From the NCBI RefSeq assembly GCF_947488715.1, contig NZ_CANLAG010000002.1:310001-374000 (forward strand): 64,000 nucleotides of DNA. Direction: 5' to 3'. Source of the stretch: an uncultured Tateyamaria sp. (GTDB lineage: Bacteria > Pseudomonadota > Alphaproteobacteria > Rhodobacterales > Rhodobacteraceae). Position numbers and translations under genes: made by a program. Within the stretch, counting starts at the first letter, position 1. Each line of letters starts with the position of its first letter. A model generated the notes under the pieces. The model had not been told where the DNA came from and ran no database searches. It saw nothing but the letters and a program-made list of their open reading frames with translations. Positions 1-64,000 of the stretch are shown here, in pieces.

Positions 1-48
1 AAAAGTTGTCAAAAAACTTTTAAAATGACGTTGACGAGAGACCCTCAG

Positions 49-95
49 ATACGTCAGTTTGTGTGGGCCGGGTCGCCTACCACAAGATTTAGTGG
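49..95 (+). promoter_or_regulatory. Pair of NrdR boxes upstream of nrdJ
   Basis: The 16-mer CCACAAGATTTAGTGG at 80-95 matches the NrdR consensus (ACACWATATATWGTGT) at 13 positions. A weaker copy, ATACGTCAGTTTGTGT, lies at 49-64. Their starts are 31 bp apart, about three helical turns, which is the usual spacing of NrdR box pairs before ribonucleotide reductase genes. A possible -35 element TTGACG at 31-36 would put the first box over the core promoter. ATP/dATP-dependent repression of nrdJ is inferred. Confidence 0.7.
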
Positions 96-285
96 CTAAC
101 ACTATGAGGGGGCGGCCAGGCACGAGGGACAGACAGCATCGTCATTCGAGCGGCTCAACGCAACAAGCGTGCACTGCATCGCGCTTGACCGGAGAGGTAT
201 GTCCATCGTGTCGGCACCTGAGTGCGAAGGCCTGCAACGTCGGGTTCATTCGCGAAAAGAGACATGCTGGAAACGAGGCAGCGCG

Positions 286-3200
286 ATGAAAATTGAAAGA
301 CAGTTCACCAAGGCCGGTCAGGACGCATATGCTGACCTCGATTTCGTGACCACAGTGTCCGAGATACGTAACCCTGATGGCACCATCGTGTTCCACCTGG
401 ATGAGGTCGAAGTGCCTGCAAAGTGGTCTCAGGTGGCCAGCGACGTCATCGCGCAGAAATATTTCCGCAAAGCGGGCGTGCCGTCCAAACTGCGCAAAGT
501 CGAAGAGGCGGGCGTGCCCGAGTTTCTGTGGCGCTCCGAAGCGGACGACGGCGCAGAGATTGCCGGTGAGACGTCTTCCAAGCAAGTGTTTGACCGTCTC
601 GCAGGTGCGTGGGCGTATTGGGGTTGGAAGGGTGGATACTTTACCACTGAAGAGGATGCGCGCGCATACTACGATGAAATGCGTCACATGCTGGCAACAC
701 AACGCGCCGCGCCCAACAGCCCACAGTGGTTCAACACAGGCCTGCACTGGGCCTATGGCATCGACGGTCCTGCGCAAGGCCACCACTATGTCGATTACAA
801 GACCGGTGAGCTGACCAAATCCGCATCGTCCTACGAACACCCCCAGCCGCATGCCTGCTTTATCCAGTCCGTGTCAGACGATCTGGTGAACGATGGTGGC
901 ATCATGGACCTGTGGGTGCGCGAAGCGCGTCTGTTCAAATACGGGTCCGGCACCGGCACGAACTTTTCGTCGCTGCGCGGCGAGGGCGAAAAGCTGTCTG
1001 GTGGTGGCAAATCGTCTGGCCTGATGGGTTTCCTCAAGATCGGTGACCGCGCTGCGGGTGCGATCAAATCGGGCGGCACAACGCGCCGCGCCGCCAAGAT
1101 GGTCATCGTAGACGCGGACCACCCGGACATCGAGGATTTCATCAATTGGAAGGTGCTGGAAGAGCAAAAAGTGGCGTCGATCGTTGCTGGCTCGAAAATG
1201 CACGAAGAAAAGCTGAACGGCATTTTTGAAGCCATCGGAACATGGGACGGCGCAGAGGCAGATGCCTACGATCCCAAAAAAAACAATGCACTGAAGGACG
1301 CGGTGAAGTCGGCCAAAAAGGTCGCGATCCCAGAGACATACATCAAACGCGTGCTGGATTACGCGCGTCAGGGTCACACGGCCATCGAATTCCCGACATA
1401 CGACACGGACTGGGACTCCGAGGCGTACAACTCGGTTTCGGGTCAGAACTCCAACAACTCGATCCGCGTCACAAATGCTTTCCTGACCGCTGTTGAGAAG
1501 GACGCGGATTGGGAACTGATCAGCCGTGTTGACGGGTCGGTCACCAAAACCGTCAAGGCGCGGGATCTTTGGGAACAGGTCGGCCACGCCGCTTGGGCCT
1601 GTGCCGATCCGGGTATTCAGTATCACGACACGGTCAATGACTGGCACACGTGCCCCGAAGACGGTGCGATCCGCGGGTCCAACCCATGCTCCGAGTACAT
1701 GTTCTTGGACGACACGGCCTGTAACCTGGCGTCGATGAACCTGCTGACCTTCCTCAAGGACGGTAAATTCCAGGTCGAGGATTACATGCACGCCTCGCGT
1801 CTTTGGACCGTGACGCTGGAAATCTCGGTGATGATGGCGCAGTTCCCGTCCAAGGAAATCGCTCAACGCTCCTATGACTTCCGCACCTTGGGCCTTGGCT
1901 ACGCGAATATCGGCGGCCTGCTGATGAATATGGGCCACGGGTACGACAGCGACGAGGGCCGTGCGCTCTGTGGTGCGCTGACGGCGATCATGACGGGTGT
2001 GGCCTATGCCACCTCTGCCGAGATGGCGGGCGAATTGGGGCCGTTCCCCGGTTACAAGAAGAACGCTGACCACATGCTGCGTGTGATGCGCAACCACCGC
2101 ACAGCGGCTTATGGGTCAACCGAAGGCTATGAAAAGCTGGCGGTAAAGCCTGTCGCTCTGGATCACGCCAACTGTCCCGATCCACGTTTGATCGATGTCG
2201 CCATGTCGACATGGGATGAGGCGCTGAAGCTGGGCGAGAAGCACGGTTACCGCAATGCGCAGTCCACCGTGATTGCGCCCACCGGGACCATCGGTCTGGT
2301 CATGGACTGCGACACCACTGGGATCGAGCCGGACTTTGCGCTGGTGAAGTTTAAGAAGCTTGCGGGTGGCGGCTACTTCAAGATCATCAACCGTTCGGTG
2401 CCAGCCGCACTTGAGAACCTCGGCTATGGCTCTGCCCAGATCGAGGAGATCGTCAGCTATGCGGTGGGCCATGGTTCCATCGGCAATGCACCGGCGATCA
2501 ACCACACGACACTGGCGGGACATGGGTTTGGTGCCAACGAGCTGGCCAAGGTGGAAGCGGCACTGGAAAGTGCGTTCGACATCCGGTTCGTGTTCAACCA
2601 GTGGACGCTGGGCGAAGAGTTCTGCACGCAAGTGCTGGGCATCCCGGCGGACAAGCTGAACGACCCGACCTTTGACCTGCTGAAGTCGCTGGGTTTCTCC
2701 AAAGCCGATATCGACGCCGCCAACGACCACGTGTGCGGGACGATGACGCTGGAAGGGGCGCCGCACTTGAAGGAAGAGCATTACCACATCTTTGACTGTG
2801 CCAACCCGTGCGGCAAGAAAGGCAAGCGTTTCCTGAGTGTTGACAGCCACATTACCATGATGGCCGCGGCGCAGTCGTTCATCTCTGGTGCGATCTCGAA
2901 GACGATCAACATGCCCAACGACGCGACCATCGAGGACTGCCAGCGCGCATATGAGCTGTCGTGGTCGCTGGGGGTGAAAGCCAACGCGTTGTACCGTGAC
3001 GGCTCCAAACTGTCGCAACCGCTGGCGGCTGCGCTGGTGGAAGACGACGAGGATGCCGCTGAGGTTCTCGAAACCGGTGCACCGATGGAAAAAGCCACCG
3101 TGCTGGCCGAGAAGATCGTGGAGAAGGTGATCGTCAAGGAGATCATCAAATCGCATCGCGAAAAGATGCCTCAGCGCCGCAAGGGCTACACTCAGAAAGC

Positions 3201-3942
3201 CATCGTTGGCGGCCACAAGGTCTACCTGCGGACTGGTGAGTATGAGGACGGCAACCTGGGCGAGATCTTCATCGACATGCACAAGGAAGGTGCTGGCTTC
3301 CGGGCGATGATGAACAACTTTGCCATCGCTGTGTCCGTGGGCCTGCAATACGGTGTGCCGCTGGAGGAATTCGTGGACGCCTTCACCTTCACCAAGTTCG
3401 AACCCGCAGGCATGGTGCAGGGCAATGACAGCATCAAGAACGCGACGTCGATCCTCGACTATGTGTTCCGCGAATTGGCTGTGTCTTACCTCGACCGCAC
3501 CGATCTGGCGCATGTGAAGCCAGAGGGCGCCACGTTCGATACATTGGGTCAGGGCGAGGAAGAAGGCGTGTCCAACGTCTCGGAGTTGTCGGAAACGGCC
3601 GCATCCAAGTCTCTGGAAGTGTTGAAGCAAATCAGCTCGACCGGGTATCTGCGCAAGCGTTTGCCGCAGGATCTGGTGGTTTTGCAGGGCGGGATGGCCG
3701 AGACCGGTCTGGATGCCGAGGTTGCCTTGCAGACCTTGGTGCCTGAAGTGGCTGTGAATGGTGCGGCGCAAGTGTCGACCACAACAGTCGCCGCTGCCAC
3801 CACGACGATGGATGCACGCACCAAGGCCAAGATGCAGGGCTATGAGGGCGAGGCCTGTGGCGAGTGTGGCAACTACACACTGGTGCGCAACGGCACATGC
3901 ATGAAGTGCAACACCTGCGGCGGGACGTCCGGGTGTAGCTGA
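286..3942 (+). CDS. nrdJ: Vitamin B12-dependent ribonucleotide reductase (class II)
   Basis: This 1218-residue protein reduces ribonucleotides to deoxyribonucleotides using adenosylcobalamin to generate the thiyl radical. The reductase core is full length and contains [14 protein letters not shown] and [10 protein letters not shown]-terminal Cys-rich ribbon occupies about residues 1190-1218 (CGECG, CMKC, CGG), as expected for alphaproteobacterial NrdJ. The start is set at MKIERQ, preceded by GAGG; an upstream in-frame ATG at 169 would add a 39-residue tail without family-like sequence. It stands alone behind two NrdR boxes. No cobalamin riboswitch is visible upstream. Confidence 0.97.
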
Positions 3943-4052
3943 TCAGTTTACGCGTCCCGGTCAGGGGCGCGAGGGGGTCGGGCCGGTTTGGCTGGTCTGG
4001 CCCCCGACGAGACAGGGTGGGGCGCGACTTTAGTCCTTCCCATCCTACTACG

Positions 4053-4100
4053 GAGGCAGAGCGATCTGCCTCTGGCACACGGGGCGGGTGCGCTCGCCCC
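4053..4100 (+). other. Two adjacent perfect hairpins downstream of nrdJ
   Basis: GAGGCAGA (4053-4060) and TCTGCCTC (4065-4072) form an 8-bp stem closed by a GCGA tetraloop. Immediately after it, GGGGCGGG (4081-4088) pairs with CTCGCCCC (4093-4100) around a TGCG loop, with one G-T pair. Neither is followed by a T-run, so they are not classical terminators. They could stabilise the nrdJ mRNA 3' end or belong to the structured RNAs that follow. The rest of 3943-4052 shows no gene. Confidence 0.5.
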
Positions 4101-4106
4101 TGACGA

Positions 4107-4199
4107 CGTTCAGGCCGCAGGCAGAAAAGTACCGGGCGGTTAACATATTGAGCCTGAACGGCGAAACTAACGGGGAGCGTTCGCGCTCCCCATTTTTTT
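4107..4199 (+). ncRNA. Candidate small RNA, unit 1
   Basis: CGTTCAGGC (4107-4115) is perfectly complementary to GCCTGAACG (4152-4160), closing a 36-nt loop. A single-stranded linker GCGAAACTAAC follows, then a strong terminator (4172-4199). A second unit with the same order of elements and a near-identical linker follows at 4245-4330. Repetition of the architecture argues for a structured RNA rather than a simple nrdJ trailer. I do not recognise the family, and no promoter was identified. Confidence 0.45.
4172..4199 (+). terminator. Intrinsic terminator with TTCG loop
   Basis: GGGGAGCG (4172-4179), loop TTCG and CGCTCCCC (4184-4191) form a perfect 8-bp stem followed by A and seven T residues. 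It would end nrdJ transcripts and/or the candidate small RNA at 4107. Confidence 0.9.
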
Positions 4200-4244
4200 G
4201 TTCAGGGCATCTGCACGCTGACTACACGCTGAGCTATGCCATGC

Positions 4245-4330
4245 GTTCTGTCAGGGGGCATGCGTTTGCTAGGCAAACGCCCGCAGAACAGCGAAACTCA
4301 ACGGAGAGCTTCGGTCCACCGTTTTTCCTT
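4245..4330 (+). ncRNA. Candidate small RNA, unit 2
   Basis: GTTCTG (4245-4250) pairs with CAGAAC (4284-4289), enclosing a perfect hairpin GCGTTTGC-TAG-GCAAACGC (4262-4280). The linker GCGAAACTCAAC and a TTCG-looped, mismatched stem ending in GTTTTTCCTTTT follow. The linker and terminator clearly resemble those of unit 1, so the two look like diverged tandem copies. A reading frame crosses this stretch (4088-4423), but its peptide has no recognisable features. Confidence 0.4.
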
Positions 4331-4400
4331 TTGGGAGTTTTGATCGGTGGGTGCTCTCTTTGCTTTGCAAATTCGCCCACCCGCCGACCCCGGCGTTGCA

Positions 4401-4880
4401 TCAACCGTCCTCGTGTAGCGTGAGGCGCAGGCGGGCGCGGGCGCGGGCCAGGCGCGACATGACGGTGCCCAGGGGCAGGCCGGTTGCCTTGGCCAAGGCG
4501 CGGGGGGACGTTTCGCCAGCCACGACAAGATCCATCAAATGCCGTTGTGGCGGTGGAAGTGTCGTGATGGCGGCGAGTGTATCAGCGCAATCGAGGCGGA
4601 TCAGTGCGTCCGGCTCCGTCAGGGCGTGTGTTTCTTCTAATTCGTCGGTTCCGGCATGTTGCCAACTGCGGCGCGCCCGGTTGGTCAGCGTGCGCATGGC
4701 GTAGGCGGGCAGGTCATCAATGGAGGCACCATCCCGCAGGCGTTGGCACAGTTTGAGCAACGTGTCCTGCACGATGTCTTCGGCTTCGGTGCGACTGCGC
4801 GCGAGGCGACGGGCCCGGCGGGTGAGCATCGGGATCAGCGGCACAAGGCGGCGCGGGGTCATTGGGCTGTGGTGTCTCAT
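4401..4880 (-). CDS. ECF-type RNA polymerase sigma factor
   Basis: This 159-residue protein has a sigma-70 region 2 (about residues 10-75, with TEAEDIVQDTLLKL) and a region 4 helix-turn-helix (about 105-155, with PLGTVMSRLARARARL). That layout and size are normal for an extracytoplasmic-function sigma factor. Neither the ATG at 4880 nor the internal ATG at 4862 has a good ribosome site, so the start is uncertain. No anti-sigma gene lies next to it. The divergent neighbour encodes an exported EF-hand protein, a pairing that suggests (inference) a shared stress or calcium response. Confidence 0.85.
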   Translation of the reverse strand: MRHHSPMTPRRLVPLIPMLTRRARRLARSRTEAEDIVQDTLLKLCQRLRDGASIDDLPAYAMRTLTNRARRSWQHAGTDELEETHALTEPDALIRLDCADTLAAITTLPPPQRHLMDLVVAGETSPRALAKATGLPLGTVMSRLARARARLRLTLHEDG

Positions 4881-5061
4881 GCAGCCGATGCTGCGCCTTT
4901 GCGATTGGATTGAACAGCCGGGGGGTTTCTGCCGATGTCAGGAATGCCCCCTTTTTGGGCAACGGATCGCTGATGGGGTGGCCGCCAATCGGCGTGGGGT
5001 TGCGTGTTTTGCCGACGCGCCGTGCCGCGCGGATGTTGGGGCGTGTTTCAGGCTCATACAC

Positions 5062-5090
5062 TGTGAGGGCGCCACTCACGGACCCTCACA
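5062..5090 (+). promoter_or_regulatory. Inverted repeat before the EF-hand gene
   Basis: TGTGAGGG (5062-5069) and CCCTCACA (5083-5090) are perfect complements separated by 13 bp, ending 24 bp before the EF-hand start codon. It could be an operator in the divergent sigma/EF-hand promoter region or a leader hairpin. Confidence 0.45.
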
Positions 5091-5114
5091 ACGTAAATGG
5101 AATGGGAGTTCCCT

Positions 5115-5363
5115 ATGACCAAATTTGCTTCGCTGACGTTTCTGGCCGCTATGGCCATCCCCGCCCTTGCAATGGGGCAAAGCGCGTCAGAGCTGGACAC
5201 CAACGGCGATGGCGTTTTGACCATTGACGAAGTGCAAGCCAGCTTTCCCGAAGTCACATCGGACGGGTTCACAGCGATGGACCTGAACGCGGACGGTGCG
5301 CTGGATGCGGATGAGATTGCCGCAGCGCAAGAAGCGGGTCTGATGCCAGCCACAGACGGCTAA
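5115..5363 (+). CDS. Exported EF-hand calcium-binding protein
   Basis: This 82-residue protein has a signal peptide (hydrophobic MTKFASLTFLAAMAIPALAMG, probable cleavage near residue 20) and two EF-hand loops, DTNGDGVLTIDE and DLNADGALDADE. Both loops carry the Asp/Asn/Asp/Glu ligands of a canonical 12-residue site, so periplasmic calcium binding is likely. The start follows GGGAG at a good distance; an in-frame ATG at 5097 is disfavoured because it would mask the signal peptide. It is divergent from an ECF sigma factor gene, and its physiological role is not evident. Confidence 0.85.
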   Translation: MTKFASLTFLAAMAIPALAMGQSASELDTNGDGVLTIDEVQASFPEVTSDGFTAMDLNADGALDADEIAAAQEAGLMPATDG

Positions 5364-5435
5364 GGCCAAAGGGTCACCTGCAATTCCGCGCGGCGTGCGG
5401 ATTTAGATGCTACGTCTCCGCGGAAGGGTGGGGGT

Positions 5436-5471
5436 GTGAGGTCCGGTCTCCCCCCAGGGGCCGGGCCTCAC
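5436..5471 (+). other. Strong hairpin downstream of the EF-hand gene
   Basis: GTGAGGTCCGG (5436-5446) pairs with CCGGGCCTCAC (5461-5471) over 11 positions with one G-T pair. The loop holds a C-run and a G-run that can also pair. No T-run follows, so it is at best a non-canonical terminator for the gene ending at 5363. Confidence 0.4.
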
Positions 5472-5532
5472 TGTGTTTGCGGCGGGGTGTTCGGCTTGCC
5501 TGCTGTCTGAGTTGAGCGGAACAGTTGGCACG

Positions 5533-5566
5533 AAAAAAGCACGGTACGCCGAAGCGCACCGTGCTT
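5533..5566 (-). terminator. Terminator of the outer-membrane barrel gene
   Basis: On the minus strand, AAGCACGGT-G-CGC pairs with GCG-T-ACCGTGCTT around a TTCG loop, followed by a run of six T residues. It lies 57 bp after the stop of the gene ending at 5623. Confidence 0.9.
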
Positions 5567-5622
5567 ACATCTGACGCATCAGCGCCCGGCCTCTGGGGGA
5601 GGATCGGCCGGGGCGCGTGCGC

Positions 5623-6225
5623 TCAGAACCGGATGGATCCCCGCAGGGTCAGGGTTGTGGCGTCGGCATCCACACCGCTGCCGCCGATGTCGTCGAAGCT
5701 GTGCTCCAGCAATTCGGCACCCACGACGTAGCGGTCCGTGATTTGGTAGGCGACGCCGATCCCGTAGAACTCTCCGCTTTCTGAACCGATCGAGGTGTCG
5801 ACATCTGCGACGCCTGCGGTGACGTATCCCAGCGCCGGGCCAAAGTCATAGCCAGCTTTCAGTTTCAGACGCGCCACGCTGTCGACGCTTGCGGCACCGT
5901 TCAGGTCGATGTCGGCAAAGTCGTAGTCCAGTTCGCCGCCCAGAACGAAGGTGCCGAAATCGTAGTTGTAGCCCAGGTGAACACCGCCGAGGACGTCATC
6001 ACCATCCGCAGCACCCGAACCATTCACGTCGCCGTAGCCCAATTGCACACCGCCATAAGCGCCAGTCCAATCGCCGCCCAATGCAGGCAGGGGTGCGGGT
6101 GGTGGTGGTGCAGTTGGCGCAGGCGCGTCGGCAACGGGTGTGTCAAAGCCGCCCGCAAGGACTGGCGTTGTGGACAATGCCACCAAGGCCGCCAGCGATG
6201 TTGCAGGGATTGTACGCATTTTCAT
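5623..6225 (-). CDS. Outer-membrane beta-barrel protein
   Basis: This 200-residue protein has a cleavable signal peptide (about residues 1-24, ending TPVLA), a Pro/Ala-rich spacer (30-48), and a barrel domain with alternating aromatic and polar strands. It ends in phenylalanine (LRGSIRF), the usual outer-membrane assembly signal. The pattern fits the small 8-stranded OmpA-like/opacity family; no OmpA peptidoglycan-binding domain follows. An AAGGAG site lies seven bases before the ATG at 6225. It is monocistronic, with its own strong terminator. Ligand or function cannot be read from the sequence. Confidence 0.85.
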   Translation of the reverse strand: MKMRTIPATSLAALVALSTTPVLAGGFDTPVADAPAPTAPPPPAPLPALGGDWTGAYGGVQLGYGDVNGSGAADGDDVLGGVHLGYNYDFGTFVLGGELDYDFADIDLNGAASVDSVARLKLKAGYDFGPALGYVTAGVADVDTSIGSESGEFYGIGVAYQITDRYVVGAELLEHSFDDIGGSGVDADATTLTLRGSIRF

Positions 6226-6247
6226 TTATCTGCTCCTTTGGTCGTCG

Positions 6248-6278
6248 TGTCACAGGCCCTTTGAGGCCTGCTGTGACA
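6248..6278. promoter_or_regulatory. Inverted repeat upstream of the barrel gene
   Basis: TGTCACAG (6248-6255) and CTGTGACA (6271-6278) are perfect complements, with GCC and GGC also able to pair inside. It lies 23-53 bp upstream of the barrel start codon, so it may be an operator or a 5' leader hairpin that affects translation. Confidence 0.45.
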
Positions 6279-6542
6279 ACAACTGGGGAGTTCGCGGCGT
6301 GGTTCCAGAGGCAGTGTGGGTCGGGTGCTAAACTGGGCAATGGACCGCACAAATGCGCGCAGGCACTGCGCGGCGCACCGCCGTTGGGGCGTCGCAAATG
6401 GGACAGACAGGCGACGTTTTGCGCATCAAGCTTACAAACAACGCCGCACTGCAACGGGACGTGAGGGAGGTCTGTCGTGCAAGGATGTCGATGCAAGATC
6501 GCACTTGTGTGCCGTACCATCGGTGCAGAGCGTGGTCGTGCG

Positions 6543-6592
6543 GCGCGGGGACGACCCGCGCGGGATTGAGTTTGTCACCCACTGTCTAGACA
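6543..6592 (+). promoter_or_regulatory. Hairpin and palindrome before the MttB-family gene
   Basis: GCGCGGG (6543-6549) pairs with CCCGCGC (6555-6561). A perfect 10-bp palindrome TGTCTAGACA follows at 6583-6592, ending 19 bp before the start codon at 6612. The palindrome is a plausible operator. The rest of the 386-bp gap 6226-6611 contains no convincing gene. Confidence 0.4.
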
Positions 6593-6611
6593 CCAACTTC
6601 GGATTCCAAAC

Positions 6612-8150
6612 ATGAACGATCAATCCACTTCGCGCGCTGGCGGCCGCGCGGCACGCCGTGCAGCGCGTGCAGCACCGCTGGCTGACCATCTTCGACCCAT
6701 CCGCCCCGGCCTTGAGGGCGGGCTGTATAACCCACTGTCCGCCGCCGAGATGGAGCGCATCCACCATGCAGCCCTTGATGCGCTGGAACGCGTGGGGCTG
6801 GCGGATGCGCCCGAAAGCGGCGTTGCCTATCTCACCAAAGCGGGCGCCATTCAGGGCGATGACGGTCGCATACGCTTTCCGCGCGCGCTGGTTGAGGACA
6901 TGTTGGCCAAGGCCAATCGTACCATCACGCTGCATGCCCGCGACCCGCGCCATGACATGCGTCTGAGTGGTGGACGGGTGCATTACGGCACTGCAGGTGC
7001 GGCTGTGCATGTGGTTGAGCCGGACGGTGAGTCCTACCGAGATTCCACGGTGCAGGATTTGCACGACGCGGCGCGGATCGCGGATCAGTTGGACAACATC
7101 CACTTTTTCCAGCGACCTATGATCTGTCGCGACATCCCGGACACCTGCGAGATGGAGTACAATTCGATCTTTGCCTGCGTCACGGGCACGACCAAGCATA
7201 TTGGCACCAGCTTTTCCGAGCCGCAGTTTGTCGCGCCAGCCATTGAAATGCTGCACGAGATTGCGGGTGGTGAGGGGGCGTGGCGGGAACGGCCATTTGT
7301 GTCCAATTCCAACTGTTTTGTCGTGCCACCAATGAAGTTTGCGCCCGAAAGCTGTCAGGTGATGGAGGAGTGCATCAAGCACGGTATGCCGGTTCTGCTG
7401 CTCTCTGCGGGGATGGCGGGGGCGACCGCGCCGTCGACGATTGCGGGTGCCATTGTGCAAGCGACCGCTGAGTGTCTGGCGGGACTTGTTTACGTGAATG
7501 CGATCAGCCCTGGTGCGCCAGCAATTTTTGGCACATGGCCCTTTGGTTTGGACCTGCGCACAGGCGCGATGTCGATCGGTTCGGGTGAGCAGGCGCTGTT
7601 GACCGCGGGTTGCGGCCAGATGCACCGGTTCTACGATTTGCCGGGTGGGGCCGCGGGCGGTGCATCCGACAGCAAGTTGCCAAATATGCAGGCCGGATGG
7701 GAACAGATGTGTTCCAACCTGACAGCGGGCTTGTCTGGGGTGAACCTTGTCTATGAGGCGGCGGGTATGCATGCGTCGCTGCTTGGGTTTTGCCCCGAAA
7801 GCTTGATCCTTGGCGATGACATCATCGGTCAGGCGATGCGGTGTGTACGCGGGATCGAAGTCACGGACGAGACATTGGCCGTCGATCAGATCGCGGACGT
7901 TTGTCTGTCCGGGACCGGCCACTACCTTGGGACAGAACAGACGCTCAGCCGGATGCAGAGCGACTATGTCTATCCGACATTCGGCGACCGGACGTCGCCC
8001 AAGGAGTGGGTTGAACTGGGCAAGCCGGCACTGCTGGACCGGGCCAAGGCCCGCAAGGCTGAGATACTGTCGCAACCGTCGCGAGCCGCGCTGGACCCAA
8101 CAGTCGAGGCGACGATACGTGCGCGGCTGAACATTCACCTGCCTGGCTGA
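6612..8150 (+). CDS. Trimethylamine methyltransferase (MttB) family protein
   Basis: This 512-residue protein matches the MttB/COG5598 family over its whole length. Members transfer a methyl group from a quaternary or tertiary amine to a corrinoid protein. There is no in-frame amber codon, so it is a non-pyrrolysine homologue; characterised relatives act on glycine betaine and similar compounds. No corrinoid protein or reactivase gene is adjacent, so its partner must be elsewhere. The start at 6612 lacks a clear Shine-Dalgarno. A perfect hairpin separates its stop from the convergent aminotransferase gene. The substrate is unknown. Confidence 0.85.
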   Translation: MNDQSTSRAGGRAARRAARAAPLADHLRPIRPGLEGGLYNPLSAAEMERIHHAALDALERVGLADAPESGVAYLTKAGAIQGDDGRIRFPRALVEDMLAKANRTITLHARDPRHDMRLSGGRVHYGTAGAAVHVVEPDGESYRDSTVQDLHDAARIADQLDNIHFFQRPMICRDIPDTCEMEYNSIFACVTGTTKHIGTSFSEPQFVAPAIEMLHEIAGGEGAWRERPFVSNSNCFVVPPMKFAPESCQVMEECIKHGMPVLLLSAGMAGATAPSTIAGAIVQATAECLAGLVYVNAISPGAPAIFGTWPFGLDLRTGAMSIGSGEQALLTAGCGQMHRFYDLPGGAAGGASDSKLPNMQAGWEQMCSNLTAGLSGVNLVYEAAGMHASLLGFCPESLILGDDIIGQAMRCVRGIEVTDETLAVDQIADVCLSGTGHYLGTEQTLSRMQSDYVYPTFGDRTSPKEWVELGKPALLDRAKARKAEILSQPSRAALDPTVEATIRARLNIHLPG

Positions 8151-8162
8151 ACGCAATGGCTG

Positions 8163-8185
8163 TACGGGCGCTGCGCGCGCCCGTA
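8163..8185. terminator. Hairpin between convergent genes
   Basis: TACGGGCGC (8163-8171) and GCGCCCGTA (8177-8185) form a perfect 9-bp stem with a 5-nt loop, exactly filling the space between the convergent stop codons. It has no T-run on either side, but its position suggests a bidirectional terminator or mRNA end stabiliser. Confidence 0.55.
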
Positions 8186-9361
8186 TCACGCAGCGGCGCG
8201 GCTTTCGGCAAAGCTGCAGACGGTGCGCAGTGCGTCTTCGAATGCGCTGTCGTCGATGGTCATGGCCACGCGCACATGACCTGCGGCAGCCGCACCAAAG
8301 CTTTCACCCGGCATGACGGCGATGTGGTGTGTGTCCAGCAGCGCATTGGCGAAATCGTCACCGCTGAGGCCGGTCGCCCTCACGTCCAGCATGAGGTACA
8401 TCGCACCCTGCGCCGGGATCAGACCGACAGTGTTTTGCCCTGCTAGAACCCCGTGCGCAATGGCCCGCCTGCGACGGAAGGGAGCAGCGATTTCATCTTC
8501 GAATTCAGGGCCTTGGCCCAGTGCAAAAACGCTGGCGTCCTGAATGAACCCCGGCACCCCATAGGTCGTGTGGGTGGCAAAGGTGATCAGATGCGCAATC
8601 ATATCCTCTGGCCCGATCAGCCAGCCACAGCGTGACCCGGTCATCGCGTGGCTCTTGGACATTGAACCGACCACCAGCGTGCGCTTGGCCATATCCGGCA
8701 AAGCGCGGGGCGACAGATGCGTGCCGTCCCAAATCTGACTGTCATAGACCTCGTCCGAGATCAGCCATAGGTCGTGATCCTGACACACACCTGCAATCCC
8801 GGTCATGGTGTCGTGCGAATAGACAGTGCCGGTCGGATTGTTGGGCGAGTTGATCAGCAGCGACGTGGCCCCGTCACAGGCGGCGGCGATGTCGCTGGCG
8901 CGTGGCTGAAACGCGTCCTCGGCACGGGTAATGATCGCGCGCGGCACAGCGGACACACCACGCAAAGTGCCGGGGTAGGTGGCATAGTAGGGATCGAGGT
9001 AAAGCGCCACATCGCCTGGATCACACGCTGCCGCATGCGCAGCAAAAAGCGCCGACTGACCACCGGGTGTGATCAGCACATTGTCGCGACTGGTCGGCAC
9101 GCCGGTGCGCGCCTCGGTGCGTGCGGCAACTGCGTCGCGCAACGTGTCTGTGCCCGGCACCATCGCGTAACCTGTGTGTCCGCCCATGGCGCTTGCGTGC
9201 ATGTCCTGAAGGATCGGTGCCGCCGTTCGAATGTCGTGTTCGCCGATGGTCAATTCCGTCACTGGCGTGCCTTCGGCAATCATTTTGCGAGCTTTGATAA
9301 ACACGTCCCAACCGTCAGATCCACCGCCAGTCAGGGTCGTCAATCGTTGGGACAGATTCAT
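8186..9361 (-). CDS. Pyridoxal-phosphate aminotransferase, class I/II
   Basis: This 391-residue fold-type I aminotransferase has the cofactor-binding motifs NSPNNPTG (about residue 165), SDEVYD, and the Schiff-base lysine in SMSKSHAMTGSRCGW. C-terminal GESFG and HVRVAM are also typical. The closest recognisable group is the aspartate/aromatic aminotransferases, but the amino donor cannot be assigned. It runs convergent to the MttB-family gene, with no operon partner. The start at 9361 opens directly into the family N-terminus (MNLSQRL). Confidence 0.9.
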   Translation of the reverse strand: MNLSQRLTTLTGGGSDGWDVFIKARKMIAEGTPVTELTIGEHDIRTAAPILQDMHASAMGGHTGYAMVPGTDTLRDAVAARTEARTGVPTSRDNVLITPGGQSALFAAHAAACDPGDVALYLDPYYATYPGTLRGVSAVPRAIITRAEDAFQPRASDIAAACDGATSLLINSPNNPTGTVYSHDTMTGIAGVCQDHDLWLISDEVYDSQIWDGTHLSPRALPDMAKRTLVVGSMSKSHAMTGSRCGWLIGPEDMIAHLITFATHTTYGVPGFIQDASVFALGQGPEFEDEIAAPFRRRRAIAHGVLAGQNTVGLIPAQGAMYLMLDVRATGLSGDDFANALLDTHHIAVMPGESFGAAAAGHVRVAMTIDDSAFEDALRTVCSFAESRAAA

Positions 9362-9459
9362 GGCACGCTCCGATCAGATTTCAACGCCAAGGACGCAGAG
9401 CCAACAGCCATTGTCAACACGTGAGCGGGCCGCGATATGGCCTACAGGAGGTCATCCGT

Positions 9460-9822
9460 TCACGACCCGTCGTTGTCTTGCCAGGCGGCGAGTTCTGCCT
9501 GCACTTTTTTGGGCAGGCTGGCGCGGATCAGGCCGTATGACGTGTGGATACGTTCGGCAAATTCACCGGCGTCTTTCGTGCCAAAAGGGATGCGGACCCA
9601 GGACCGGTGAAAATACTTGGCCTTCTCTGCGGCGCCGATCTCGATCAAAAACGCGGCTGTATCCACGCTGTCGCATTTGACCGAAACGCCGTCGTTTGAC
9701 TGACCGATACAGGCAAACATCTTGCCGCCAACTTTCCACGCATCGAGGCCACCGTCGTGGTGGCTGGCCCAGTGGGCGCCGGGCAGGGCGCGGCAAATCT
9801 TGTCTACGGTTTCGCGTGTCAT
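9460..9822 (-). CDS. MmcQ/YjbR family protein
   Basis: This 120-residue protein begins MTRETVDKICRALPGA and contains HDGGLDAWKVGGKMFA and a C-terminal SYGLIRASLPKK segment, all characteristic of the YjbR (CyaY-like fold) family. Members are often annotated as DNA-binding, but a defined role is lacking. A GTG at 9855 would extend the protein by 11 residues; the ATG at 9822 gives the standard family start. It is a single gene, divergent from cysS. Confidence 0.8.
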   Translation of the reverse strand: MTRETVDKICRALPGAHWASHHDGGLDAWKVGGKMFACIGQSNDGVSVKCDSVDTAAFLIEIGAAEKAKYFHRSWVRIPFGTKDAGEFAERIHTSYGLIRASLPKKVQAELAAWQDNDGS

Positions 9823-10036
9823 GTCTGGAAGGTGGCGTATCAGATCGCGGGACACAAGGCTTGACCAGGTGGCCCGTGCCGCGTTAGGCCTGTCGTATGA
9901 CCCGGACCACTTGCATCACTTGCTGCATTATCTGCTGATCCTTTCAGCGGGCCGGTTCTTTGTTTCCATGACATACAAGAGTTGATAGGCCCGCGCCAAC
10001 CGCGCGCCCCTTGCGCATATGCCTGATGAGGTCCTG

Positions 10037-11425
10037 ATGGACATTCAACTTTACAACACCGCAACACGACGCAAGGACACGTTTGTCCCCATCGATCCGG
10101 CCAACGTGCGGATGTATCTGTGCGGGCCGACGGTCTATGACCGCGCCCATCTCGGCAATGCGCGTCCCGTTCTGGTGTTTGATGTGCTGAGCCGCCTTTT
10201 GCGCCACGTCTATGGTGAAAGCGCGGTGACATATGTGCGCAATTTCACCGACGTGGATGACAAGATCAACGCCACCGCATTGGCCCGCAAAGAGGCCGGA
10301 GCCAAAGGCACGCTCGAAGAGCTGGTGGCAGAGCGATCTGATGAGACAATTGGGTGGTATCACGCGGATATGGATGCGCTTGGCGCGCTGCGTCCGGATC
10401 ACGAACCCCGCGCGACGGCATTTATCTCGCAGATGGTCGATATGATTGCCGACCTGATCACCAAGGGCTTTGCCTACGAAAATGACGGCCATGTGCTGTT
10501 CCGGGTGCGGGCCTATGAGGCGTATGGCGCGCTGTCGGGCCGGTCAGTGGACGACATGATCGCAGGCGCGCGGGTCGAGGTCGCGCCCTACAAGGAAGAC
10601 CCGATGGATTTTGTCCTGTGGAAGCCGTCGGATGATGCGCTGCCGGGGTGGGACAGTCCGTGGGGACGTGGGCGTCCGGGATGGCACATCGAATGCTCAG
10701 CCATGGCCTATGAGTTGTTGGGCGACCGTTTCGACATTCATGGCGGCGGGAACGACCTGCAATTCCCGCACCATGAGAATGAGATTGCACAGTCAAAATG
10801 CGCAGGCCACGGCTTTGCAAACGTGTGGATGCACAACGAGATGTTGCAGGTCGAGGGCAAGAAAATGTCCAAGTCCTTGGGCAATTTCTTTACTGTGCGC
10901 GATCTGCTGGATCAGGGTGTGCCGGGTGAGGTGATCCGCTTTGTCATGCTGTCGACGCACTATCGCAAGCCGATGGATTGGACAGGAAAGAAAGCCAAAG
11001 ATGCGGCAAGAGTTTTGCGAAAGTGGCGCGCTGTGACGGACGAAGTCGATGTTAATCAGCCGCCATCGGACGAGTTTTTGCGAACTTTACTTGATGACGT
11101 GAACACTGCAGGCGCGATTGCCGTCTTGCACGATTTGTTCAATCAGGGGTGCTTCGGAGAACTAAAGGCGAGTGCCGCTATGATTGGCTTGTTGAACAAT
11201 GGCATGGGTGAGTGGATTAATCGCCCAGGAGTAGTTTTAGATGCGCTTACGGAACGTTTGTCGCAAGCCCGCGCCAAGGCAATGGAAACAAAAGACTTTA
11301 CCGAGGTTGATCGATTGAAGGCCGCATATTTGGATGCAGGCGTTGAAGTTCGGATGAGTAAAGATGGCATTGTACTTGGCGCCGATCTTGATGCGGACCT
11401 TAGCAAATTGGACTCATTCCTATGA
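10037..11425 (+). CDS. cysS: Cysteinyl-tRNA synthetase
   Basis: This 462-residue class Ia synthetase attaches cysteine to tRNA-Cys. It has the HIGH-type motif ([14 protein letters not shown]), zinc-site residues ([26 protein letters not shown]) and KMSKS ([10 protein letters not shown]). GAGG lies five bases before the chosen ATG; an ATG 18 bases upstream is less well placed. The last 380 or so bases, the anticodon-binding region, are visibly lower in GC and use TTA, CTA and GTA codons that are rare elsewhere in the window, suggesting recombination or relaxed constraint there. Confidence 0.97.
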
Positions 11426-11433
11426 CCTTTTTC

Positions 11434-11467
11434 CGCCGAGTTTGCATCGCCGGTGAAAGCCTCGGCG
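11434..11467 (+). other. Stem-loop in the cysS-cimA gap
   Basis: CGCCGAG (11434-11440) pairs with CTCGGCG (11461-11467) across a 20-nt loop, between the cysS stop and the cimA ribosome site. It could be a leader structure; no leader peptide is evident. Confidence 0.3.
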
Positions 11468-11503
11468 TAGATGCAGTATCGAAGATGTACCAAGAGGCGC
11501 ACC

Positions 11504-13120
11504 ATGACTAAAGAACGTCTCTACCTCTTCGACACCACGTTGCGCGATGGGCAACAAACGCAGGGCGTCCAGTTTGCAACCCCTGAAAAGCACCAGATTG
11601 CCGCCGCTCTGGACACGTTGGGCATCGACTATATCGAAGGCGGGTGGCCCGGCGCGAACCCGACCGACAGCGCATTTTTCGAGGACCAGCCGCAGACGCG
11701 CGCGACTTTCACCGCCTTTGGCATGACCAAACGGGCGGGGATCAGCGCGGAAAACGACGATGTGCTGGCCGCCGTGTTGAACGCCAACACACCGGCCGTC
11801 TGCCTTGTCGGCAAGACCCATGATTTCCACGTGGACAAGGCACTGGGGATTTCCCTGCCGGAAAACACTGCAAATATCGCCGCCAGCTTTGCCCATATCG
11901 TGGCGCAAGGGCGCGAGGCGATCTTTGACGCGGAACACTTTTTCGACGGTTACAAATCCAACCCGGACTACGCGCTCGAGGCGATCCACGCGGCCTATGA
12001 TGCTGGCGCACGGTGGATTGCGCTGTGTGACACCAACGGCGGGACTTTGCCGCAGGACATTCACGCAATCACCAAGGCGGTGATCGCATCCGGCATTGAT
12101 GGCCGCAGGTTGGGTATTCACACGCACAACGACACGGAGAACGCGGTTGCGGGATCCTTGGCGGCTGTGGAGGCAGGCGCGCGCCAGATACAGGGCACGC
12201 TAAACGGTTTGGGCGAACGCTGTGGCAATGCCAACCTGACGACGCTGATCCCTATTCTGTTGCTCAAAGAACCCTATGCCAGCCAGTTCGAGACGGGCGT
12301 CACCCTTGAGGCATTGGCAGAGCTGACGCGCACGTCGCGTATGTTGGATGACATCCTGAACCGCGTCCCGCAGAAACAGGCGGCTTTTGTCGGCGCGTCG
12401 GCGTTTGCCCACAAGGCTGGTTTGCATGCCAGCGCGATCCTCAAGGATCCAACGACTTATGAGCATGTCGATCCAGAGATCGTGGGCAACGCGCGGATCA
12501 TCCCGATGTCCAATCAGGCCGGGCAGTCCAATCTGCGCAAGCGTTTGTCAGACATGGGGTTGGATGTGGCCCCCAAGGATCCCGCCTTGTCCGCTATTCT
12601 GAACCAGATCAAGGCGCGCGAGGCGCAAGGCTATAGCTATGACACCGCGCAGGCGTCGTTTGAGTTGTTGGCGCGCAAGGAGCTTGGCCTTTTGCCCGAC
12701 TTCTTCGAGGTCAAACGCTACCGGGTGACAATCGAGCGTCGCAAGAACAAGCGTGATCAGATGGTGTCGCTGTCCGAGGCGGTTGTCGTTCTCAAGGTCG
12801 ATGGCACCAAGATGTTGTCGGTGAGCGAGAGCATGGATGAACACGGAACTGACCGTGGCCCGGTCAATGCGCTGGCCAAGGCGCTGGCCAAAGATCTTGG
12901 GCGGTTCCAGTCGCATGTCGAGGACATAAAGCTGGTGGATTTCAAGGTGCGCATCACCCAGGGCGGCACCGAAGCTGTCACCCGCGTCATCATCGACAGT
13001 GCGGATGGCACGGGTCGGCGTTGGTCCACTGTGGGCGTGTCTGCCAACATAGTGGATGCGTCATTTGAAGCGCTGCTTGATGCCATTCGCTGGAAACTTG
13101 TGCAGGACGACGTGACATGA
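11504..13120 (+). CDS. cimA: Citramalate synthase
   Basis: This 538-residue DRE-TIM enzyme condenses pyruvate and acetyl-CoA to (R)-citramalate, the threonine-independent entry to isoleucine synthesis. The N-terminal barrel carries FDTTLRDGQQTQGV, LCDTNGG and the metal-site HTHNDTENAVA. The C-terminal third is a LeuA-type dimerisation/regulatory domain, consistent with the longer CimA type. AAGAGG precedes the ATG at 11504; an in-frame ATG at 11471 is not favoured. Its stop overlaps the next start by ATGA, making it first of a three-gene coupled operon. Confidence 0.92.
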   Translation: MTKERLYLFDTTLRDGQQTQGVQFATPEKHQIAAALDTLGIDYIEGGWPGANPTDSAFFEDQPQTRATFTAFGMTKRAGISAENDDVLAAVLNANTPAVCLVGKTHDFHVDKALGISLPENTANIAASFAHIVAQGREAIFDAEHFFDGYKSNPDYALEAIHAAYDAGARWIALCDTNGGTLPQDIHAITKAVIASGIDGRRLGIHTHNDTENAVAGSLAAVEAGARQIQGTLNGLGERCGNANLTTLIPILLLKEPYASQFETGVTLEALAELTRTSRMLDDILNRVPQKQAAFVGASAFAHKAGLHASAILKDPTTYEHVDPEIVGNARIIPMSNQAGQSNLRKRLSDMGLDVAPKDPALSAILNQIKAREAQGYSYDTAQASFELLARKELGLLPDFFEVKRYRVTIERRKNKRDQMVSLSEAVVVLKVDGTKMLSVSESMDEHGTDRGPVNALAKALAKDLGRFQSHVEDIKLVDFKVRITQGGTEAVTRVIIDSADGTGRRWSTVGVSANIVDASFEALLDAIRWKLVQDDVT

Positions 13121-13845
13121 GCCCCGAAGAGTGGGCGGCGTTTTTGGAGGTCCACAAGGGCCTGCCACGTCAGGGGCCCGGCTTGCCCGACGATGTGGCG
13201 TGGGCCGTGGATGCCATTGGGCTAAGCGGAGCGGTTGATGTGTTCGACGCCGCCTGTGGTCCGGGTGCCGATACGATGACGCTGGCACGTTTGTTGCCAG
13301 AGGCGCGGATCACGGCGGTCGATACAACGCTGAGTTTTGTTGAGCAGGCGCAAGCGCAATTGGCCGACGATGCGGACCGGGTGAGCGTGCGTTGTGACAA
13401 TATGGCGTCGCCAGATGGATCATACGATCTGATCTGGTGTGCTGGCGCACTCTATTTCCTCGGCGTGACCGAGGTGCTGCGTGGTTGGCGGAGAGCTTTG
13501 CGCCCCGGCGGACATGTTGTGTTTTCCGAACCGGTTTTGCTTGACCCCACACCTTCGGCTGAGGTCGCAGCGTTTTGGTCGGACTATCCGCACATCACGG
13601 ATTTGTCCGGCATTGAGGCGCGTGTCACAGCGGCAGGCTTTCAAACCCACGCCCATCGCATGATCGTCGGCGCGCCGTGGGAGGCATACTACAAGCCAAT
13701 GCAGGCGCGCGTAGACATGTTGCGTCAATCGGACCCCGATCCACAGGTTGCACGGGCACTGGACGAAAATCAGTTGGAAATCGACCGTTGGCGCGCGGCC
13801 CGTGACCAAGTTGCCTATGCATTGCTGATCGTGAGCCCGCAATGA
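13117..13845 (+). CDS. Class I SAM-dependent methyltransferase
   Basis: This 242-residue Rossmann-fold methyltransferase has motif I DAACGPGADTMTLA (about residue 46), an acidic strand-2 end (AVDTTLSF) and the LIWCAGALYFLG segment. It most resembles the trans-aconitate/ubiE-like group; the substrate is not identifiable. It overlaps cimA upstream and the phytoene-synthase-like gene downstream, both through ATGA, so the three are translationally coupled. Why a methyltransferase sits with citramalate synthase is unclear. Confidence 0.85.
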   Translation: MSPEEWAAFLEVHKGLPRQGPGLPDDVAWAVDAIGLSGAVDVFDAACGPGADTMTLARLLPEARITAVDTTLSFVEQAQAQLADDADRVSVRCDNMASPDGSYDLIWCAGALYFLGVTEVLRGWRRALRPGGHVVFSEPVLLDPTPSAEVAAFWSDYPHITDLSGIEARVTAAGFQTHAHRMIVGAPWEAYYKPMQARVDMLRQSDPDPQVARALDENQLEIDRWRAARDQVAYALLIVSPQ

Positions 13846-14609
13846 CCTTGCCCGACGCCGTTTTTCCCTGTGCGCAATTGGTGGAAAAGGGCGACCCGGA
13901 CCGGTTTCGCACCGTGATGGCGGCCCCAATGTCCGCGCGGCTGCGTCTGTTCCCGCTTTATGCGTTCAACATCGAAGTGGCGCGCGCACCATGGGTGACC
14001 CAAGAGGCGATGATTGCAGAGATGCGCCTGCAATGGTGGCGAGACGCGCTGGAAGAGGTTGCGGACGGCAGGTCCGTGCGCAAGCACGAGGTGACCACAC
14101 CGCTGGCGGGTGTGCTTTCACCTGCCATGGCGCGTTGCCTTGATGAAGCCGTGGCGGCGCGGCGTTGGGACATTTACAAGGACCCGTTCGAAGACGAGGC
14201 GCATTTGCTTGGTTACCTGAACCAAACCAGCGGGCATTTGATGTGGACTGCCGCGCAGGTTTTGGGCGCACCGCAGGGGCAGGAGGCAGCAGTGCGATCT
14301 GTCGCTGTTGCTGGGGGGCTGGCGTCCTTTTTGCGGGCGGTTCCGCAGTTGGAGGCGAGCAAACGCATTCCGCTGGTCGATGGTACACATGACGGGATCA
14401 TGGATTTGGCCCGCCGGATCAAAGACGCGGTGGCGCGGCCAAGCTTGCCTGCCAGTGCCAAACCGGCGCTTTGGCCTGCCATCGGTGCCGTGCGGTTGTT
14501 GAACGACGTGACGCGAGACCCAGGGTCCGTGGCCGACGGGCGGCTTGCGCCACCATTGACGCCATGGCGGTTGGGTATGTCCGTCTTGAGCGGGCGCGTG
14601 GTGCTTTAG
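13842..14609 (+). CDS. Squalene/phytoene synthase family protein, NDUFAF6-like
   Basis: This 255-residue protein belongs to the isoprenoid synthase fold. It has the family segments LYAFNIEVARAP and MRLQWWRDALEEV, but the two DxxxD metal-binding motifs of true phytoene synthases are missing. That matches the NDUFAF6 subgroup, which in mitochondria assists complex I assembly, so a non-catalytic assembly role is more likely than carotenoid synthesis. It is last in the cimA operon, and its stop codon overlaps that of the convergent MFS gene. Confidence 0.8.
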   Translation: MTLPDAVFPCAQLVEKGDPDRFRTVMAAPMSARLRLFPLYAFNIEVARAPWVTQEAMIAEMRLQWWRDALEEVADGRSVRKHEVTTPLAGVLSPAMARCLDEAVAARRWDIYKDPFEDEAHLLGYLNQTSGHLMWTAAQVLGAPQGQEAAVRSVAVAGGLASFLRAVPQLEASKRIPLVDGTHDGIMDLARRIKDAVARPSLPASAKPALWPAIGAVRLLNDVTRDPGSVADGRLAPPLTPWRLGMSVLSGRVVL

Positions 14610-15829
14610 ACTGCGACGCGCTTTTGGCGGATCATCAGCCAAATCAGCGATCCACCCGCCAAGACGAGGAACGGGACCATCGCGATGTTCACTGCGGCCC
14701 AACCCTCGACCGGGTCGCCACCGATGCAGTTCATCAAGCCGCCGGACGCCAGCGACGCGACGGTGACGCCGCCAAAGACGATCAGGTCGTTCATACCCTG
14801 CATACGCCCGCGTTCTTGCGGTGTGTGCGACCCCGCTAGCATGGTGGTCGCGCCGATGAACCCGAAATTCCAACCCAGCCCCAACAGGAACAATGCGCCG
14901 TAGAAGTTGGTCAGTTCCACACCTTGCAGAGCCACAACGCCGGCCACCCCGAGAATGCCGAGGCCAAGGCCCATGATCCGCTCAACGCCAAAACGTGTGA
15001 TCAGGTGACCGGTAAAGAATGAGGGCGCAAACATGGCCAGCACGTGAACGGTGACGATGTTCGCCGCGTCCGGTTCGGTATAGCCACATCCGACCACCGC
15101 GAGCGGGGTCGAGGTCATCACAAGGTTCATCAGCGCGTAGGACACCGCGGCACAGATCACCGCGACGGCGATGCGCGGGCTGGCCAGCAGTTCACGCCGC
15201 GTGCGACCGGGACCATCCTCGGCTGAAGCGGCGGGCGGTTTGGGGATGTCGAGGAACATAAAGAGCGCCATGCCCATCAGGTTGAACCCCATTGCGACCC
15301 AATAGATCGGGATATAGCGTGCCACCGTTGCATCGGCAGCACCTGCAGTGACATAGCCAACGACCTGCGGGCCGATGATGGCAGACAGCAAACCGCCCGC
15401 CATGACATATGAGATCGCCTTGGGGCGGAATGCGTCCGACGCGGTATCCGCCGCTGCGAACCGGTAAAAACCCTGTGCGGACATATAGATACCGGTCATG
15501 TAGCTGCCCACGAGGAACAGCCAGAAACTGCCAATACTCAGCGCCCAGACCCCGATGGCCGCACCGATCAGACCACCAATGGCGCCCAGCACAAACCCCG
15601 TTTTGCGCCCATGGTTCTGCATGACATTCGACAGCCAAGGGGCCGTGGTCATTGACCCGAACACGATCAAGGAGATCGGCAATGTCGCAAGGCACGCATA
15701 AGGAGTGAGCTGTTGTCCGGCGAGGCCCGCGACAACGAACATCATGGTGATTTGCGATCCAAGAAACGCCTGCGCCGCGACAAGGACGGCGACATTGCGT
15801 TTGGCGCGGGAGTCATCAATTTGGGTCAT
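14606..15829 (-). CDS. MFS transporter
   Basis: This 407-residue inner-membrane protein has about 12 hydrophobic helices and a central charged loop (about residues 205-220, PKPPAASAEDGPGRTRREL) separating the two six-helix halves. No substrate-specific signature is recognised. The stop codon shares bases with the convergent neighbour's stop. AGGG stands close to the start codon. Confidence 0.88.
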   Translation of the reverse strand: MTQIDDSRAKRNVAVLVAAQAFLGSQITMMFVVAGLAGQQLTPYACLATLPISLIVFGSMTTAPWLSNVMQNHGRKTGFVLGAIGGLIGAAIGVWALSIGSFWLFLVGSYMTGIYMSAQGFYRFAAADTASDAFRPKAISYVMAGGLLSAIIGPQVVGYVTAGAADATVARYIPIYWVAMGFNLMGMALFMFLDIPKPPAASAEDGPGRTRRELLASPRIAVAVICAAVSYALMNLVMTSTPLAVVGCGYTEPDAANIVTVHVLAMFAPSFFTGHLITRFGVERIMGLGLGILGVAGVVALQGVELTNFYGALFLLGLGWNFGFIGATTMLAGSHTPQERGRMQGMNDLIVFGGVTVASLASGGLMNCIGGDPVEGWAAVNIAMVPFLVLAGGSLIWLMIRQKRVAV

Positions 15830-15920
15830 GAACCCTGACTATCCTTGTCCACCCCATCCGGCAAGCGTGTGAAATGGCACAGGTGGTTGCGCATGGGCAT
15901 CGGGGGGGTAGGGTGGCGAC

Positions 15921-16607
15921 ATGACGGCTCGGCCAAACATCCTTTTGCTCGCTGGCGCGCGGGAAGCGACAGACGCGGCTGCATGGCTGCAAGCCGTGCC
16001 CTGCACGCCGCGTGTCTTGTGGGCTGAGGGTGCGCGCGTTGTGCCATTGGGTATGCCGCGCTGCTCAACCGTGCCGCCAGACACCGATGCCGTATTGGAT
16101 GCAACGCATGCCTTTGACATACGGACACGGCAGATCGCTTGGCCCGACGGATGTGCCTATGCGCGTATCGGCCGCGATACCTGGGTTGCGGGACGTGGTG
16201 ATGACTGGACCCATTGCGACACGTTGGAGGCGGCGATTGCTGCATTACCACGCAAGGCGCGCGTTTTCGCGGCGACGGGGCGGGACAGCCTGCCGCTTTT
16301 GGCGCGACATGATGGGCCTGTGTTCCTGCGGCAGTTGACGCATCACATGGAACCTACGGGCGTGGACAACTGCAGCTTTGTGTTTGGAACTGCGCCCTTT
16401 ACAGAATCGGGCGAGGTCAAACTGATGCAGGATTTGGATGTGGACGTTGTGCTGGCGCGCAATATCGGTGGGCCGGGTGCGTTTCCGAAACTGGCGGCGG
16501 CGCGGACGTTGGGATTGCCGGTTGTGTTGCTAAATCCGCCCCCGACACCCGCAGGCCCGCGATTGTCCAACGCAGATGATGTTGCAAAATGGGTGGCGAC
16601 ACTATGA
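15921..16607 (+). CDS. cobK: Precorrin-6A (cobalt-precorrin-6A) reductase
   Basis: This 228-residue protein fits the CobK/CbiJ family. It starts with the dinucleotide-binding NILLLAGAREATDAAAWL and contains DATHAFDIRT, VFAATGRDSLPLL and KLMQDLDVDVVLARNIGGPGAFPKLAAA, typical of the NADPH-dependent corrin-ring reductase. It acts in cobalamin synthesis. No other cob gene is nearby, although NrdJ and the MttB homologue in this window depend on corrinoids. The stop overlaps the next gene by ATGA. Confidence 0.85.
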   Translation: MTARPNILLLAGAREATDAAAWLQAVPCTPRVLWAEGARVVPLGMPRCSTVPPDTDAVLDATHAFDIRTRQIAWPDGCAYARIGRDTWVAGRGDDWTHCDTLEAAIAALPRKARVFAATGRDSLPLLARHDGPVFLRQLTHHMEPTGVDNCSFVFGTAPFTESGEVKLMQDLDVDVVLARNIGGPGAFPKLAAARTLGLPVVLLNPPPTPAGPRLSNADDVAKWVATL

Positions 16608-17233
16608 CAGGACGGATCATCGACACCTTGGACGATGTGGCCGAGGGCGCGCAATGGCTGGCGGGGCATGATCCCGCTTTGGCAAAGGCACTGGTTGTTG
16701 CTGGTACCCTGCCGTTGCGCCGCAGACCGGACGGCTTTGCCGCGCTGCTGAATGCCATCATCGGACAACAGGTCAGCACCGCGTCGGCGCGGGCTATTTG
16801 GGCCCGCCTCGAAGGGGCTGACCTTGTATCACCTGCAACCGTTTTGAGCGCGGGCGAAGACGGGCTGCGCGCAGCGGGCCTGAGCCGCCAAAAGACTGCA
16901 TATGCCATCGCGCTGGCCGAAGCCGGAATTGATTATGACGCGCTGCGCACGGCCCCGGACGCAGAGCTGATTGCTACACTTACTGCGGTCAAAGGCATCG
17001 GCGTCTGGACGGCTGAGATCTACGCGATGTTCGCACTGGGGCGGGCGGATGTCTTTGCGCCCGGCGATTTGGCCCTGCAAGAAGCCGCACGCATGATCTT
17101 TGATCTGCCGGAGCGCCCCAAGGAAAAGGCGCTGCGTCAGATGGCCGAAGACTGGAGCCCCTGGCGCGCGGTTGCCGCGCGGCTGTTCTTCACCTACTAC
17201 CACGTGGCAAAGGGCCGGGAGGGAACCACATGA
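16604..17233 (+). CDS. DNA-3-methyladenine glycosylase II family protein
   Basis: This 209-residue AlkA-type glycosylase excises alkylated bases. It has LNAIIGQQVSTASARAIW, the helix-hairpin-helix LTAVKGIGVWTAEIYAMFAL and the following catalytic Asp in FAPGDLALQEA. It lacks the N-terminal beta domain of E. coli AlkA, as do many bacterial homologues. It overlaps cobK upstream and the esterase gene downstream, both by ATGA. Confidence 0.9.
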   Translation: MTGRIIDTLDDVAEGAQWLAGHDPALAKALVVAGTLPLRRRPDGFAALLNAIIGQQVSTASARAIWARLEGADLVSPATVLSAGEDGLRAAGLSRQKTAYAIALAEAGIDYDALRTAPDAELIATLTAVKGIGVWTAEIYAMFALGRADVFAPGDLALQEAARMIFDLPERPKEKALRQMAEDWSPWRAVAARLFFTYYHVAKGREGTT

Positions 17234-17895
17234 CCAGAGTATTGCAGGCAGGGCGGGTCGAACCCGCATCGGGTGAGCTGCGCTCGATTGTTGTGTTTCT
17301 GCACGGGTACGGCGCAAACGGTGCCGATCTTTTGGGCCTTGCCGAGCCCATGGCGGAACACTTGCCCGATACTCTCTTTGTTGCGCCCGACGCACCAGAA
17401 GCCATTCCGGGATATCCCGGAGGTTACCAGTGGTTTCCGATCCCGTGGATCGACGGCTCTTCCGAAGAAGAGGCAGAGCGGGGCCTGATGGCCGCCAGCG
17501 ATGATTTAAACGCTTTTCTCGACGCTTTGATGGTGGACGAAGACGTCCTGCCCGAACAGGTTGTGCTGTTTGGATTTTCGCAAGGCACGATGATGTCCCT
17601 GCACGTGGCTCCGAGGCGCGAAGACCCTGTGGCGGGCATTGTTGCGTTTTCAGGTCGTTTGCTGAACCCCGAAGTCCTGGCCGATGAGGTGGTCAGCCGT
17701 CCGTCGATCCTGTTGGTGCATGGGGATCAGGACGATGTTGTGCCACCGCAATCCTTGCCTCAAGCCGCCGAAGCGTTGCAGGAAGCGGGTTGGAAGGACG
17801 TCTACGCCCATGTGATGAAGGGCACGGCCCACGGGATAGCGCCGGATGGCCTAAGCGTTGCGCTTGCCTTTATGCGGGACAAGCTGGGGCTGTAA
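17230..17895 (+). CDS. Alpha/beta hydrolase, phospholipase/carboxylesterase family
   Basis: This 221-residue serine hydrolase has the oxyanion segment FLHGYGANGADLLGL, nucleophile GFSQGTMMSL, acid residue in VHGDQDDVVPP and His in GTAHGIAPDG. These give a complete Ser-Asp-His triad in the YpfH/carboxylesterase group. It is cytoplasmic (no signal peptide) and third in a coupled operon with cobK and the glycosylase. The physiological ester is unknown. Confidence 0.88.
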   Translation: MTRVLQAGRVEPASGELRSIVVFLHGYGANGADLLGLAEPMAEHLPDTLFVAPDAPEAIPGYPGGYQWFPIPWIDGSSEEEAERGLMAASDDLNAFLDALMVDEDVLPEQVVLFGFSQGTMMSLHVAPRREDPVAGIVAFSGRLLNPEVLADEVVSRPSILLVHGDQDDVVPPQSLPQAAEALQEAGWKDVYAHVMKGTAHGIAPDGLSVALAFMRDKLGL

Positions 17896-17908
17896 ACGCT
17901 AACTCCTG

Positions 17909-18049
17909 TCAGCAAATCTGTTCAAAGCTGGTTTCGCCGTGGGGCGCTTTGCACGCCGTGATGTCATCGCGGTTGTGGTCAAATGACCGCCAGAGCGTCG
18001 CCAACTGCCTGCGCAGCGTCGAAAAGAAATCTGCGATGAGGGATGCCAT
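17909..18049 (-). CDS. Possible small protein, 46 residues
   Basis: A short frame runs from ATG at 18049 to TGA at 17909, with AGGA about eight bases before the start. The peptide starts MASLIADFFSTLRRQLATLW and ends FEQIC, with an amphipathic N-terminal half and no transmembrane segment. Codon use looks normal for the window. It fills part of an otherwise empty 450-bp gap, convergent to the esterase gene. I do not recognise it. Confidence 0.4.
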   Translation of the reverse strand: MASLIADFFSTLRRQLATLWRSFDHNRDDITACKAPHGETSFEQIC

Positions 18050-18345
18050 CGGAATGTCCTGCGTCTCAATTGATTGTGGCCGGTATGCGGCCTGTCTATG
18101 AGCGACGTAATGCGCCCTATGTGTCCAAAGGTCCAGTCGGGTTTTCCTGACCTCTTTTGGGTTCCGTCACTGCCTGCAAAAACGTCACATGACTGTCACG
18201 CCGGTGTCCTATCTGACCTGCGACATCTCGTGGTACATCGGCGCTTGCCAGAACGTTTCCACAAGATATAGTCACGACATAAGGCCGGGGCGGGATCCCC
18301 GCTCTGGTGCCGGGTGGCAGACAGGGCGAGGACGGATTCAGAGTA
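18050..18345 (+). other. Intergenic region before the HNH gene
   Basis: About 300 bp with no convincing frame on either strand. It presumably carries the promoter of the HNH gene. A short GC-rich inverted stretch near 18285-18300 is the only structure seen. Confidence 0.3.
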
Positions 18346-18930
18346 ATGGACGGTGATTTCAGAACGGAATTTGTGCGCAGCCCCTCTGCGCTGAAACAGC
18401 ATCCGGCGTTGGTGTTGAACGCGGACTACCGACCGCTCAGTTACTATCCCTTGTCGCTATGGCCCTGGCAGGAGGCGGTCAAGGCGGCCTGGCTCGACCG
18501 GGTGGACATCGTCGCCGAATATGACGAAGTGGTCCGAAGCCCAAGTACCGAGATCAGGATACCGTCGGTTGTCGTCCTCAAAGACTATGTCAAACCTCAA
18601 AAGCGCGTGGCCTTCACGCGCTTTAATTTGTTTTTGAGGGACGAATTCCGATGCCAGTACTGCGGTGCGCGTGGTGAGCTGACCTTTGATCACGTGGTGC
18701 CGCGTGCGAGCGGTGGCGTGACGAGTTGGCAAAACGTCGTGGCCGCTTGCAGCCCGTGCAATCTGCGCAAAGGGTCGAAGGCGCTGCACCGGACTGGCAT
18801 GGCGCTCCGCAAGCCACCGCGCCAACCGGGTGCCGAAGAGTTGCGCAACATGGGGCGCAAATTCCCGCCCAATCACCTTCATGAAAGCTGGATGGACTTC
18901 CTGTACTGGGACGCCGAGCTCGAGGCGTGA
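18346..18930 (+). CDS. HNH endonuclease family protein
   Basis: This 194-residue protein has an N-terminal region (ALVLNADYRPLSYYPLSLWPW) typical of a widespread stand-alone HNH family. The HNH/zinc site lies at about residues 100-145: CQYCG, LTFDHVVPRASGG, WQNVVAACSPCNLRKG. It is complete with two CxxC pairs. It is not in a restriction, phage or intron context, so it is probably a host nuclease of unknown purpose. The start MDGDFRTEF is chosen over an ATG at 18307. Confidence 0.88.
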   Translation: MDGDFRTEFVRSPSALKQHPALVLNADYRPLSYYPLSLWPWQEAVKAAWLDRVDIVAEYDEVVRSPSTEIRIPSVVVLKDYVKPQKRVAFTRFNLFLRDEFRCQYCGARGELTFDHVVPRASGGVTSWQNVVAACSPCNLRKGSKALHRTGMALRKPPRQPGAEELRNMGRKFPPNHLHESWMDFLYWDAELEA

Positions 18931-19006
18931 TGATCGCGATCTCGTGAGGCCATGATCCCGACGGATCAGGTAGTGTCGAACGATGGCGCAGTGGGTTGGG
19001 ACAGCG

Positions 19007-19567
19007 ATGCGATTTTTGACGGCTTTTGCCATGCTGGTGTCTTTGGTGGGGCAGGCGGCGCAGGCACAGATTTTGCAGGGCAAGATCTTTCGACAGTCCG
19101 GCGCTGGCACGTTTGTCCTTTTGCCAACGGATCAGCCTTTTGTCGTCGGTGCGGATACGTTTGACGACGACAACCTGTACGGTTTCGACGAAGATCAGAA
19201 CATCACCTTGATCGAACCGGTGCGCGTGGACATCGGCAATGCGCGTGGGTTCATCCCGGCAGGCACGACGGTCGCCAGCCACTACGTGTTTTTCGACAGC
19301 CTGTCCGGCGTGCATATGGGATATGTTGACTTTGATGCGCCCATACTCGGTGTCGCGGCGTTTCAGGACACGATGGGGGCCACGGATTTCCTCGCCAATA
19401 CCAATGTCACTTACATCAGCGAAGAATTGCGTGGCCTGGAAGAGGGCGATCAGGTGTGGGTTGATCAAAGACTACCGACCCGTTTGTGGGTCTATTGGGC
19501 GGGTTCATCGCCGGGTGACTATGTGCGGGTGTTTACCGAACGCTCACCCGGCGCGTTGCTCATGTAG
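19007..19567 (+). CDS. Exported protein of unknown function
   Basis: This 186-residue protein has a clear signal peptide (MRFLTAFAMLVSLVGQAAQA, cleavage after QAAQA) and a mature part rich in beta-prone and acidic stretches (DTFDDDNLYGFDEDQN). No known domain is recognised. An ATG at 18983 would add eight residues; 19007 is preferred because it gives a compact signal peptide preceded by GGGAC. It is convergent with xth, with only 8 bp between stops. Confidence 0.7.
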   Translation: MRFLTAFAMLVSLVGQAAQAQILQGKIFRQSGAGTFVLLPTDQPFVVGADTFDDDNLYGFDEDQNITLIEPVRVDIGNARGFIPAGTTVASHYVFFDSLSGVHMGYVDFDAPILGVAAFQDTMGATDFLANTNVTYISEELRGLEEGDQVWVDQRLPTRLWVYWAGSSPGDYVRVFTERSPGALLM

Positions 19568-19575
19568 CGCAAGGC

Positions 19576-20358
19576 TTACGCGGCCAGTTGCACCCAAACT
19601 GGAACGTGATCGGATGGTTTTTCTTCGCCGCGCACCTGTTTGTCGATCTGGCAGTCGACCATCATGTCGACACAGCCGGGCGACATCAGGAAATGGTCAA
19701 TGCGGATGCCATCATCGCGATTCCAGGCACCAGCCTGATAGTCCCAGAACGAATAGTGACCCGGCCCATGCGTGCGTGCACGGAACGCTTCGGTCAAACC
19801 CAGGTTGAGAAGGCGGCGATACGCTGTGCGGCTTTCCAGTTTGAAAAGGGCATCTTCGCGCCATGCATCCGGACGCTTGGTGTCTTCGGCCTGCGGAATG
19901 ATGTTATAGTCGCCGGCCATCAAAAACGGGGTCTCTTCGGCCAGCAATACAGTTGCGCGTTGGCGCAGGCGTTCCATCCACGCCAGTTTGTAGTCGTATT
20001 TTGGTCCGGGTGTCGGATTTCCGTTTGGCAGGTATAGCCCGCAGATACGCACGGCCTGAGTGTCGCCCATAACCGTGGCTTCGATATACCGTGCCTGTTC
20101 ATCCGTCTCATCGCCCGGCAAACCACGCGTGACATCTTCAAGCGGCAGCTTTGACAGGATCGCCACGCCATTGAACGACTTTTGCCCGTGCGTTTCGACA
20201 TTGTATCCGCGGTCTTCAAAGATTTCGCGCGGGAAGTTTTCATCGACTGACTTGATCTCTTGCAGCAAGACCACGTCCGGTGCCGCCGTATCCAACCAGC
20301 GCGGCAGGGCCTCGATCCGGGCCTTGATCCCGTTGATGTTGAATGTCGCGATCTTCAT
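19576..20358 (-). CDS. xth: Exodeoxyribonuclease III
   Basis: This 260-residue EEP-fold nuclease cleaves at abasic sites and digests 3' ends in base-excision repair. Hallmarks are MKIATFNINGIKAR, LLQEIKSVDENFP, LPNGNP, GDYNIIP and RIDHFLMSP, with final SDHVPVW. The start follows a GGGGGT ribosome site; a GTG two codons upstream is also possible. Upstream lies the AT-rich region before the repeat-protein islet. Confidence 0.95.
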   Translation of the reverse strand: MKIATFNINGIKARIEALPRWLDTAAPDVVLLQEIKSVDENFPREIFEDRGYNVETHGQKSFNGVAILSKLPLEDVTRGLPGDETDEQARYIEATVMGDTQAVRICGLYLPNGNPTPGPKYDYKLAWMERLRQRATVLLAEETPFLMAGDYNIIPQAEDTKRPDAWREDALFKLESRTAYRRLLNLGLTEAFRARTHGPGHYSFWDYQAGAWNRDDGIRIDHFLMSPGCVDMMVDCQIDKQVRGEEKPSDHVPVWVQLAA

Positions 20359-20518
20359 GGCCACCCCCTGTCGTCACTCTGCTGATACCAGTGACCTATC
20401 GGATAATTGTTCGCAAGAGGGCGTTGCGACAGACAATTAATAAATTCTTAACCATTTGATTCGGGCGGATTTATAGAAAACTTGAACCGAAACGGGCCAA
20501 ATCGGCCATGTATAACTT

Positions 20519-20603
20519 TGTGGATAAGTTTTTTCACTCTGTCTCGTCGGGATCGGAAACTGCGCCTCACGCATCCAAATTCACGTGCTCAACCTGTGGA
20601 TAA
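20519..20603 (+). promoter_or_regulatory. Two perfect DnaA boxes in an AT-rich gap
   Basis: TGTGGATAA (complement of the DnaA box TTATCCACA) occurs at 20519-20527 and again at 20595-20603 in the same orientation, 76 bp apart. They lie in the 345-bp gap 20359-20703, whose left half (about 20430-20480) is strongly AT-rich. No gene is seen in the gap. DnaA could regulate the repeat-protein gene at 20704. Nothing else marks a replication origin. Confidence 0.55.
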
Positions 20604-20703
20604 GTGGTGTTCTGATCGACTTTGGCGAGAAAAATTCCTTCTCAACACACTTTTTACGGGTAACGCTGAAGGGGTCGAAACTTCGGGATGAAAGGATGTC
20701 CTC

Positions 20704-21225
20704 ATGACCGCCCAACGTAAATCTGTCATCGTTCACACCAGCTCTGACATCAGCGCTGCGCACTCTGGGGACGCTGTTGAAATGTTCTCGTCGGGGAGCA
20801 TGCCGCAGACCTCTGACCTGTTGATGGGCGACGCCACGGCGCTGTTCTCGTCAGGCTCGGCGCCAACCATGGCAGCATGCGGCGCAACCGGTGACGCAAC
20901 AGAAATGTTCTCTTCCGGCTCCGCACCAACTGCAACGGATGCAACCTGCGGCGATGCCGTCCAAATGTTCTCATCAGGGTCGGCCCCGATGGCGTCGGAC
21001 GCCGCCAGCGGTGACGCAATCGAGATGTTTTCGTCAGGCTCTGCGCCGACAGCATCCGACCTGTCCGCAGGCGATGCGACGCACATGTTTTCGTCCGGCT
21101 CTGCCCCTGTGACGTCCGATGCGACCAGCGGCGACGCGACCGAGATGTTTTCCTCCGGTTCGGCCCCCACAACAGGCACCGTGGCAGAAGGCGCCGTAAC
21201 CGGCCTCTTTTCCTCGGGCTCCTGA
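20704..21225 (+). CDS. Repeat protein with eight FSSGS units
   Basis: This 173-residue protein consists of a leader of about 21 residues (MTAQRKSVIVHTSSDISAAH) and eight tandem units of 20 residues (one of 21). The unit reads roughly GDATEMFSSGSAPTASDATS, with FSSGS invariant at phenylalanines 28, 48, 69, 89, 109, 129, 149 and 169. The chain ends exactly on the last FSSGS. There is no signal peptide or membrane segment, and only two Cys (59, 82). AAGGA precedes the ATG. A helical protein gene follows 50 bp downstream. The layout suits a multicore modified-peptide precursor or a beta-solenoid. I cannot assign a function. Confidence 0.85.
   Translation: MTAQRKSVIVHTSSDISAAHSGDAVEMFSSGSMPQTSDLLMGDATALFSSGSAPTMAACGATGDATEMFSSGSAPTATDATCGDAVQMFSSGSAPMASDAASGDAIEMFSSGSAPTASDLSAGDATHMFSSGSAPVTSDATSGDATEMFSSGSAPTTGTVAEGAVTGLFSSGS
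20767..21222 (+). repeat. In-frame 60-bp tandem repeat array
   Basis: Eight degenerate copies of a 60-bp unit (one of 63 bp) encode the FSSGS repeats. The copies differ at many third positions (TTC/TTT, TCG/TCC/TCT/TCA) while the peptide motif is unchanged, so the protein repeat is under selection rather than freshly duplicated. Confidence 0.9.
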
Positions 21226-21275
21226 TCCACATGCCCGCGCGGGGCAGTCACAGCGCATGAAAAGGACACGTACCC

Positions 21276-22361
21276 ATGTCAAATATCATTGCCTTCACTG
21301 CCCCCACCCGGCGCCAATACCTGGCGGAACGCATTCCGGCGCTGATCGACTGTTTCGCACGTCAGCGCCGGGTTCAGGACGATGTCTTCTGGCTCAAGGA
21401 AAATGCGGAAATCCTCAATATACTTGAGTGTACAGGGCAATCTGTGCCCCAAGCGGCACTGGAACCGCTTGGGCATTTCTATGCCGGACTGGCTGATCGG
21501 ATCGGGTTCTTTCCTCAGTACTACCGGTTCTTGCTGTCCATTGGCCTCGATCTGGAAGATCTGGGTATGCCGGGCGGGCAAATGGAAGGGTTGTGCGACT
21601 GGGCAAGCCAACGTGGATTGCCGGATGCAGAGTTGAGCGATCTGCAACGCGCCGAAGCGCGCCGCCTCTTGGCGCGCCGTGGTGTGCGCACGACCGCTGC
21701 GGATGCGGGGTTGGATGATAGGCTGCGCGCCTTTGTGCAGCGCACCGATACATTCGCCTTGCCGAACAAAAAGGCCGCCTATGAGCTGACCCATATCGTG
21801 TTTTACCTGTCGGAATATGGACGGCGGGATCCGATGATCGGTGAGGCCGGGCGTATCAGCCTAGAGTTCGCAGGCATCACCGCTTTCCTCGATCAAAACG
21901 TCGATTTGTTGGCAGAGATCTGCGTAGCATTGCGGCAAGCGGGGCATCGGCCCAACCCACTTTGGGTGGCAGCAGTACGGCACGGTTTGGCGAGCTTTGA
22001 AATTCTTGAAGATAACCATGCGCCACTGACGGATGGGTATCACGAATACCTCGTGTCGTCCTGGGCGATGGCCGTGATGAACATTGATGATCCACTTGCG
22101 CCTGTCTCGAGTACGCGCTGCACCTTTGCGCGTCCCGCCACGGACAGCGGGGCATTGCGTGGGATGTCTGCGGCACTGCTTGGGCTCGCGGATGCGCGAT
22201 CAGGGTCCTGGTCGCACATGCAGGACGCGATCTATGCCATGCTCGACGACGATGCGGCACTCACCCTGTCCGAGGCCGCAGCAGCCAGCCCGCATTTCGA
22301 AGCGTACTTTGAAGGGTTCGCGCGGGCAGGGAAAACCCAAAGCCTTGCGCGGTTCGGTTAA
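21276..22361 (+). CDS. Helical protein of unknown function, partner of the repeat protein
   Basis: This 361-residue, probably all-helical soluble protein begins MSNIIAFTAPTRRQYLAERI. A conspicuous segment KKAAYELTHIVFYLSEYGRRDP lies at about residues 166-187. The ELTH-FYL pattern reminds me of helical proteins annotated beside some peptide-natural-product genes, but that is a weak impression. AAGGA precedes the start, and 50 bp separate it from the repeat gene, so they are likely co-transcribed. There is no signal peptide and no recognisable catalytic motif. Confidence 0.75.
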   Translation: MSNIIAFTAPTRRQYLAERIPALIDCFARQRRVQDDVFWLKENAEILNILECTGQSVPQAALEPLGHFYAGLADRIGFFPQYYRFLLSIGLDLEDLGMPGGQMEGLCDWASQRGLPDAELSDLQRAEARRLLARRGVRTTAADAGLDDRLRAFVQRTDTFALPNKKAAYELTHIVFYLSEYGRRDPMIGEAGRISLEFAGITAFLDQNVDLLAEICVALRQAGHRPNPLWVAAVRHGLASFEILEDNHAPLTDGYHEYLVSSWAMAVMNIDDPLAPVSSTRCTFARPATDSGALRGMSAALLGLADARSGSWSHMQDAIYAMLDDDAALTLSEAAAASPHFEAYFEGFARAGKTQSLARFG

Positions 22362-22407
22362 GAAAAATTTAATTCACCAATATGCGACTTGAGGGCCTTG
22401 CTGGCGC

Positions 22408-22731
22408 TCACATCGAGAATGACGTGCCGCAGCCGCAAGAGCTGGTCGCATTTGGGTTTTCGATGACAAAGCGTGCACCAATCAGTTCCTCGGAAAAGTC
22501 GATCACGGCGTTTGACAGGAACGGAAGGCTGATGCTGTCCACGACGACCTTTTGGCCGGACCCTTCGAGGATCAGATCGTCGTCCTTGGGCGCATCCAGC
22601 GCAATCTCGTACTGAAACCCAGAGCAACCACCGCCCTCGACTGCCACACGCAGGGCCTGTCCCTGATCGGCGGCACCGATTTCGGCAAGACGCTCAAAGG
22701 CGCGGGGCGTGACCGTTGGGGGCAATTGCAT
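22408..22731 (-). CDS. erpA: A-type iron-sulfur carrier protein
   Basis: This 107-residue HesB/IscA-fold protein delivers Fe-S clusters to apo-enzymes. The three cluster-binding cysteines are in GGGCSGFQY and the C-terminal SSCGCGTSFSM. Its length fits the ErpA/IscA family; the ErpA name is the common one for this Rhodobacteraceae copy, but IscA-type cannot be excluded by eye. It is divergent from dgt. Confidence 0.88.
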   Translation of the reverse strand: MQLPPTVTPRAFERLAEIGAADQGQALRVAVEGGGCSGFQYEIALDAPKDDDLILEGSGQKVVVDSISLPFLSNAVIDFSEELIGARFVIENPNATSSCGCGTSFSM

Positions 22732-22815
22732 CGCATTTCTCCGAAAAGGCGCGTTTTAACTTCGCTGCAACTGCAATATATGGTGCGCAGGAACAGGCGA
22801 CAAGGATCAGCAGAC

Positions 22816-23955
22816 ATGACTGCGCCATATGCTTCTGATCCCGCACATGCGCGCGGGCGGCGGTGGCCTGAAGAAGAGCTGCCTTTCAGGTCGTCTTTTC
22901 AACGTGACCGGGACCGCATCATTCATGCATCCGCCTTTCGCCGCCTCAAGCACAAGACCCAGGTGTTCGTTGAGCACGAAGGGGACTATTACCGCACGCG
23001 GTTGACCCACTCGATCGAGGTGGCTCAGGTCGCGCGCACAATTGCCGGTGCTTTGGGGCTGAACGACTGCCTGACCGAAGCGGTGGCCCTCGCACACGAT
23101 CTGGGCCATCCGCCATTTGGCCATACGGGTGAGGATGCCTTGCAGGCGTTGATGCAACCCTACGGCGGCTTTGATCACAATGCGCAGGCGATCAAGATCG
23201 TGACCCAGCTTGAGTGTCACTATGCCGACTTTGATGGCCTCAACCTGACGTGGGAGTGTCTCGAAGGCATTGCCAAGCACAATGGGCCGGTGACGGGCGC
23301 GCTGCCCTATGCGCTGGCCGAATACGATGCGGAACATGATCTGGAACTGGCGACCCATGCCAGTGCAGAGGCGCAGGTCGCCGCGCTGTCGGATGATATT
23401 GCCTACAACAACCATGATCTGCACGACGGTCTGCGCGCGGGTCTGTTCACAGAGGCGGATATTGTCGGACTACCGATCATCGGGCCCGCGTTCTCGGCTG
23501 TCGATCGTAAGTACCCGGACCTTGACCCCATACGGCGCCGTCACGAGGCGCTGCGCCGGGTGTTCGGAGCGATGGTCAGTGATGTTGTTGAAACCTCTCG
23601 TGTCCTGTTGGCGGACAGCGGTGCGCAGGATGTGGTTGATATTCGCCACCTCGGACGTCCCGTTGTGCGTTTTTCTGAGCAGTTATGGACTGACCTGAAC
23701 GCCATCCGCTCGTTTCTGTTTCACAACATGTATCGCGCACCGTCCGTGATGGAGAAACGCCAAGAGGTGACGCTGGTCGTGCATGACCTGTTCCCGCTTT
23801 TTTTGAACCAACCGCATCTGCTGCCCGACCGCTGGGGGCGGGACGTCGCAAAGGCGGACGGTGACAAGACGGCGCTGGCCCGCATCATCGCGGATTACAT
23901 CGCCGGTATGACGGACCGCTTTGCCTTGCAGGAACATGCGCGCCTGATCGGCTAA
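22816..23955 (+). CDS. dgt: Deoxyguanosinetriphosphate triphosphohydrolase-like protein
   Basis: This 379-residue HD-domain phosphohydrolase releases tripolyphosphate from dNTPs. Metal ligands are visible as RLTHSIEVAQVAR (His65) and AHDLGHPPFGHTGE (His94-Asp95), with a further Asp in LSDDIAYNNHDL. AAGGA is nine bases before the ATG at 22816; the frame is open far upstream but without family sequence. With nrdJ and dcd in this window it points to dNTP-pool control. Confidence 0.93.
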   Translation: MTAPYASDPAHARGRRWPEEELPFRSSFQRDRDRIIHASAFRRLKHKTQVFVEHEGDYYRTRLTHSIEVAQVARTIAGALGLNDCLTEAVALAHDLGHPPFGHTGEDALQALMQPYGGFDHNAQAIKIVTQLECHYADFDGLNLTWECLEGIAKHNGPVTGALPYALAEYDAEHDLELATHASAEAQVAALSDDIAYNNHDLHDGLRAGLFTEADIVGLPIIGPAFSAVDRKYPDLDPIRRRHEALRRVFGAMVSDVVETSRVLLADSGAQDVVDIRHLGRPVVRFSEQLWTDLNAIRSFLFHNMYRAPSVMEKRQEVTLVVHDLFPLFLNQPHLLPDRWGRDVAKADGDKTALARIIADYIAGMTDRFALQEHARLIG

Positions 23956-24015
23956 GCGCGCTTGACGCTTGGGGTGCAGGTGATACACCCCGCGCATCCA
24001 ATGAATAGGCCCCTG

Positions 24016-25758
24016 ATGAACCTTTTTGCCGACATTCGCGCCCTTGTGCTGTCCGATCTTGCTGCCATGGTCGAGGCAGGGCAGTTGCCTGCCGACCTGT
24101 CCACCGCCAACGTGACAGTTGAACCGCCGCGCGATGCGGCACACGGGGACATGGCCACAAATGCCGCGATGGTGCTGGCCAAGCCCGCGCGCATGAAGCC
24201 ACGCGATATTGCCGAGACGCTGGCGGCACGTTTGGCCGCTGATCCGCGGATCACGTCTGCGGATGTGGCTGGTCCGGGTTTTCTGAACCTGCGCTTGGCG
24301 CCGTCGGTTTGGCAGGGCGTCGTGAAAGCCGTCCTGACATCGGGCCCGAGCTTTGGCCGGTCGGATATGGGGCAGGGCAAGAAGGTCAACGTCGAGTATG
24401 TGTCGGCAAACCCAACCGGCCCGCTGCATGTGGGGCACACGCGCGGCGCGGTGTTTGGTGATGCGTTGGCGTCCCTGCTGGATTTCGCCGGGCATGACGT
24501 CACGCGCGAATACTACATCAACGACGGCGGCGCGCAGGTCGATGTGTTGGCGCGCTCGGTGTACCTCAGATACCTGGAAGCGCATGGGCAAGACGTGGCA
24601 TTCCCGGATGGCACCTATCCCGGCGACTACCTGATCGAAGTGGGGCAAGCGCTCAAGGCGCGGGTCGGTGACAGCTATCTCGACAAGGGCGAGCAGTACT
24701 GGCTTGAGGACGTGCGGACCTTTGCCACCGAGGCGATGATGGATCTGATCCGCGAGGACCTCGCGGCCTTGGGCGTCGAGATGGACGTGTTCTATTCGGA
24801 AAAGTCGCTCTATGGCACGGGCCGGATCGAGGCGGCGCTGGACGATCTGCGGTCCAAGGGGCTGATTTATGAAGGTGTGCTGGAGCCACCCAAAGGCAAA
24901 AAGCCCGAGGATTGGGAGCCGCGCGAGCAAACACTGTTCAAATCAACCGAACATGGCGACGACGTGGACCGGCCCGTGATGAAGTCGGACGGCGCTTGGA
25001 CCTATTTTGCGCCGGACATCGCCTATCACTACGACAAGGTGCAGCGCGGTTTTGACGCCCTGATTGATGTGTTTGGTGCCGACCACGGTGGCTATGTCAA
25101 ACGGATGAAGGCGGCGGTATCGGCTTTGTCCGAGGGCAGTGTGCCGCTGGACATCAAGCTGACGCAGCTGGTGAAGCTTTTTAAAGACGGTGAGCCGTTC
25201 AAGATGTCCAAGCGGGCAGGGACCTTTGTGACCTTGCGGGACGTGGTGGATCAGGTGGGTCCCGGAGTGACCCGGTTTCACATGCTAACCCGCAAAAACG
25301 ACGCCGCTCTGGATTTCGATTTCGACAAGGTGCTTGAGCAAAGCCGCGAGAACCCTGTGTTCTACGTACAATACGCCCATGCGCGGGTCACATCCGTGCT
25401 GCGCAAAGCAGGCGAGGCAGGTGTCACTGTGGACGACGCGACTTTGGCGTCGGCAGACCTTGCATTGCTGGATCACGAGGCGGAACTGGCGCTGGCGGCT
25501 AAGCTGGCGGAATGGCCGCGGTTGGTGGAAACGGCGGCCCGGACAAACGAACCACATCGGGTGGCGTTCTATCTCTACGATCTCGCGGGCGTGTTTCACG
25601 GACTGTGGAACCGGGGCAATGATCTGCCGGAACTGCGCTTTCTCCAGGATGATGCCGCGGTGTCACAGGCAAAAATTGCACTGGCACGTGCCTGCGCCGT
25701 TGTAATTGCATCCGGTCTTGGTATTCTTGGCGTCGAACCAGCCGAAGAGCTGCGTTAA
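24016..25758 (+). CDS. argS: Arginyl-tRNA synthetase
   Basis: This 580-residue class I synthetase has an N-terminal additional domain ([18 protein letters not shown] onward), the HIGH-type motif [14 protein letters not shown], a KMSKR-type loop ([14 protein letters not shown]) and a C-terminal DALR anticodon domain. The start at 24016 matches the family; earlier in-frame starts at 23962 and 24001 are rejected. The gene follows dgt by 60 bp and precedes a SPOR-domain gene. Confidence 0.96.
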
Positions 25759-25866
25759 GCCCCGCCAAAAGGGGCAACACAGGCAACGTTTCCCTTTGCG
25801 CCATATGGCGCACCCACAATCAGATGATCTGCGCGGGCACGTATCTGCGCGGACAACGAGGCAGAG

Positions 25867-26853
25867 ATGGCAGATATGCAGTACACCCATGATATGGGTC
25901 ACGTGGGGTATGCGGCCCCCGAACCCACGTCCGGATCATCCTCTAACCCTTTGAAGAACATCACGAACCTTGCTGGCGCTGCGGTGTCCCTTGCGTTGAT
26001 CGCGGGCGTTTCGGTGTGGGGCTATAAGCTGGTGATGCGTGACGTATCGGGCATTCCGGTTGTGCGTGCCGCCGAAGGCGAGATGCGCGTTCGACCTGCG
26101 GATCCCGGTGGACAGCTTGCGCAAAACACGGGCCTTGCGGTGAACGAAGTGGCCGCCGTCGGAGAGGCGTCGGGACCAGTTGATCAAGTTGTGTTGGCCC
26201 CGAAACCCATCGATTTGACCGAAGAAGACCAGCCGATGTCGACCGCAACGGTGGCACCCGTGCAACAGCCTGCACCCCTTGATGTGGCCGCCAGTTTTGA
26301 CGCTGAGCAGCCCGTCGATGTTGCCGATGCGCTCACGAGTGGCAATGTCGAAGACCTGGTCAACCAGTTGACGTCCGGCATAGCGACCATCGACGCTACC
26401 GAAGATGAAACGCAACCCGTTTTGGCCAGCGTCGCGGCTCCGGCGGCTCCAACGCCGCGTGCTGCCGTTGTGACCGGGCCGGGCCCGAAGTTATCCAAGC
26501 GACCGCAACTGCGGCCAAACTCGGCCCCTGCCGTGGTTGTGCCCGCGACTGTCACCGCCGTTGTGCCGCAGCAATCCGAACTTGACCCCGCCGCGATCCC
26601 CGCGGGAACGCGGCTCGTGCAGTTGGGTGCCTTTGACAGCGCCGACATCGCGCGGGCGCAGTGGGAAAAGATGCAAGGCCGCTTTGGTGACTATCTGGCG
26701 GGCAAGGACCGGATCGTGCAGCAGGCGCAATCGGGTGGCAGGACCTTCTACCGGCTCCGGGCGCACGGGTTTGCCGATCTGAGCGACGCGCGCCGCTTTT
26801 GTTCTGCGCTGGTTGCCGAAGGCGCTGACTGTATCCCCGTCGTGACGCGATGA
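25867..26853 (+). CDS. SPOR domain-containing membrane protein
   Basis: This 328-residue protein has a single transmembrane segment (about residues 35-60, AAVSLALIAGVSVWGYKLVM), a long Ala/Pro/Val-rich periplasmic linker, and a C-terminal SPOR domain (about 245-326: GTRLVQLGAFDSADIARAQW to GADCIPV). SPOR domains bind denuded peptidoglycan, usually at the septum. GAGG precedes the ATG. The stop overlaps nagZ by ATGA, linking it to cell-wall recycling. Confidence 0.9.
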   Translation: MADMQYTHDMGHVGYAAPEPTSGSSSNPLKNITNLAGAAVSLALIAGVSVWGYKLVMRDVSGIPVVRAAEGEMRVRPADPGGQLAQNTGLAVNEVAAVGEASGPVDQVVLAPKPIDLTEEDQPMSTATVAPVQQPAPLDVAASFDAEQPVDVADALTSGNVEDLVNQLTSGIATIDATEDETQPVLASVAAPAAPTPRAAVVTGPGPKLSKRPQLRPNSAPAVVVPATVTAVVPQQSELDPAAIPAGTRLVQLGAFDSADIARAQWEKMQGRFGDYLAGKDRIVQQAQSGGRTFYRLRAHGFADLSDARRFCSALVAEGADCIPVVTR

Positions 26854-27854
26854 ACTTTGGCGCAACCATACTTGATGCTGACGGATTGACGCTGTCGCGC
26901 GATGAAAAGGCATTCTTTCGCGAGGCAAACCCGTTTGGGTTCATTCTGTTTTCCCGAAACATAGACACGCCGGATCAGGTCTATGGGTTGTGCTCGGAAT
27001 TTCGGGACGCGATAGGGCGTAATGCGCCGGTCACCATCGATCAGGAAGGCGGGCGCGTCCAGAGACTGCGCGCGCCCACGTGGACAGACTGGTTGCCGCC
27101 GCTGGATTTCGTGCAAAAGGCCGGGGACGAGGCAGAGCGGGCGATGTATCTGCGCTACCGCTACATCGCGCATGAGCTTTATGCGCTGACAATCGACAGC
27201 AACTGCGCGCCTATGGTCGACCTGATTGTCAAGGAAACCCACGCATTTCTGCGCGACCGGTGCTATGGAACGTCGGTTGGTGATCTTGCGTTGCTCGGTC
27301 GCGCGGCTGCGAATGGCATGTTGGACGGCGGTGTTCTGCCGGTGCTGAAACACATTCCGGGCCATGGCCGCACGAACCTCGACAGTCATTATGATCTGCC
27401 GCGTGTGGATGTGAGCCTTGATACATTGCGTGAAACCGACTTTGCGCCGTTTCGAGCCCTCAATGATTTGCCGATGGGTATGACGGCGCATGTTCTTTAC
27501 GAGGCGATTGACGAAGTGCCGGCCACTTTGTCTGCCGATACGATGGCGCTGGTCCGCAATGACATCGGCTTTGACGGGTTGATCATGACGGATGACATCG
27601 GGATGAAGGCGCTGAGTGGAACGGTGGCGCAGAACGCGGCGCGGGCGCTTGCGGCTGGATGCGACGTGATCCTGCACTGTAACGCCCCTCTGGCCGACCG
27701 CATCGCGTGTGCAAACGTCGCGGGCCAAATGACAGATGCCGCACAAACACGGGCAGAGGCAGCGCTTGCGGCGCGCCAGACACCTGACGACATTGACATT
27801 GCCGACCTGAAAGCCGAACTTGAAGCGCTTTTGGGCGGACCGGTGCATGGCTGA
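26850..27854 (+). CDS. nagZ: Beta-N-acetylhexosaminidase
   Basis: This 334-residue glycoside hydrolase family 3 enzyme removes N-acetylglucosamine from muropeptides in the cytoplasm. Diagnostic segments are PFGFILFSRNI, VTIDQEGGRVQRLR, the KHIPGHGRTNLDSH loop containing the catalytic His, and the nucleophile Asp in MTDDIGMKAL. It overlaps the SPOR gene (4 bp) and scpA (8 bp), so it lies inside a tightly coupled operon. Confidence 0.94.
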   Translation: MNFGATILDADGLTLSRDEKAFFREANPFGFILFSRNIDTPDQVYGLCSEFRDAIGRNAPVTIDQEGGRVQRLRAPTWTDWLPPLDFVQKAGDEAERAMYLRYRYIAHELYALTIDSNCAPMVDLIVKETHAFLRDRCYGTSVGDLALLGRAAANGMLDGGVLPVLKHIPGHGRTNLDSHYDLPRVDVSLDTLRETDFAPFRALNDLPMGMTAHVLYEAIDEVPATLSADTMALVRNDIGFDGLIMTDDIGMKALSGTVAQNAARALAAGCDVILHCNAPLADRIACANVAGQMTDAAQTRAEAALAARQTPDDIDIADLKAELEALLGGPVHG

Positions 27855-28650
27855 CGACACATTCGAAGAAGACACGGTTTCTGTCGCCGAACGCCTCGCC
27901 GCCGAGGCGCTTATCGTTGATGTCGATGGCTTTGAAGGGCCGCTAGACCTTTTGCTGACGCTCAGCCGTACGCAAAAAGTGGACTTGCGCAAAATCTCGG
28001 TTCTGCAACTGGCCCATCAGTATCTGGCATTTGTGGAAAAAGCGAAGCAGCTCCGGCTGGAATTGGCCGCGGATTACCTCGTGATGGCTGCCTGGCTCGC
28101 GTTCCTTAAATCGCGTCTCCTGCTCCCCCCTGACCCTACCGAAGAGGGGCCGTCCGGCGAAGAACTGGCCGCCCATCTGGCGTTCCAACTTGAGCGGCTG
28201 CAAGCGATGCGCGATGCGGCGGCGCGGCTGATGGCGCGTGATCAGTTGGGCCGCGATTTCTTTGCGCGCGGTCAGTCCGAAATGGTGACGCGTGTGCGCA
28301 AGGTGACATATTCCGCCACGTTGCTGGACCTGATGCAGGGCTATGCTCGTATCCGAACCCGCGACGAATTCAGACCGTTTGTTATGGACCGTGACGCCGT
28401 TTTCACCATGGAACAGGCGCTGGACCGGATGCGGGGTTTGATTGGATATGCGGGCGATTGGACGGACATCCTGTCGTACCTGCCCGAGGGTTGGGAGGCG
28501 GACCCAGTGAAACGCCGGTCTGCGACAGCCGCGACGTTTGCCGCATCTCTTGAGCTGGTCAAAGAGGGACACCTCGACATTCGCCAATCCGAGACATTCG
28601 CACCCATTCAGCTGCGAAAGCGAGACGAAGCACGTGACAGAAGCACCTGA
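27847..28650 (+). CDS. scpA: Segregation and condensation protein A
   Basis: This 267-residue kleisin bridges the SMC heads and binds ScpB in chromosome condensation. The N-terminal FEGPLDLLLTLSRTQKVDLRKIS and AADYLVMAAWLAFLKSRLLLP are typical; a C-terminal winged-helix follows. The ATG at 27847 overlaps the nagZ stop (ATGGCTGA), and a start at 27820 within nagZ is disfavoured. The 3' end overlaps scpB. Confidence 0.93.
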   Translation: MADDTFEEDTVSVAERLAAEALIVDVDGFEGPLDLLLTLSRTQKVDLRKISVLQLAHQYLAFVEKAKQLRLELAADYLVMAAWLAFLKSRLLLPPDPTEEGPSGEELAAHLAFQLERLQAMRDAAARLMARDQLGRDFFARGQSEMVTRVRKVTYSATLLDLMQGYARIRTRDEFRPFVMDRDAVFTMEQALDRMRGLIGYAGDWTDILSYLPEGWEADPVKRRSATAATFAASLELVKEGHLDIRQSETFAPIQLRKRDEARDRST

Positions 28651-29287
28651 AGAAAAAGAAGAAAGCCTGTTCGAAGCGCCTCCGATGGCCGAACAGGAGC
28701 GCATGTGCGAGGCCATCCTCTTTGCCACGGCGGAACCGATCACAATCCGTGAATTGGCTGCCCGCATGCCGCACGGGTGCGATCCGGCCGAGGCATTGGT
28801 GTATCTGCGCAAACGCTACGAAGGGCGCGGCGTGCAGGTGATGAAAATCGGTGATGCTTGGGCAATACGCACCGCGGCTGACCTAGGGTTCCTGATGCAA
28901 AAGGAAACCGTCGAAACCCGCAAACTGTCCCGCGCGGCCATCGAAACGCTGGCCATCATCGCCTACCACCAGCCTGTCACCCGCGCCGAGATCGAAGAGA
29001 TCCGCGGTGTGAGTGTGAGCAGGGGAACGGTGGACCAATTGCTGGAACTGGAGTGGATCCGTTTTGGCCGCCGCAAAATGACACCCGGTCGCCCTGTTAC
29101 CTTTGTTGTGACGCAGACCTTTCTTGATCACTTCGGGCTGGAAAACGCACGCGATCTGCCGGGTCTCAAGGAATTGCGCGCCGCTGGCCTTTTGGAAAAC
29201 CGGCCGCCGCCCGGTACATTGCCAGGACCAGAGAGTGAAGACGACGAGGAAAGCACAGAGGGTCAATCCGAGCTTTTTGAAGATTGA
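28634..29287 (+). CDS. scpB: Segregation and condensation protein B
   Basis: About 217 residues, with tandem winged helices: MCEAILFATAEPITIREL, ETRKLSRAAIETLAIIAYHQPVTRAEIE and GVSVSRGTVDQLLELEWI are all diagnostic. It dimerises and binds ScpA in the SMC complex. The GTG start at 28634 overlaps scpA by 17 bases and gives an acidic N-terminal tail; the ATG at 28685 (MAEQERM) is the alternative. Confidence 0.92.
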   Translation: MTEAPEEKEESLFEAPPMAEQERMCEAILFATAEPITIRELAARMPHGCDPAEALVYLRKRYEGRGVQVMKIGDAWAIRTAADLGFLMQKETVETRKLSRAAIETLAIIAYHQPVTRAEIEEIRGVSVSRGTVDQLLELEWIRFGRRKMTPGRPVTFVVTQTFLDHFGLENARDLPGLKELRAAGLLENRPPPGTLPGPESEDDEESTEGQSELFED

Positions 29288-29347
29288 CCTGAAATTCGCC
29301 GCATTTGTCGCTATATTGCGGTCAACGCAACAGGGCGGAGCAGTCCC

Positions 29348-29578
29348 ATGAATGCAAATCAGATTATCAATATGATCATGCGCATCGTGATGCGCAAAGC
29401 AATTTCCAAGAGCATCGACGCCGGTGTGAACCGGGCCACAAGGGGGCGCAAACAACCACAGCGCCAGCAGCTTGATGTGGATGAGACCCCTCAAAACGGC
29501 CCGACCCAAGCCGAGGTGCGAGCCGCCCGCCAGGCGCGCCGTGCGGCCCGTCAAGCGCGCGAGAATGACCGCGGGTAA
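29348..29578 (+). CDS. Small basic protein of unknown function
   Basis: This 76-residue protein has a mildly hydrophobic amphipathic N-terminus (MNANQIINMIMRIVMRKAIS) and a strongly basic Arg/Gln/Ala-rich C-terminus (VRAARQARRAARQAREN). GGAG lies eight bases before the ATG. It may be membrane-surface or nucleic-acid associated; no family is recognised. It follows scpB by 60 bp. Confidence 0.65.
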   Translation: MNANQIINMIMRIVMRKAISKSIDAGVNRATRGRKQPQRQQLDVDETPQNGPTQAEVRAARQARRAARQARENDRG

Positions 29579-29628
29579 GGGTACGGAAATCCACCGTTGA
29601 TTGAAGTGCGGCGCTGACCTAGCGTAAA

Positions 29629-29646
29629 CCCATTGATTTCAATGGG
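29629..29646 (+). promoter_or_regulatory. Hairpin covering the next ribosome binding site
   Basis: CCCATTGATTTCAATGGG is an 8-bp perfect stem with a 2-nt centre. Its 3' arm overlaps the GGGAG ribosome site (29644-29648) of the gene starting at 29657, so folding could restrict translation. Confidence 0.4.
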
Positions 29647-29656
29647 AGATTTGATC

Positions 29657-30880
29657 ATGGCCGCAGATGGCAAACGCAAGAGCGTTGGCAGCGTATTGCT
29701 GGGGGTGACGGTTGTCGGGTTGTATTTCCTGTTCGTGAGTTTGGTGGCCTTTGGGTTTGGCAGCTATATCTACCGCACAACGTGGCAAGTCGAAGCCGCG
29801 ACGGATGCGAACGGCAACATTGAGCAAGCCCAATCGGTGGACATCGACAACATGCTGTTCATTCTCAAGCGGGAACAATCGCTTGAAGCATCGAAGACCG
29901 AAATCATGGGGCAGATTGCCAAGGCCGAGATCGAACTTTCAGGCTTTGGGTCGCGGGTCAAACAGTCCTTTGGTCCCATTGCGCGCGCCAAGGATGCGTT
30001 GCGCGATCAGATGATCGTCAGCGTTGATGCGTTGGAAGACTACCGGTTTGCATTGCCGGGAACCAATCGGTCGGCATTCGAGTTGGTCATGAACGATGAG
30101 AACTTTGACCCCGACGCCAAAGTTCGCAGCCTGTTGCAGATTGTCGATACCGGATTGAGCCCGGAGAGCGCGGATGTCAGTCCCGAATTGCGCCGTGCAT
30201 TTGAAAATCTCAAAACCCGGTCTGAGCAGGTGTTTGATGACCTGATCACCACGCGCGACGCTGCGATCAAGGCGTCTCTTGATGTTCAGTCCGAGCAGTC
30301 GGTCGTCAAGTCGCAGATTACGGCTTTGACAGATAAAATTGAAAACCATGACAAAGCCATCGCAGAGCTGCAGGAACGCCTGCCGCTGGCTTCGGTCGCA
30401 CGTGCGCGATTGGCTGCTTTGTCATTGGATTCCCCGATCTTTCCAGACATCCTGATGCGCTTGGTCAGCTTTCCAACCATCTTCCTGACGCTGATCGTGA
30501 CCATCGCGGCGGGTGGTTTGGGGACGGTTGTGGCCTTTTCCCGTCGCTACTATTCGTCCAAACAGGCCGAGAACCTGACCCTTTCGCGCTTGTTCGTCAA
30601 CGTGGGCGAAGGCATCGCCGCAGCGATCGCCATTTTCTTGTTCTCAGGTGCGGGGATGCTCGCGCTCACCCAAGGTGGCAGCCCCGGCAACGATGTCGAA
30701 CTCAGCCCCTATACGGTGGCGTTTATCGCTTTTCTGTCCGGCTTTATGGCCGAGGATGCCTTTGCCTCGATCCAATCGGCGGGCAAGCGCATCTTCAAAC
30801 CGAATCCTGCATCCGATGGGACGAAACGGGGTGATGATACCGTGATCGACACGATTGCCGAAGACGACACCACGGGTTAG
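29657..30880 (+). CDS. Membrane protein with coiled-coil domain, unknown function
   Basis: This 407-residue protein has one N-terminal transmembrane helix (about residues 10-38), a long helical, partly coiled-coil periplasmic region (60-255), and two or three C-terminal transmembrane helices (about 270-365: FPTIFLTLIVTIAAGGLGTV, GIAAAIAIFLFSGAGMLAL, YTVAFIAFLSGFMAE). No family is recognised. GGGAG precedes the ATG at 29657. Its stop shares bases with the dcd stop. Confidence 0.75.
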   Translation: MAADGKRKSVGSVLLGVTVVGLYFLFVSLVAFGFGSYIYRTTWQVEAATDANGNIEQAQSVDIDNMLFILKREQSLEASKTEIMGQIAKAEIELSGFGSRVKQSFGPIARAKDALRDQMIVSVDALEDYRFALPGTNRSAFELVMNDENFDPDAKVRSLLQIVDTGLSPESADVSPELRRAFENLKTRSEQVFDDLITTRDAAIKASLDVQSEQSVVKSQITALTDKIENHDKAIAELQERLPLASVARARLAALSLDSPIFPDILMRLVSFPTIFLTLIVTIAAGGLGTVVAFSRRYYSSKQAENLTLSRLFVNVGEGIAAAIAIFLFSGAGMLALTQGGSPGNDVELSPYTVAFIAFLSGFMAEDAFASIQSAGKRIFKPNPASDGTKRGDDTVIDTIAEDDTTG

Positions 30881-31956
30881 TGCGGTGTCGCGAAGTGTTT
30901 GGACAGCTTCAAACCTTGCCCTTGGTAATTTGACGCGATGTCAGCGCCATAGAGTTGTGCGGGCAGGGCGGCCATACGCTCGTAGATCAACCGCCCGACA
31001 ATCTGCCCGTGTTCCAACACGAACGGGGCCTCGTGGCATCTGACTTCGAGAACACCGCGCGATCCGGTGCCGCCAGCGGCATCGTGGCCAAAGCCGGGGT
31101 CGAAAAAGCCGGCGTAGTGGACGCGGAATTCGCCCACCATCGCCAGGTAAGGTGCCATTTCCGCCGCATACTCAGGCGGGATGTGCACAGCTTCGCGGCT
31201 GACAAGAATATAAAACGCGCCGGGGTCGAGGATGATGTGTCCATCGCTTGCGTGCACTTCTTCCCAGAATTCGGCGGGGTTGTAGCAACCGATCTTGTCC
31301 AGATCGATGACGCCTGTATGCGGCTTGGCCCGGTATCCAACCAGCGTGGAGCCGGGCAAGCGGAGGTCAACGGAAAACCCAAGCCCCTCGTCGATCACGG
31401 CAGCACCGTCCACAAGCGGCGTGTCGCTGTGCAGGGCAGATAGCTCTGCGTCGCTCAATACCGCTTGGCCGGTGCGAAAACGGATTTGGTTGAGGCGCAT
31501 ACCGGGACGGACCAGCACCGAAAACGATCGGGGACATATCTCGGCAAACAGAGGACCGCGATAGCCGGGCGCGATGCGGTCAAATTCGGTTCCACCATCG
31601 GTGATTGTGCGTGTCAGCAGGTCCAGCCGCCCGGTTGAGCTTTTGGCGTTTGCGACGGCCTGCACATGATTTGGTAGATTGAGCGCTTCCATCAAAGGCA
31701 CGACATAGACGCATCCTTTTTCAAGGACGGCGCCTTCGCTCAGGTCGACCCGGTGCATTTCAAACTCGGACAAGCGGTCTGTTACAGTGCGCCCATGCCC
31801 AGCGAGAAAAGATGCACGCACACGGTAGGCCACGCGCCCCAATCGCAGATCGAGGCTGGCGGGTTGGACCTGTGCGTCGGTAACAGCCGGTTCGGCCACA
31901 ATCGCACCGTTCGCAATCATGTCTTTCAGTTGTGTGTCTGCAAGAACACCTGTCAT
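30877..31956 (-). CDS. dcd: dCTP deaminase, long two-domain form
   Basis: This 359-residue 2'-deoxycytidine 5'-triphosphate deaminase makes dUTP for thymidylate synthesis. It is about twice the length of E. coli Dcd because it carries two dUTPase-fold halves: the N-half has QPASLDLRLG and ANAKSSTGRLDLLTR, and the C-half has HAGFFDPGFGHD-like and EVRCHEAPFVLEHGQIVGRL segments. That form is common in alphaproteobacteria. A GGGGGG site precedes the ATG at 31956. It overlaps the convergent neighbour by four bases. Confidence 0.9.
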   Translation of the reverse strand: MTGVLADTQLKDMIANGAIVAEPAVTDAQVQPASLDLRLGRVAYRVRASFLAGHGRTVTDRLSEFEMHRVDLSEGAVLEKGCVYVVPLMEALNLPNHVQAVANAKSSTGRLDLLTRTITDGGTEFDRIAPGYRGPLFAEICPRSFSVLVRPGMRLNQIRFRTGQAVLSDAELSALHSDTPLVDGAAVIDEGLGFSVDLRLPGSTLVGYRAKPHTGVIDLDKIGCYNPAEFWEEVHASDGHIILDPGAFYILVSREAVHIPPEYAAEMAPYLAMVGEFRVHYAGFFDPGFGHDAAGGTGSRGVLEVRCHEAPFVLEHGQIVGRLIYERMAALPAQLYGADIASNYQGQGLKLSKHFATPH

Positions 31957-32026
31957 GTTTCCCCCCAGCGGTCGCCGTGTACTTGGGTTTGGAAACATGG
32001 CCCCGTAGCGCTGGGGCGGAAGAAAA

Positions 32027-32103
32027 TGGTCGGGCTAGCAGGACTCGAACCTGCGACCTTCCGTCCCCCAGACGGACGCGCTACCAGGCTGCGCCATAGC
32101 CCG
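32027..32103 (-). tRNA. tRNA-Pro (anticodon GGG)
   Basis: On the minus strand the gene folds into a full cloverleaf: acceptor CGGGCTA/TAGCCCG, D arm with AGCCTGGTA, anticodon stem TCCGT/ACGGA with loop CTGGGGG (anticodon GGG), and T arm GCAGG-TTCGAGT-CCTGC. The discriminator A is followed by an encoded CCA at 32027-32029. Confidence 0.97.
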
Positions 32104-32114
32104 ACGTGATGGGT

Positions 32115-32142
32115 GTCATACCCGATTTTTGGCCGGGGGCAA
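32115..32142 (-). promoter_or_regulatory. Probable tRNA-Pro promoter
   Basis: On the minus strand TTGCCC (32137-32142) and TATGAC (32115-32120) are separated by 16 bp, 12 bp before the tRNA 5' end. Both hexamers are reasonable sigma-70 matches. Confidence 0.45.
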
Positions 32143-32168
32143 GGGACAATTCGCACTGACGTGCCTCT

Positions 32169-33596
32169 TTAACGCGGATCGCGTCTGGCGCCGGACATCT
32201 GGTCGCGCAACGCACTGAGTTGAGCAACCAGCGGGCGAATGGCGTCGCGCTGTGTGGGCGTCAGAGACGTGATTTGCCCAACGCGGCCAAGCGGGGACGG
32301 GGTGGCATCCAGAGTGTCTGCATCCGGCCCATCTGGCGCGTCAATGATGCGCGGCACGGGCGCGGCAGCCTCGGGTGCGGCGGCCTCAATGGTCTCAGTT
32401 GCTGGGATGTTTTCGACGATCTCTTGTTCGACATCTTCGGATGTTTGCGCGTCTGAGGTGGTAATCGGTTCCTCGGGCTCAACTGGCACGGAAGGTGCTG
32501 GTTCCGCGGTGAGGAACGACGGCAAAGGTGACATCGTTTCATCCGGAGCAGGGGCCGTGTCGTCAGTCGCCGTCTCATCCTCAACTTGCTCTACCGGCGT
32601 GTCCTCCGCCTGTGTTGGGGTCATGAACGATGGAAGCGGAGCGGGTTCTACGGCTTCGTTTCCTGCTTCCGGCGTTGGCTCTTCGGTGACCGGTGGCACT
32701 GCTTCTGGTGGCGCCGACAGGAACGAAGGCAGCCTTGGCTCCTCCTCTGCATCGACGCTCTGGGATGGTTCGGCCGGGGCCGTGTCGGCGACAGGTTCAC
32801 CGGGTGCTTCGACTGGCTCGTCCTCGGTGTTTGACAGAAACGAGGGCAATGTGGGCGGATCCAGCGGGTCTTCGCTCTGTGGCGACTCAGCGGCGGCAGG
32901 GGCCTCAGTTGCTTCAACCGGTGTCGTCTGCTCCGTCGAAGTAATTTCAGCAGCAGGCGCATCGTTTTCGATTGGCGTGTCCGGTGCGGTCGTTTCCGGT
33001 GTCGGCTCGGCGGTCATAGGTGCCGGAGGTAACTCAGGCGCAGGCGCTACAGGCACAGCACCTTCGGTCTCAACAAAAACTGGCGGTTCTGGTTCGGGTG
33101 GCGCTGGCGCGTCATCGACCGGCACGTGATCGACGGTCAGGCTGGGCGGCGGCGGGCCTTCTTCAACCGCCGGTGCGGGCGTTGGATCAACCGGAGCGCC
33201 CCCCAACACTTCAATGGGCCTCGCGGGTGCTTTGGGTGCAGCTTCCTGTGTGACAGGCATTTCCACGTCATCCGCGATGCGAGACACCAGGTCATTGTCC
33301 AGTTGCGCGTCGGTTTCTTCGTCCAGCGCTGGCGACATATCCGCCACGTGGGCCATGCCCTCTTCGCGCAGGATCTTTTGCACGCCTTTGATCGTCAAAC
33401 CGTCTTCGTGCAGCAGCTTGCGAATGCCGCCCAACAACAACATGTCTGCAGGGCGGTAATACCGTCGACCACCCGCACGTTTGACCGGTTTGACCTGTGT
33501 AAACTTGCTTTCCCAAAACCGCAGAACATGGGTCTGGACACCCAACCATTCGGCCACCTCGGAAATGGTGCGAAAGGCGTCTGCGGACTTGGTCAT
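32169..33596 (-). CDS. MerR-family regulator with long acidic tail
   Basis: This 475-residue protein has a MerR DNA-binding domain (about residues 8-80: [35 protein letters not shown]), then roughly 360 residues of Pro/Glu/Ala-rich, probably disordered sequence, ending in a short helix. The tail carries four copies of LPSF(L/M) at 250, 289, 321 and 358. Typical MerR proteins are 120-150 residues, so the tail is exceptional. It is the last gene of the plsX-fabH-ihfA operon, three bases after ihfA. Confidence 0.85.
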
Positions 33597-33599
33597 GGC

Positions 33600-33902
33600 T
33601 TAGGACTTGTTGCCGTCGGCCACACGCTCTTTCATCAGATGCGAGGGGCGAAAGGTCAGAACCCGGCGGGGATTGATAGGCACCTCTTCGCCGGTCTTCG
33701 GGTTTCGGCCCACACGAGCCGACTTGTCGCGCACAGAAAATGTGCCGAAGGACGAAATCTTGACTTGCTCACCTTTTACCAATGCATCCGACATGTGATC
33801 CAGCACGCTTTCCACCAGTTGCGCGCTTTCGTTCCGCGACAATCCGACCTCACGAAACACTGCTTCGCTCAGGTCCATGCGCGTCAAAGTCTTCTCAGCC
33901 AT
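33600..33902 (-). CDS. ihfA: Integration host factor subunit alpha
   Basis: This 100-residue HU/IHF-fold protein bends DNA as a heterodimer with IhfB. Typical alpha-subunit segments are [33 protein letters not shown] and [29 protein letters not shown] is five bases before the ATG at 33902, which is preferred over an ATG at 33926. It lies between fabH and merR. Confidence 0.95.
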
Positions 33903-34015
33903 GAATTCTCCCCTTTGGGTGAGCATAAGTTGAGGGGAAATTCCGAGTCAATATCAATGGCTTGCGAAAGCGGGCAAAAGCCGATTCCGCATCGGCAATC
34001 CGTTCGAATTTGATG

Positions 34016-34993
34016 CTACCAGCGCAAAACAACTGCGCCCCAAGCCAGACCGCCGCCAATTGCCTCAGTGACAACCAGGTCACCTTCCTTGATTTGGCCG
34101 CGCGATTTTCCCACCGACATCGCCAGCGGAATAGAGGCCGCCGACGTGTTGCCGTGGTCCTGAACCGTCACAACGACACGGTCCATCGGAATGCTCATCT
34201 TTTTGGCGGTGCCTTGGATGATGCGGATATTGGCCTGATGCGGCACGATCCAATCCACGTCGTCGGCGGTCACCTGGGCGCGGTCCATGGCCGTCTGGGC
34301 CGTGGATGCCAGTTTTTCGACGGCGTGGCGGAAGACCTGATTGCCCTGCATCCGCAGATACCCGCTGGTGCCCGTGCTGACACCGCCGTCCACATAAAGC
34401 AGGTCACGGTGCCGCCCATCGGAATTCAGGTCAGTGGCCAGAATACCGCGATCGGCACTTGTGCCTGCGCCCGTCTGCGCCTCGAGCACCAATGCCCCGG
34501 CACCGTCACCGAACAGGACACAGGTGGTACGATCGGTCCAATCCATGATCTTGGAAAAGGTCTCGGCTCCGATGACCAGAACCCGAGTGGCCTGGCCTGA
34601 CATGATCAACGCATTTGCATTTGCGAGGGCATAGACAAACCCGGCGCACACCGCTTGTACGTCAAAGGCAAACCCCCGTGTCATCCCCAATGCGCTTTGC
34701 ACCATGGTCGCGGCGGATGGAAATGTCAGGTCCGCAGTGGACGTCGCCAGAACGACGGCATCAATATCATCCGCCACTAAACCGGCATCGGCCAGCGCGG
34801 CCTTGGCGGCCTCGGTCGCCATCGAGGACGTCGTGTCGGTTTCGGTGGCAAAATGGCGGCGCTCGATGCCCGAGCGCGTTTTGATCCACTCATCGGTTGT
34901 GTCGAGGTCCGGCATCGCCTCGAATTCGGCGTTCTCAACCACACGACCGGGCAAATAGTGCCCAACACCACGCACAACGGCTCGAACTGTCAT
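34016..34993 (-). CDS. fabH: 3-oxoacyl-ACP synthase III
   Basis: This 325-residue ketosynthase starts fatty-acid synthesis by condensing acetyl-CoA with malonyl-ACP. The catalytic triad is visible as Cys116 (DVQAVCAGF), His252 (IVPHQANIRI) and Asn282 (QDHGNTSAA). It overlaps plsX by ATGA, as is usual in this operon. Confidence 0.97.
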   Translation of the reverse strand: MTVRAVVRGVGHYLPGRVVENAEFEAMPDLDTTDEWIKTRSGIERRHFATETDTTSSMATEAAKAALADAGLVADDIDAVVLATSTADLTFPSAATMVQSALGMTRGFAFDVQAVCAGFVYALANANALIMSGQATRVLVIGAETFSKIMDWTDRTTCVLFGDGAGALVLEAQTGAGTSADRGILATDLNSDGRHRDLLYVDGGVSTGTSGYLRMQGNQVFRHAVEKLASTAQTAMDRAQVTADDVDWIVPHQANIRIIQGTAKKMSIPMDRVVVTVQDHGNTSAASIPLAMSVGKSRGQIKEGDLVVTEAIGGGLAWGAVVLRW

Positions 34994-36081
34994 TCCTTGC
35001 TCTCCTCGGCGGCGGATGCCGCGCGGGCGATCCGTGCCGCCAATTTGTCGTTAAAGCCCAGTTCGGCCAATTGCGCAGCCAGTTTGATTGCTGCCGCGAT
35101 ACCTGTGGAATCTGCGCCGCCGTGGCTTTTGACCACCGTGCCATTCAGACCCAAAAAGACGCCACCGTTTACGCGGCGCGGGTCGATTCGTTTTTTCAAA
35201 CGCCGCATCGACGTGAACGCCAGAACCGACGCAAGTCGGGACAGGGGGGTGAAACGGAACGCCTCGCGCAAAAGCTCGCCAATCAGTGTGGCAGTGCCTT
35301 CGCCGGTCTTGATCGCCACATTGCCGGTGAAGCCGTCCGTGACAATCACGTCAGCCACGTCACCGGGCAAGTCGCCACCTTCGACAAAGCCAACAAAATC
35401 AAACTCGGCGGCGTCCGCGTGGTCGCGGATCAACTCAAATGCTTCCTTGAGCTCTGGCCGACCTTTATGTTCTTCGGTCCCGACATTGAGCAACCCGATC
35501 CGTGGACGGCGCAAATCCATACCGTTGCGGGCGTATGACGCCCCCATTAGTGCAAACCGCAAAAGATCGGTCGCGTCAGCGCGCACATCGGCCCCGACAT
35601 CCAGCATCACGTTAAAGCCTTGCGGATTGCGACTTGGCCATAGGACGGCAATGGCAGGACGGTTCACACCCGGCAGTTTGCGCAGGCGGATCATCGAAAC
35701 GGCCATCAGGGCCCCGGTGTTGCCGCAACTCACCGCGACGGTGGCCTCACCGGCGCGCACTGATTCGACGGCGGACCACATGGACGTCCCTTTGCCATTG
35801 CGCACCACATGACTGGGTTTGTCGTCCATGGTCACAACATCACGCGCGTCCCGGATGATGCATCGCCCGCGCAAGTGTTTGCGGCGGTCGACCAAACGAC
35901 GCAGCTCGTCTTCGGGTCCATGAAGGATGAACCCGATGTCGCGATTCTTTTTGGCAGATGTCGAGCATCCGGACACGACAACGGCGGGGCCCGCGTCCCC
36001 GCCCATTGCATCAACGGATAGAATGATTGGAAAATCGAGTGCGGCGCCGGCGTCGGCCTTGTCTGATGTGAGGGCCGTCAT
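34990..36081 (-). CDS. plsX: Phosphate acyltransferase PlsX
   Basis: This 363-residue enzyme converts acyl-ACP to acyl-phosphate for phospholipid synthesis. Family segments are LSVDAMGGDAGP, MLDVGADVRADATDLLRFA, GLLNVGTEEHKG and VVTDGFTGN-like (VIVTDGFTGNVAIKTGEGT). The ATG at 36081 gives an N-terminal tail normal for the group but has a weak ribosome site; an ATG at 36147 overlaps rpmF and is rejected. The gene follows rpmF by 40 bp. Confidence 0.95.
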   Translation of the reverse strand: MTALTSDKADAGAALDFPIILSVDAMGGDAGPAVVVSGCSTSAKKNRDIGFILHGPEDELRRLVDRRKHLRGRCIIRDARDVVTMDDKPSHVVRNGKGTSMWSAVESVRAGEATVAVSCGNTGALMAVSMIRLRKLPGVNRPAIAVLWPSRNPQGFNVMLDVGADVRADATDLLRFALMGASYARNGMDLRRPRIGLLNVGTEEHKGRPELKEAFELIRDHADAAEFDFVGFVEGGDLPGDVADVIVTDGFTGNVAIKTGEGTATLIGELLREAFRFTPLSRLASVLAFTSMRRLKKRIDPRRVNGGVFLGLNGTVVKSHGGADSTGIAAAIKLAAQLAELGFNDKLAARIARAASAAEESKE

Positions 36082-36121
36082 AGGGTACTGTCGTGCCGTG
36101 CCGCCTTGTTGCCCGTGTACG

Positions 36122-36328
36122 TTACGCCGCGTCGTCTTCCAGATCAACTTCTTCGGTCATCGCGACGATCTCGTTGTCGTCATAGTGACCGCATGCCGCA
36201 CAAACGTGGTGCGGGCGCTTCAGCTCACCGCAGTTTGGGCATTCGTTGGGGTTCGCGGGGGTCAAGCTGTCATGCGCACGGCGGTTGTTGCGGCGCGATT
36301 TCGACACTTTATTCTGTTGCACAGCCAT
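36122..36328 (-). CDS. rpmF: 50S ribosomal protein L32
   Basis: This 68-residue ribosomal protein has the standard N-terminus [20 protein letters not shown] and a zinc-binding pattern CPNC...CAAC. It sits between DUF177 and plsX in the conserved order. Confidence 0.96.
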
Positions 36329-36525
36329 TGGAATGGGCCTTTGGTTTTCTGGGCAGGGCCGCGGCATTGCGCGGATGCGTGTTTCAACGTGCCCGGTGTG
36401 GGGCGCAAATTCTGTCGTCCGATCGTGGGCGTGACGTGCGTTTAGGCAAAGCCCTTGGCCATGTCCAACCCAAAATGACGTGAGGGCGGCAAAATACGCA
36501 TCTTTGTCAGGCGCGCAAGGGCAAA

Positions 36526-37080
36526 TCAGCCCTCTTTGTCGCCTTCGAGTTTCGCCTTGAGATCGGCCAGCCCTGCAAAGGGGCGCATCGCTTCGTCTGT
36601 CAGGGGGGCGACACCCGGTTCGGCAAGCACGGTCTGCCCCAGTTCGGCATCGGCGGCACGTGGATAGGCCGGTATCTCGAGGCTCAGCGCCTCGATCATT
36701 ACGGCCTCGGGGTCAATCCACATTCCCAATGCCTCGACCGAGTCGTCCTCAGGCATTTCAATCTCTTCATCATCGACCTCTTGCCATGCGCGCAGAAACA
36801 ACCGTGTCACGGGAACGTCTATGCGTGTGGTGACTGGGGCCAGCGTCACACCGCAGGGCTGCACAACCGTTGCGCCCAATTTCGCCGTCAATCGCCAGTC
36901 GGCACGCCCCTCGGCCTGAACCTCGCCGACAAAACGCACCTTGCGCAAACCGGTCAGGTCCAACTCTTGCGCGATGGCCGTCATCTGCGTCGCATCAGGC
37001 ACGATTTCAAAGGCTGTGGCGGTGTTTTGTGCCAGGTCTGACACCCGCAAAGCCGCGCGCGAGGGAGGGGTCTTGGACAT
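36526..37080 (-). CDS. DUF177 (YceD) family protein
   Basis: This 184-residue protein of the YceD/DUF177 family is almost always encoded next to rpmF; relatives are linked to 23S rRNA accumulation. It is acidic in the middle ([21 protein letters not shown]) and lacks the Cys pairs of some relatives. [16 protein letters not shown] is the chosen start at 37080. It is first in the minus-strand operon and divergent from bamE. Confidence 0.88.
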
Positions 37081-37183
37081 GCCACCTACTTTCGTTTCTT
37101 GAACCAGAGCCAATCCTTGAGTAAGTCGAGATAAAAGCACGGCGTCCTCTGAGCAAGGGGCGTCGCAGACAAGGGGGGCCGGA

Positions 37184-37636
37184 ATGCGGACCTTTACAGC
37201 ATTACTGGCCACCGTTTTGGCCCTTTCCGTTGCGGGCTGCGCGCCGACGTTCCGCAATCACGGCTATATCCCGCCCGAAGAAGACCTGCAGGAATTGGTC
37301 GTCGGGATCGACACCCGTGCCTCGGTCGAAGACCTGGTTGGGCCGCCAACGGCGGGCGGTGTTCTTGAGGGTGGTGATTACTTCTATGTGCGCAGCAAGG
37401 TGCGCACCTTTGGCCCGCGCAGGCCGCAGGTCGTTGACCGTCAGGTTCTGGCGATCAGCTTTGACGGCAAGGGCGTGTTGCAGAACATCGAACGCTTTGG
37501 GCTTGAGGATGGCAATGTCGTCCGCCTGAACCGGCGCGTGACGGACAACGGCACAACCAACATCGGTTTCCTGCGTCAATTGCTCGGCAACATCGGACGC
37601 GTTGGCCCCGCTGGCGCCTTTGGCGGCGACGGCTAG
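37184..37636 (+). CDS. bamE: Outer-membrane assembly lipoprotein BamE
   Basis: This 150-residue lipoprotein has lipobox VAGC (acylated Cys19) followed by the SmpA/OmlA fold (GIDTRASVEDLVGPPTAGG, FGPRRPQVVDRQVLAISFD). It is a component of the beta-barrel assembly machine on the inner face of the outer membrane. AAGGGGGG precedes the ATG. Confidence 0.92.
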   Translation: MRTFTALLATVLALSVAGCAPTFRNHGYIPPEEDLQELVVGIDTRASVEDLVGPPTAGGVLEGGDYFYVRSKVRTFGPRRPQVVDRQVLAISFDGKGVLQNIERFGLEDGNVVRLNRRVTDNGTTNIGFLRQLLGNIGRVGPAGAFGGDG

Positions 37637-37721
37637 AGGATGTTGCTCTGACCCTGTCACGCCAACGTCATGCGTTTCGTGCTACCGGGATGGCACATCC
37701 CATCGGTGGAGGGCGCGTGGC

Positions 37722-38444
37722 ATGATCGGTTTGAAAAAGGGACGCTACAGCGCGCGGCAGGCCACCACACAGCAAGATATTGCAGACGCGCAGGCCTTGC
37801 GCGCACGCTGTTTCGGGCTCGCACATGACGAGGATCTGTTTGACGCCCACTGCAAGCACATTCTGATCTCCCGTGATGTTGACGACAGCTTAGTGTGTTG
37901 CTTTCGTATGATGCCGCTCACAGGCGCTGACATCTCGCGCAGCTACTCGGCGCAGTACTACGAGCTCGGCGCGTTAGAGAGCTATGATGGCAACATGGTC
38001 GAGATGGGCCGTTTTTGCGTGGACCCGACCGTTGCAGATCCCGACATCCTGCGCGTGGCATGGGGTGCAATGACCGCGTTCGTGGATGCGCATGGGGTCA
38101 AACTGCTCTTTGGCTGTTCTTCTTTTGCAGGGACAGAAACCGCCGACTATCTGGATGCGTTTGCAATGCTGAAGGCGCGTCATCTGGCCCCCAAACGCTG
38201 GCTGCCACGGGTCAAGGCCCCGCATGTTTTTAAATTTGCAGCCCGCCTGCGCCGCGCCCCTGACGTCAAAAAGGCGATGGTTCGGATGCCACCACTGTTG
38301 CGGACCTATCTCATGATGGGGGGCTGGGTGAGCGACCATGCAGTTGTCGACCGCCAGATGAACACGCTGCACGTGTTTACCGGCGTAGAGATTGGGGCGA
38401 TTCCACCGGCACGCAAACGGCTGCTGCGCGCGGTTGTTGGCTAG
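37722..38444 (+). CDS. olsB: L-ornithine N-acyltransferase (ornithine lipid synthesis)
   Basis: This 240-residue GNAT-type acyltransferase makes lyso-ornithine lipid from acyl-ACP and ornithine. Segments VEMGRFCVDP, AWGAMTAFVDAHGVKLLFGCSSFAG and MNTLHVFTGVEIGAIPPARK are typical of OlsB. An olsA gene, often adjacent, is absent here; an ABC-F gene follows. GGAGG lies about ten bases before the ATG. Ornithine lipids commonly replace phospholipids under phosphate stress. Confidence 0.85.
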   Translation: MIGLKKGRYSARQATTQQDIADAQALRARCFGLAHDEDLFDAHCKHILISRDVDDSLVCCFRMMPLTGADISRSYSAQYYELGALESYDGNMVEMGRFCVDPTVADPDILRVAWGAMTAFVDAHGVKLLFGCSSFAGTETADYLDAFAMLKARHLAPKRWLPRVKAPHVFKFAARLRRAPDVKKAMVRMPPLLRTYLMMGGWVSDHAVVDRQMNTLHVFTGVEIGAIPPARKRLLRAVVG

Positions 38445-38575
38445 TCGAAAAACGCCGCTTGGTGCGCAAGCCGGTGCATAGCTTCAAGCCACGTGCCACA
38501 CGGACGCACCAGCTAACGGCGTACACGCGGTACAGTGTGGTTGACGCCCGCAGGAAGGGCGGCTAGCTGGCGGGG

Positions 38576-40384
38576 ATGGCCCGTGTCCCCTTGCTCCAGC
38601 TTTCCGATATTTCGCTTACCTTTGGTGGCGATCCTGTGTTCGACAACCTGTCGTTGGTGATCCAGCCCGGCGACCGCGTTGCGCTGGTGGGGCGCAATGG
38701 CTCGGGCAAATCCACGTTGATGAAAGTGATGGGCGGTCTGGTCGAGGCTGACCGCGGCGACATCGTGGCCGGCCCTGGGATCAGTGTTGGCTACATGGAG
38801 CAAGATCCTGACATGTCAGGATTTTCCACGCTTGGAGACTTTGCAACTGCGGGCCTTGATGCCTCGGACCTCTACAAAGTGGAACGCGCAGGCGAAGGGT
38901 TGAAATTTGACCCCGCGCGCCCGGTCAGCACAGCATCCGGCGGGGAGCGTCGTCGCGCGGCGCTCGCCCGGTTGATGGCCGAAGCGCCGGACCTGATGCT
39001 TTTGGACGAGCCGACCAACCATTTGGACATCGAAGCGATCGCCTGGCTCGAAGCGGAGCTTAAGGCGACGAGAGCGGGGTTTGTACTGATCAGCCACGAC
39101 CGTGCGTTTCTGCGTGAGCTAACGCGTGCAACTCTCTGGATTGACAGGGGAATTGTGCGACGGCAAGAGAAAGGCTTTGACGCCTTTGAGGCATGGCGCG
39201 ACACCACGTGGGAAGAAGAAGACACCCAACGGCACAAGCTGAACCGCAAGATCAAGGCCGAGGCCCGCTGGGCCGTGGAAGGCATCAGTGCGCGACGCAA
39301 GCGCAACCAAGGCCGCGTGCGTGCGTTGCAGGAGTTGCGGGCGGAGCGTGCCAGCCAGATCAAGCGCCAAGGGACAGCGGCAATGGCCTTTGAGGCAGGT
39401 CCGAAGTCGGGCCGCAAGGTCATCGAGGTCAAAGATATTTCAAAGTCTTTCGGCGAAAAGGTGATCCTTGAGCCGTTCTCTCTGACGATACAAAGGGGCG
39501 ACCGCATTGCATTTGTCGGCCCCAACGGCGTTGGCAAGACGACGCTGCTGAATATGCTGATCGGCACCACGACACCGGATGACGGGCAAGTGACCCGTGG
39601 TACCAACCTTGAACTTGCTGTTTTTGACCAATCCCGTGCACAGCTTGATCCGGACATGAGCCTTTGGGACAGCCTGACGGGTGATCCGGACATGCGCGTC
39701 AGTGGCAAGGCGGATCAGGTTATGGTGCGCGGCGCACCCAAGCACGTGGTGGGCTACCTCAAAGAGTTCCTTTTCGACGAGGCGCAAGCCCGCGCACCCG
39801 TCCGGTCGCTGTCCGGGGGGGAGAAAGCGCGGCTGCTTTTGGCCAAGTTGATGGCGCGGCCCAGCAATCTGTTGGTTTTGGACGAACCGACCAATGATCT
39901 GGACGTGGAAACGCTCGATCTGTTGCAAGATCTGATCGAGGCCTATGACGGCACGGTTCTGTTGGTCAGCCACGATCGCGACTTTCTGGATCGTGTGGCG
40001 ATCACGACGATTGCAATGGAAGGCGACGGCAAAGCGACCGTTTATGCGGGCGGTTGGAGCGACTACCGCTCACAACGCCAGCCAAAGACGTCGCAGGACG
40101 CCGGAACCAAGGCAAAGAAGTCCGAAAACCGGAACAAGCCCAAGGCTCAGGCCGAAACAGGATTGAGCTTTACGGAGCGGCACCGTCTGGACGCATTGCC
40201 CGCGGAGATGGAGCGTCTGGAGGCAGAGATCGGCAAGGTGCAGGAGTTGCTGTCCGATCCCGACCTCTTTACCTCGAACCCGGTGAAATTCCAGAAGGCC
40301 ACGGATGCCTTGATCGAACGCCAGGCCAAGCTGGATGCGGCAGAGGAAGAGTGGCTGACGTTGGCCGAAAAGGCAGACGCCTGA
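38576..40384 (+). CDS. ABC-F ATPase, Uup-like
   Basis: This 602-residue soluble protein has two ATPase domains (Walker A GRNGSGKST near residue 39 and GPNGVGKTT near 318), signature motifs ASGGERRRA and LSGGEKARL, and Walker B LLDEPTNHLD and VLDEPTNDLD. A charged linker and C-terminal coiled coil (about 535-600) match Uup. Members act on ribosomes or DNA structures. The stop directly abuts the convergent SDR gene. Confidence 0.9.
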   Translation: MARVPLLQLSDISLTFGGDPVFDNLSLVIQPGDRVALVGRNGSGKSTLMKVMGGLVEADRGDIVAGPGISVGYMEQDPDMSGFSTLGDFATAGLDASDLYKVERAGEGLKFDPARPVSTASGGERRRAALARLMAEAPDLMLLDEPTNHLDIEAIAWLEAELKATRAGFVLISHDRAFLRELTRATLWIDRGIVRRQEKGFDAFEAWRDTTWEEEDTQRHKLNRKIKAEARWAVEGISARRKRNQGRVRALQELRAERASQIKRQGTAAMAFEAGPKSGRKVIEVKDISKSFGEKVILEPFSLTIQRGDRIAFVGPNGVGKTTLLNMLIGTTTPDDGQVTRGTNLELAVFDQSRAQLDPDMSLWDSLTGDPDMRVSGKADQVMVRGAPKHVVGYLKEFLFDEAQARAPVRSLSGGEKARLLLAKLMARPSNLLVLDEPTNDLDVETLDLLQDLIEAYDGTVLLVSHDRDFLDRVAITTIAMEGDGKATVYAGGWSDYRSQRQPKTSQDAGTKAKKSENRNKPKAQAETGLSFTERHRLDALPAEMERLEAEIGKVQELLSDPDLFTSNPVKFQKATDALIERQAKLDAAEEEWLTLAEKADA

Positions 40385-41140
40385 TCATCGCATCCGCAGC
40401 GCACCGTCCAGACGGATCACTTCGCCGTTTAAATACCCCATCTCGACGATAAACGCGGCCAAGCGGGCGTATTCCAACGGGTCGCCCAAACGCGCAGGGT
40501 TTGGCACGTCTGCAGCGAGGGCGGTCTGCACGTCTTCGGGCAAACCGGCCAGCATCGGTGTTTTGAAAATGCCCGGCGCGATGGTCATGACGCGCACGCC
40601 GCTGGATGCGAGATCGCGCGCCATGGGCAAGGTCATGCCGACGACGCCGCCTTTGGATGCGGCATATGCGGCTTGACCTTTCTGGCCGTCAAAGGCCGCG
40701 ATGGACGCGGTGTTAATGATCACACCGCGTGCGCCGTCTGGCTCGGGTGTGTTTTGCGTCATGGCGACCGCTGCCAGTCGCGCGATGTTGAAACTGCCGA
40801 CGAGGTTTATGTCGATGGTTTTCTGGAACGCGGGCAAGGGGTGCGCGCCGTCGCGTCCCACAGTTTTGATGCCAAGCGCGATGCCAGCACAGTTTACCGC
40901 AGTGGTAATGCCGCCCATCTGGGCGCAGGCCTGATCAATCGCAGTTTGGACCGACACATCGTCGGTGACATCCGTTTCTACAAAGTGCCCACCAATGTCG
41001 TGGGCCACTTGCGGGCCGCGATTCGCATCGCGATCCAGAATCGTAACGACGGCTCTACGTGACGCAAAATGCCGGGCTGTGGCTTCGCCAAGGCCCGATG
41101 CGCCGCCGGTAACTATCGCTAAGGTTGTGTCGAGCTTCAT
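40385..41140 (-). CDS. SDR oxidoreductase, 3-hydroxyacyl-CoA dehydrogenase type 2-like
   Basis: This 251-residue Rossmann enzyme has TGGASGLGEATARHF and the catalytic YAASKGG with an upstream Ser (NTASIAAF). The stretch GIFKTPMLAGLPEDVQ is typical of type II 3-hydroxyacyl-CoA dehydrogenases in fatty or branched-chain acyl oxidation. GGAGG precedes the ATG. A perfect palindrome at 41162-41177 lies just upstream and could be the operator of a TetR-type acyl-CoA regulator. Confidence 0.85.
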   Translation of the reverse strand: MKLDTTLAIVTGGASGLGEATARHFASRRAVVTILDRDANRGPQVAHDIGGHFVETDVTDDVSVQTAIDQACAQMGGITTAVNCAGIALGIKTVGRDGAHPLPAFQKTIDINLVGSFNIARLAAVAMTQNTPEPDGARGVIINTASIAAFDGQKGQAAYAASKGGVVGMTLPMARDLASSGVRVMTIAPGIFKTPMLAGLPEDVQTALAADVPNPARLGDPLEYARLAAFIVEMGYLNGEVIRLDGALRMR

Positions 41141-41161
41141 CTGGCCAGTTCCTCCGCGTAT

Positions 41162-41177
41162 ATGAACGTATGTTCAT
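41162..41177 (-). promoter_or_regulatory. Palindromic operator candidate before the SDR gene
   Basis: ATGAACGTATGTTCAT has 6-bp arms ATGAAC/GTTCAT around GTAT, lying 22-37 bp upstream of the SDR start codon. Short TGAAC-N4-GTTCA palindromes are typical TetR-family sites. Confidence 0.5.
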
Positions 41178-41212
41178 TTACCCGCAGCCACCGCCATCTG
41201 GCAAGCCGTAGA

Positions 41213-42352
41213 TCAGCCCTTGTGAATCCAGCCGCCGCCAAAGATCCGGCTGCTGTCGCGGTCGTAGAACACGCAGGCCTGACCCGGCGAAACACCTGCT
41301 TCAGCAGCCACCAGTTCAACCGTTGCCTCGGTCGCGCTGAGCGGGCGGATGATGGCGTCAGTCGGTGGGCGGGTCGAACGGACTTTGACCGCCACATGCC
41401 ATTCCGGCTGGCTGTCGAAGGGTGCGTCGCCCAACCAGTTTACCTCTTTGACTGGTACGATTCGGGTGGCCAGCATCTCTTTGGGGCCAACGATCACCTG
41501 ACGCGCATCTGCATCCAGCTTGACCACATAGAGCGGGTCCGCCAAGCCGCCGATGCCCAAGCCGCGCCGCTGGCCGATGGTGTAGTTTATCACCCCTTCA
41601 TGCTGCGCCAGAACACGTCCGTCGACATCCACGATGTCACCGGGTGCTGCCGCTTCGGGACGCAACTTGCGGATAACAGAGGCATAATCGCCGTCAGGCA
41701 CAAAACAAATATCTTGGCTGTCCGGCTTGTCGGCAACGCTCAGGCCGTATTTTGCCGCCAGCGCGCGGGTGTCGTCCTTTGACGGCAAATGCCCCAAGGG
41801 AAAGCGCAGATAGGCCAGCTGTTCCGGCGTTGTGGAAAACAGAAAATAGCTCTGATCCCGGTTTGCGTCCGCTGCACTGTGCAACTCCGGGCCATGTGAG
41901 CCCACCAGCCGCTGAATGTAGTGGCCGGTCGCCATGCAGTCGGCGTCCAGATCCTTGGCCGTTTCCAACAGGTCTTTGAACTTCACCCGTTCATTGCACC
42001 GAATGCAGGGCACAGGTGTTGCGCCACCCAGGTAGCTGTCAGCAAATTCGTCGATCACCGCATCACGGAACACGTTTTCATAGTCCAAAACGTAGTGTGG
42101 AAAGCCCATTTCCTCGGCCACCCGGCGCGCATCATGGATGTCGATCCCCGCGCAGCATGCCCCCTTTTTGGCCAATGCAGCGCCATGGTCATAGAGCTGC
42201 AGTGTCACGCCGACCACGTCATACCCCTGTGCCTTCAACTCGGCCGCGACCACAGAACTGTCAACGCCGCCTGACATGGCAACGACCACACGCGTGTCTT
42301 CGGGCGCTTTGGCAAAGCCGAGCGAATTGAGCGGACCGGTTTGGTCAAGCAT
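41213..42352 (-). CDS. mnmA: tRNA 2-thiouridylase MnmA
   Basis: This 379-residue enzyme thiolates U34 of Lys, Glu and Gln tRNAs. It has the PP-loop MSGGVDSS (residues 26-33), [15 protein letters not shown], a catalytic Cys in TPVPCIRCN and a second in [12 protein letters not shown]. The protein is full length. It is divergent from sciP, with a CtrA box in between. Confidence 0.96.
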
Positions 42353-42415
42353 GGCATGTCTCCGGGGATGTTGGGCGCATATATATGAAAATGCGAAATA
42401 GTCTCAAGGGGCGGT

Positions 42416-42430
42416 TTAACGCTGCATTAA
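42416..42430 (+). promoter_or_regulatory. CtrA binding site upstream of sciP
   Basis: TTAA-CGCTGCA-TTAA is an exact match to the CtrA consensus TTAA-N7-TTAA, 46 bp before the sciP start. CtrA control of sciP, known in Caulobacter, is inferred here. Confidence 0.8.
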
Positions 42431-42475
42431 ACGCGCGCGGTGATGGTCTGGCCAACATCAAACGTGAGCAGTGTA

Positions 42476-42754
42476 ATGTATTTGAAGAAAGTCGATGGCC
42501 CGCGTGCCGTCACCCTCCCGGATGGGACTGTGTTGACACAGGCGGATTTGCCGCCTGCATCCACCCGGCGGTGGGTCGCGTCGCGCAAGGCGGCGGTGGT
42601 GCGGGGCGTGCTCTATGGGTTGATCACCCAAGAGGGCGCATTGGAGCGTTACAAGCTAAGCGAAGAAGAGTTTCACGAGTGGGTGCGTGCCGTCTCCACC
42701 CATGGTGAAGAGGCGCTCAAAGCGACGGCACTACAAAAATATAGACAACCTTAA
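42476..42754 (+). CDS. sciP: CtrA inhibitor SciP (DUF1153)
   Basis: This 92-residue DUF1153 protein begins MYLKKVDGPRAVTLPDGTVL and contains the helix-turn-helix region RWVASRKAAVVRGVLYGLIT and LSEEEFHEWVRAV. SciP binds DNA and CtrA and blocks CtrA-activated promoters. It is directly upstream of ctrA, with a perfect CtrA box in its own promoter, implying a feedback loop. The start at 42476 is preferred over ATG at 42440. Confidence 0.92.
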   Translation: MYLKKVDGPRAVTLPDGTVLTQADLPPASTRRWVASRKAAVVRGVLYGLITQEGALERYKLSEEEFHEWVRAVSTHGEEALKATALQKYRQP

Positions 42755-42854
42755 GTTGTTATGTTATTAGTCCATCAAGGGTAACGTGTGGTTAACCTTT
42801 TCAGTTCACGTTTAGTTCGACCCCTTAGACACCCCCAAGTGCGGAGACCGACGA

Positions 42855-43574
42855 ATGCGTGTGCTGCTTGTAGAAGACGATCCAACGACCTCCAAAAGCA
42901 TCGAGCTGATGCTGACCCATGCTAACCTGAACGTCTATGCCACGGACCTAGGCGAGGAGGGGATTGATCTGGCCAAGCTCTATGACTACGACCTGATCCT
43001 CCTTGATCTCGATCTGCCGGATATGAACGGCCACGAGGTTCTGCGCCAACTGCGCCTCGCGCGGGTGGAAACGCCCATTCTGATCCTGTCTGGCGCCGAC
43101 GATACAGAGAATAAAATCAAGGGGTTCGGCTTTGGCGCCGACGACTATCTGACCAAGCCGTTCCACCGCGAAGAGTTGGTTGCACGCATCCACGCGATCA
43201 TTCGGCGGTCCAAGGGTCATTCACAGTCGGTGATTGTCACTGGCGACGTGTCCGTGAACCTGGATGCCAAAACGGTGAGCGTCGACAACAAGACCGTGCA
43301 TCTGACCGGCAAAGAGTACCAAATGCTCGAGCTTCTCAGCCTGCGCAAGGGGACGACGTTGACCAAGGAGATGTTCCTGAACCATCTCTACGGCGGCATG
43401 GATGAGCCCGAACTGAAGATCATCGACGTGTTCATCTGCAAGTTGCGCAAGAAACTCAGCACAGCCACTGGTGGGCATAACTACATCGAAACCGTTTGGG
43501 GGCGGGGATACGTATTGCGTGATCCTGAACCGGCGGAACAAACGGATGACGAACGGATCGCCATCGGCGCCTGA
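42855..43574 (+). CDS. ctrA: Cell-cycle response regulator CtrA
   Basis: This 239-residue OmpR-type regulator has receiver phospho-acceptor Asp51 ([13 protein letters not shown]), Lys in DDYLTKPF, and a winged-helix output domain ([32 protein letters not shown]) nearly identical to known CtrA. It controls motility, gene-transfer-agent and division genes in this group. GGAG lies nine bases before the ATG. The 100-bp upstream gap holds one half-site-like GGTTAACC but no full CtrA box or GANTC site. Confidence 0.96.
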
Positions 43575-43595
43575 TTTCCGACACATGACACGCAC

Positions 43596-43630
43596 GGGGC
43601 CGGTTGCAAATGCAGTGACCGGTCCCTTTT
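43596..43630 (+). terminator. Terminator of ctrA
   Basis: GGGGCCGGT (43596-43604) pairs with ACCGGTCCC (43618-43626), with one G-T pair, and is followed by TTTT. Confidence 0.7.
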
Positions 43631-43669
43631 CCGTTGGGCATCCTGTTGCCATCGATCCCGCCTTTTTGA

Positions 43670-47946
<4,277 letters not shown>

Positions 47947-47954
47947 CCCTATTT

Positions 47955-47989
47955 GTTCCAAAAAGTTCGCAAATGTTCTCAAAAAGTTC
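47955..47989 (+). promoter_or_regulatory. Array of four GTTC elements including a perfect LexA box
   Basis: GTTC occurs at 47955, 47965, 47975 and 47986, with spacers of 6, 6 and 7 bp. The last pair is an exact match to the alphaproteobacterial LexA box GTTC-N7-GTTC. The array lies 9-43 bp after the recG stop and about 60 bp before the small gene at 48048. SOS control is inferred. Confidence 0.75.
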
Positions 47990-48047
47990 TTTACGCTTCG
48001 TTAATAATATGGGAACAAAGAGGCAACTCAAGATGGGAGATGCCGAC

Positions 48048-48176
48048 ATGACCACATTGCGCCACATCAAGGATATTGCCACCCGCGCCGAAGCCACATT
48101 GCTTCAGGATGCGATTGGGGCAGCGGCCTTGGCGGTGATGCTGGTGGTGGGTCTGCATCTTCCTGCCTTGATCTGA
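48048..48176 (+). CDS. Small membrane protein under a LexA-type array
   Basis: This 42-residue protein has a charged N-terminal half (MTTLRHIKDIATRAEATLLQ) and a hydrophobic C-terminal helix (DAIGAAALAVMLVVGLHLPA), consistent with a single-span inner-membrane peptide. GGGAG lies eight bases before the ATG. Its own promoter region carries the GTTC array, and a strong terminator follows at 48314. In size, topology and apparent SOS control it recalls Caulobacter SidA, an SOS division inhibitor, but no sequence homology is claimed. Confidence 0.75.
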   Translation: MTTLRHIKDIATRAEATLLQDAIGAAALAVMLVVGLHLPALI

Positions 48177-48313
48177 GTTCTGCCTGCGATCTTGCTTCGA
48201 TCCCTTTTTGCGCCCGTCCCAATTGGCGCCCTCGTGACCGGCTCTGCCTGCCGTATCACGCCCCGTCTGCCTTCGGGGTTCCGGATCTGTCCCACGCAAG
48301 AGACGCTTTCCTC

Positions 48314-48350
48314 GCGCCGCCATCCGCCCGGATGTGCGGCGCTTTTTTTT
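48314..48350 (+). terminator. Intrinsic terminator
   Basis: GCGCCGC-CATCC pairs with GGATG-T-GCGGCGC around a short loop (single T bulge), followed by eight T residues. It ends the transcript of the 42-residue membrane protein after an unexplained 3' region of about 137 bases. Confidence 0.92.
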
Positions 48351-48357
48351 GCGTGGT

Positions 48358-49752
48358 TCAGAACGTGTAGGCGAGGCGCAGCCCACCCCAGTGTTCACCG
48401 TTCACCGTGATCGGTACAGACAAGTCTTTCATCATCTTGAACGCGCCGCCGCCCATATCACGTCGGTACACCTGCAACAGGAATGGCGCAGTGTTCCGGC
48501 CAGCCTTCAGGCCCACACGGTCGTCAAAAATGCGTCGGTTGCGGCAATGCCCGGTGTTCCAGACAACGTCGTGGCTTTGCGGTTGTGAGAACTTGAGATT
48601 GTGCGTCGGCAGATAACCGTTCACATCCACAGCCGCGCAAAACACGACCTTTGGATCAAACTCTAGCGCAGGTTCCTGGATAGCCGGCAGAATCTGGTCA
48701 AACAGATCGACATAAGCCGTTCGGACCTGCGCCGGGTTGGTGTTGGGTATCTGTTGATAGGCGCGGTCAAACAGCGCGTTGCGTGTCAGGCGCCCGCTTT
48801 CAAGCAGCGCCTCAAAGGCCGCGATGATCGCAGCGGCACGATCACGCGCGTAAGCGATATATGGCGCATCATCAGTCATCCCGCCCAAGCCCGCACTGGA
48901 CTGAACAATGGTTTCCGATGTGTCGATCAACCGTTGGATACGTCCATGTGCTTCGTGGATGCCAGAGGTCGTGGTTGCAATGCTGGCTCCGATCCCGCGC
49001 ATATCCGGTGAAAACTGCTCAATAGCGGTGCGCACTTTACCTGCCTGGGTTTCGATCCGCTGTGCCTGTTCTTGCGTGTCGGCAATCGACCGTTCCATCC
49101 GCGTCAGCGCCCCGTCGGTCCTGCTTGAATGGTCAATCAGTTCGGTTGCCGTTTGTGAGACATTGCTCGCCTCGACATTCAGGGTGGCAATCCAGTCGGT
49201 CAGCGTCTCGATATTGGTGGAGATCTGCGCGGCCGCATCCTTGGTCTTGCGCGAGAGTTCATTGATCGCCTCGGCCACGACGGCAAAGCCACGCCCGGCA
49301 TCCCCGGCGCGCGCGGCTTCGATTTTGGCATTGATGGCCAGTGTGTTGACCTGCATTGAGATCGCGGCGATCTGGGCGTTGTTGTCTTTGGCCGCTTTCA
49401 GGGTGTCGCTGACCGTGCCGCTGCGATCGGACAAATCCTGAACCCACTCCGCCACATCCTGCGAACGTGCCCCGAGCGCGCGCATCAGGGTCGCTGACTG
49501 TTCAACGTCTTCGGCCGTGCGTGAAACGCTTTCGCCCAGGTCGAACGCGGATGTTTGCACCGCCGCATTGGCGGCCTCAATGTCACTTGCTCCGCTTTCC
49601 AACGCAGAAAGCGCCGTGCGTTGCTCAAGTGCTTGGGCTTCGACCATGTCGAGAAATCCGGCGATGTCGACGATTTCATAGCCAAGGGTTGCTGCCGCAC
49701 GCGCCAAAGCGTTCAACTGCGGTATCTCGGGAAACTCTTGCCGGGCCGTCAT
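48358..49752 (-). CDS. Soluble methyl-accepting chemotaxis protein
   Basis: This 464-residue receptor lacks transmembrane segments. The signalling hairpin is at about residues 125-170 (IAAISMQVNTLAINAKIEAA, RGFAVVAEAINELSRKT). The C-terminal 110 residues (VFCAAVDVNGYLPTHNLKF, HCRNRRIFDDRVG, VNGEHWGGLRLAYTF) form a Cache-like sensor module, so the order signalling-then-sensor is reversed relative to classical receptors. It is probably cytoplasmic. No che genes are adjacent. A gene with a degenerate signalling hairpin lies at 59594. Confidence 0.85.
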   Translation of the reverse strand: MTARQEFPEIPQLNALARAAATLGYEIVDIAGFLDMVEAQALEQRTALSALESGASDIEAANAAVQTSAFDLGESVSRTAEDVEQSATLMRALGARSQDVAEWVQDLSDRSGTVSDTLKAAKDNNAQIAAISMQVNTLAINAKIEAARAGDAGRGFAVVAEAINELSRKTKDAAAQISTNIETLTDWIATLNVEASNVSQTATELIDHSSRTDGALTRMERSIADTQEQAQRIETQAGKVRTAIEQFSPDMRGIGASIATTTSGIHEAHGRIQRLIDTSETIVQSSAGLGGMTDDAPYIAYARDRAAAIIAAFEALLESGRLTRNALFDRAYQQIPNTNPAQVRTAYVDLFDQILPAIQEPALEFDPKVVFCAAVDVNGYLPTHNLKFSQPQSHDVVWNTGHCRNRRIFDDRVGLKAGRNTAPFLLQVYRRDMGGGAFKMMKDLSVPITVNGEHWGGLRLAYTF

Positions 49753-49821
49753 TCAAGCGCCTTTGCTACATATCGAATGACAGGTGGGTAGGGGGAATTC
49801 GTTCAGATTTGGCTAATGCAG

Positions 49822-50274
49822 TCAGGCGCAATCAGACCGCAGTGCCTGATCCAAGGCTTCGGTTGTGGCCTCGATGCTGAGCAAGATCGACGCGTGGCGA
49901 TTTTTGTAGTCCCGCGCAGGTTCCAATACTTCGAACCCTTCAAATGGCGCGTCCGGTACGGGGCCACCTGATTTCAACATGGCGCGCAAGCCGTCGCGGG
50001 CGGCCTCAAGCTCGCTCAGATTTCGCCCGATGACTGCCGCACCAGTAACCGACGCCGCAGCTTGACCCAGGGCGCATGCCTTTACGTCCTGTCCAAAACC
50101 ACTGATCCGCCCATCCGTGACTTGCACATCCACCGTGACGGTCGATCCGCACAGGGGGGAGCGTTTCTTGACCGTGGCGTCGGGTGCATCAAGGCGGGTG
50201 GCATGCGGTATCTCGGACGCCAGAGCCAGGATGCGTGTCGAATAGAGTTTGATCAGGTCGGTGTCGGCGGGCAT
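49822..50274 (-). CDS. Iron-sulfur cluster assembly scaffold protein (IscU/NifU-N type)
   Basis: This 150-residue protein has the three cluster-binding Cys contexts (SPLCGSTVTVDV, ACALGQAAASV, and YKNRHASILL where the third ligand region lies) of the NifU N-terminal family. In this subgroup the last Cys position appears replaced by RH, as is common in alphaproteobacterial homologues. Start MPADTDLIKLYS at 50274 is chosen. It is divergent from hisI. Confidence 0.75.
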   Translation of the reverse strand: MPADTDLIKLYSTRILALASEIPHATRLDAPDATVKKRSPLCGSTVTVDVQVTDGRISGFGQDVKACALGQAAASVTGAAVIGRNLSELEAARDGLRAMLKSGGPVPDAPFEGFEVLEPARDYKNRHASILLSIEATTEALDQALRSDCA

Positions 50275-50352
50275 GGCATGATCCGGGTATGGTGTCGTGT
50301 GGTCTTTGTCCTTACATAAGCGGCCCTGAACCAGATGCAAAAAGGTTTTGCC

Positions 50353-50718
50353 ATGACCGTTCCGTTTGACCCCGCCACACTGCGCTATGATGCAAACGGC
50401 CTGATCCCCGCCATCGCTCAAGATGACGAAAACGGCGACGTTCTGATGATGGCCTGGATGAACGCCGAAGCGGTTGCACGAACCTTGGACACAAAGCGCG
50501 TCACGTATTGGTCGCGCTCGCGCCAGTCATTCTGGATCAAGGGTGAAACATCCGGGCACGTTCAGGAACTGGTATCGATGCGGGTTGATTGTGACCGGGA
50601 TTGCCTGTTGCTGCGCATCCGTCAAACCGGTCCCGCCTGTCACACAGGGCGGCGCACCTGTTTTTATACGGACGTCACGGACGGCCCCGAAGTCGAATTG
50701 ATGGCACCTGAGGTCTAG
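50353..50718 (+). CDS. hisI: Phosphoribosyl-AMP cyclohydrolase
   Basis: This 121-residue enzyme opens the purine ring of PR-AMP in histidine synthesis. It has [38 protein letters not shown] and zinc residues in DCDRDCLLL and [11 protein letters not shown]. There is no fused HisE domain. AAAGG is seven bases before the ATG at 50353. Confidence 0.95.
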
Positions 50719-50726
50719 CCTGCGCC

Positions 50727-51629
50727 TCACCCGCTGGTCGCAGTGTCGGATGCGACTGGCAAGCCCACCATGGCGCGGATATCTGCGGGGCTGCATCCAT
50801 CCGCCCGGTATTTGGATATAGCGCGTGCATCGTCGCGTTTGGCCAGCCGTTTCCCGGCATCGTCGCGGATCAGTCGATGGTGGTGGTAAACAGGTGTCGG
50901 CAAGCCAAGCAGCCGTTGCAACAATACGTGAATTTTTGTGCTGTCAAACAGGTCCGCGCCGCGCACCACATGGGTGATCCCCTGATACGCGTCGTCCAGC
51001 ACCACAGACAGGTGGTAGGAACCGACAAAATCCTTGCGTGACAAGACGATATCGCCCACGTCGCGGATCAACGCATGGCCTGTCACAGAACACTCGGTCG
51101 CCCATTGATCGGTGGGAGTACCTGTTTCCTGAAAGGTGAACGGCCCGCCATCCGCCATCTGAACCGCTTTGCTCATATCCAGGCGCAAGGTCGTCTTGTC
51201 TGGAAAAGCCTCGTGCATCTCGCGGTCATCACGGCACGTTCCGGGATAGATCAATCCATCAGGACCAAAGGGCAGCTCCGCGCCTTCTTGCGGCGCACCC
51301 AAGGCGCCAAGGATATCCTTGCGAGAGCAGGTGCAGTCAAAGAGGACATGACGGTTCGCCCACAAATCGTGCAACGCATCGCGATAGGCTTCGATACGGT
51401 CCGACTGACGGATCGGCGGGGCGTCCCAGGTGAGCCCGAGCCACGAGAGATCATCGTAGATCGCATGTTCCCACTGCAGTCGCGCTCGCGTGGTATCGAT
51501 ATCCTCAATACGCAACAGAAAACGCCCGCCGCGCGCGCGCGCCATATCATGTGCAAGGATGGCGGAATAGGCATGGCCCAAATGCAGCGGACCCGTTGGA
51601 GACGGTGCAAAGCGGGTCGTAAAGATCAC
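50727..51629 (-). CDS. gluQ: Glutamyl-Q tRNA(Asp) synthetase
   Basis: This 300-residue GlxRS paralogue without anticodon domain attaches glutamate to queuosine 34 of tRNA-Asp. It has FAPSPTGPLHLGHAYSA, RIEDIDTTR, zinc Cys in FDCTCSRKD, and a KRLAKRDDA loop. It overlaps the upstream methyltransferase gene by four bases. Confidence 0.92.
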   Translation of the reverse strand: MIFTTRFAPSPTGPLHLGHAYSAILAHDMARARGGRFLLRIEDIDTTRARLQWEHAIYDDLSWLGLTWDAPPIRQSDRIEAYRDALHDLWANRHVLFDCTCSRKDILGALGAPQEGAELPFGPDGLIYPGTCRDDREMHEAFPDKTTLRLDMSKAVQMADGGPFTFQETGTPTDQWATECSVTGHALIRDVGDIVLSRKDFVGSYHLSVVLDDAYQGITHVVRGADLFDSTKIHVLLQRLLGLPTPVYHHHRLIRDDAGKRLAKRDDARAISKYRADGCSPADIRAMVGLPVASDTATSG

Positions 51630-52231
51630 GCTTTTTCAATCACGTAGACAGTGGAGCTCAAGTCGATTCCGGGCAAGTGCGGGCCATGCTCTTTGAACAC
51701 GAGCCGCGCAGCACCGCAGTCGGTCCATTCGGCAATTGCCCCTTCGTTCGCGGGGTCTTCCAACGCATGATCATTCAGTGAGAACACCAATTTGCCTCCC
51801 GACTGTAGGGCCCGCATCAAGCTGTGCAAAACGGAAATCGGTGCGGCCCCCGCGCCAATGACACCGATGGCGGACATTGTGGCGTAAGCGCCGCGCGGTA
51901 CTGCACCATCCGCATCCACAGTATCGAGTTGGCGATATGCCCCCTTGGTGCGCGCTTGTTCCAGCATCTCCGAAGACAAGTCCACGCCGTCAATCGTGGT
52001 GAACCCAGCATGTTTCAGAGCAAGCCCTGACAGGCCCGTGCCGCATCCAAAATCGAGAACAGGTGATGCCATGTCTGTGACGTGTGCCTTGAGGGCTTCG
52101 GCGCACCGCACGGGCGTCGCGTAACCGTTTTCGGCCAGCTCGGCCTCGTAACTCGTTGCCCAATCATCATAAAGCGCACGTGTAGATGCCGTATCTCGGG
52201 CCTTGTAGGCTTTGTCCAGAAAACCAGTCAT
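51626..52231 (-). CDS. Class I SAM-dependent methyltransferase
   Basis: This 201-residue methyltransferase has an N-terminal YDDWATSYEAELAENGY, motif I VLDFGCGTGLSGLAL and acidic GVDLSSEMLEQAR, resembling the Williams-Beuren/WBSCR27-like methyltransferases. The substrate is unknown. It is coupled to gluQ by ATGA overlap, so tRNA-related action is possible but unproven. Confidence 0.85.
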   Translation of the reverse strand: MTGFLDKAYKARDTASTRALYDDWATSYEAELAENGYATPVRCAEALKAHVTDMASPVLDFGCGTGLSGLALKHAGFTTIDGVDLSSEMLEQARTKGAYRQLDTVDADGAVPRGAYATMSAIGVIGAGAAPISVLHSLMRALQSGGKLVFSLNDHALEDPANEGAIAEWTDCGAARLVFKEHGPHLPGIDLSSTVYVIEKA

Positions 52232-52272
52232 GGCAGCAGATTAACGGGGCAGATGCTGTCCCGTCCAGCGTT

Positions 52273-53625
52273 TCAGGCTGCAACGGCCTGCGGCGCGAGC
52301 CAGGTTTGCCAATCTGCCTTGGCGCGATCCGTATATGCCTTGTACCGATCCTTGCGCCCGCGGCGTCCACCCTTCAGACCTTCGACCGGTGGGAACAGGC
52401 CAAAATTCACGTTCATGGGTTGGAACGTCTTTGCCTCTGCGCCGCCGGTGATGTGGGTGATCAGCGCGCCCATCGCGGTGGTGGGTGGCGGTGCGTCCAA
52501 CGTCCCACCCATGATGTCCGCCGCTGCCATACGGCCAGCAAGCAGCCCCATAGCGGCGGATTCAACGTAACCTTCGACGCCGGTGATCTGGCCTGCAAAA
52601 CGGATGTGGGGGCGTGATTTCAAACGCATATCCGCCGTCAGCAGCGTCGGTGCGTTCAAAAACGTGTTTCGGTGAATGCCGCCCAGTCGCGCAAAACTCG
52701 CCTCTTCCAGCCCTGGAATTTGTTTGAAAACATCGGTCTGCGCACCGTACTTCATCTTGGTTTGAAAGCCGACGATATTATAGAGCGTCCCCAATTTGTT
52801 GTCCCGGCGCAACTGAACAACCGCATAGGGTTTGATGTCAGGCGCATGGGGGTTGGTCAGGCCGACGGGTTTCATCGGGCCAAACCGCAATGTCTCGCGA
52901 CCGCGTTCGGCCATCACCTCAATCGGCAGGCACCCATCAAAATAGGACGCCGTCTCGCCTTCGTGAAACTCGGTCTTGTCAGCGGCCAACAGCGCGTCGA
53001 TGAAGGCCTCGTACTGATCCCGGTCCATGGGACAATTCAAATAGGCGGTCCGCTCTTCTTCGGTTTCACCCTTGTCATAGCGCGACTGCATCCACGCCTT
53101 GGACATGTCGATGCTGTCAAAATACACGATGGGCGCAATGGCGTCGAAAAATGCCAGCGCATCGGCGCCAGTCTCTGCCGCGATGGCGGCCCCAAGGGCC
53201 GAGGACGTCAAAGGACCGGTTGCAAAGATCCAGTTGCCGTCATCGGGCAGGGCTGTCACTTCGCCGTATTCCACTGTGATATTCGGATGCGCCATCAGCG
53301 CGTCGGTGACCGATTGAGCAAATGGTTCACGATCCACAGCCAGCGCGCCGCCCGCAGGCAAACGGTGCGCATCGGCCGTGCGCATGATCAACCCGTCCGC
53401 GGCGCGCATTTCCCAATGCAACAGGCCCACGGCGTTCTGTTCGCTGTCATCAGACCGAAACGAGTTCGAGCAGACCATTTCGCCCAACAACCCTGTCTGG
53501 TGCGCAAAGGTGCCAACGCTGGGGCGCATTTCGTGGATCACCACTTGAACGCCCAGTTGTGCCGCTTGCCACGCCGCTTCGGACCCGGCCATGCCGCCGC
53601 CCACAATATGCAATGTCTGTGTCAT
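52273..53625 (-). CDS. trmFO: Folate-dependent tRNA (uracil-54-C5)-methyltransferase
   Basis: This 450-residue flavoprotein makes m5U54 using methylenetetrahydrofolate. It has the FAD-binding [41 protein letters not shown], and the C-terminal [19 protein letters not shown]. The start at 53625 is chosen over an upstream in-frame start near 53760, which would disrupt the FAD fold N-terminus. The ribosome site is weak. Confidence 0.94.
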
Positions 53626-53692
53626 GACGCGGATGTAGGGCAGGGGCACACACAGCGCAATGCTGTAGATCACCGTGGATACAATGAGGAGG

Positions 53693-53773
53693 ATTTTGGG
53701 GTCGCCGCTGCGGGAATGGTCGGTCAGAGAGAGGCTGACCTGGAGGGACCTTCCGCCCACGGCGACCCAAAAT
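53693..53773 (+). ncRNA. Long multi-helix hairpin, candidate structured RNA
   Basis: ATTTTGGGGTCGCCG (53693-53707) pairs with CGGCGACCCAAAAT (53760-53773) over 14 bp with one bulged G. Inside, GCGG/AA/GGTC can pair with GACCTTCCGC, capped by a perfect GGTCAG...CTGACC stem. This fills an 81-nt domain. It lacks a T-run, no coding frame is plausible, and the strand is uncertain. Confidence 0.5.
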
Positions 53774-53774
53774 A

Positions 53775-53798
53775 GTCACGGTTGCTGTTAACCGTGAC
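53775..53798. other. Second perfect hairpin next to the long one
   Basis: GTCACGGTT (53775-53783), loop GCTGTT, AACCGTGAC (53790-53798) form a perfect 9-bp stem one base after the preceding structure. No T-run follows on the plus strand. Confidence 0.6.
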
Positions 53799-53884
53799 CC
53801 ATTTATGCCTCATTTGCGCCCAATTTGCCAGACTTCTTTTGGAAATAGTCAGGTCCCGTTTTGGAAACAAAGGTGCGAGAAAGG

Positions 53885-54670
53885 TTATTGACGCCAGTTT
53901 GGATCACGCTTGTCGATAAAGGCGGCGATACCTTCGGCGGTGTCGTCACGCATCATGTTGTGGACCATCACGTCACCTGTAAATTCATAGGCTTGCGCCA
54001 CGGGCATCTCCAGCTGCGCATAGAACGCTTGCTTGCCGATGCGCACGGCGGAACCCAGTTTTGCAGCCACTTGCGTGGCAAGCGCATGCGCCTCCTGTGC
54101 CAGTTCGTCCATTGGGACGGCGCGGTTGATCAGGCCCAGTTCTATGGCTTTGTCCGCCTCGATGAACGTGCCTGTGGTTAACATCTCAAACGCTTGCTTG
54201 CGGGGGATGTTGCGGCTGAGGGCGACCATGGGGGTGGAGCAGAACAGGCCGATATTGACCCCATTCACGCCAAACCGTGTGCCTTGCGCGGCAACTGCCA
54301 TGTCGCATGTGGCCACCAACTGACACCCGGCGGCTGTTGCGATCCCGTGTACCTGCGCGATCACAGGCTGGGGCAGGGACTGTACCCGCGCCATCATCGC
54401 GGCACAGCGGTCGAACAAATCCTTGAAATACGCCGCACCGCCATCTTCGGCCTGCCGCCCGGCAGTCATCTGTTTGAGGTCATGGCCCGCGCAAAATGCC
54501 TTGCCCGCGCCCGACAGAACCACGGCGCGCACGCTGTTGTCGTCGGCTATTTCGTCCAATGCGGAATGCAGCGCTGAAATCATCTCGTCCGACAGGGCGT
54601 TCAGCCGTTCGGGCGCATTCAGCCTTAGGTGCGCAACCCCGTTTGCGACCTCACGTTCCAGAATTGCCAT
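53885..54670 (-). CDS. Enoyl-CoA hydratase/isomerase family protein
   Basis: This 261-residue crotonase-fold protein has oxyanion-hole segments GAGKAFCAGHDLKQM and IATAAGCQLVATCDMAV. The residue pair usual for hydratases is partly substituted (GVNGVNIGLFCSTPMVALSR), as in the ECHDC3-like group, so the reaction is uncertain. A GGAGGG site precedes the ATG at 54670. It is divergent from the thioesterase gene. Confidence 0.85.
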   Translation of the reverse strand: MAILEREVANGVAHLRLNAPERLNALSDEMISALHSALDEIADDNSVRAVVLSGAGKAFCAGHDLKQMTAGRQAEDGGAAYFKDLFDRCAAMMARVQSLPQPVIAQVHGIATAAGCQLVATCDMAVAAQGTRFGVNGVNIGLFCSTPMVALSRNIPRKQAFEMLTTGTFIEADKAIELGLINRAVPMDELAQEAHALATQVAAKLGSAVRIGKQAFYAQLEMPVAQAYEFTGDVMVHNMMRDDTAEGIAAFIDKRDPNWRQ

Positions 54671-54727
54671 CTTGCCCTCCACCCCGTTTCCGGCAAACCC
54701 TAGGACACCAAATGCACGAGGGGAAGT

Positions 54728-55165
54728 ATGGGCGTTGTCATGACGGCGACAGAAATGAACGCATTTCTGCAAAAGGTCTTTTTGGAAGTGGCCGGCGAAT
54801 TTCACGTCGAAGAGGTGAGCGACACCGGCGTCACCCTTCGGCTCTTGGTGCAGGACCGTCACCTGAGGCCCGGCGGCACGATCTCCGGGCCTGCAATGTT
54901 CGGGTTGGCGGACGTGACCGCCTATATGGTCACACTGGCACATATCGGGCCGCGCGCGCTTGCCGTGACGACGAATTGCGCCATAGATTTCATGCGAAAA
55001 CCTGCCGCTGGGGTCGACCTGATTGCGCACGGTCGGTTGCTCAAACTGGGCAAACAGTTGTCGGTGTCAGACGTGCTGATCTATTCCGAAGGGGTGGAGC
55101 AGCCCGTTGCGCGGGCCAGTCTGACATATGCTATTCCACCAGCGGGCGTCGATCTGCCGAGCTGA
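54728..55165 (+). CDS. PaaI-family thioesterase
   Basis: This 145-residue hotdog-fold acyl-CoA thioesterase has the active-site stretch LRPGGTISGPAMFGLADVTAY and ALAVTTNCAIDFMRKP. GAGGGG lies before the ATG at 54728; the ATG at 54740 is an alternative. Together with the divergent crotonase it suggests acyl-CoA metabolism. Confidence 0.87.
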   Translation: MGVVMTATEMNAFLQKVFLEVAGEFHVEEVSDTGVTLRLLVQDRHLRPGGTISGPAMFGLADVTAYMVTLAHIGPRALAVTTNCAIDFMRKPAAGVDLIAHGRLLKLGKQLSVSDVLIYSEGVEQPVARASLTYAIPPAGVDLPS

Positions 55166-55237
55166 AAAAACGGTCGAGCCAGGAGATGACCTGAACCCGA
55201 CCGCAGAGGAAGAGGTCTGGCGGATGCCACGGGGATG

Positions 55238-55471
55238 TCACGCCCGCCAGAACACGCGCCGGGTCTCGATTGAGGCGTCGACGGGTGTCAGTCCCACATC
55301 GCGCAACTGCTCAGCCGTCAGTTGACGCAGCGCCAGGCGCGTACGCCGGCGTGTGGCCCATTTCGAGACGGTCACTGCAACACGAACCGCCAGCACCGAG
55401 ACAGCAGGCATATTTGTCTGCGCCGTCAGGTAGGCGAGGTGGGGATGTGTAGACTGCAGGGACCGTGTCAT
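55238..55471 (-). CDS. DUF1127 protein
   Basis: This 77-residue protein has the DUF1127 (YjiS-like) core TRLALRQLTAEQLRDVGLTP at about residues 44-63, preceded by a hydrophobic stretch. Small DUF1127 proteins in alphaproteobacteria affect RNA turnover and phosphate or stress adaptation. AGGAG precedes the ATG by seven bases. It is divergent from a MocR regulator whose putative operators cover both promoters. Confidence 0.85.
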   Translation of the reverse strand: MTRSLQSTHPHLAYLTAQTNMPAVSVLAVRVAVTVSKWATRRRTRLALRQLTAEQLRDVGLTPVDASIETRRVFWRA

Positions 55472-55484
55472 GGGTATCTCCTAA

Positions 55485-55575
55485 ATTGTATTGACACAAT
55501 GTGGCGTATAGCGCACAAATAAGTGGTACAATGCGTGCTGCGCAAATGCTATGGATATATTGTAATGGATACAAT
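55485..55575. promoter_or_regulatory. Cluster of ATTGTA/TACAAT half-sites between DUF1127 and mocR genes
   Basis: ATTGTA at 55485-55490, ACACAAT ending at 55500, TACAAT at 55527-55532, and the palindrome ATTGTA-ATGGA-TACAAT at 55559-55575, which spans the mocR start codon. They are likely operators for the MocR protein. Caution: TACAAT also resembles a -10 hexamer, and 55485-55490 (minus) and 55527-55532 (plus) may be real -10 elements. Confidence 0.55.
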
Positions 55576-56980
55576 TTGGTCGCCGGATCTCATCGAGGGG
55601 CAAGGCCCGAAATACAAAGCGGTGATGCAGGCGATCCGGCTGCGCATTGCGGACCATGATCTGACACCGGGAGACAAGTTACCGCCGGTGCGTGATCTGG
55701 CCTGGCACCTTGGCATTACACCGGGAACGGTGGCGCGTGCCTATACGCTGTTGACCGATGACGGCACCCTGACCGCAGAGGTGGGGCGCGGAACGTTCGT
55801 CGCACAACCTGATGAAAAGGCGCCGTTATTCGCAGATGTCCCGCTTGAAGTAGACAGCGCGACACACCTGTCAGAAGCGCAGTCCTGGCATGTAAACCTG
55901 TTTTCCCCGCACCTGCCCAGTGTGGGGCAGGCGACCCTGATCCGTGGCCTTTTGGCCGAGGTTGCGCAGGACCCGCCGTCGGGGATGATGCATTACCCGA
56001 CGCGGACGGGCGGTGCTGCAGCCCGCGCGGCGGCGGTCGCGTGGTTGGACGGCGCGCCGATTGGATCATTTGGTGCGGATGATGTGGTTTTGGCCAATGG
56101 TGGGCAAAACGCGATTCTCTTGATCTTTCAGGCGCTTCTCAAAGGGCGCCGTCCCGCGATTCTGGTCGAGGATCTGGCATACCCCGGCTTTCGTCGCGCC
56201 GCCGAGTTGTTGCGCGCAGATGTGATCCCAGTAGAAATGGACGCGCATGGTGTCATTCCAGAGGCGTTGGACGCCGCCGCACGTGCCCATGACGCACAGG
56301 TCTTTTGCACATCCCCCGAAGTGCACAACCCCACATGTGGATTTACGCCGCTCGAGCGCCGGAATGAATTGGCCGAAGTGGCGCGCCGCAACGATTTGCA
56401 GATCCTCGAAGACGATTGTTACAGATTGGGGCAGGCACAAGCGCCCGGATACCGCATGATTGTACCAGAACGCAGTTGGTACATTTCGTCGATCTCGAAA
56501 TCCATCACGCCTGCACTGCGTCTGGGCATGGCTGTCGCGCCCAAAGGGCGGGCCGGTGTTCTGCGCCGGACCGCGGAATATTCGTTCTTTGGCTTGGCGA
56601 CACCTTTGACGGACCTGACGGCCAAGCTGTTGGTGCATCCCGAATTGCCACGCTTGATGGATGCCGCCCGTAAGGGCATCGGCACGTATGTGCGCCGCGC
56701 CGTCAACATTCTGGGTGGGTACGAGATCGTATGGCGTGAGGATGTACCGTTTTTGTGGCTGCATCTGCCCGAAGGCTGGCGCGCAGGTGCCTTTGTGCAA
56801 GCGGCAGAACAACAGGGCGTGCGCATCCGTGCCGCCGAGGAATACGCCTGCCGTGACGCGCGGACACCCCACGCGGTGCGCATGGCGGTCAATGCGGGGG
56901 TGTCGTTGCAGTCTTTTGAGGCCGCAATCGAACGTCTGCGCGTACTGCTGGACAATCCGCCCGAACAGATCGGCGTCTAA
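55565..56980 (+). CDS. MocR-type (GntR/aminotransferase) transcription regulator
   Basis: About 471 residues: an N-terminal GntR winged helix (residues 15-80, LPPVRDLAWHLGITPGTVARAY) fused to a class I aminotransferase-like domain. The PLP lysine is in ISSISKSITPALRLGMAV. Such regulators sense PLP or amino compounds. No Shine-Dalgarno is seen before the ATG at 55565, which sits inside the palindrome ATTGTA-ATGGA-TACAAT, so autoregulation and leaderless or SD-independent translation are inferred. Its stop overlaps the convergent zinc-ribbon gene. Confidence 0.88.
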   Translation: MDTIWSPDLIEGQGPKYKAVMQAIRLRIADHDLTPGDKLPPVRDLAWHLGITPGTVARAYTLLTDDGTLTAEVGRGTFVAQPDEKAPLFADVPLEVDSATHLSEAQSWHVNLFSPHLPSVGQATLIRGLLAEVAQDPPSGMMHYPTRTGGAAARAAAVAWLDGAPIGSFGADDVVLANGGQNAILLIFQALLKGRRPAILVEDLAYPGFRRAAELLRADVIPVEMDAHGVIPEALDAAARAHDAQVFCTSPEVHNPTCGFTPLERRNELAEVARRNDLQILEDDCYRLGQAQAPGYRMIVPERSWYISSISKSITPALRLGMAVAPKGRAGVLRRTAEYSFFGLATPLTDLTAKLLVHPELPRLMDAARKGIGTYVRRAVNILGGYEIVWREDVPFLWLHLPEGWRAGAFVQAAEQQGVRIRAAEEYACRDARTPHAVRMAVNAGVSLQSFEAAIERLRVLLDNPPEQIGV

Positions 56981-58023
56981 AGCAACCCGCCCGCCCCCCA
57001 CGCCAATCCAAAGGCGATGGTCAGGGCCGACAGGGCGGCGGCATAGCCTATCAGCTTCCAAACGGAAAACGGTCGCTCACCATAGGCCCGCCGCTGCATG
57101 CCGCAGACCACAATTTTGAGTGCTTCGCCCCGGTACGTATAGTGCAGGATCCAAACAGGCAGCAGAATTCGGCGATAGTGGATACCGGTTGTGTCCGTCA
57201 GATACCTGACGCCGTGGACGCTCGATTTGCCCACGTCACTCTTGATCTGGTTGCGGATCAACAAATCCTTGTCGCTTGCATTTGCGTCCAGCCCCTCGGC
57301 CACCGTCTGGTGGTGCCGCTCTGCGCCGAACCCTGCCAGATAACCGGGGCGATAAGGGCGCAGGCGGCGGGGTTCAAACTCGTGCAGGATGCCGTCGCGG
57401 ATCAATGGCGTGACGTGGTCCGAGGCGGGCACCAACATGTCATTGAACCGGATGCGCACCGCGCCCCGTGTTTCCCGTGTGATGGTGTTTTTGCCGCTGC
57501 GCACCTTGTACTTGGCCCAGTAATTCACGGCCTCATCGCTGTCGAAGGTCCAGAAGGGCACATATATCCCTGCCACCCGTGCGCTTGCGACAACGGATTT
57601 CAGATCACCCGGCGCCGCAAACCGGCGGGCGACCCAGTCCACGGCCGCGTCGTGGGCATCCTTGTGTGGCACACGAAAGGGGATCAAAGCGGTGGACGCA
57701 TACCCGGTGTCATGGCCCGTGATCACCACAGGCCCGTCGCAATAGGCACAACGCTCGCTCAGTGCAGCACCAACAAACACCACGTCGCCACCGCAGGTTT
57801 CGCAGTGATGGACCTGTGCATCTTGCGTGACAGGTGGGTCGACATCAGGTGCGGCAGGGTCGAACGGAAACTCCGCCGCTGCATCGGCATCAGCGTCCGT
57901 TTCCAGACCATAGCGCGTGCCGCAGCTTGAACACACCAACGCCTGCTGTGCCGGTTCATACAGGCATTGCCCGGCACAGGCCGCGCATTGCAGTTCACTC
58001 TGAGCGGTTCCGGCCACCTGCAT
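56977..58023 (-). CDS. Zinc-ribbon membrane protein
   Basis: This 348-residue protein has several CxxC pairs (CAAC, CSSC, CETC, CAYC) in the first 130 residues, a soluble middle region with PFWTFDSDEAVNYWAKY, and one or two C-terminal transmembrane helices (LIGYAAALSALTIAFGLAWG). Similar proteins are annotated as TFIIB-type zinc-ribbon or helicase-like proteins without experimental support. The start at 58023 follows GGAG and overlaps the preceding small membrane-protein stop. Confidence 0.75.
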   Translation of the reverse strand: MQVAGTAQSELQCAACAGQCLYEPAQQALVCSSCGTRYGLETDADADAAAEFPFDPAAPDVDPPVTQDAQVHHCETCGGDVVFVGAALSERCAYCDGPVVITGHDTGYASTALIPFRVPHKDAHDAAVDWVARRFAAPGDLKSVVASARVAGIYVPFWTFDSDEAVNYWAKYKVRSGKNTITRETRGAVRIRFNDMLVPASDHVTPLIRDGILHEFEPRRLRPYRPGYLAGFGAERHHQTVAEGLDANASDKDLLIRNQIKSDVGKSSVHGVRYLTDTTGIHYRRILLPVWILHYTYRGEALKIVVCGMQRRAYGERPFSVWKLIGYAAALSALTIAFGLAWGAGGLL

Positions 58024-58346
58024 CAGTTGCTCTCCATGATGGCCATCGCGATCTCCAACAGAATGCGCAGCCGTAACCATCCGCGGTCAATGGCGCCGCC
58101 CAGATCACCGTTCATGCCCCAGTCTCCGATGATTGAGGCCACGTACCACGTGATCATCAGCCAAAAGGCCACCATCGACCAACCACGCAAGGACCGCAGC
58201 CACCCGGCCGAGCCGTGTTTGAGCTCGTGTTTGGCCTCGTACACCGTGATCAGCTTGCGCATCGCGGGTACACCCGCGCCCGTCGCGATCAATAAAAGCA
58301 GCAGTGCCGAGAGAGCAGGGGCCGCCCATTGGATCAACATCGTCAT
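58023..58346 (-). CDS. Small membrane protein
   Basis: This 107-residue protein has an N-terminal helix (APALSALLLLLIATGAGVPA) and a second hydrophobic stretch (WSMVAFWLMITWYVASIIG). It overlaps the zinc-ribbon gene by one base (TGATG), so the two are probably translated together and may form one membrane complex. No family is recognised. Confidence 0.7.
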   Translation of the reverse strand: MTMLIQWAAPALSALLLLLIATGAGVPAMRKLITVYEAKHELKHGSAGWLRSLRGWSMVAFWLMITWYVASIIGDWGMNGDLGGAIDRGWLRLRILLEIAMAIMESN

Positions 58347-58430
58347 GGTTTGGCCGCTATTTTCATGGGGTAAAATGATACCTTATTTTCAATCAATTGA
58401 TTTCGCTCACTTAAATCCGTTTTCATGCCG

Positions 58431-58458
58431 TTGACCTGACATGGCCTTGCTGTATAAC
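58431..58458 (+). promoter_or_regulatory. Sigma-70 promoter of rplM-rpsI
   Basis: TTGACC (58431-58436) and TATAAC (58453-58458) are separated by 16 bp, about 38 bp upstream of the rplM start codon. It is one of the best sigma-70 matches in the window. Confidence 0.7.
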
Positions 58459-58496
58459 CGCGCAATCTGAAATTCCACCCGTCTTGGAAGTGACTT

Positions 58497-58958
58497 ATGA
58501 AAACCTATACCGCAACACCTGCGGACATCGACAAGAAATGGATCATCATCGACGCCGAAGGCGTGGTGCTGGGCCGTCTTGCGTCGATTGTCGCCATGCG
58601 CCTGCGTGGCAAGCACAAGCCGTCGTTCACACCCCACATGGATTGCGGTGACAACGTCATCATCATCAACGCTGAAAAGATCCAGCTGACCGGGAACAAA
58701 CGCCAGGAACATCACTACTGGCACACTGGCCACCCCGGCGGGATCAAATCGCGGACCAAGGAACAGATCCTTGAGGGCGCGCACCCCGAGCGCGTCGTGA
58801 CCCTCGCGGTCAAGCGTATGCTGCCCGGCAACCGCCTGAGCCGTCAGATCATGACCAACCTGCGCGTCTATGCAGGCGCCGAACACCCCCACGAGGCGCA
58901 AAGCCCCGAAGTTCTGGATGTCGCATCCATGAACTCGAAAAACACGCGGAGCGCATGA
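58497..58958 (+). CDS. rplM: 50S ribosomal protein L13
   Basis: This 153-residue protein carries the L13 landmarks [28 protein letters not shown] and [15 protein letters not shown] precedes the ATG. It overlaps rpsI by ATGA, the conserved L13-S9 pair. Confidence 0.98.
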
Positions 58959-59449
58959 GTATGTCCGACGAAATCAACACACTCGAAGACCTGCAAGCAG
59001 TTGCAGGCGACGCAGCCCCCGAGGCGGTTGACCTGGTGCACCGTGAGCCCGTCCGCGACGAGCTGGGCCGGTCCTACGCCACAGGCAAGCGGAAAGATGC
59101 GGTTGCCCGCGTCTGGATCAAACCCGGTTCGGGCAAGGTCACCGTGAACGGCAAAGAGATGAACACATACTTTGCCCGCCCCGTGTTGCAGATGATCCTC
59201 GCACAACCCTTCACCGTTGCAGGTGTCGAAGGTCAGTTCGACGTTGTCGCAACCGTCAAGGGCGGTGGACTCTCCGGTCAGGCCGGCGCGGTCAAGCACG
59301 GCGTGTCCAAGGCGCTGCAACTCTACGATCCTTCGCTGCGTCCCGCGCTGAAAGCTGCTGGTTTCCTGACCCGCGACAGCCGTGTGGTTGAGCGTAAGAA
59401 ATACGGTAAGGCCAAAGCGCGCAAGAGCTTCCAGTTCTCCAAGCGTTAA
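58955..59449 (+). CDS. rpsI: 30S ribosomal protein S9
   Basis: This 164-residue protein has [15 protein letters not shown] and the basic C-terminus [17 protein letters not shown] that reaches into the P site. The first 35 residues are an acidic extension commonly seen in Rhodobacteraceae S9. The start overlaps the rplM stop; an ATG two codons on is possible. Confidence 0.98.
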
Positions 59450-59470
59450 GCTGTACCCCACAAACAATCA

Positions 59471-59502
59471 AAAGGCCGCTCCACCCCGGAGCGGCCTTTT
59501 TT
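59471..59502 (+). terminator. Terminator of rplM-rpsI
   Basis: AAAGGCCGCTCC pairs with GGAGCGGCCTTT around ACCCC, followed by a T-run (six T residues in total). Confidence 0.95.
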
Positions 59503-59593
59503 GTTTGCGAGGCCTGTCTATGGCTTGGGAATATTAATCGGTGGGAAAGCAATAACCGCGTAGCAATGCCACAGCATCAAGGAAAACACACCT

Positions 59594-60337
59594 GTGACTG
59601 GCGGCGCTCTGGATACCCAAACCACACCGACCTACTACGAACCGGCGACGGCCCATGCGGACCCCGCGCAACACAAATTGCGCGTCATGATCGACGAGGC
59701 GGCGACCTTGCGGGGTTTGACAATCCAGATGTCCATGCGGTTGATGGCCCTTGCCGCGACGCCTGATCCGACGCAACAAGAGCGTATCCGCTCGGAATTT
59801 CAGTCTCTGTTTCAGCAGTTTTGCGCAAATATGGACATTCTGTTCGGGACGTCCCCGCCAAGCGGTGAGATGCGTGATCATGTCCTTTGGATCCGAGACA
59901 TCGTGAGGAATGATGTCGCGCGCCGCACCGCGCTGGAGGCCGTGCAGAGTCGGTTTTTGGCACTGTCTAAGCAACTCTCCGATGGGCACGTTCCGGATTT
60001 TGACGCGGCGCGAGAGGTGTTTGATACCAATTGGCCGATCGTCCGCGACAAGATCACAGAAATCATTTGGGATCTGTGGGCCGATCTGGACGCGCAGAAA
60101 ACGGATGCAGTCGCTCAGAACGCTGCGCTCAAAACAACGCTGCAGACCACGTTGTCTGACATCAAACAGTTTTCCGCTGCCATTCGCATGATTGCAATCA
60201 ACACGGCGGTTCTGGCCACCCGACCGCAGCAGTCCGCCGCTGGTTTCAAACTGATCGCCCGTGAGGTCAAACAGTTGTCCGAAGATATCGACCAAAGCAC
60301 GGTACGGGCCAAAGATGCACTGGGCGGGTTGCTCTAG
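59594..60337 (+). CDS. Helical protein with degenerate chemoreceptor hairpin
   Basis: This 247-residue soluble helical protein has a C-terminal segment (about residues 199-238: IRMIAINTAVLATRPQQSAA then GFKLIAREVKQLSED) that follows the chemoreceptor signalling-tip pattern (IAxxTNLLALNAAIEAARAG, FAVVADEVRxLA) in degenerate form. No sensor domain is recognised in the first 190 residues. The only good start is GTG at 59594 after AAGGA. It may bind CheW/CheA-like partners, or the likeness may be coiled-coil convergence. Confidence 0.65.
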   Translation: MTGGALDTQTTPTYYEPATAHADPAQHKLRVMIDEAATLRGLTIQMSMRLMALAATPDPTQQERIRSEFQSLFQQFCANMDILFGTSPPSGEMRDHVLWIRDIVRNDVARRTALEAVQSRFLALSKQLSDGHVPDFDAAREVFDTNWPIVRDKITEIIWDLWADLDAQKTDAVAQNAALKTTLQTTLSDIKQFSAAIRMIAINTAVLATRPQQSAAGFKLIAREVKQLSEDIDQSTVRAKDALGGLL

Positions 60338-60410
60338 TCGTTGAAGTCGTGGGTCACTTGCCTGTGCAAAGGTGATCGCCAAATGACCGCCGGTTAAGGG
60401 CAAACCTGCG

Positions 60411-61028
60411 TCAGTTGTCCGGCTGGATCAGTCCTAGACCACGCAAATAGATCCCGATCCCGGTTTCCAATAGATCCTCAGGTGGAAAGGGAGAGGCGCG
60501 GCCCGGCGAATTGCGCGCGAAAAGCTCGACCACTCCGTGGCTCATGGCCCAGATATGCGCCGAAAACATCGACGCAGGTGGGCGGCGGTCTTCGGGAATG
60601 TGTTGGCTCAGGTCGCCCGCGGCCTTTTCCAGCACCGCATTGGCCCGCCCGGCAACGTCGGCCAGTTCAGGCGTGCGGTTGACTGATATGCCGCCTTCAA
60701 ACATGGCGATGTAGTGGCCCGGAAACCGACGTGCAAATGCGAGGTAGGCGCGGCCCGTCGCCTCGAACGCCGCCAAGGCCGAGGGCTGCCCCGACTGGTA
60801 CGCATGCTCCATCAGGTCAGCGAAAATGCCATACCCCTGGCGCGCGCATTCGGCGATCAGATCCTCGCGGCCTTCATAGTGCCGATACACCGCCGCAGGG
60901 GTCACACCGGCGTGCTTGGCCGCCTCTGACAAGGTGAACCCCGTGGGACCCTTTTCTTCGATCAACACGAGGGCTGCGTCAATTAGGGCTTGGCGCAGGT
61001 TACCGTGGTGGTAGCCGCGTTTAGGCAT
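60411..61028 (-). CDS. TetR/AcrR family regulator
   Basis: This 205-residue regulator has an N-terminal helix-turn-helix (residues 10-55, [21 protein letters not shown]) and a C-terminal ligand domain of the WHG type ([20 protein letters not shown]). It overlaps ppk2 by eight bases, so the two are co-transcribed. Confidence 0.9.
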
Positions 61029-61890
61029 CCCAGATATCCGGGCCTGCGCAGATAGAAGTGTCTATGTCGCCAATGGCTTGCGCGTCTTTGTTCGTGTAGT
61101 CCAACCCGTGCAAAACCGTGCGGATTGCATTCAGACGGGCGCGCTTTTTGTCGTCGGATCGTACGATGGTCCAGGGCGCGTGGCCTGTATGCGTCAGGTC
61201 CAGCGTTTCGCGGATGGCAGCGGTGTACGCATCCCAACGCTTCAGCCCTTCTACGTCGATCCAACTCAGTTTCCACTGTTTCAAGGGATCACTTTCGCGG
61301 GCCATGATACGGCGCAACTGCTCGGCACGACCTACGTTGAGCCAGAATTTGAATACGTGGATGCCGTCATCGACCAGCATCTGCTCAAACGGGTTCACTT
61401 GCCCGAAAAAGTGTTGCCGCTGGGCAGGTTCGCAGAACCCGAACACATGTTCCACCACGCCCCGGTTGTACCAGCTGCGGTCAAAGAAGGCGATTTCGCC
61501 ACCCGCGGGCAACTGCCTGACGTACCTTTGAAAATACCACTCTGTCGCCTCGGTCTCGGTCGGTTTGGACAGGGCAACGACGCGTGCACCGCGCGGGTTC
61601 AGGTTTTCGCGGAACCGTTTGATCGTGCCGCCCTTACCTGCGGCATCGCGGCCCTCGAACACGCAGGCCACCCGCGCGCCTGTGGTCGACACCCAGTCCT
61701 GCATCTTGACCAGCTCGATCTGCAACGCCTCCATCTGGCGCTCATAGGATTTCTTGTCCATCGGCGCATCATGCGGGTAGGTCGGTGTCAGAATGTCATT
61801 CTTCTTGGCACCGCGGATCTGGTCGCGGATGTCATCCGGGGCGTGTGTTTCGTAAAACGCCGTGATCGCGCCGTCAAAAGGAAGGCTCAT
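61021..61890 (-). CDS. ppk2: Polyphosphate kinase 2
   Basis: This 289-residue P-loop kinase uses polyphosphate to phosphorylate nucleotides. Walker A is at GRDAAGKGG (80-88), Walker B at [10 protein letters not shown] (Asp137), and the lid region is [15 protein letters not shown]. The size fits the one-domain class I group; whether GDP or ADP is preferred is not evident. It lies upstream of the tetR gene. Confidence 0.93.
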
Positions 61891-61943
61891 GCTGCATTGT
61901 CCAAGTTACTGCTCTTAACATGCAATATGGGGGAGGGCGGCGC

Positions 61944-62915
61944 TTAACGCAAACCCGCACGTGCCGCGACCCGGTCAATCGCGGCGATGACCTCCTCGGG
62001 GTGCGTGTGCTGTGGCATGTGGCCAACACCTTGTAACACCGTGACATTCGCGCCTTCGATCTGTCCCGGCAGTTTCGCGGAATGCACGGACAGCGGCACA
62101 ATTGTATCCGCGTCGCCGTGGACAACTTCGACTGGCACGTTGATGGACCCGTATTGCGCGGACATCTCGACCACATGTGGCCGCAACCAGTTCACCTGCC
62201 GCGCATTGGCGCGCATCGACCCGCGCCGCAGGATCAAGGCAGGGCCCACATGGTCCACATATCCCTCGGGCGCCACCTGCGGGGCGAAAATGCTGGCCAC
62301 AGCGCCATCCACGTAAGACTGCGGCACAAAGGCAGACAGCACCGGCACGACCAAAGCCCCGCCCCAGGCCGACCCATTCACCGTGTATGTCCAGCCCAGA
62401 TCGCCCGGCCATGGGTTTGCCACACCAGCCACAGACACAACGCCCGCCAGATCGTCAAACTCCAGCGCCCAGGCCAGCGCAACAACGCCCCCAAACGAGT
62501 GCCCCAGCACAATCGGTTGCACCACGCCCAGCTGATCCGTCGCTTGCTTGAGCAGCCTTGCCTGCGCGCGTGGATCGGCGTGGGCTGTGCTCCATGCCGC
62601 TTTGTGGATGTCTGACATCTGTTCGGTCCACCCAAGGCCGGGCCGATCCAGTATCGTCACGCGGTATCGATCCGCCACGCTGTCGGCAAAAGCAAAGGTG
62701 AAATCACGCGTGTTGCCCGATGCGCCATGGATCAGGACAAGGTCAGGTCCCGCACCCATCTGCACCGCATGCACATCCACACCGTTAACATCGATGATCT
62801 GACCCGTTGGCGGAAAATTCCGCGTCGCCGCGCGTTCGCGTTTCAACGCAAACAACTGCACAACCGCAAATGCCAGAACCACAAGACCCAGCAAGAAAAA
62901 CAATCCGGTTTTCAT
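61944..62915 (-). CDS. Alpha/beta hydrolase with membrane anchor
   Basis: This 323-residue hydrolase has an N-terminal hydrophobic segment (MKTGLFFLLGLVVLAFAVVQ), probably an uncleaved anchor. The triad is seen as GHSFGGVVALAW (Ser), HGDADTIVP (Asp) and GVGHMPQHTHPEE (His). It has GGGGGTG before the ATG at 62915 and follows metA by four bases, so it is probably co-transcribed. The substrate is unknown. Confidence 0.85.
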   Translation of the reverse strand: MKTGLFFLLGLVVLAFAVVQLFALKRERAATRNFPPTGQIIDVNGVDVHAVQMGAGPDLVLIHGASGNTRDFTFAFADSVADRYRVTILDRPGLGWTEQMSDIHKAAWSTAHADPRAQARLLKQATDQLGVVQPIVLGHSFGGVVALAWALEFDDLAGVVSVAGVANPWPGDLGWTYTVNGSAWGGALVVPVLSAFVPQSYVDGAVASIFAPQVAPEGYVDHVGPALILRRGSMRANARQVNWLRPHVVEMSAQYGSINVPVEVVHGDADTIVPLSVHSAKLPGQIEGANVTVLQGVGHMPQHTHPEEVIAAIDRVAARAGLR

Positions 62916-62919
62916 AATG

Positions 62920-63867
62920 TCACCCCCGCAGGTCTGTGCGGTCCTGTCCGATACGTTCCATGTCATACGGGGTGGTCAGATAAATCTCGGACAGCCAGTT
63001 TCCATAAAGAAGATGCGCGTGGCTGCGCCAACGGTTCGCCGGGGTCTGGCTGGGATCATTTTCCGGGAAATACCCGACGGGCAGGGCAATTTCGGCCCCT
63101 TCGACCTGCACCGAGGCCAGATCGCGGTCATATTCCTGTTTCAGCGTGTCGCTGTCATATTCGAAATGGTTCAGAATATAGAGCGCGCGATGCTCGGGAT
63201 CTTCGATCAAGCATGGCCCGGTGACATTTGACCCAAGCAGAATGGGCAGGCCTGCGGCTTCCACCTCGGGGGCACGCACCTCAGTCCAGCGGCTGACGGG
63301 CACAACACAGTCATCCGAGAACCCGCGCAGATAGGGCGAGGCCGGGGCGAGGTTGCTGTGCCGGTACGTCCCGAACAGTTTCGATCCCAACAGGTGTTTC
63401 GGTACCTTGTGGAAGTGGTGCAACATCGCCATCCCACCCCAGCACACGCCAAACGTGGAATGCACATTGGTTTGGGTCCAGTCCATGACCTCTTCCAGCT
63501 CCGCCCAATAGTCGACGTCCTCGAACTCCAGATGTTCGATCGGGGCGCCAGTGATGATCAGCCCGTCGAATTTCTGGTCCTTCACGTCCTGGAAGGTGCG
63601 GTAAAAGCTCTCCATGTGTTCGGCCGCGGTGTTGCGCGTCTCGTGGTTGGACATGCGGATCAGGGTCAGTTCGATCTGCAGTGGGGTCGCGCCGATCAGA
63701 CGGGCAAACTGGGTTTCCGTCTGGATTTTCTTGGGCATCAGGTTCAGCAACCCGATCTTGAGCGGGCGGATATCCTGATGCGCCGCCAACTCTTCGTCCA
63801 TCACCATCACGCCCTCGTCCGTGAGGACGGAGTAGGCGGGCAGGGTGCTGGGCAGTTTGATGGGCAT
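62920..63867 (-). CDS. metA: Homoserine O-acyltransferase of the MetA family, likely O-acetyltransferase
   Basis: This 315-residue enzyme acylates homoserine in methionine synthesis. It has catalytic Cys142 in [10 protein letters not shown], and His and Glu in ILNHFEYDS. Position 111 is Glu (GAPIEHLEF). In characterised MetA enzymes Glu111 goes with acetyl-CoA use and Gly111 with succinyl-CoA, so O-acetyltransferase activity is favoured. No SAM-II riboswitch is visible in the 33-bp gap upstream. Confidence 0.93.
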
Positions 63868-63900
63868 GGGATTGGTCCGATAATGATGTGAAGGCTGGAC

Positions 63901-64000
63901 TTATGCCAGCGACGCGCGGCGCTCAAGGGCTGTGGCGACAAGGTCGATGAAATCCGCTTCACCTTTGAGCGAGGCAACCTCGTCCGCAGTGACGGTTACA
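63901..64000 (-). CDS. Partial gene, probable acyl-carrier-protein-like C-terminus
   Basis: Thirty-two codons before a TAA at 63901 read VTVTADEVASLKGEADFIDL and end ALERRASLA; the 5' part lies beyond the window. The pattern (VTxxDEVASLKTxGDxxDLV) resembles the last helices of acyl carrier proteins. The prosthetic-group serine is outside the window, so the call is tentative. Confidence 0.45.
   Translation of the reverse strand, partial: VTVTADEVASLKGEADFIDLVATALERRASLA

Follow-up and report, generated by a model that had tools for sequence, protein, structure and literature searches.

Multicore RiPP precursors are known from the cyanobactins, the fungal dikaritins and the epichloecyclins, and the FXSXX-COOH/FxsB cyclophane peptides share the family pattern F-x-S-x-x at the C-terminus. 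Among peptide epimerases, MslH, the lasso-peptide epimerase of MS-271, is described in an extract of PMC10406935 as working by acid/base chemistry with two His/Asp pairs, in a calcineurin-like fold. A member of the DUF6895 family is also a lasso-peptide epimerase, according to the title of Shi et al., ACS Catal. 2026, which stands in the references of PMC13352647. In the open-access papers searched, DUF6895 occurs in this one title, and DUF6902 and the precursors treated below are not described there.

The locus considered here lies in the window, i.e., the whole analysed stretch of 64,000 nucleotides, and resembles the multicore RiPPs in its leader, its repeated near-identical short cores, their conserved flanks and its partner enzyme. 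Unlike them, it comes without a known RiPP enzyme class or a recognisable protease, is placed in a chromosomal housekeeping slot, and exists in about 40 core types, with the differences running through all copies. On balance, we regard it as fairly probable that this is a small RiPP-like system of the multicore kind, with DUF6902 as the enzyme that modifies the cores, probably by epimerisation. The features of the cassette in the window are as follows:

20704..21225, plus strand: multicore precursor gene, 173 aa with eight FSSGS cores, ORF confirmed
20704..20766, plus strand: non-repeat leader, residues 1–21, starting MTAQRK
20785..20799, plus strand: core 1, FSSGS
20845..20859, plus strand: core 2, FSSGS
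20908..20922, plus strand: core 3, FSSGS
20968..20982, plus strand: core 4, FSSGS
21028..21042, plus strand: core 5, FSSGS
21088..21102, plus strand: core 6, FSSGS
21148..21162, plus strand: core 7, FSSGS
21208..21222, plus strand: core 8, FSSGS, forming the protein's C-terminus
21276..22361, plus strand: DUF6902 protein, 361 aa, likely core-modifying enzyme, DUF6895 homologue, 50 bp past the precursor stop

The eight FSSGS units with an invariant core and varying codons and linkers, as described in the first-pass annotation, were confirmed. Over all unit pairs, the FSSGS codons were identical in 42 comparisons, synonymous in 98 and non-synonymous in none, and the linker codons (positions −13 to −7) were identical in 15, synonymous in 32 and non-synonymous in 149 of 196. 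Since the FSSGS codons vary freely and the linker changes are mostly non-synonymous, selection on the peptide is indicated, and not recent duplication of the DNA; that is to say, the FSSGS cores are under strong purifying selection. When the window protein was shuffled 20,000 times, FSSGS appeared once in 138 shuffles and twice in none. FSSGS starts at residues 28, 48, 69, 89, 109, 129, 149 and 169, with spacings of 20, 21, 20, 20, 20, 20 and 20, and the 20-residue period first proposed thus holds for six of the seven spacings, the other being 21. The pentapeptide had been taken as the selected unit; it is indeed invariant, but the conserved unit is longer, G-D-A-x-x-M/L-FSSGS-A-P in most window units. 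The protein ends exactly on the last FSSGS and shows by eye no signal-like hydrophobic stretch at its N-terminus, both as first annotated. The precursor gene is single-copy in the host genome. Its product has a single Lys and a single Arg, both within residues 1–6, and would therefore escape peptide analysis based on trypsin. NCBIfam gave no match to the window precursor or the window DUF6902 protein, and, in the search for known defence or phage families, PADLOC gave no match and PHROGs one weak match to the precursor (E 0.0027, unknown function).

The C-terminal FSSGS of the window precursor fits F-x-S-x-x-COOH, the pattern of the FXSXX/FxsB family, by which the core would become a Phe-x-Ser cyclophane matured by a radical SAM enzyme encoded elsewhere in the genome. 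However, with the FxsB model TIGR04269 the window's genome yields nothing at E 0.001, and none of 20 cassette genomes has a match over cut-off; weaker matches occur in 12 of these 20, one of them, in G018, close to the cut-off, and also in 11 of 14 control genomes, again with none over cut-off. Moreover, Phe is absent from 8 of the 154 readable cores. The cyclophane explanation is accordingly scarcely credible overall, and for the window's genome, with no TIGR04269 match, it is close to refuted.

As for the neighbouring enzyme, it had been stated that no recognised modifying enzyme is adjacent, except for an unknown helical protein downstream. This statement should be revised, as the helical protein is Pfam DUF6902 (PF21843, 496.4 bits, over the curated cut-off of 27) and, by its sequence relationships, likely the modifying enzyme. 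The same protein matches DUF6895 (PF21836) at 69.5 bits (cut-off 23.8, E 4.1e-19), and comparison of the two family profiles gave a probability of 95 and an E of 2.4e-8 over 184 columns. Invariant residues common to both families are Y169, H173, G182, D210, E214, Y255 and H256. Judged from these profiles and residues, DUF6902 is homologous to DUF6895 over the Y..H..G..D..E..YH core. The predicted structure of DUF6902 is confident and almost all helix, which bears out the helical character first assigned to it, and the fold neighbours among the matches listed are alpha/alpha-toroid-type helical proteins, e.g., terpene cyclases and protein farnesyltransferase beta chains. Among solved structures searched by sequence, nothing credible was found for DUF6902 (two matches, E 0.22 and 0.39).

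Set against MslH as described in the extract cited above, DUF6902 also conserves two His and several acidic residues, whereas MslH is calcineurin-like and the DUF6902 model is almost all helix with alpha/alpha-toroid-type neighbours. With the DUF6895 epimerase, described to that extent by its title, DUF6902 has in common the homologous domain and the invariant Tyr, His, Gly, Asp, Glu, Tyr and His; it differs in being a separate Pfam family at a locus without lasso enzymes, since neither lasso cyclase nor leader peptidase genes were found at the locus in the window scan or in the 73-locus exemplars. The proposed substrate also differs, being a multicore repeat protein for DUF6902, in contrast to the short, W/Y-rich ORFs that stand next to DUF6895 in other phyla.

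Of the 11 DUF6895 places considered (proteobacteria, Pseudalkalibacillus, Streptomyces, Gemmatirosa), 8 have a small ORF immediately in front of the DUF6895 gene; the places without such an ORF are L233 and two below-cut-off matches, L229 and L230. BLAST linked 4 of 28 pairs of these small ORFs at E ≤0.01, and 20 shuffled control runs gave one such match. Since such ORFs stand upstream of DUF6895 and some are linked, members of the DUF6895 superfamily may generally be paired with a short ribosomal substrate. It was also observed that the small ORFs before DUF6895 at L231:5602-5862, L232:5747-5953, L226 and L227, from several phyla, have a leader-like segment and an aromatic tail in common, and that the leader-like segment is doubled in L226 and L227. 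A fuller-looking DUF6895 cluster occurs in the alphaproteobacterium L225 (about 5490-10576, with a DUF6895 match), where a methyltransferase-like ORF and a cysteine-protease-like ORF (by eye), a small GPWF-ending ORF and two overlapping ORFs were seen.

For the distribution of the cassette, 37 genomes of the host family were compared, and precursor and DUF6902 were present together in 22 and both absent in 15. One of the 15 negative genomes has a weak precursor-like match (E 8.7e-4, 30% identity) inside a 1507-aa frame, which looks unrelated to the precursor. Within the genus, 18 of the 19 further genomes sampled contain a precursor homologue. DUF6902 occurs in 81 of the 292 genomes of the host-order sample, in 80 of them over cut-off, and over cut-off in 3 of the 289 class-sample genomes, all three from the host family. 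It was not found on plasmids. Separately, L261 (G018), of the same genus, was seen to hold an FxsB-like radical SAM gene (349.9 bits, cut-off 370).

The position of the cassette is set by three flanking genes, for which the homologue counts refer to 73 twenty-kb DUF6902 loci:

19576..20364, minus strand: exonuclease III-type flank (Exo_endo_phos), homologue in 72 of 73 loci
22408..22731, minus strand: iron-sulphur assembly flank (Fe-S_biosyn, erpA-like), homologue in 71 of 73 loci
22807..23955, plus strand: HD-domain dNTPase-like flank (dgt-like), homologue in 71 of 73 loci

In 20 genomes lacking the cassette, the exonuclease gene was found in all 20, and in 14 of them it is preceded on its own strand by the Fe-S gene, at 35 to 1344 bp; in a cassette-less genome of the same genus the distance from Fe-S to exonuclease gene is 35 bp. 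Because the flanks are conserved with and without the cassette, the cassette occupies a fixed chromosomal slot and can be missing as a unit. The window neighbours named in the Pfam scan are repair, translation and metabolic genes, and so are the neighbour-cluster exemplars in the 73 loci; such a housekeeping-gene slot is unusual for a natural-product cluster and counts against the RiPP-like reading. In the cassette-less loci L244, L248, L249 and L251, other single genes stand between the Fe-S and exonuclease genes, and the slot ORFs of L249 and L251 are related to each other and sulfotransferase-like by eye. The window also holds, at 18983-19567 on the plus strand, an ORF of 194 aa whose N-terminus is signal-like and which has no match in Pfam. 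A hairpin between precursor and enzyme was considered and rejected: 140 intergenic stretches gave a mean z of −0.70 (27 below −2) against +1.28 in the window, and therefore no consistent intergenic element is present.

The precursor family was followed over 158 DUF6902 loci, which comprise two partly overlapping genome sets (77 and 80) and the window; one locus, L160, is masked and unreadable. The relatives used were the best 80 of 377, from which A2 took 42 and A4 took 23, each together with the window. Left out were L098 (contig end), L107 (in pieces) and L109 (fragment), none with a full-length DUF6902, as well as L176 (open at a contig end) and L149 (odd start). The enzyme tree was built on 146 distinct DUF6902 enzymes. 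A repeated five-residue core is present in the ORF just upstream of DUF6902 in 154 of the 157 readable loci. L091 has two near-identical cores there and L122 two unlike ones, and at L088 no precursor is visible in the stretch from the DUF6902 gene to the exonuclease gene. The M[TSN]x-x-x-K start of the window leader recurs in 101 of 155 precursors, and the gap from precursor to enzyme is 30–110 bp in 147 of 155 (median 63). The homologues keep their repeats, and none of the refuting outcomes named in the first annotation was encountered. The first annotation's idea of a multicore RiPP-type precursor has thus gained strong comparative support from the co-occurrence, the repeat ORFs upstream, the core switching described below and the homology of the partner.

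The main core is present in from 2 copies upward per precursor (median 6). In 99 of 155 precursors the last residue is also the last of a core; in the other 56 it is not, FTSWS-type precursors, for example, running a few residues beyond the last core. Among the 146 distinct enzymes there are 40 core types, for example FSSGS, FTSWS, FTSGL, FTTSM, FSTSS, FTCGL, FCSAS and IMSAS. With the registers of L101, L113, L156, L165 and three other shifted words set by hand, residue 1 is Phe in 146 of the 154 readable cores and residue 3 is Ser, Thr or Cys in all 154.

The core-to-core distance is 20 or 21 in 676 of 781 cases, and AlphaFold draws about two strands per unit of the precursor; this spacing and strand pattern also suit a structural repeat, and on these grounds the beta-solenoid alternative of the first annotation was retained. 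According to it, the precursor would stay whole as a beta-solenoid or repeat protein, FSSGS would be a fixed turn or stacking motif, and DUF6902 a chaperone or partner. However, the model is of low confidence, with a mean pLDDT of 58, a pTM of 0.52 and no residue at 90 or above, and the structure prediction thus offers no confident known fold for the precursor. Among the 137 precursors with at least three copies, 15 have an 8-residue spacing and 85 more than one spacing. Moreover, structural need alone would not explain why there are about 40 core types, nor why close relatives differ by FSSGS against FTSGS throughout their units. The poor model and the 8-residue spacings, weighed against the strands and the regular spacing, make the structural repeat less likely, and we consider it improbable.

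Within one precursor the cores are largely alike: of 917 in-register units, 856 repeat the main core of their own precursor and 61 differ, under a rule that admits a unit if at least three of its five positions agree with the main core and so favours sameness; with a looser admission rule the count is 872 of 952. Mixed precursors exist, e.g., FSTSS with FSSGS at the end. Between precursors, the core type tracks the enzyme tree, needing 51 changes where 30 shuffles gave 99 or more. In all 40 enzyme pairs that are more than 75% identical and have different main cores, pairs not independent of each other, neither precursor contains the core of the other. In L173 and L174, where the enzymes are 95.5% identical and the DNA 88–90% identical, the cores are FSSGS in 6 of 6 units and FTSGS in 7 of 7, respectively, and the first and last units can be aligned. 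This sameness within a precursor, together with variation between species, suggests that the identity of the product matters as a unit; that the product is a signal or recognition peptide is speculation. Such switching in all copies makes the concerted evolution of short peptide repeats directly testable.

Turning to the chemistry, modification of the cores by DUF6902 is likely from sequence relationships, and epimerisation as its reaction, taken by analogy from a distant homologue known by title, is held to be about evenly balanced or below that. Alternatively, DUF6902 might modify the cores by another chemistry, such as metal-dependent oxidation, crosslinking or glycosylation-like transfer at Ser, Thr or Cys. 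The constant Ser, Thr or Cys at residue 3 and the prevailing Phe at residue 1 agree with this, the conserved His/Asp/Glu set could bind a metal, and the fold neighbours named above are chemically varied. Epimerisation is nevertheless the sole named function in the homologous family, as far as the title of Shi et al. goes, and a non-epimerising chemistry is judged possible but somewhat unlikely.

Amino acids and small metabolites are known cargo of EamA-type carriers, which would suit a very small product. An EamA-type transporter ORF abuts DUF6902 in 93 of 157 loci (41 of 77 and 52 of 79 in the two sets), with its start between 60 bp ahead of and about 80 bp beyond the stop of DUF6902, e.g., L193:7032-7961 and L112:10715-11713. 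At L193, which belongs to Ruegeria pomeroyi, the precursor gene is present as well. All 10 abutting ORFs scanned are Pfam EamA; NCBIfam gave a single, weak match to such ORFs. Mapped on the enzyme tree, the presence of this neighbour changes 8 times, compared with 40 times or more in shuffles, and the median distance from DUF6902 to the Fe-S gene is 955 bp with EamA and 23 without. The cassette of the window lacks the EamA gene, and the exonuclease-gene loci of the 20 cassette-less genomes gave no EamA match. No gene of the cassette is recognisable as a protease, though five of the neighbour-cluster exemplars lack a Pfam name.

The RiPP-like reading preferred here can be set out as follows. 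The ribosomal precursor encoded by gene 1 consists of a short leader and tandem five-residue cores; gene 2 is DUF6902, its constant companion in the genomes tested; and gene 3, present in more than half of the loci but not in the window, is that of the EamA-type transporter. DUF6902 may bind the leader or the G-D/E-x-x-x-M/L before each core and modify the cores one after another. The likeliest chemistry would be a cofactor-light epimerisation, L to D, of one residue of the core, perhaps the third or one close to it, with the conserved His and acidic residues H173, D210, E214 and H256 as putative catalysts within a fold that may be of the alpha/alpha-toroid type. Small identical peptides would next be cut out by proteases from elsewhere, and the EamA protein, where present, would export them. 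Release and export of short core peptides are plausible, and a signalling role for them is speculative. As regards RiPP membership, a ribosomal precursor with a leader and conserved cores is found, and so is a dedicated enzyme alongside, by linkage and co-occurrence with a homologue of the peptide-epimerase family, whose activity we infer. Besides the genomic slot, the mixed cores, the 56 precursors with off-core ends, L088, the lack of a cassette protease and the lack of EamA in the window count against this reading. A bolder version, in which DUF6902 epimerises each core and the D-residue pentapeptides are exported as species-typed signals of a Rhodobacterales core-genome system, with pheromone-like type switching, is distinctly improbable.

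In summary, the repeated-core precursors together with DUF6902 point to an undescribed family of gene-encoded, enzyme-modified peptides. The roughly 40 natural core types, matched to 146 enzymes, form a ready set for studying the substrate range of one enzyme family. If the reading is true, DUF6902 would acquire a function, and abundant marine bacteria would turn out to carry a RiPP-like system that is very small and vertically placed.
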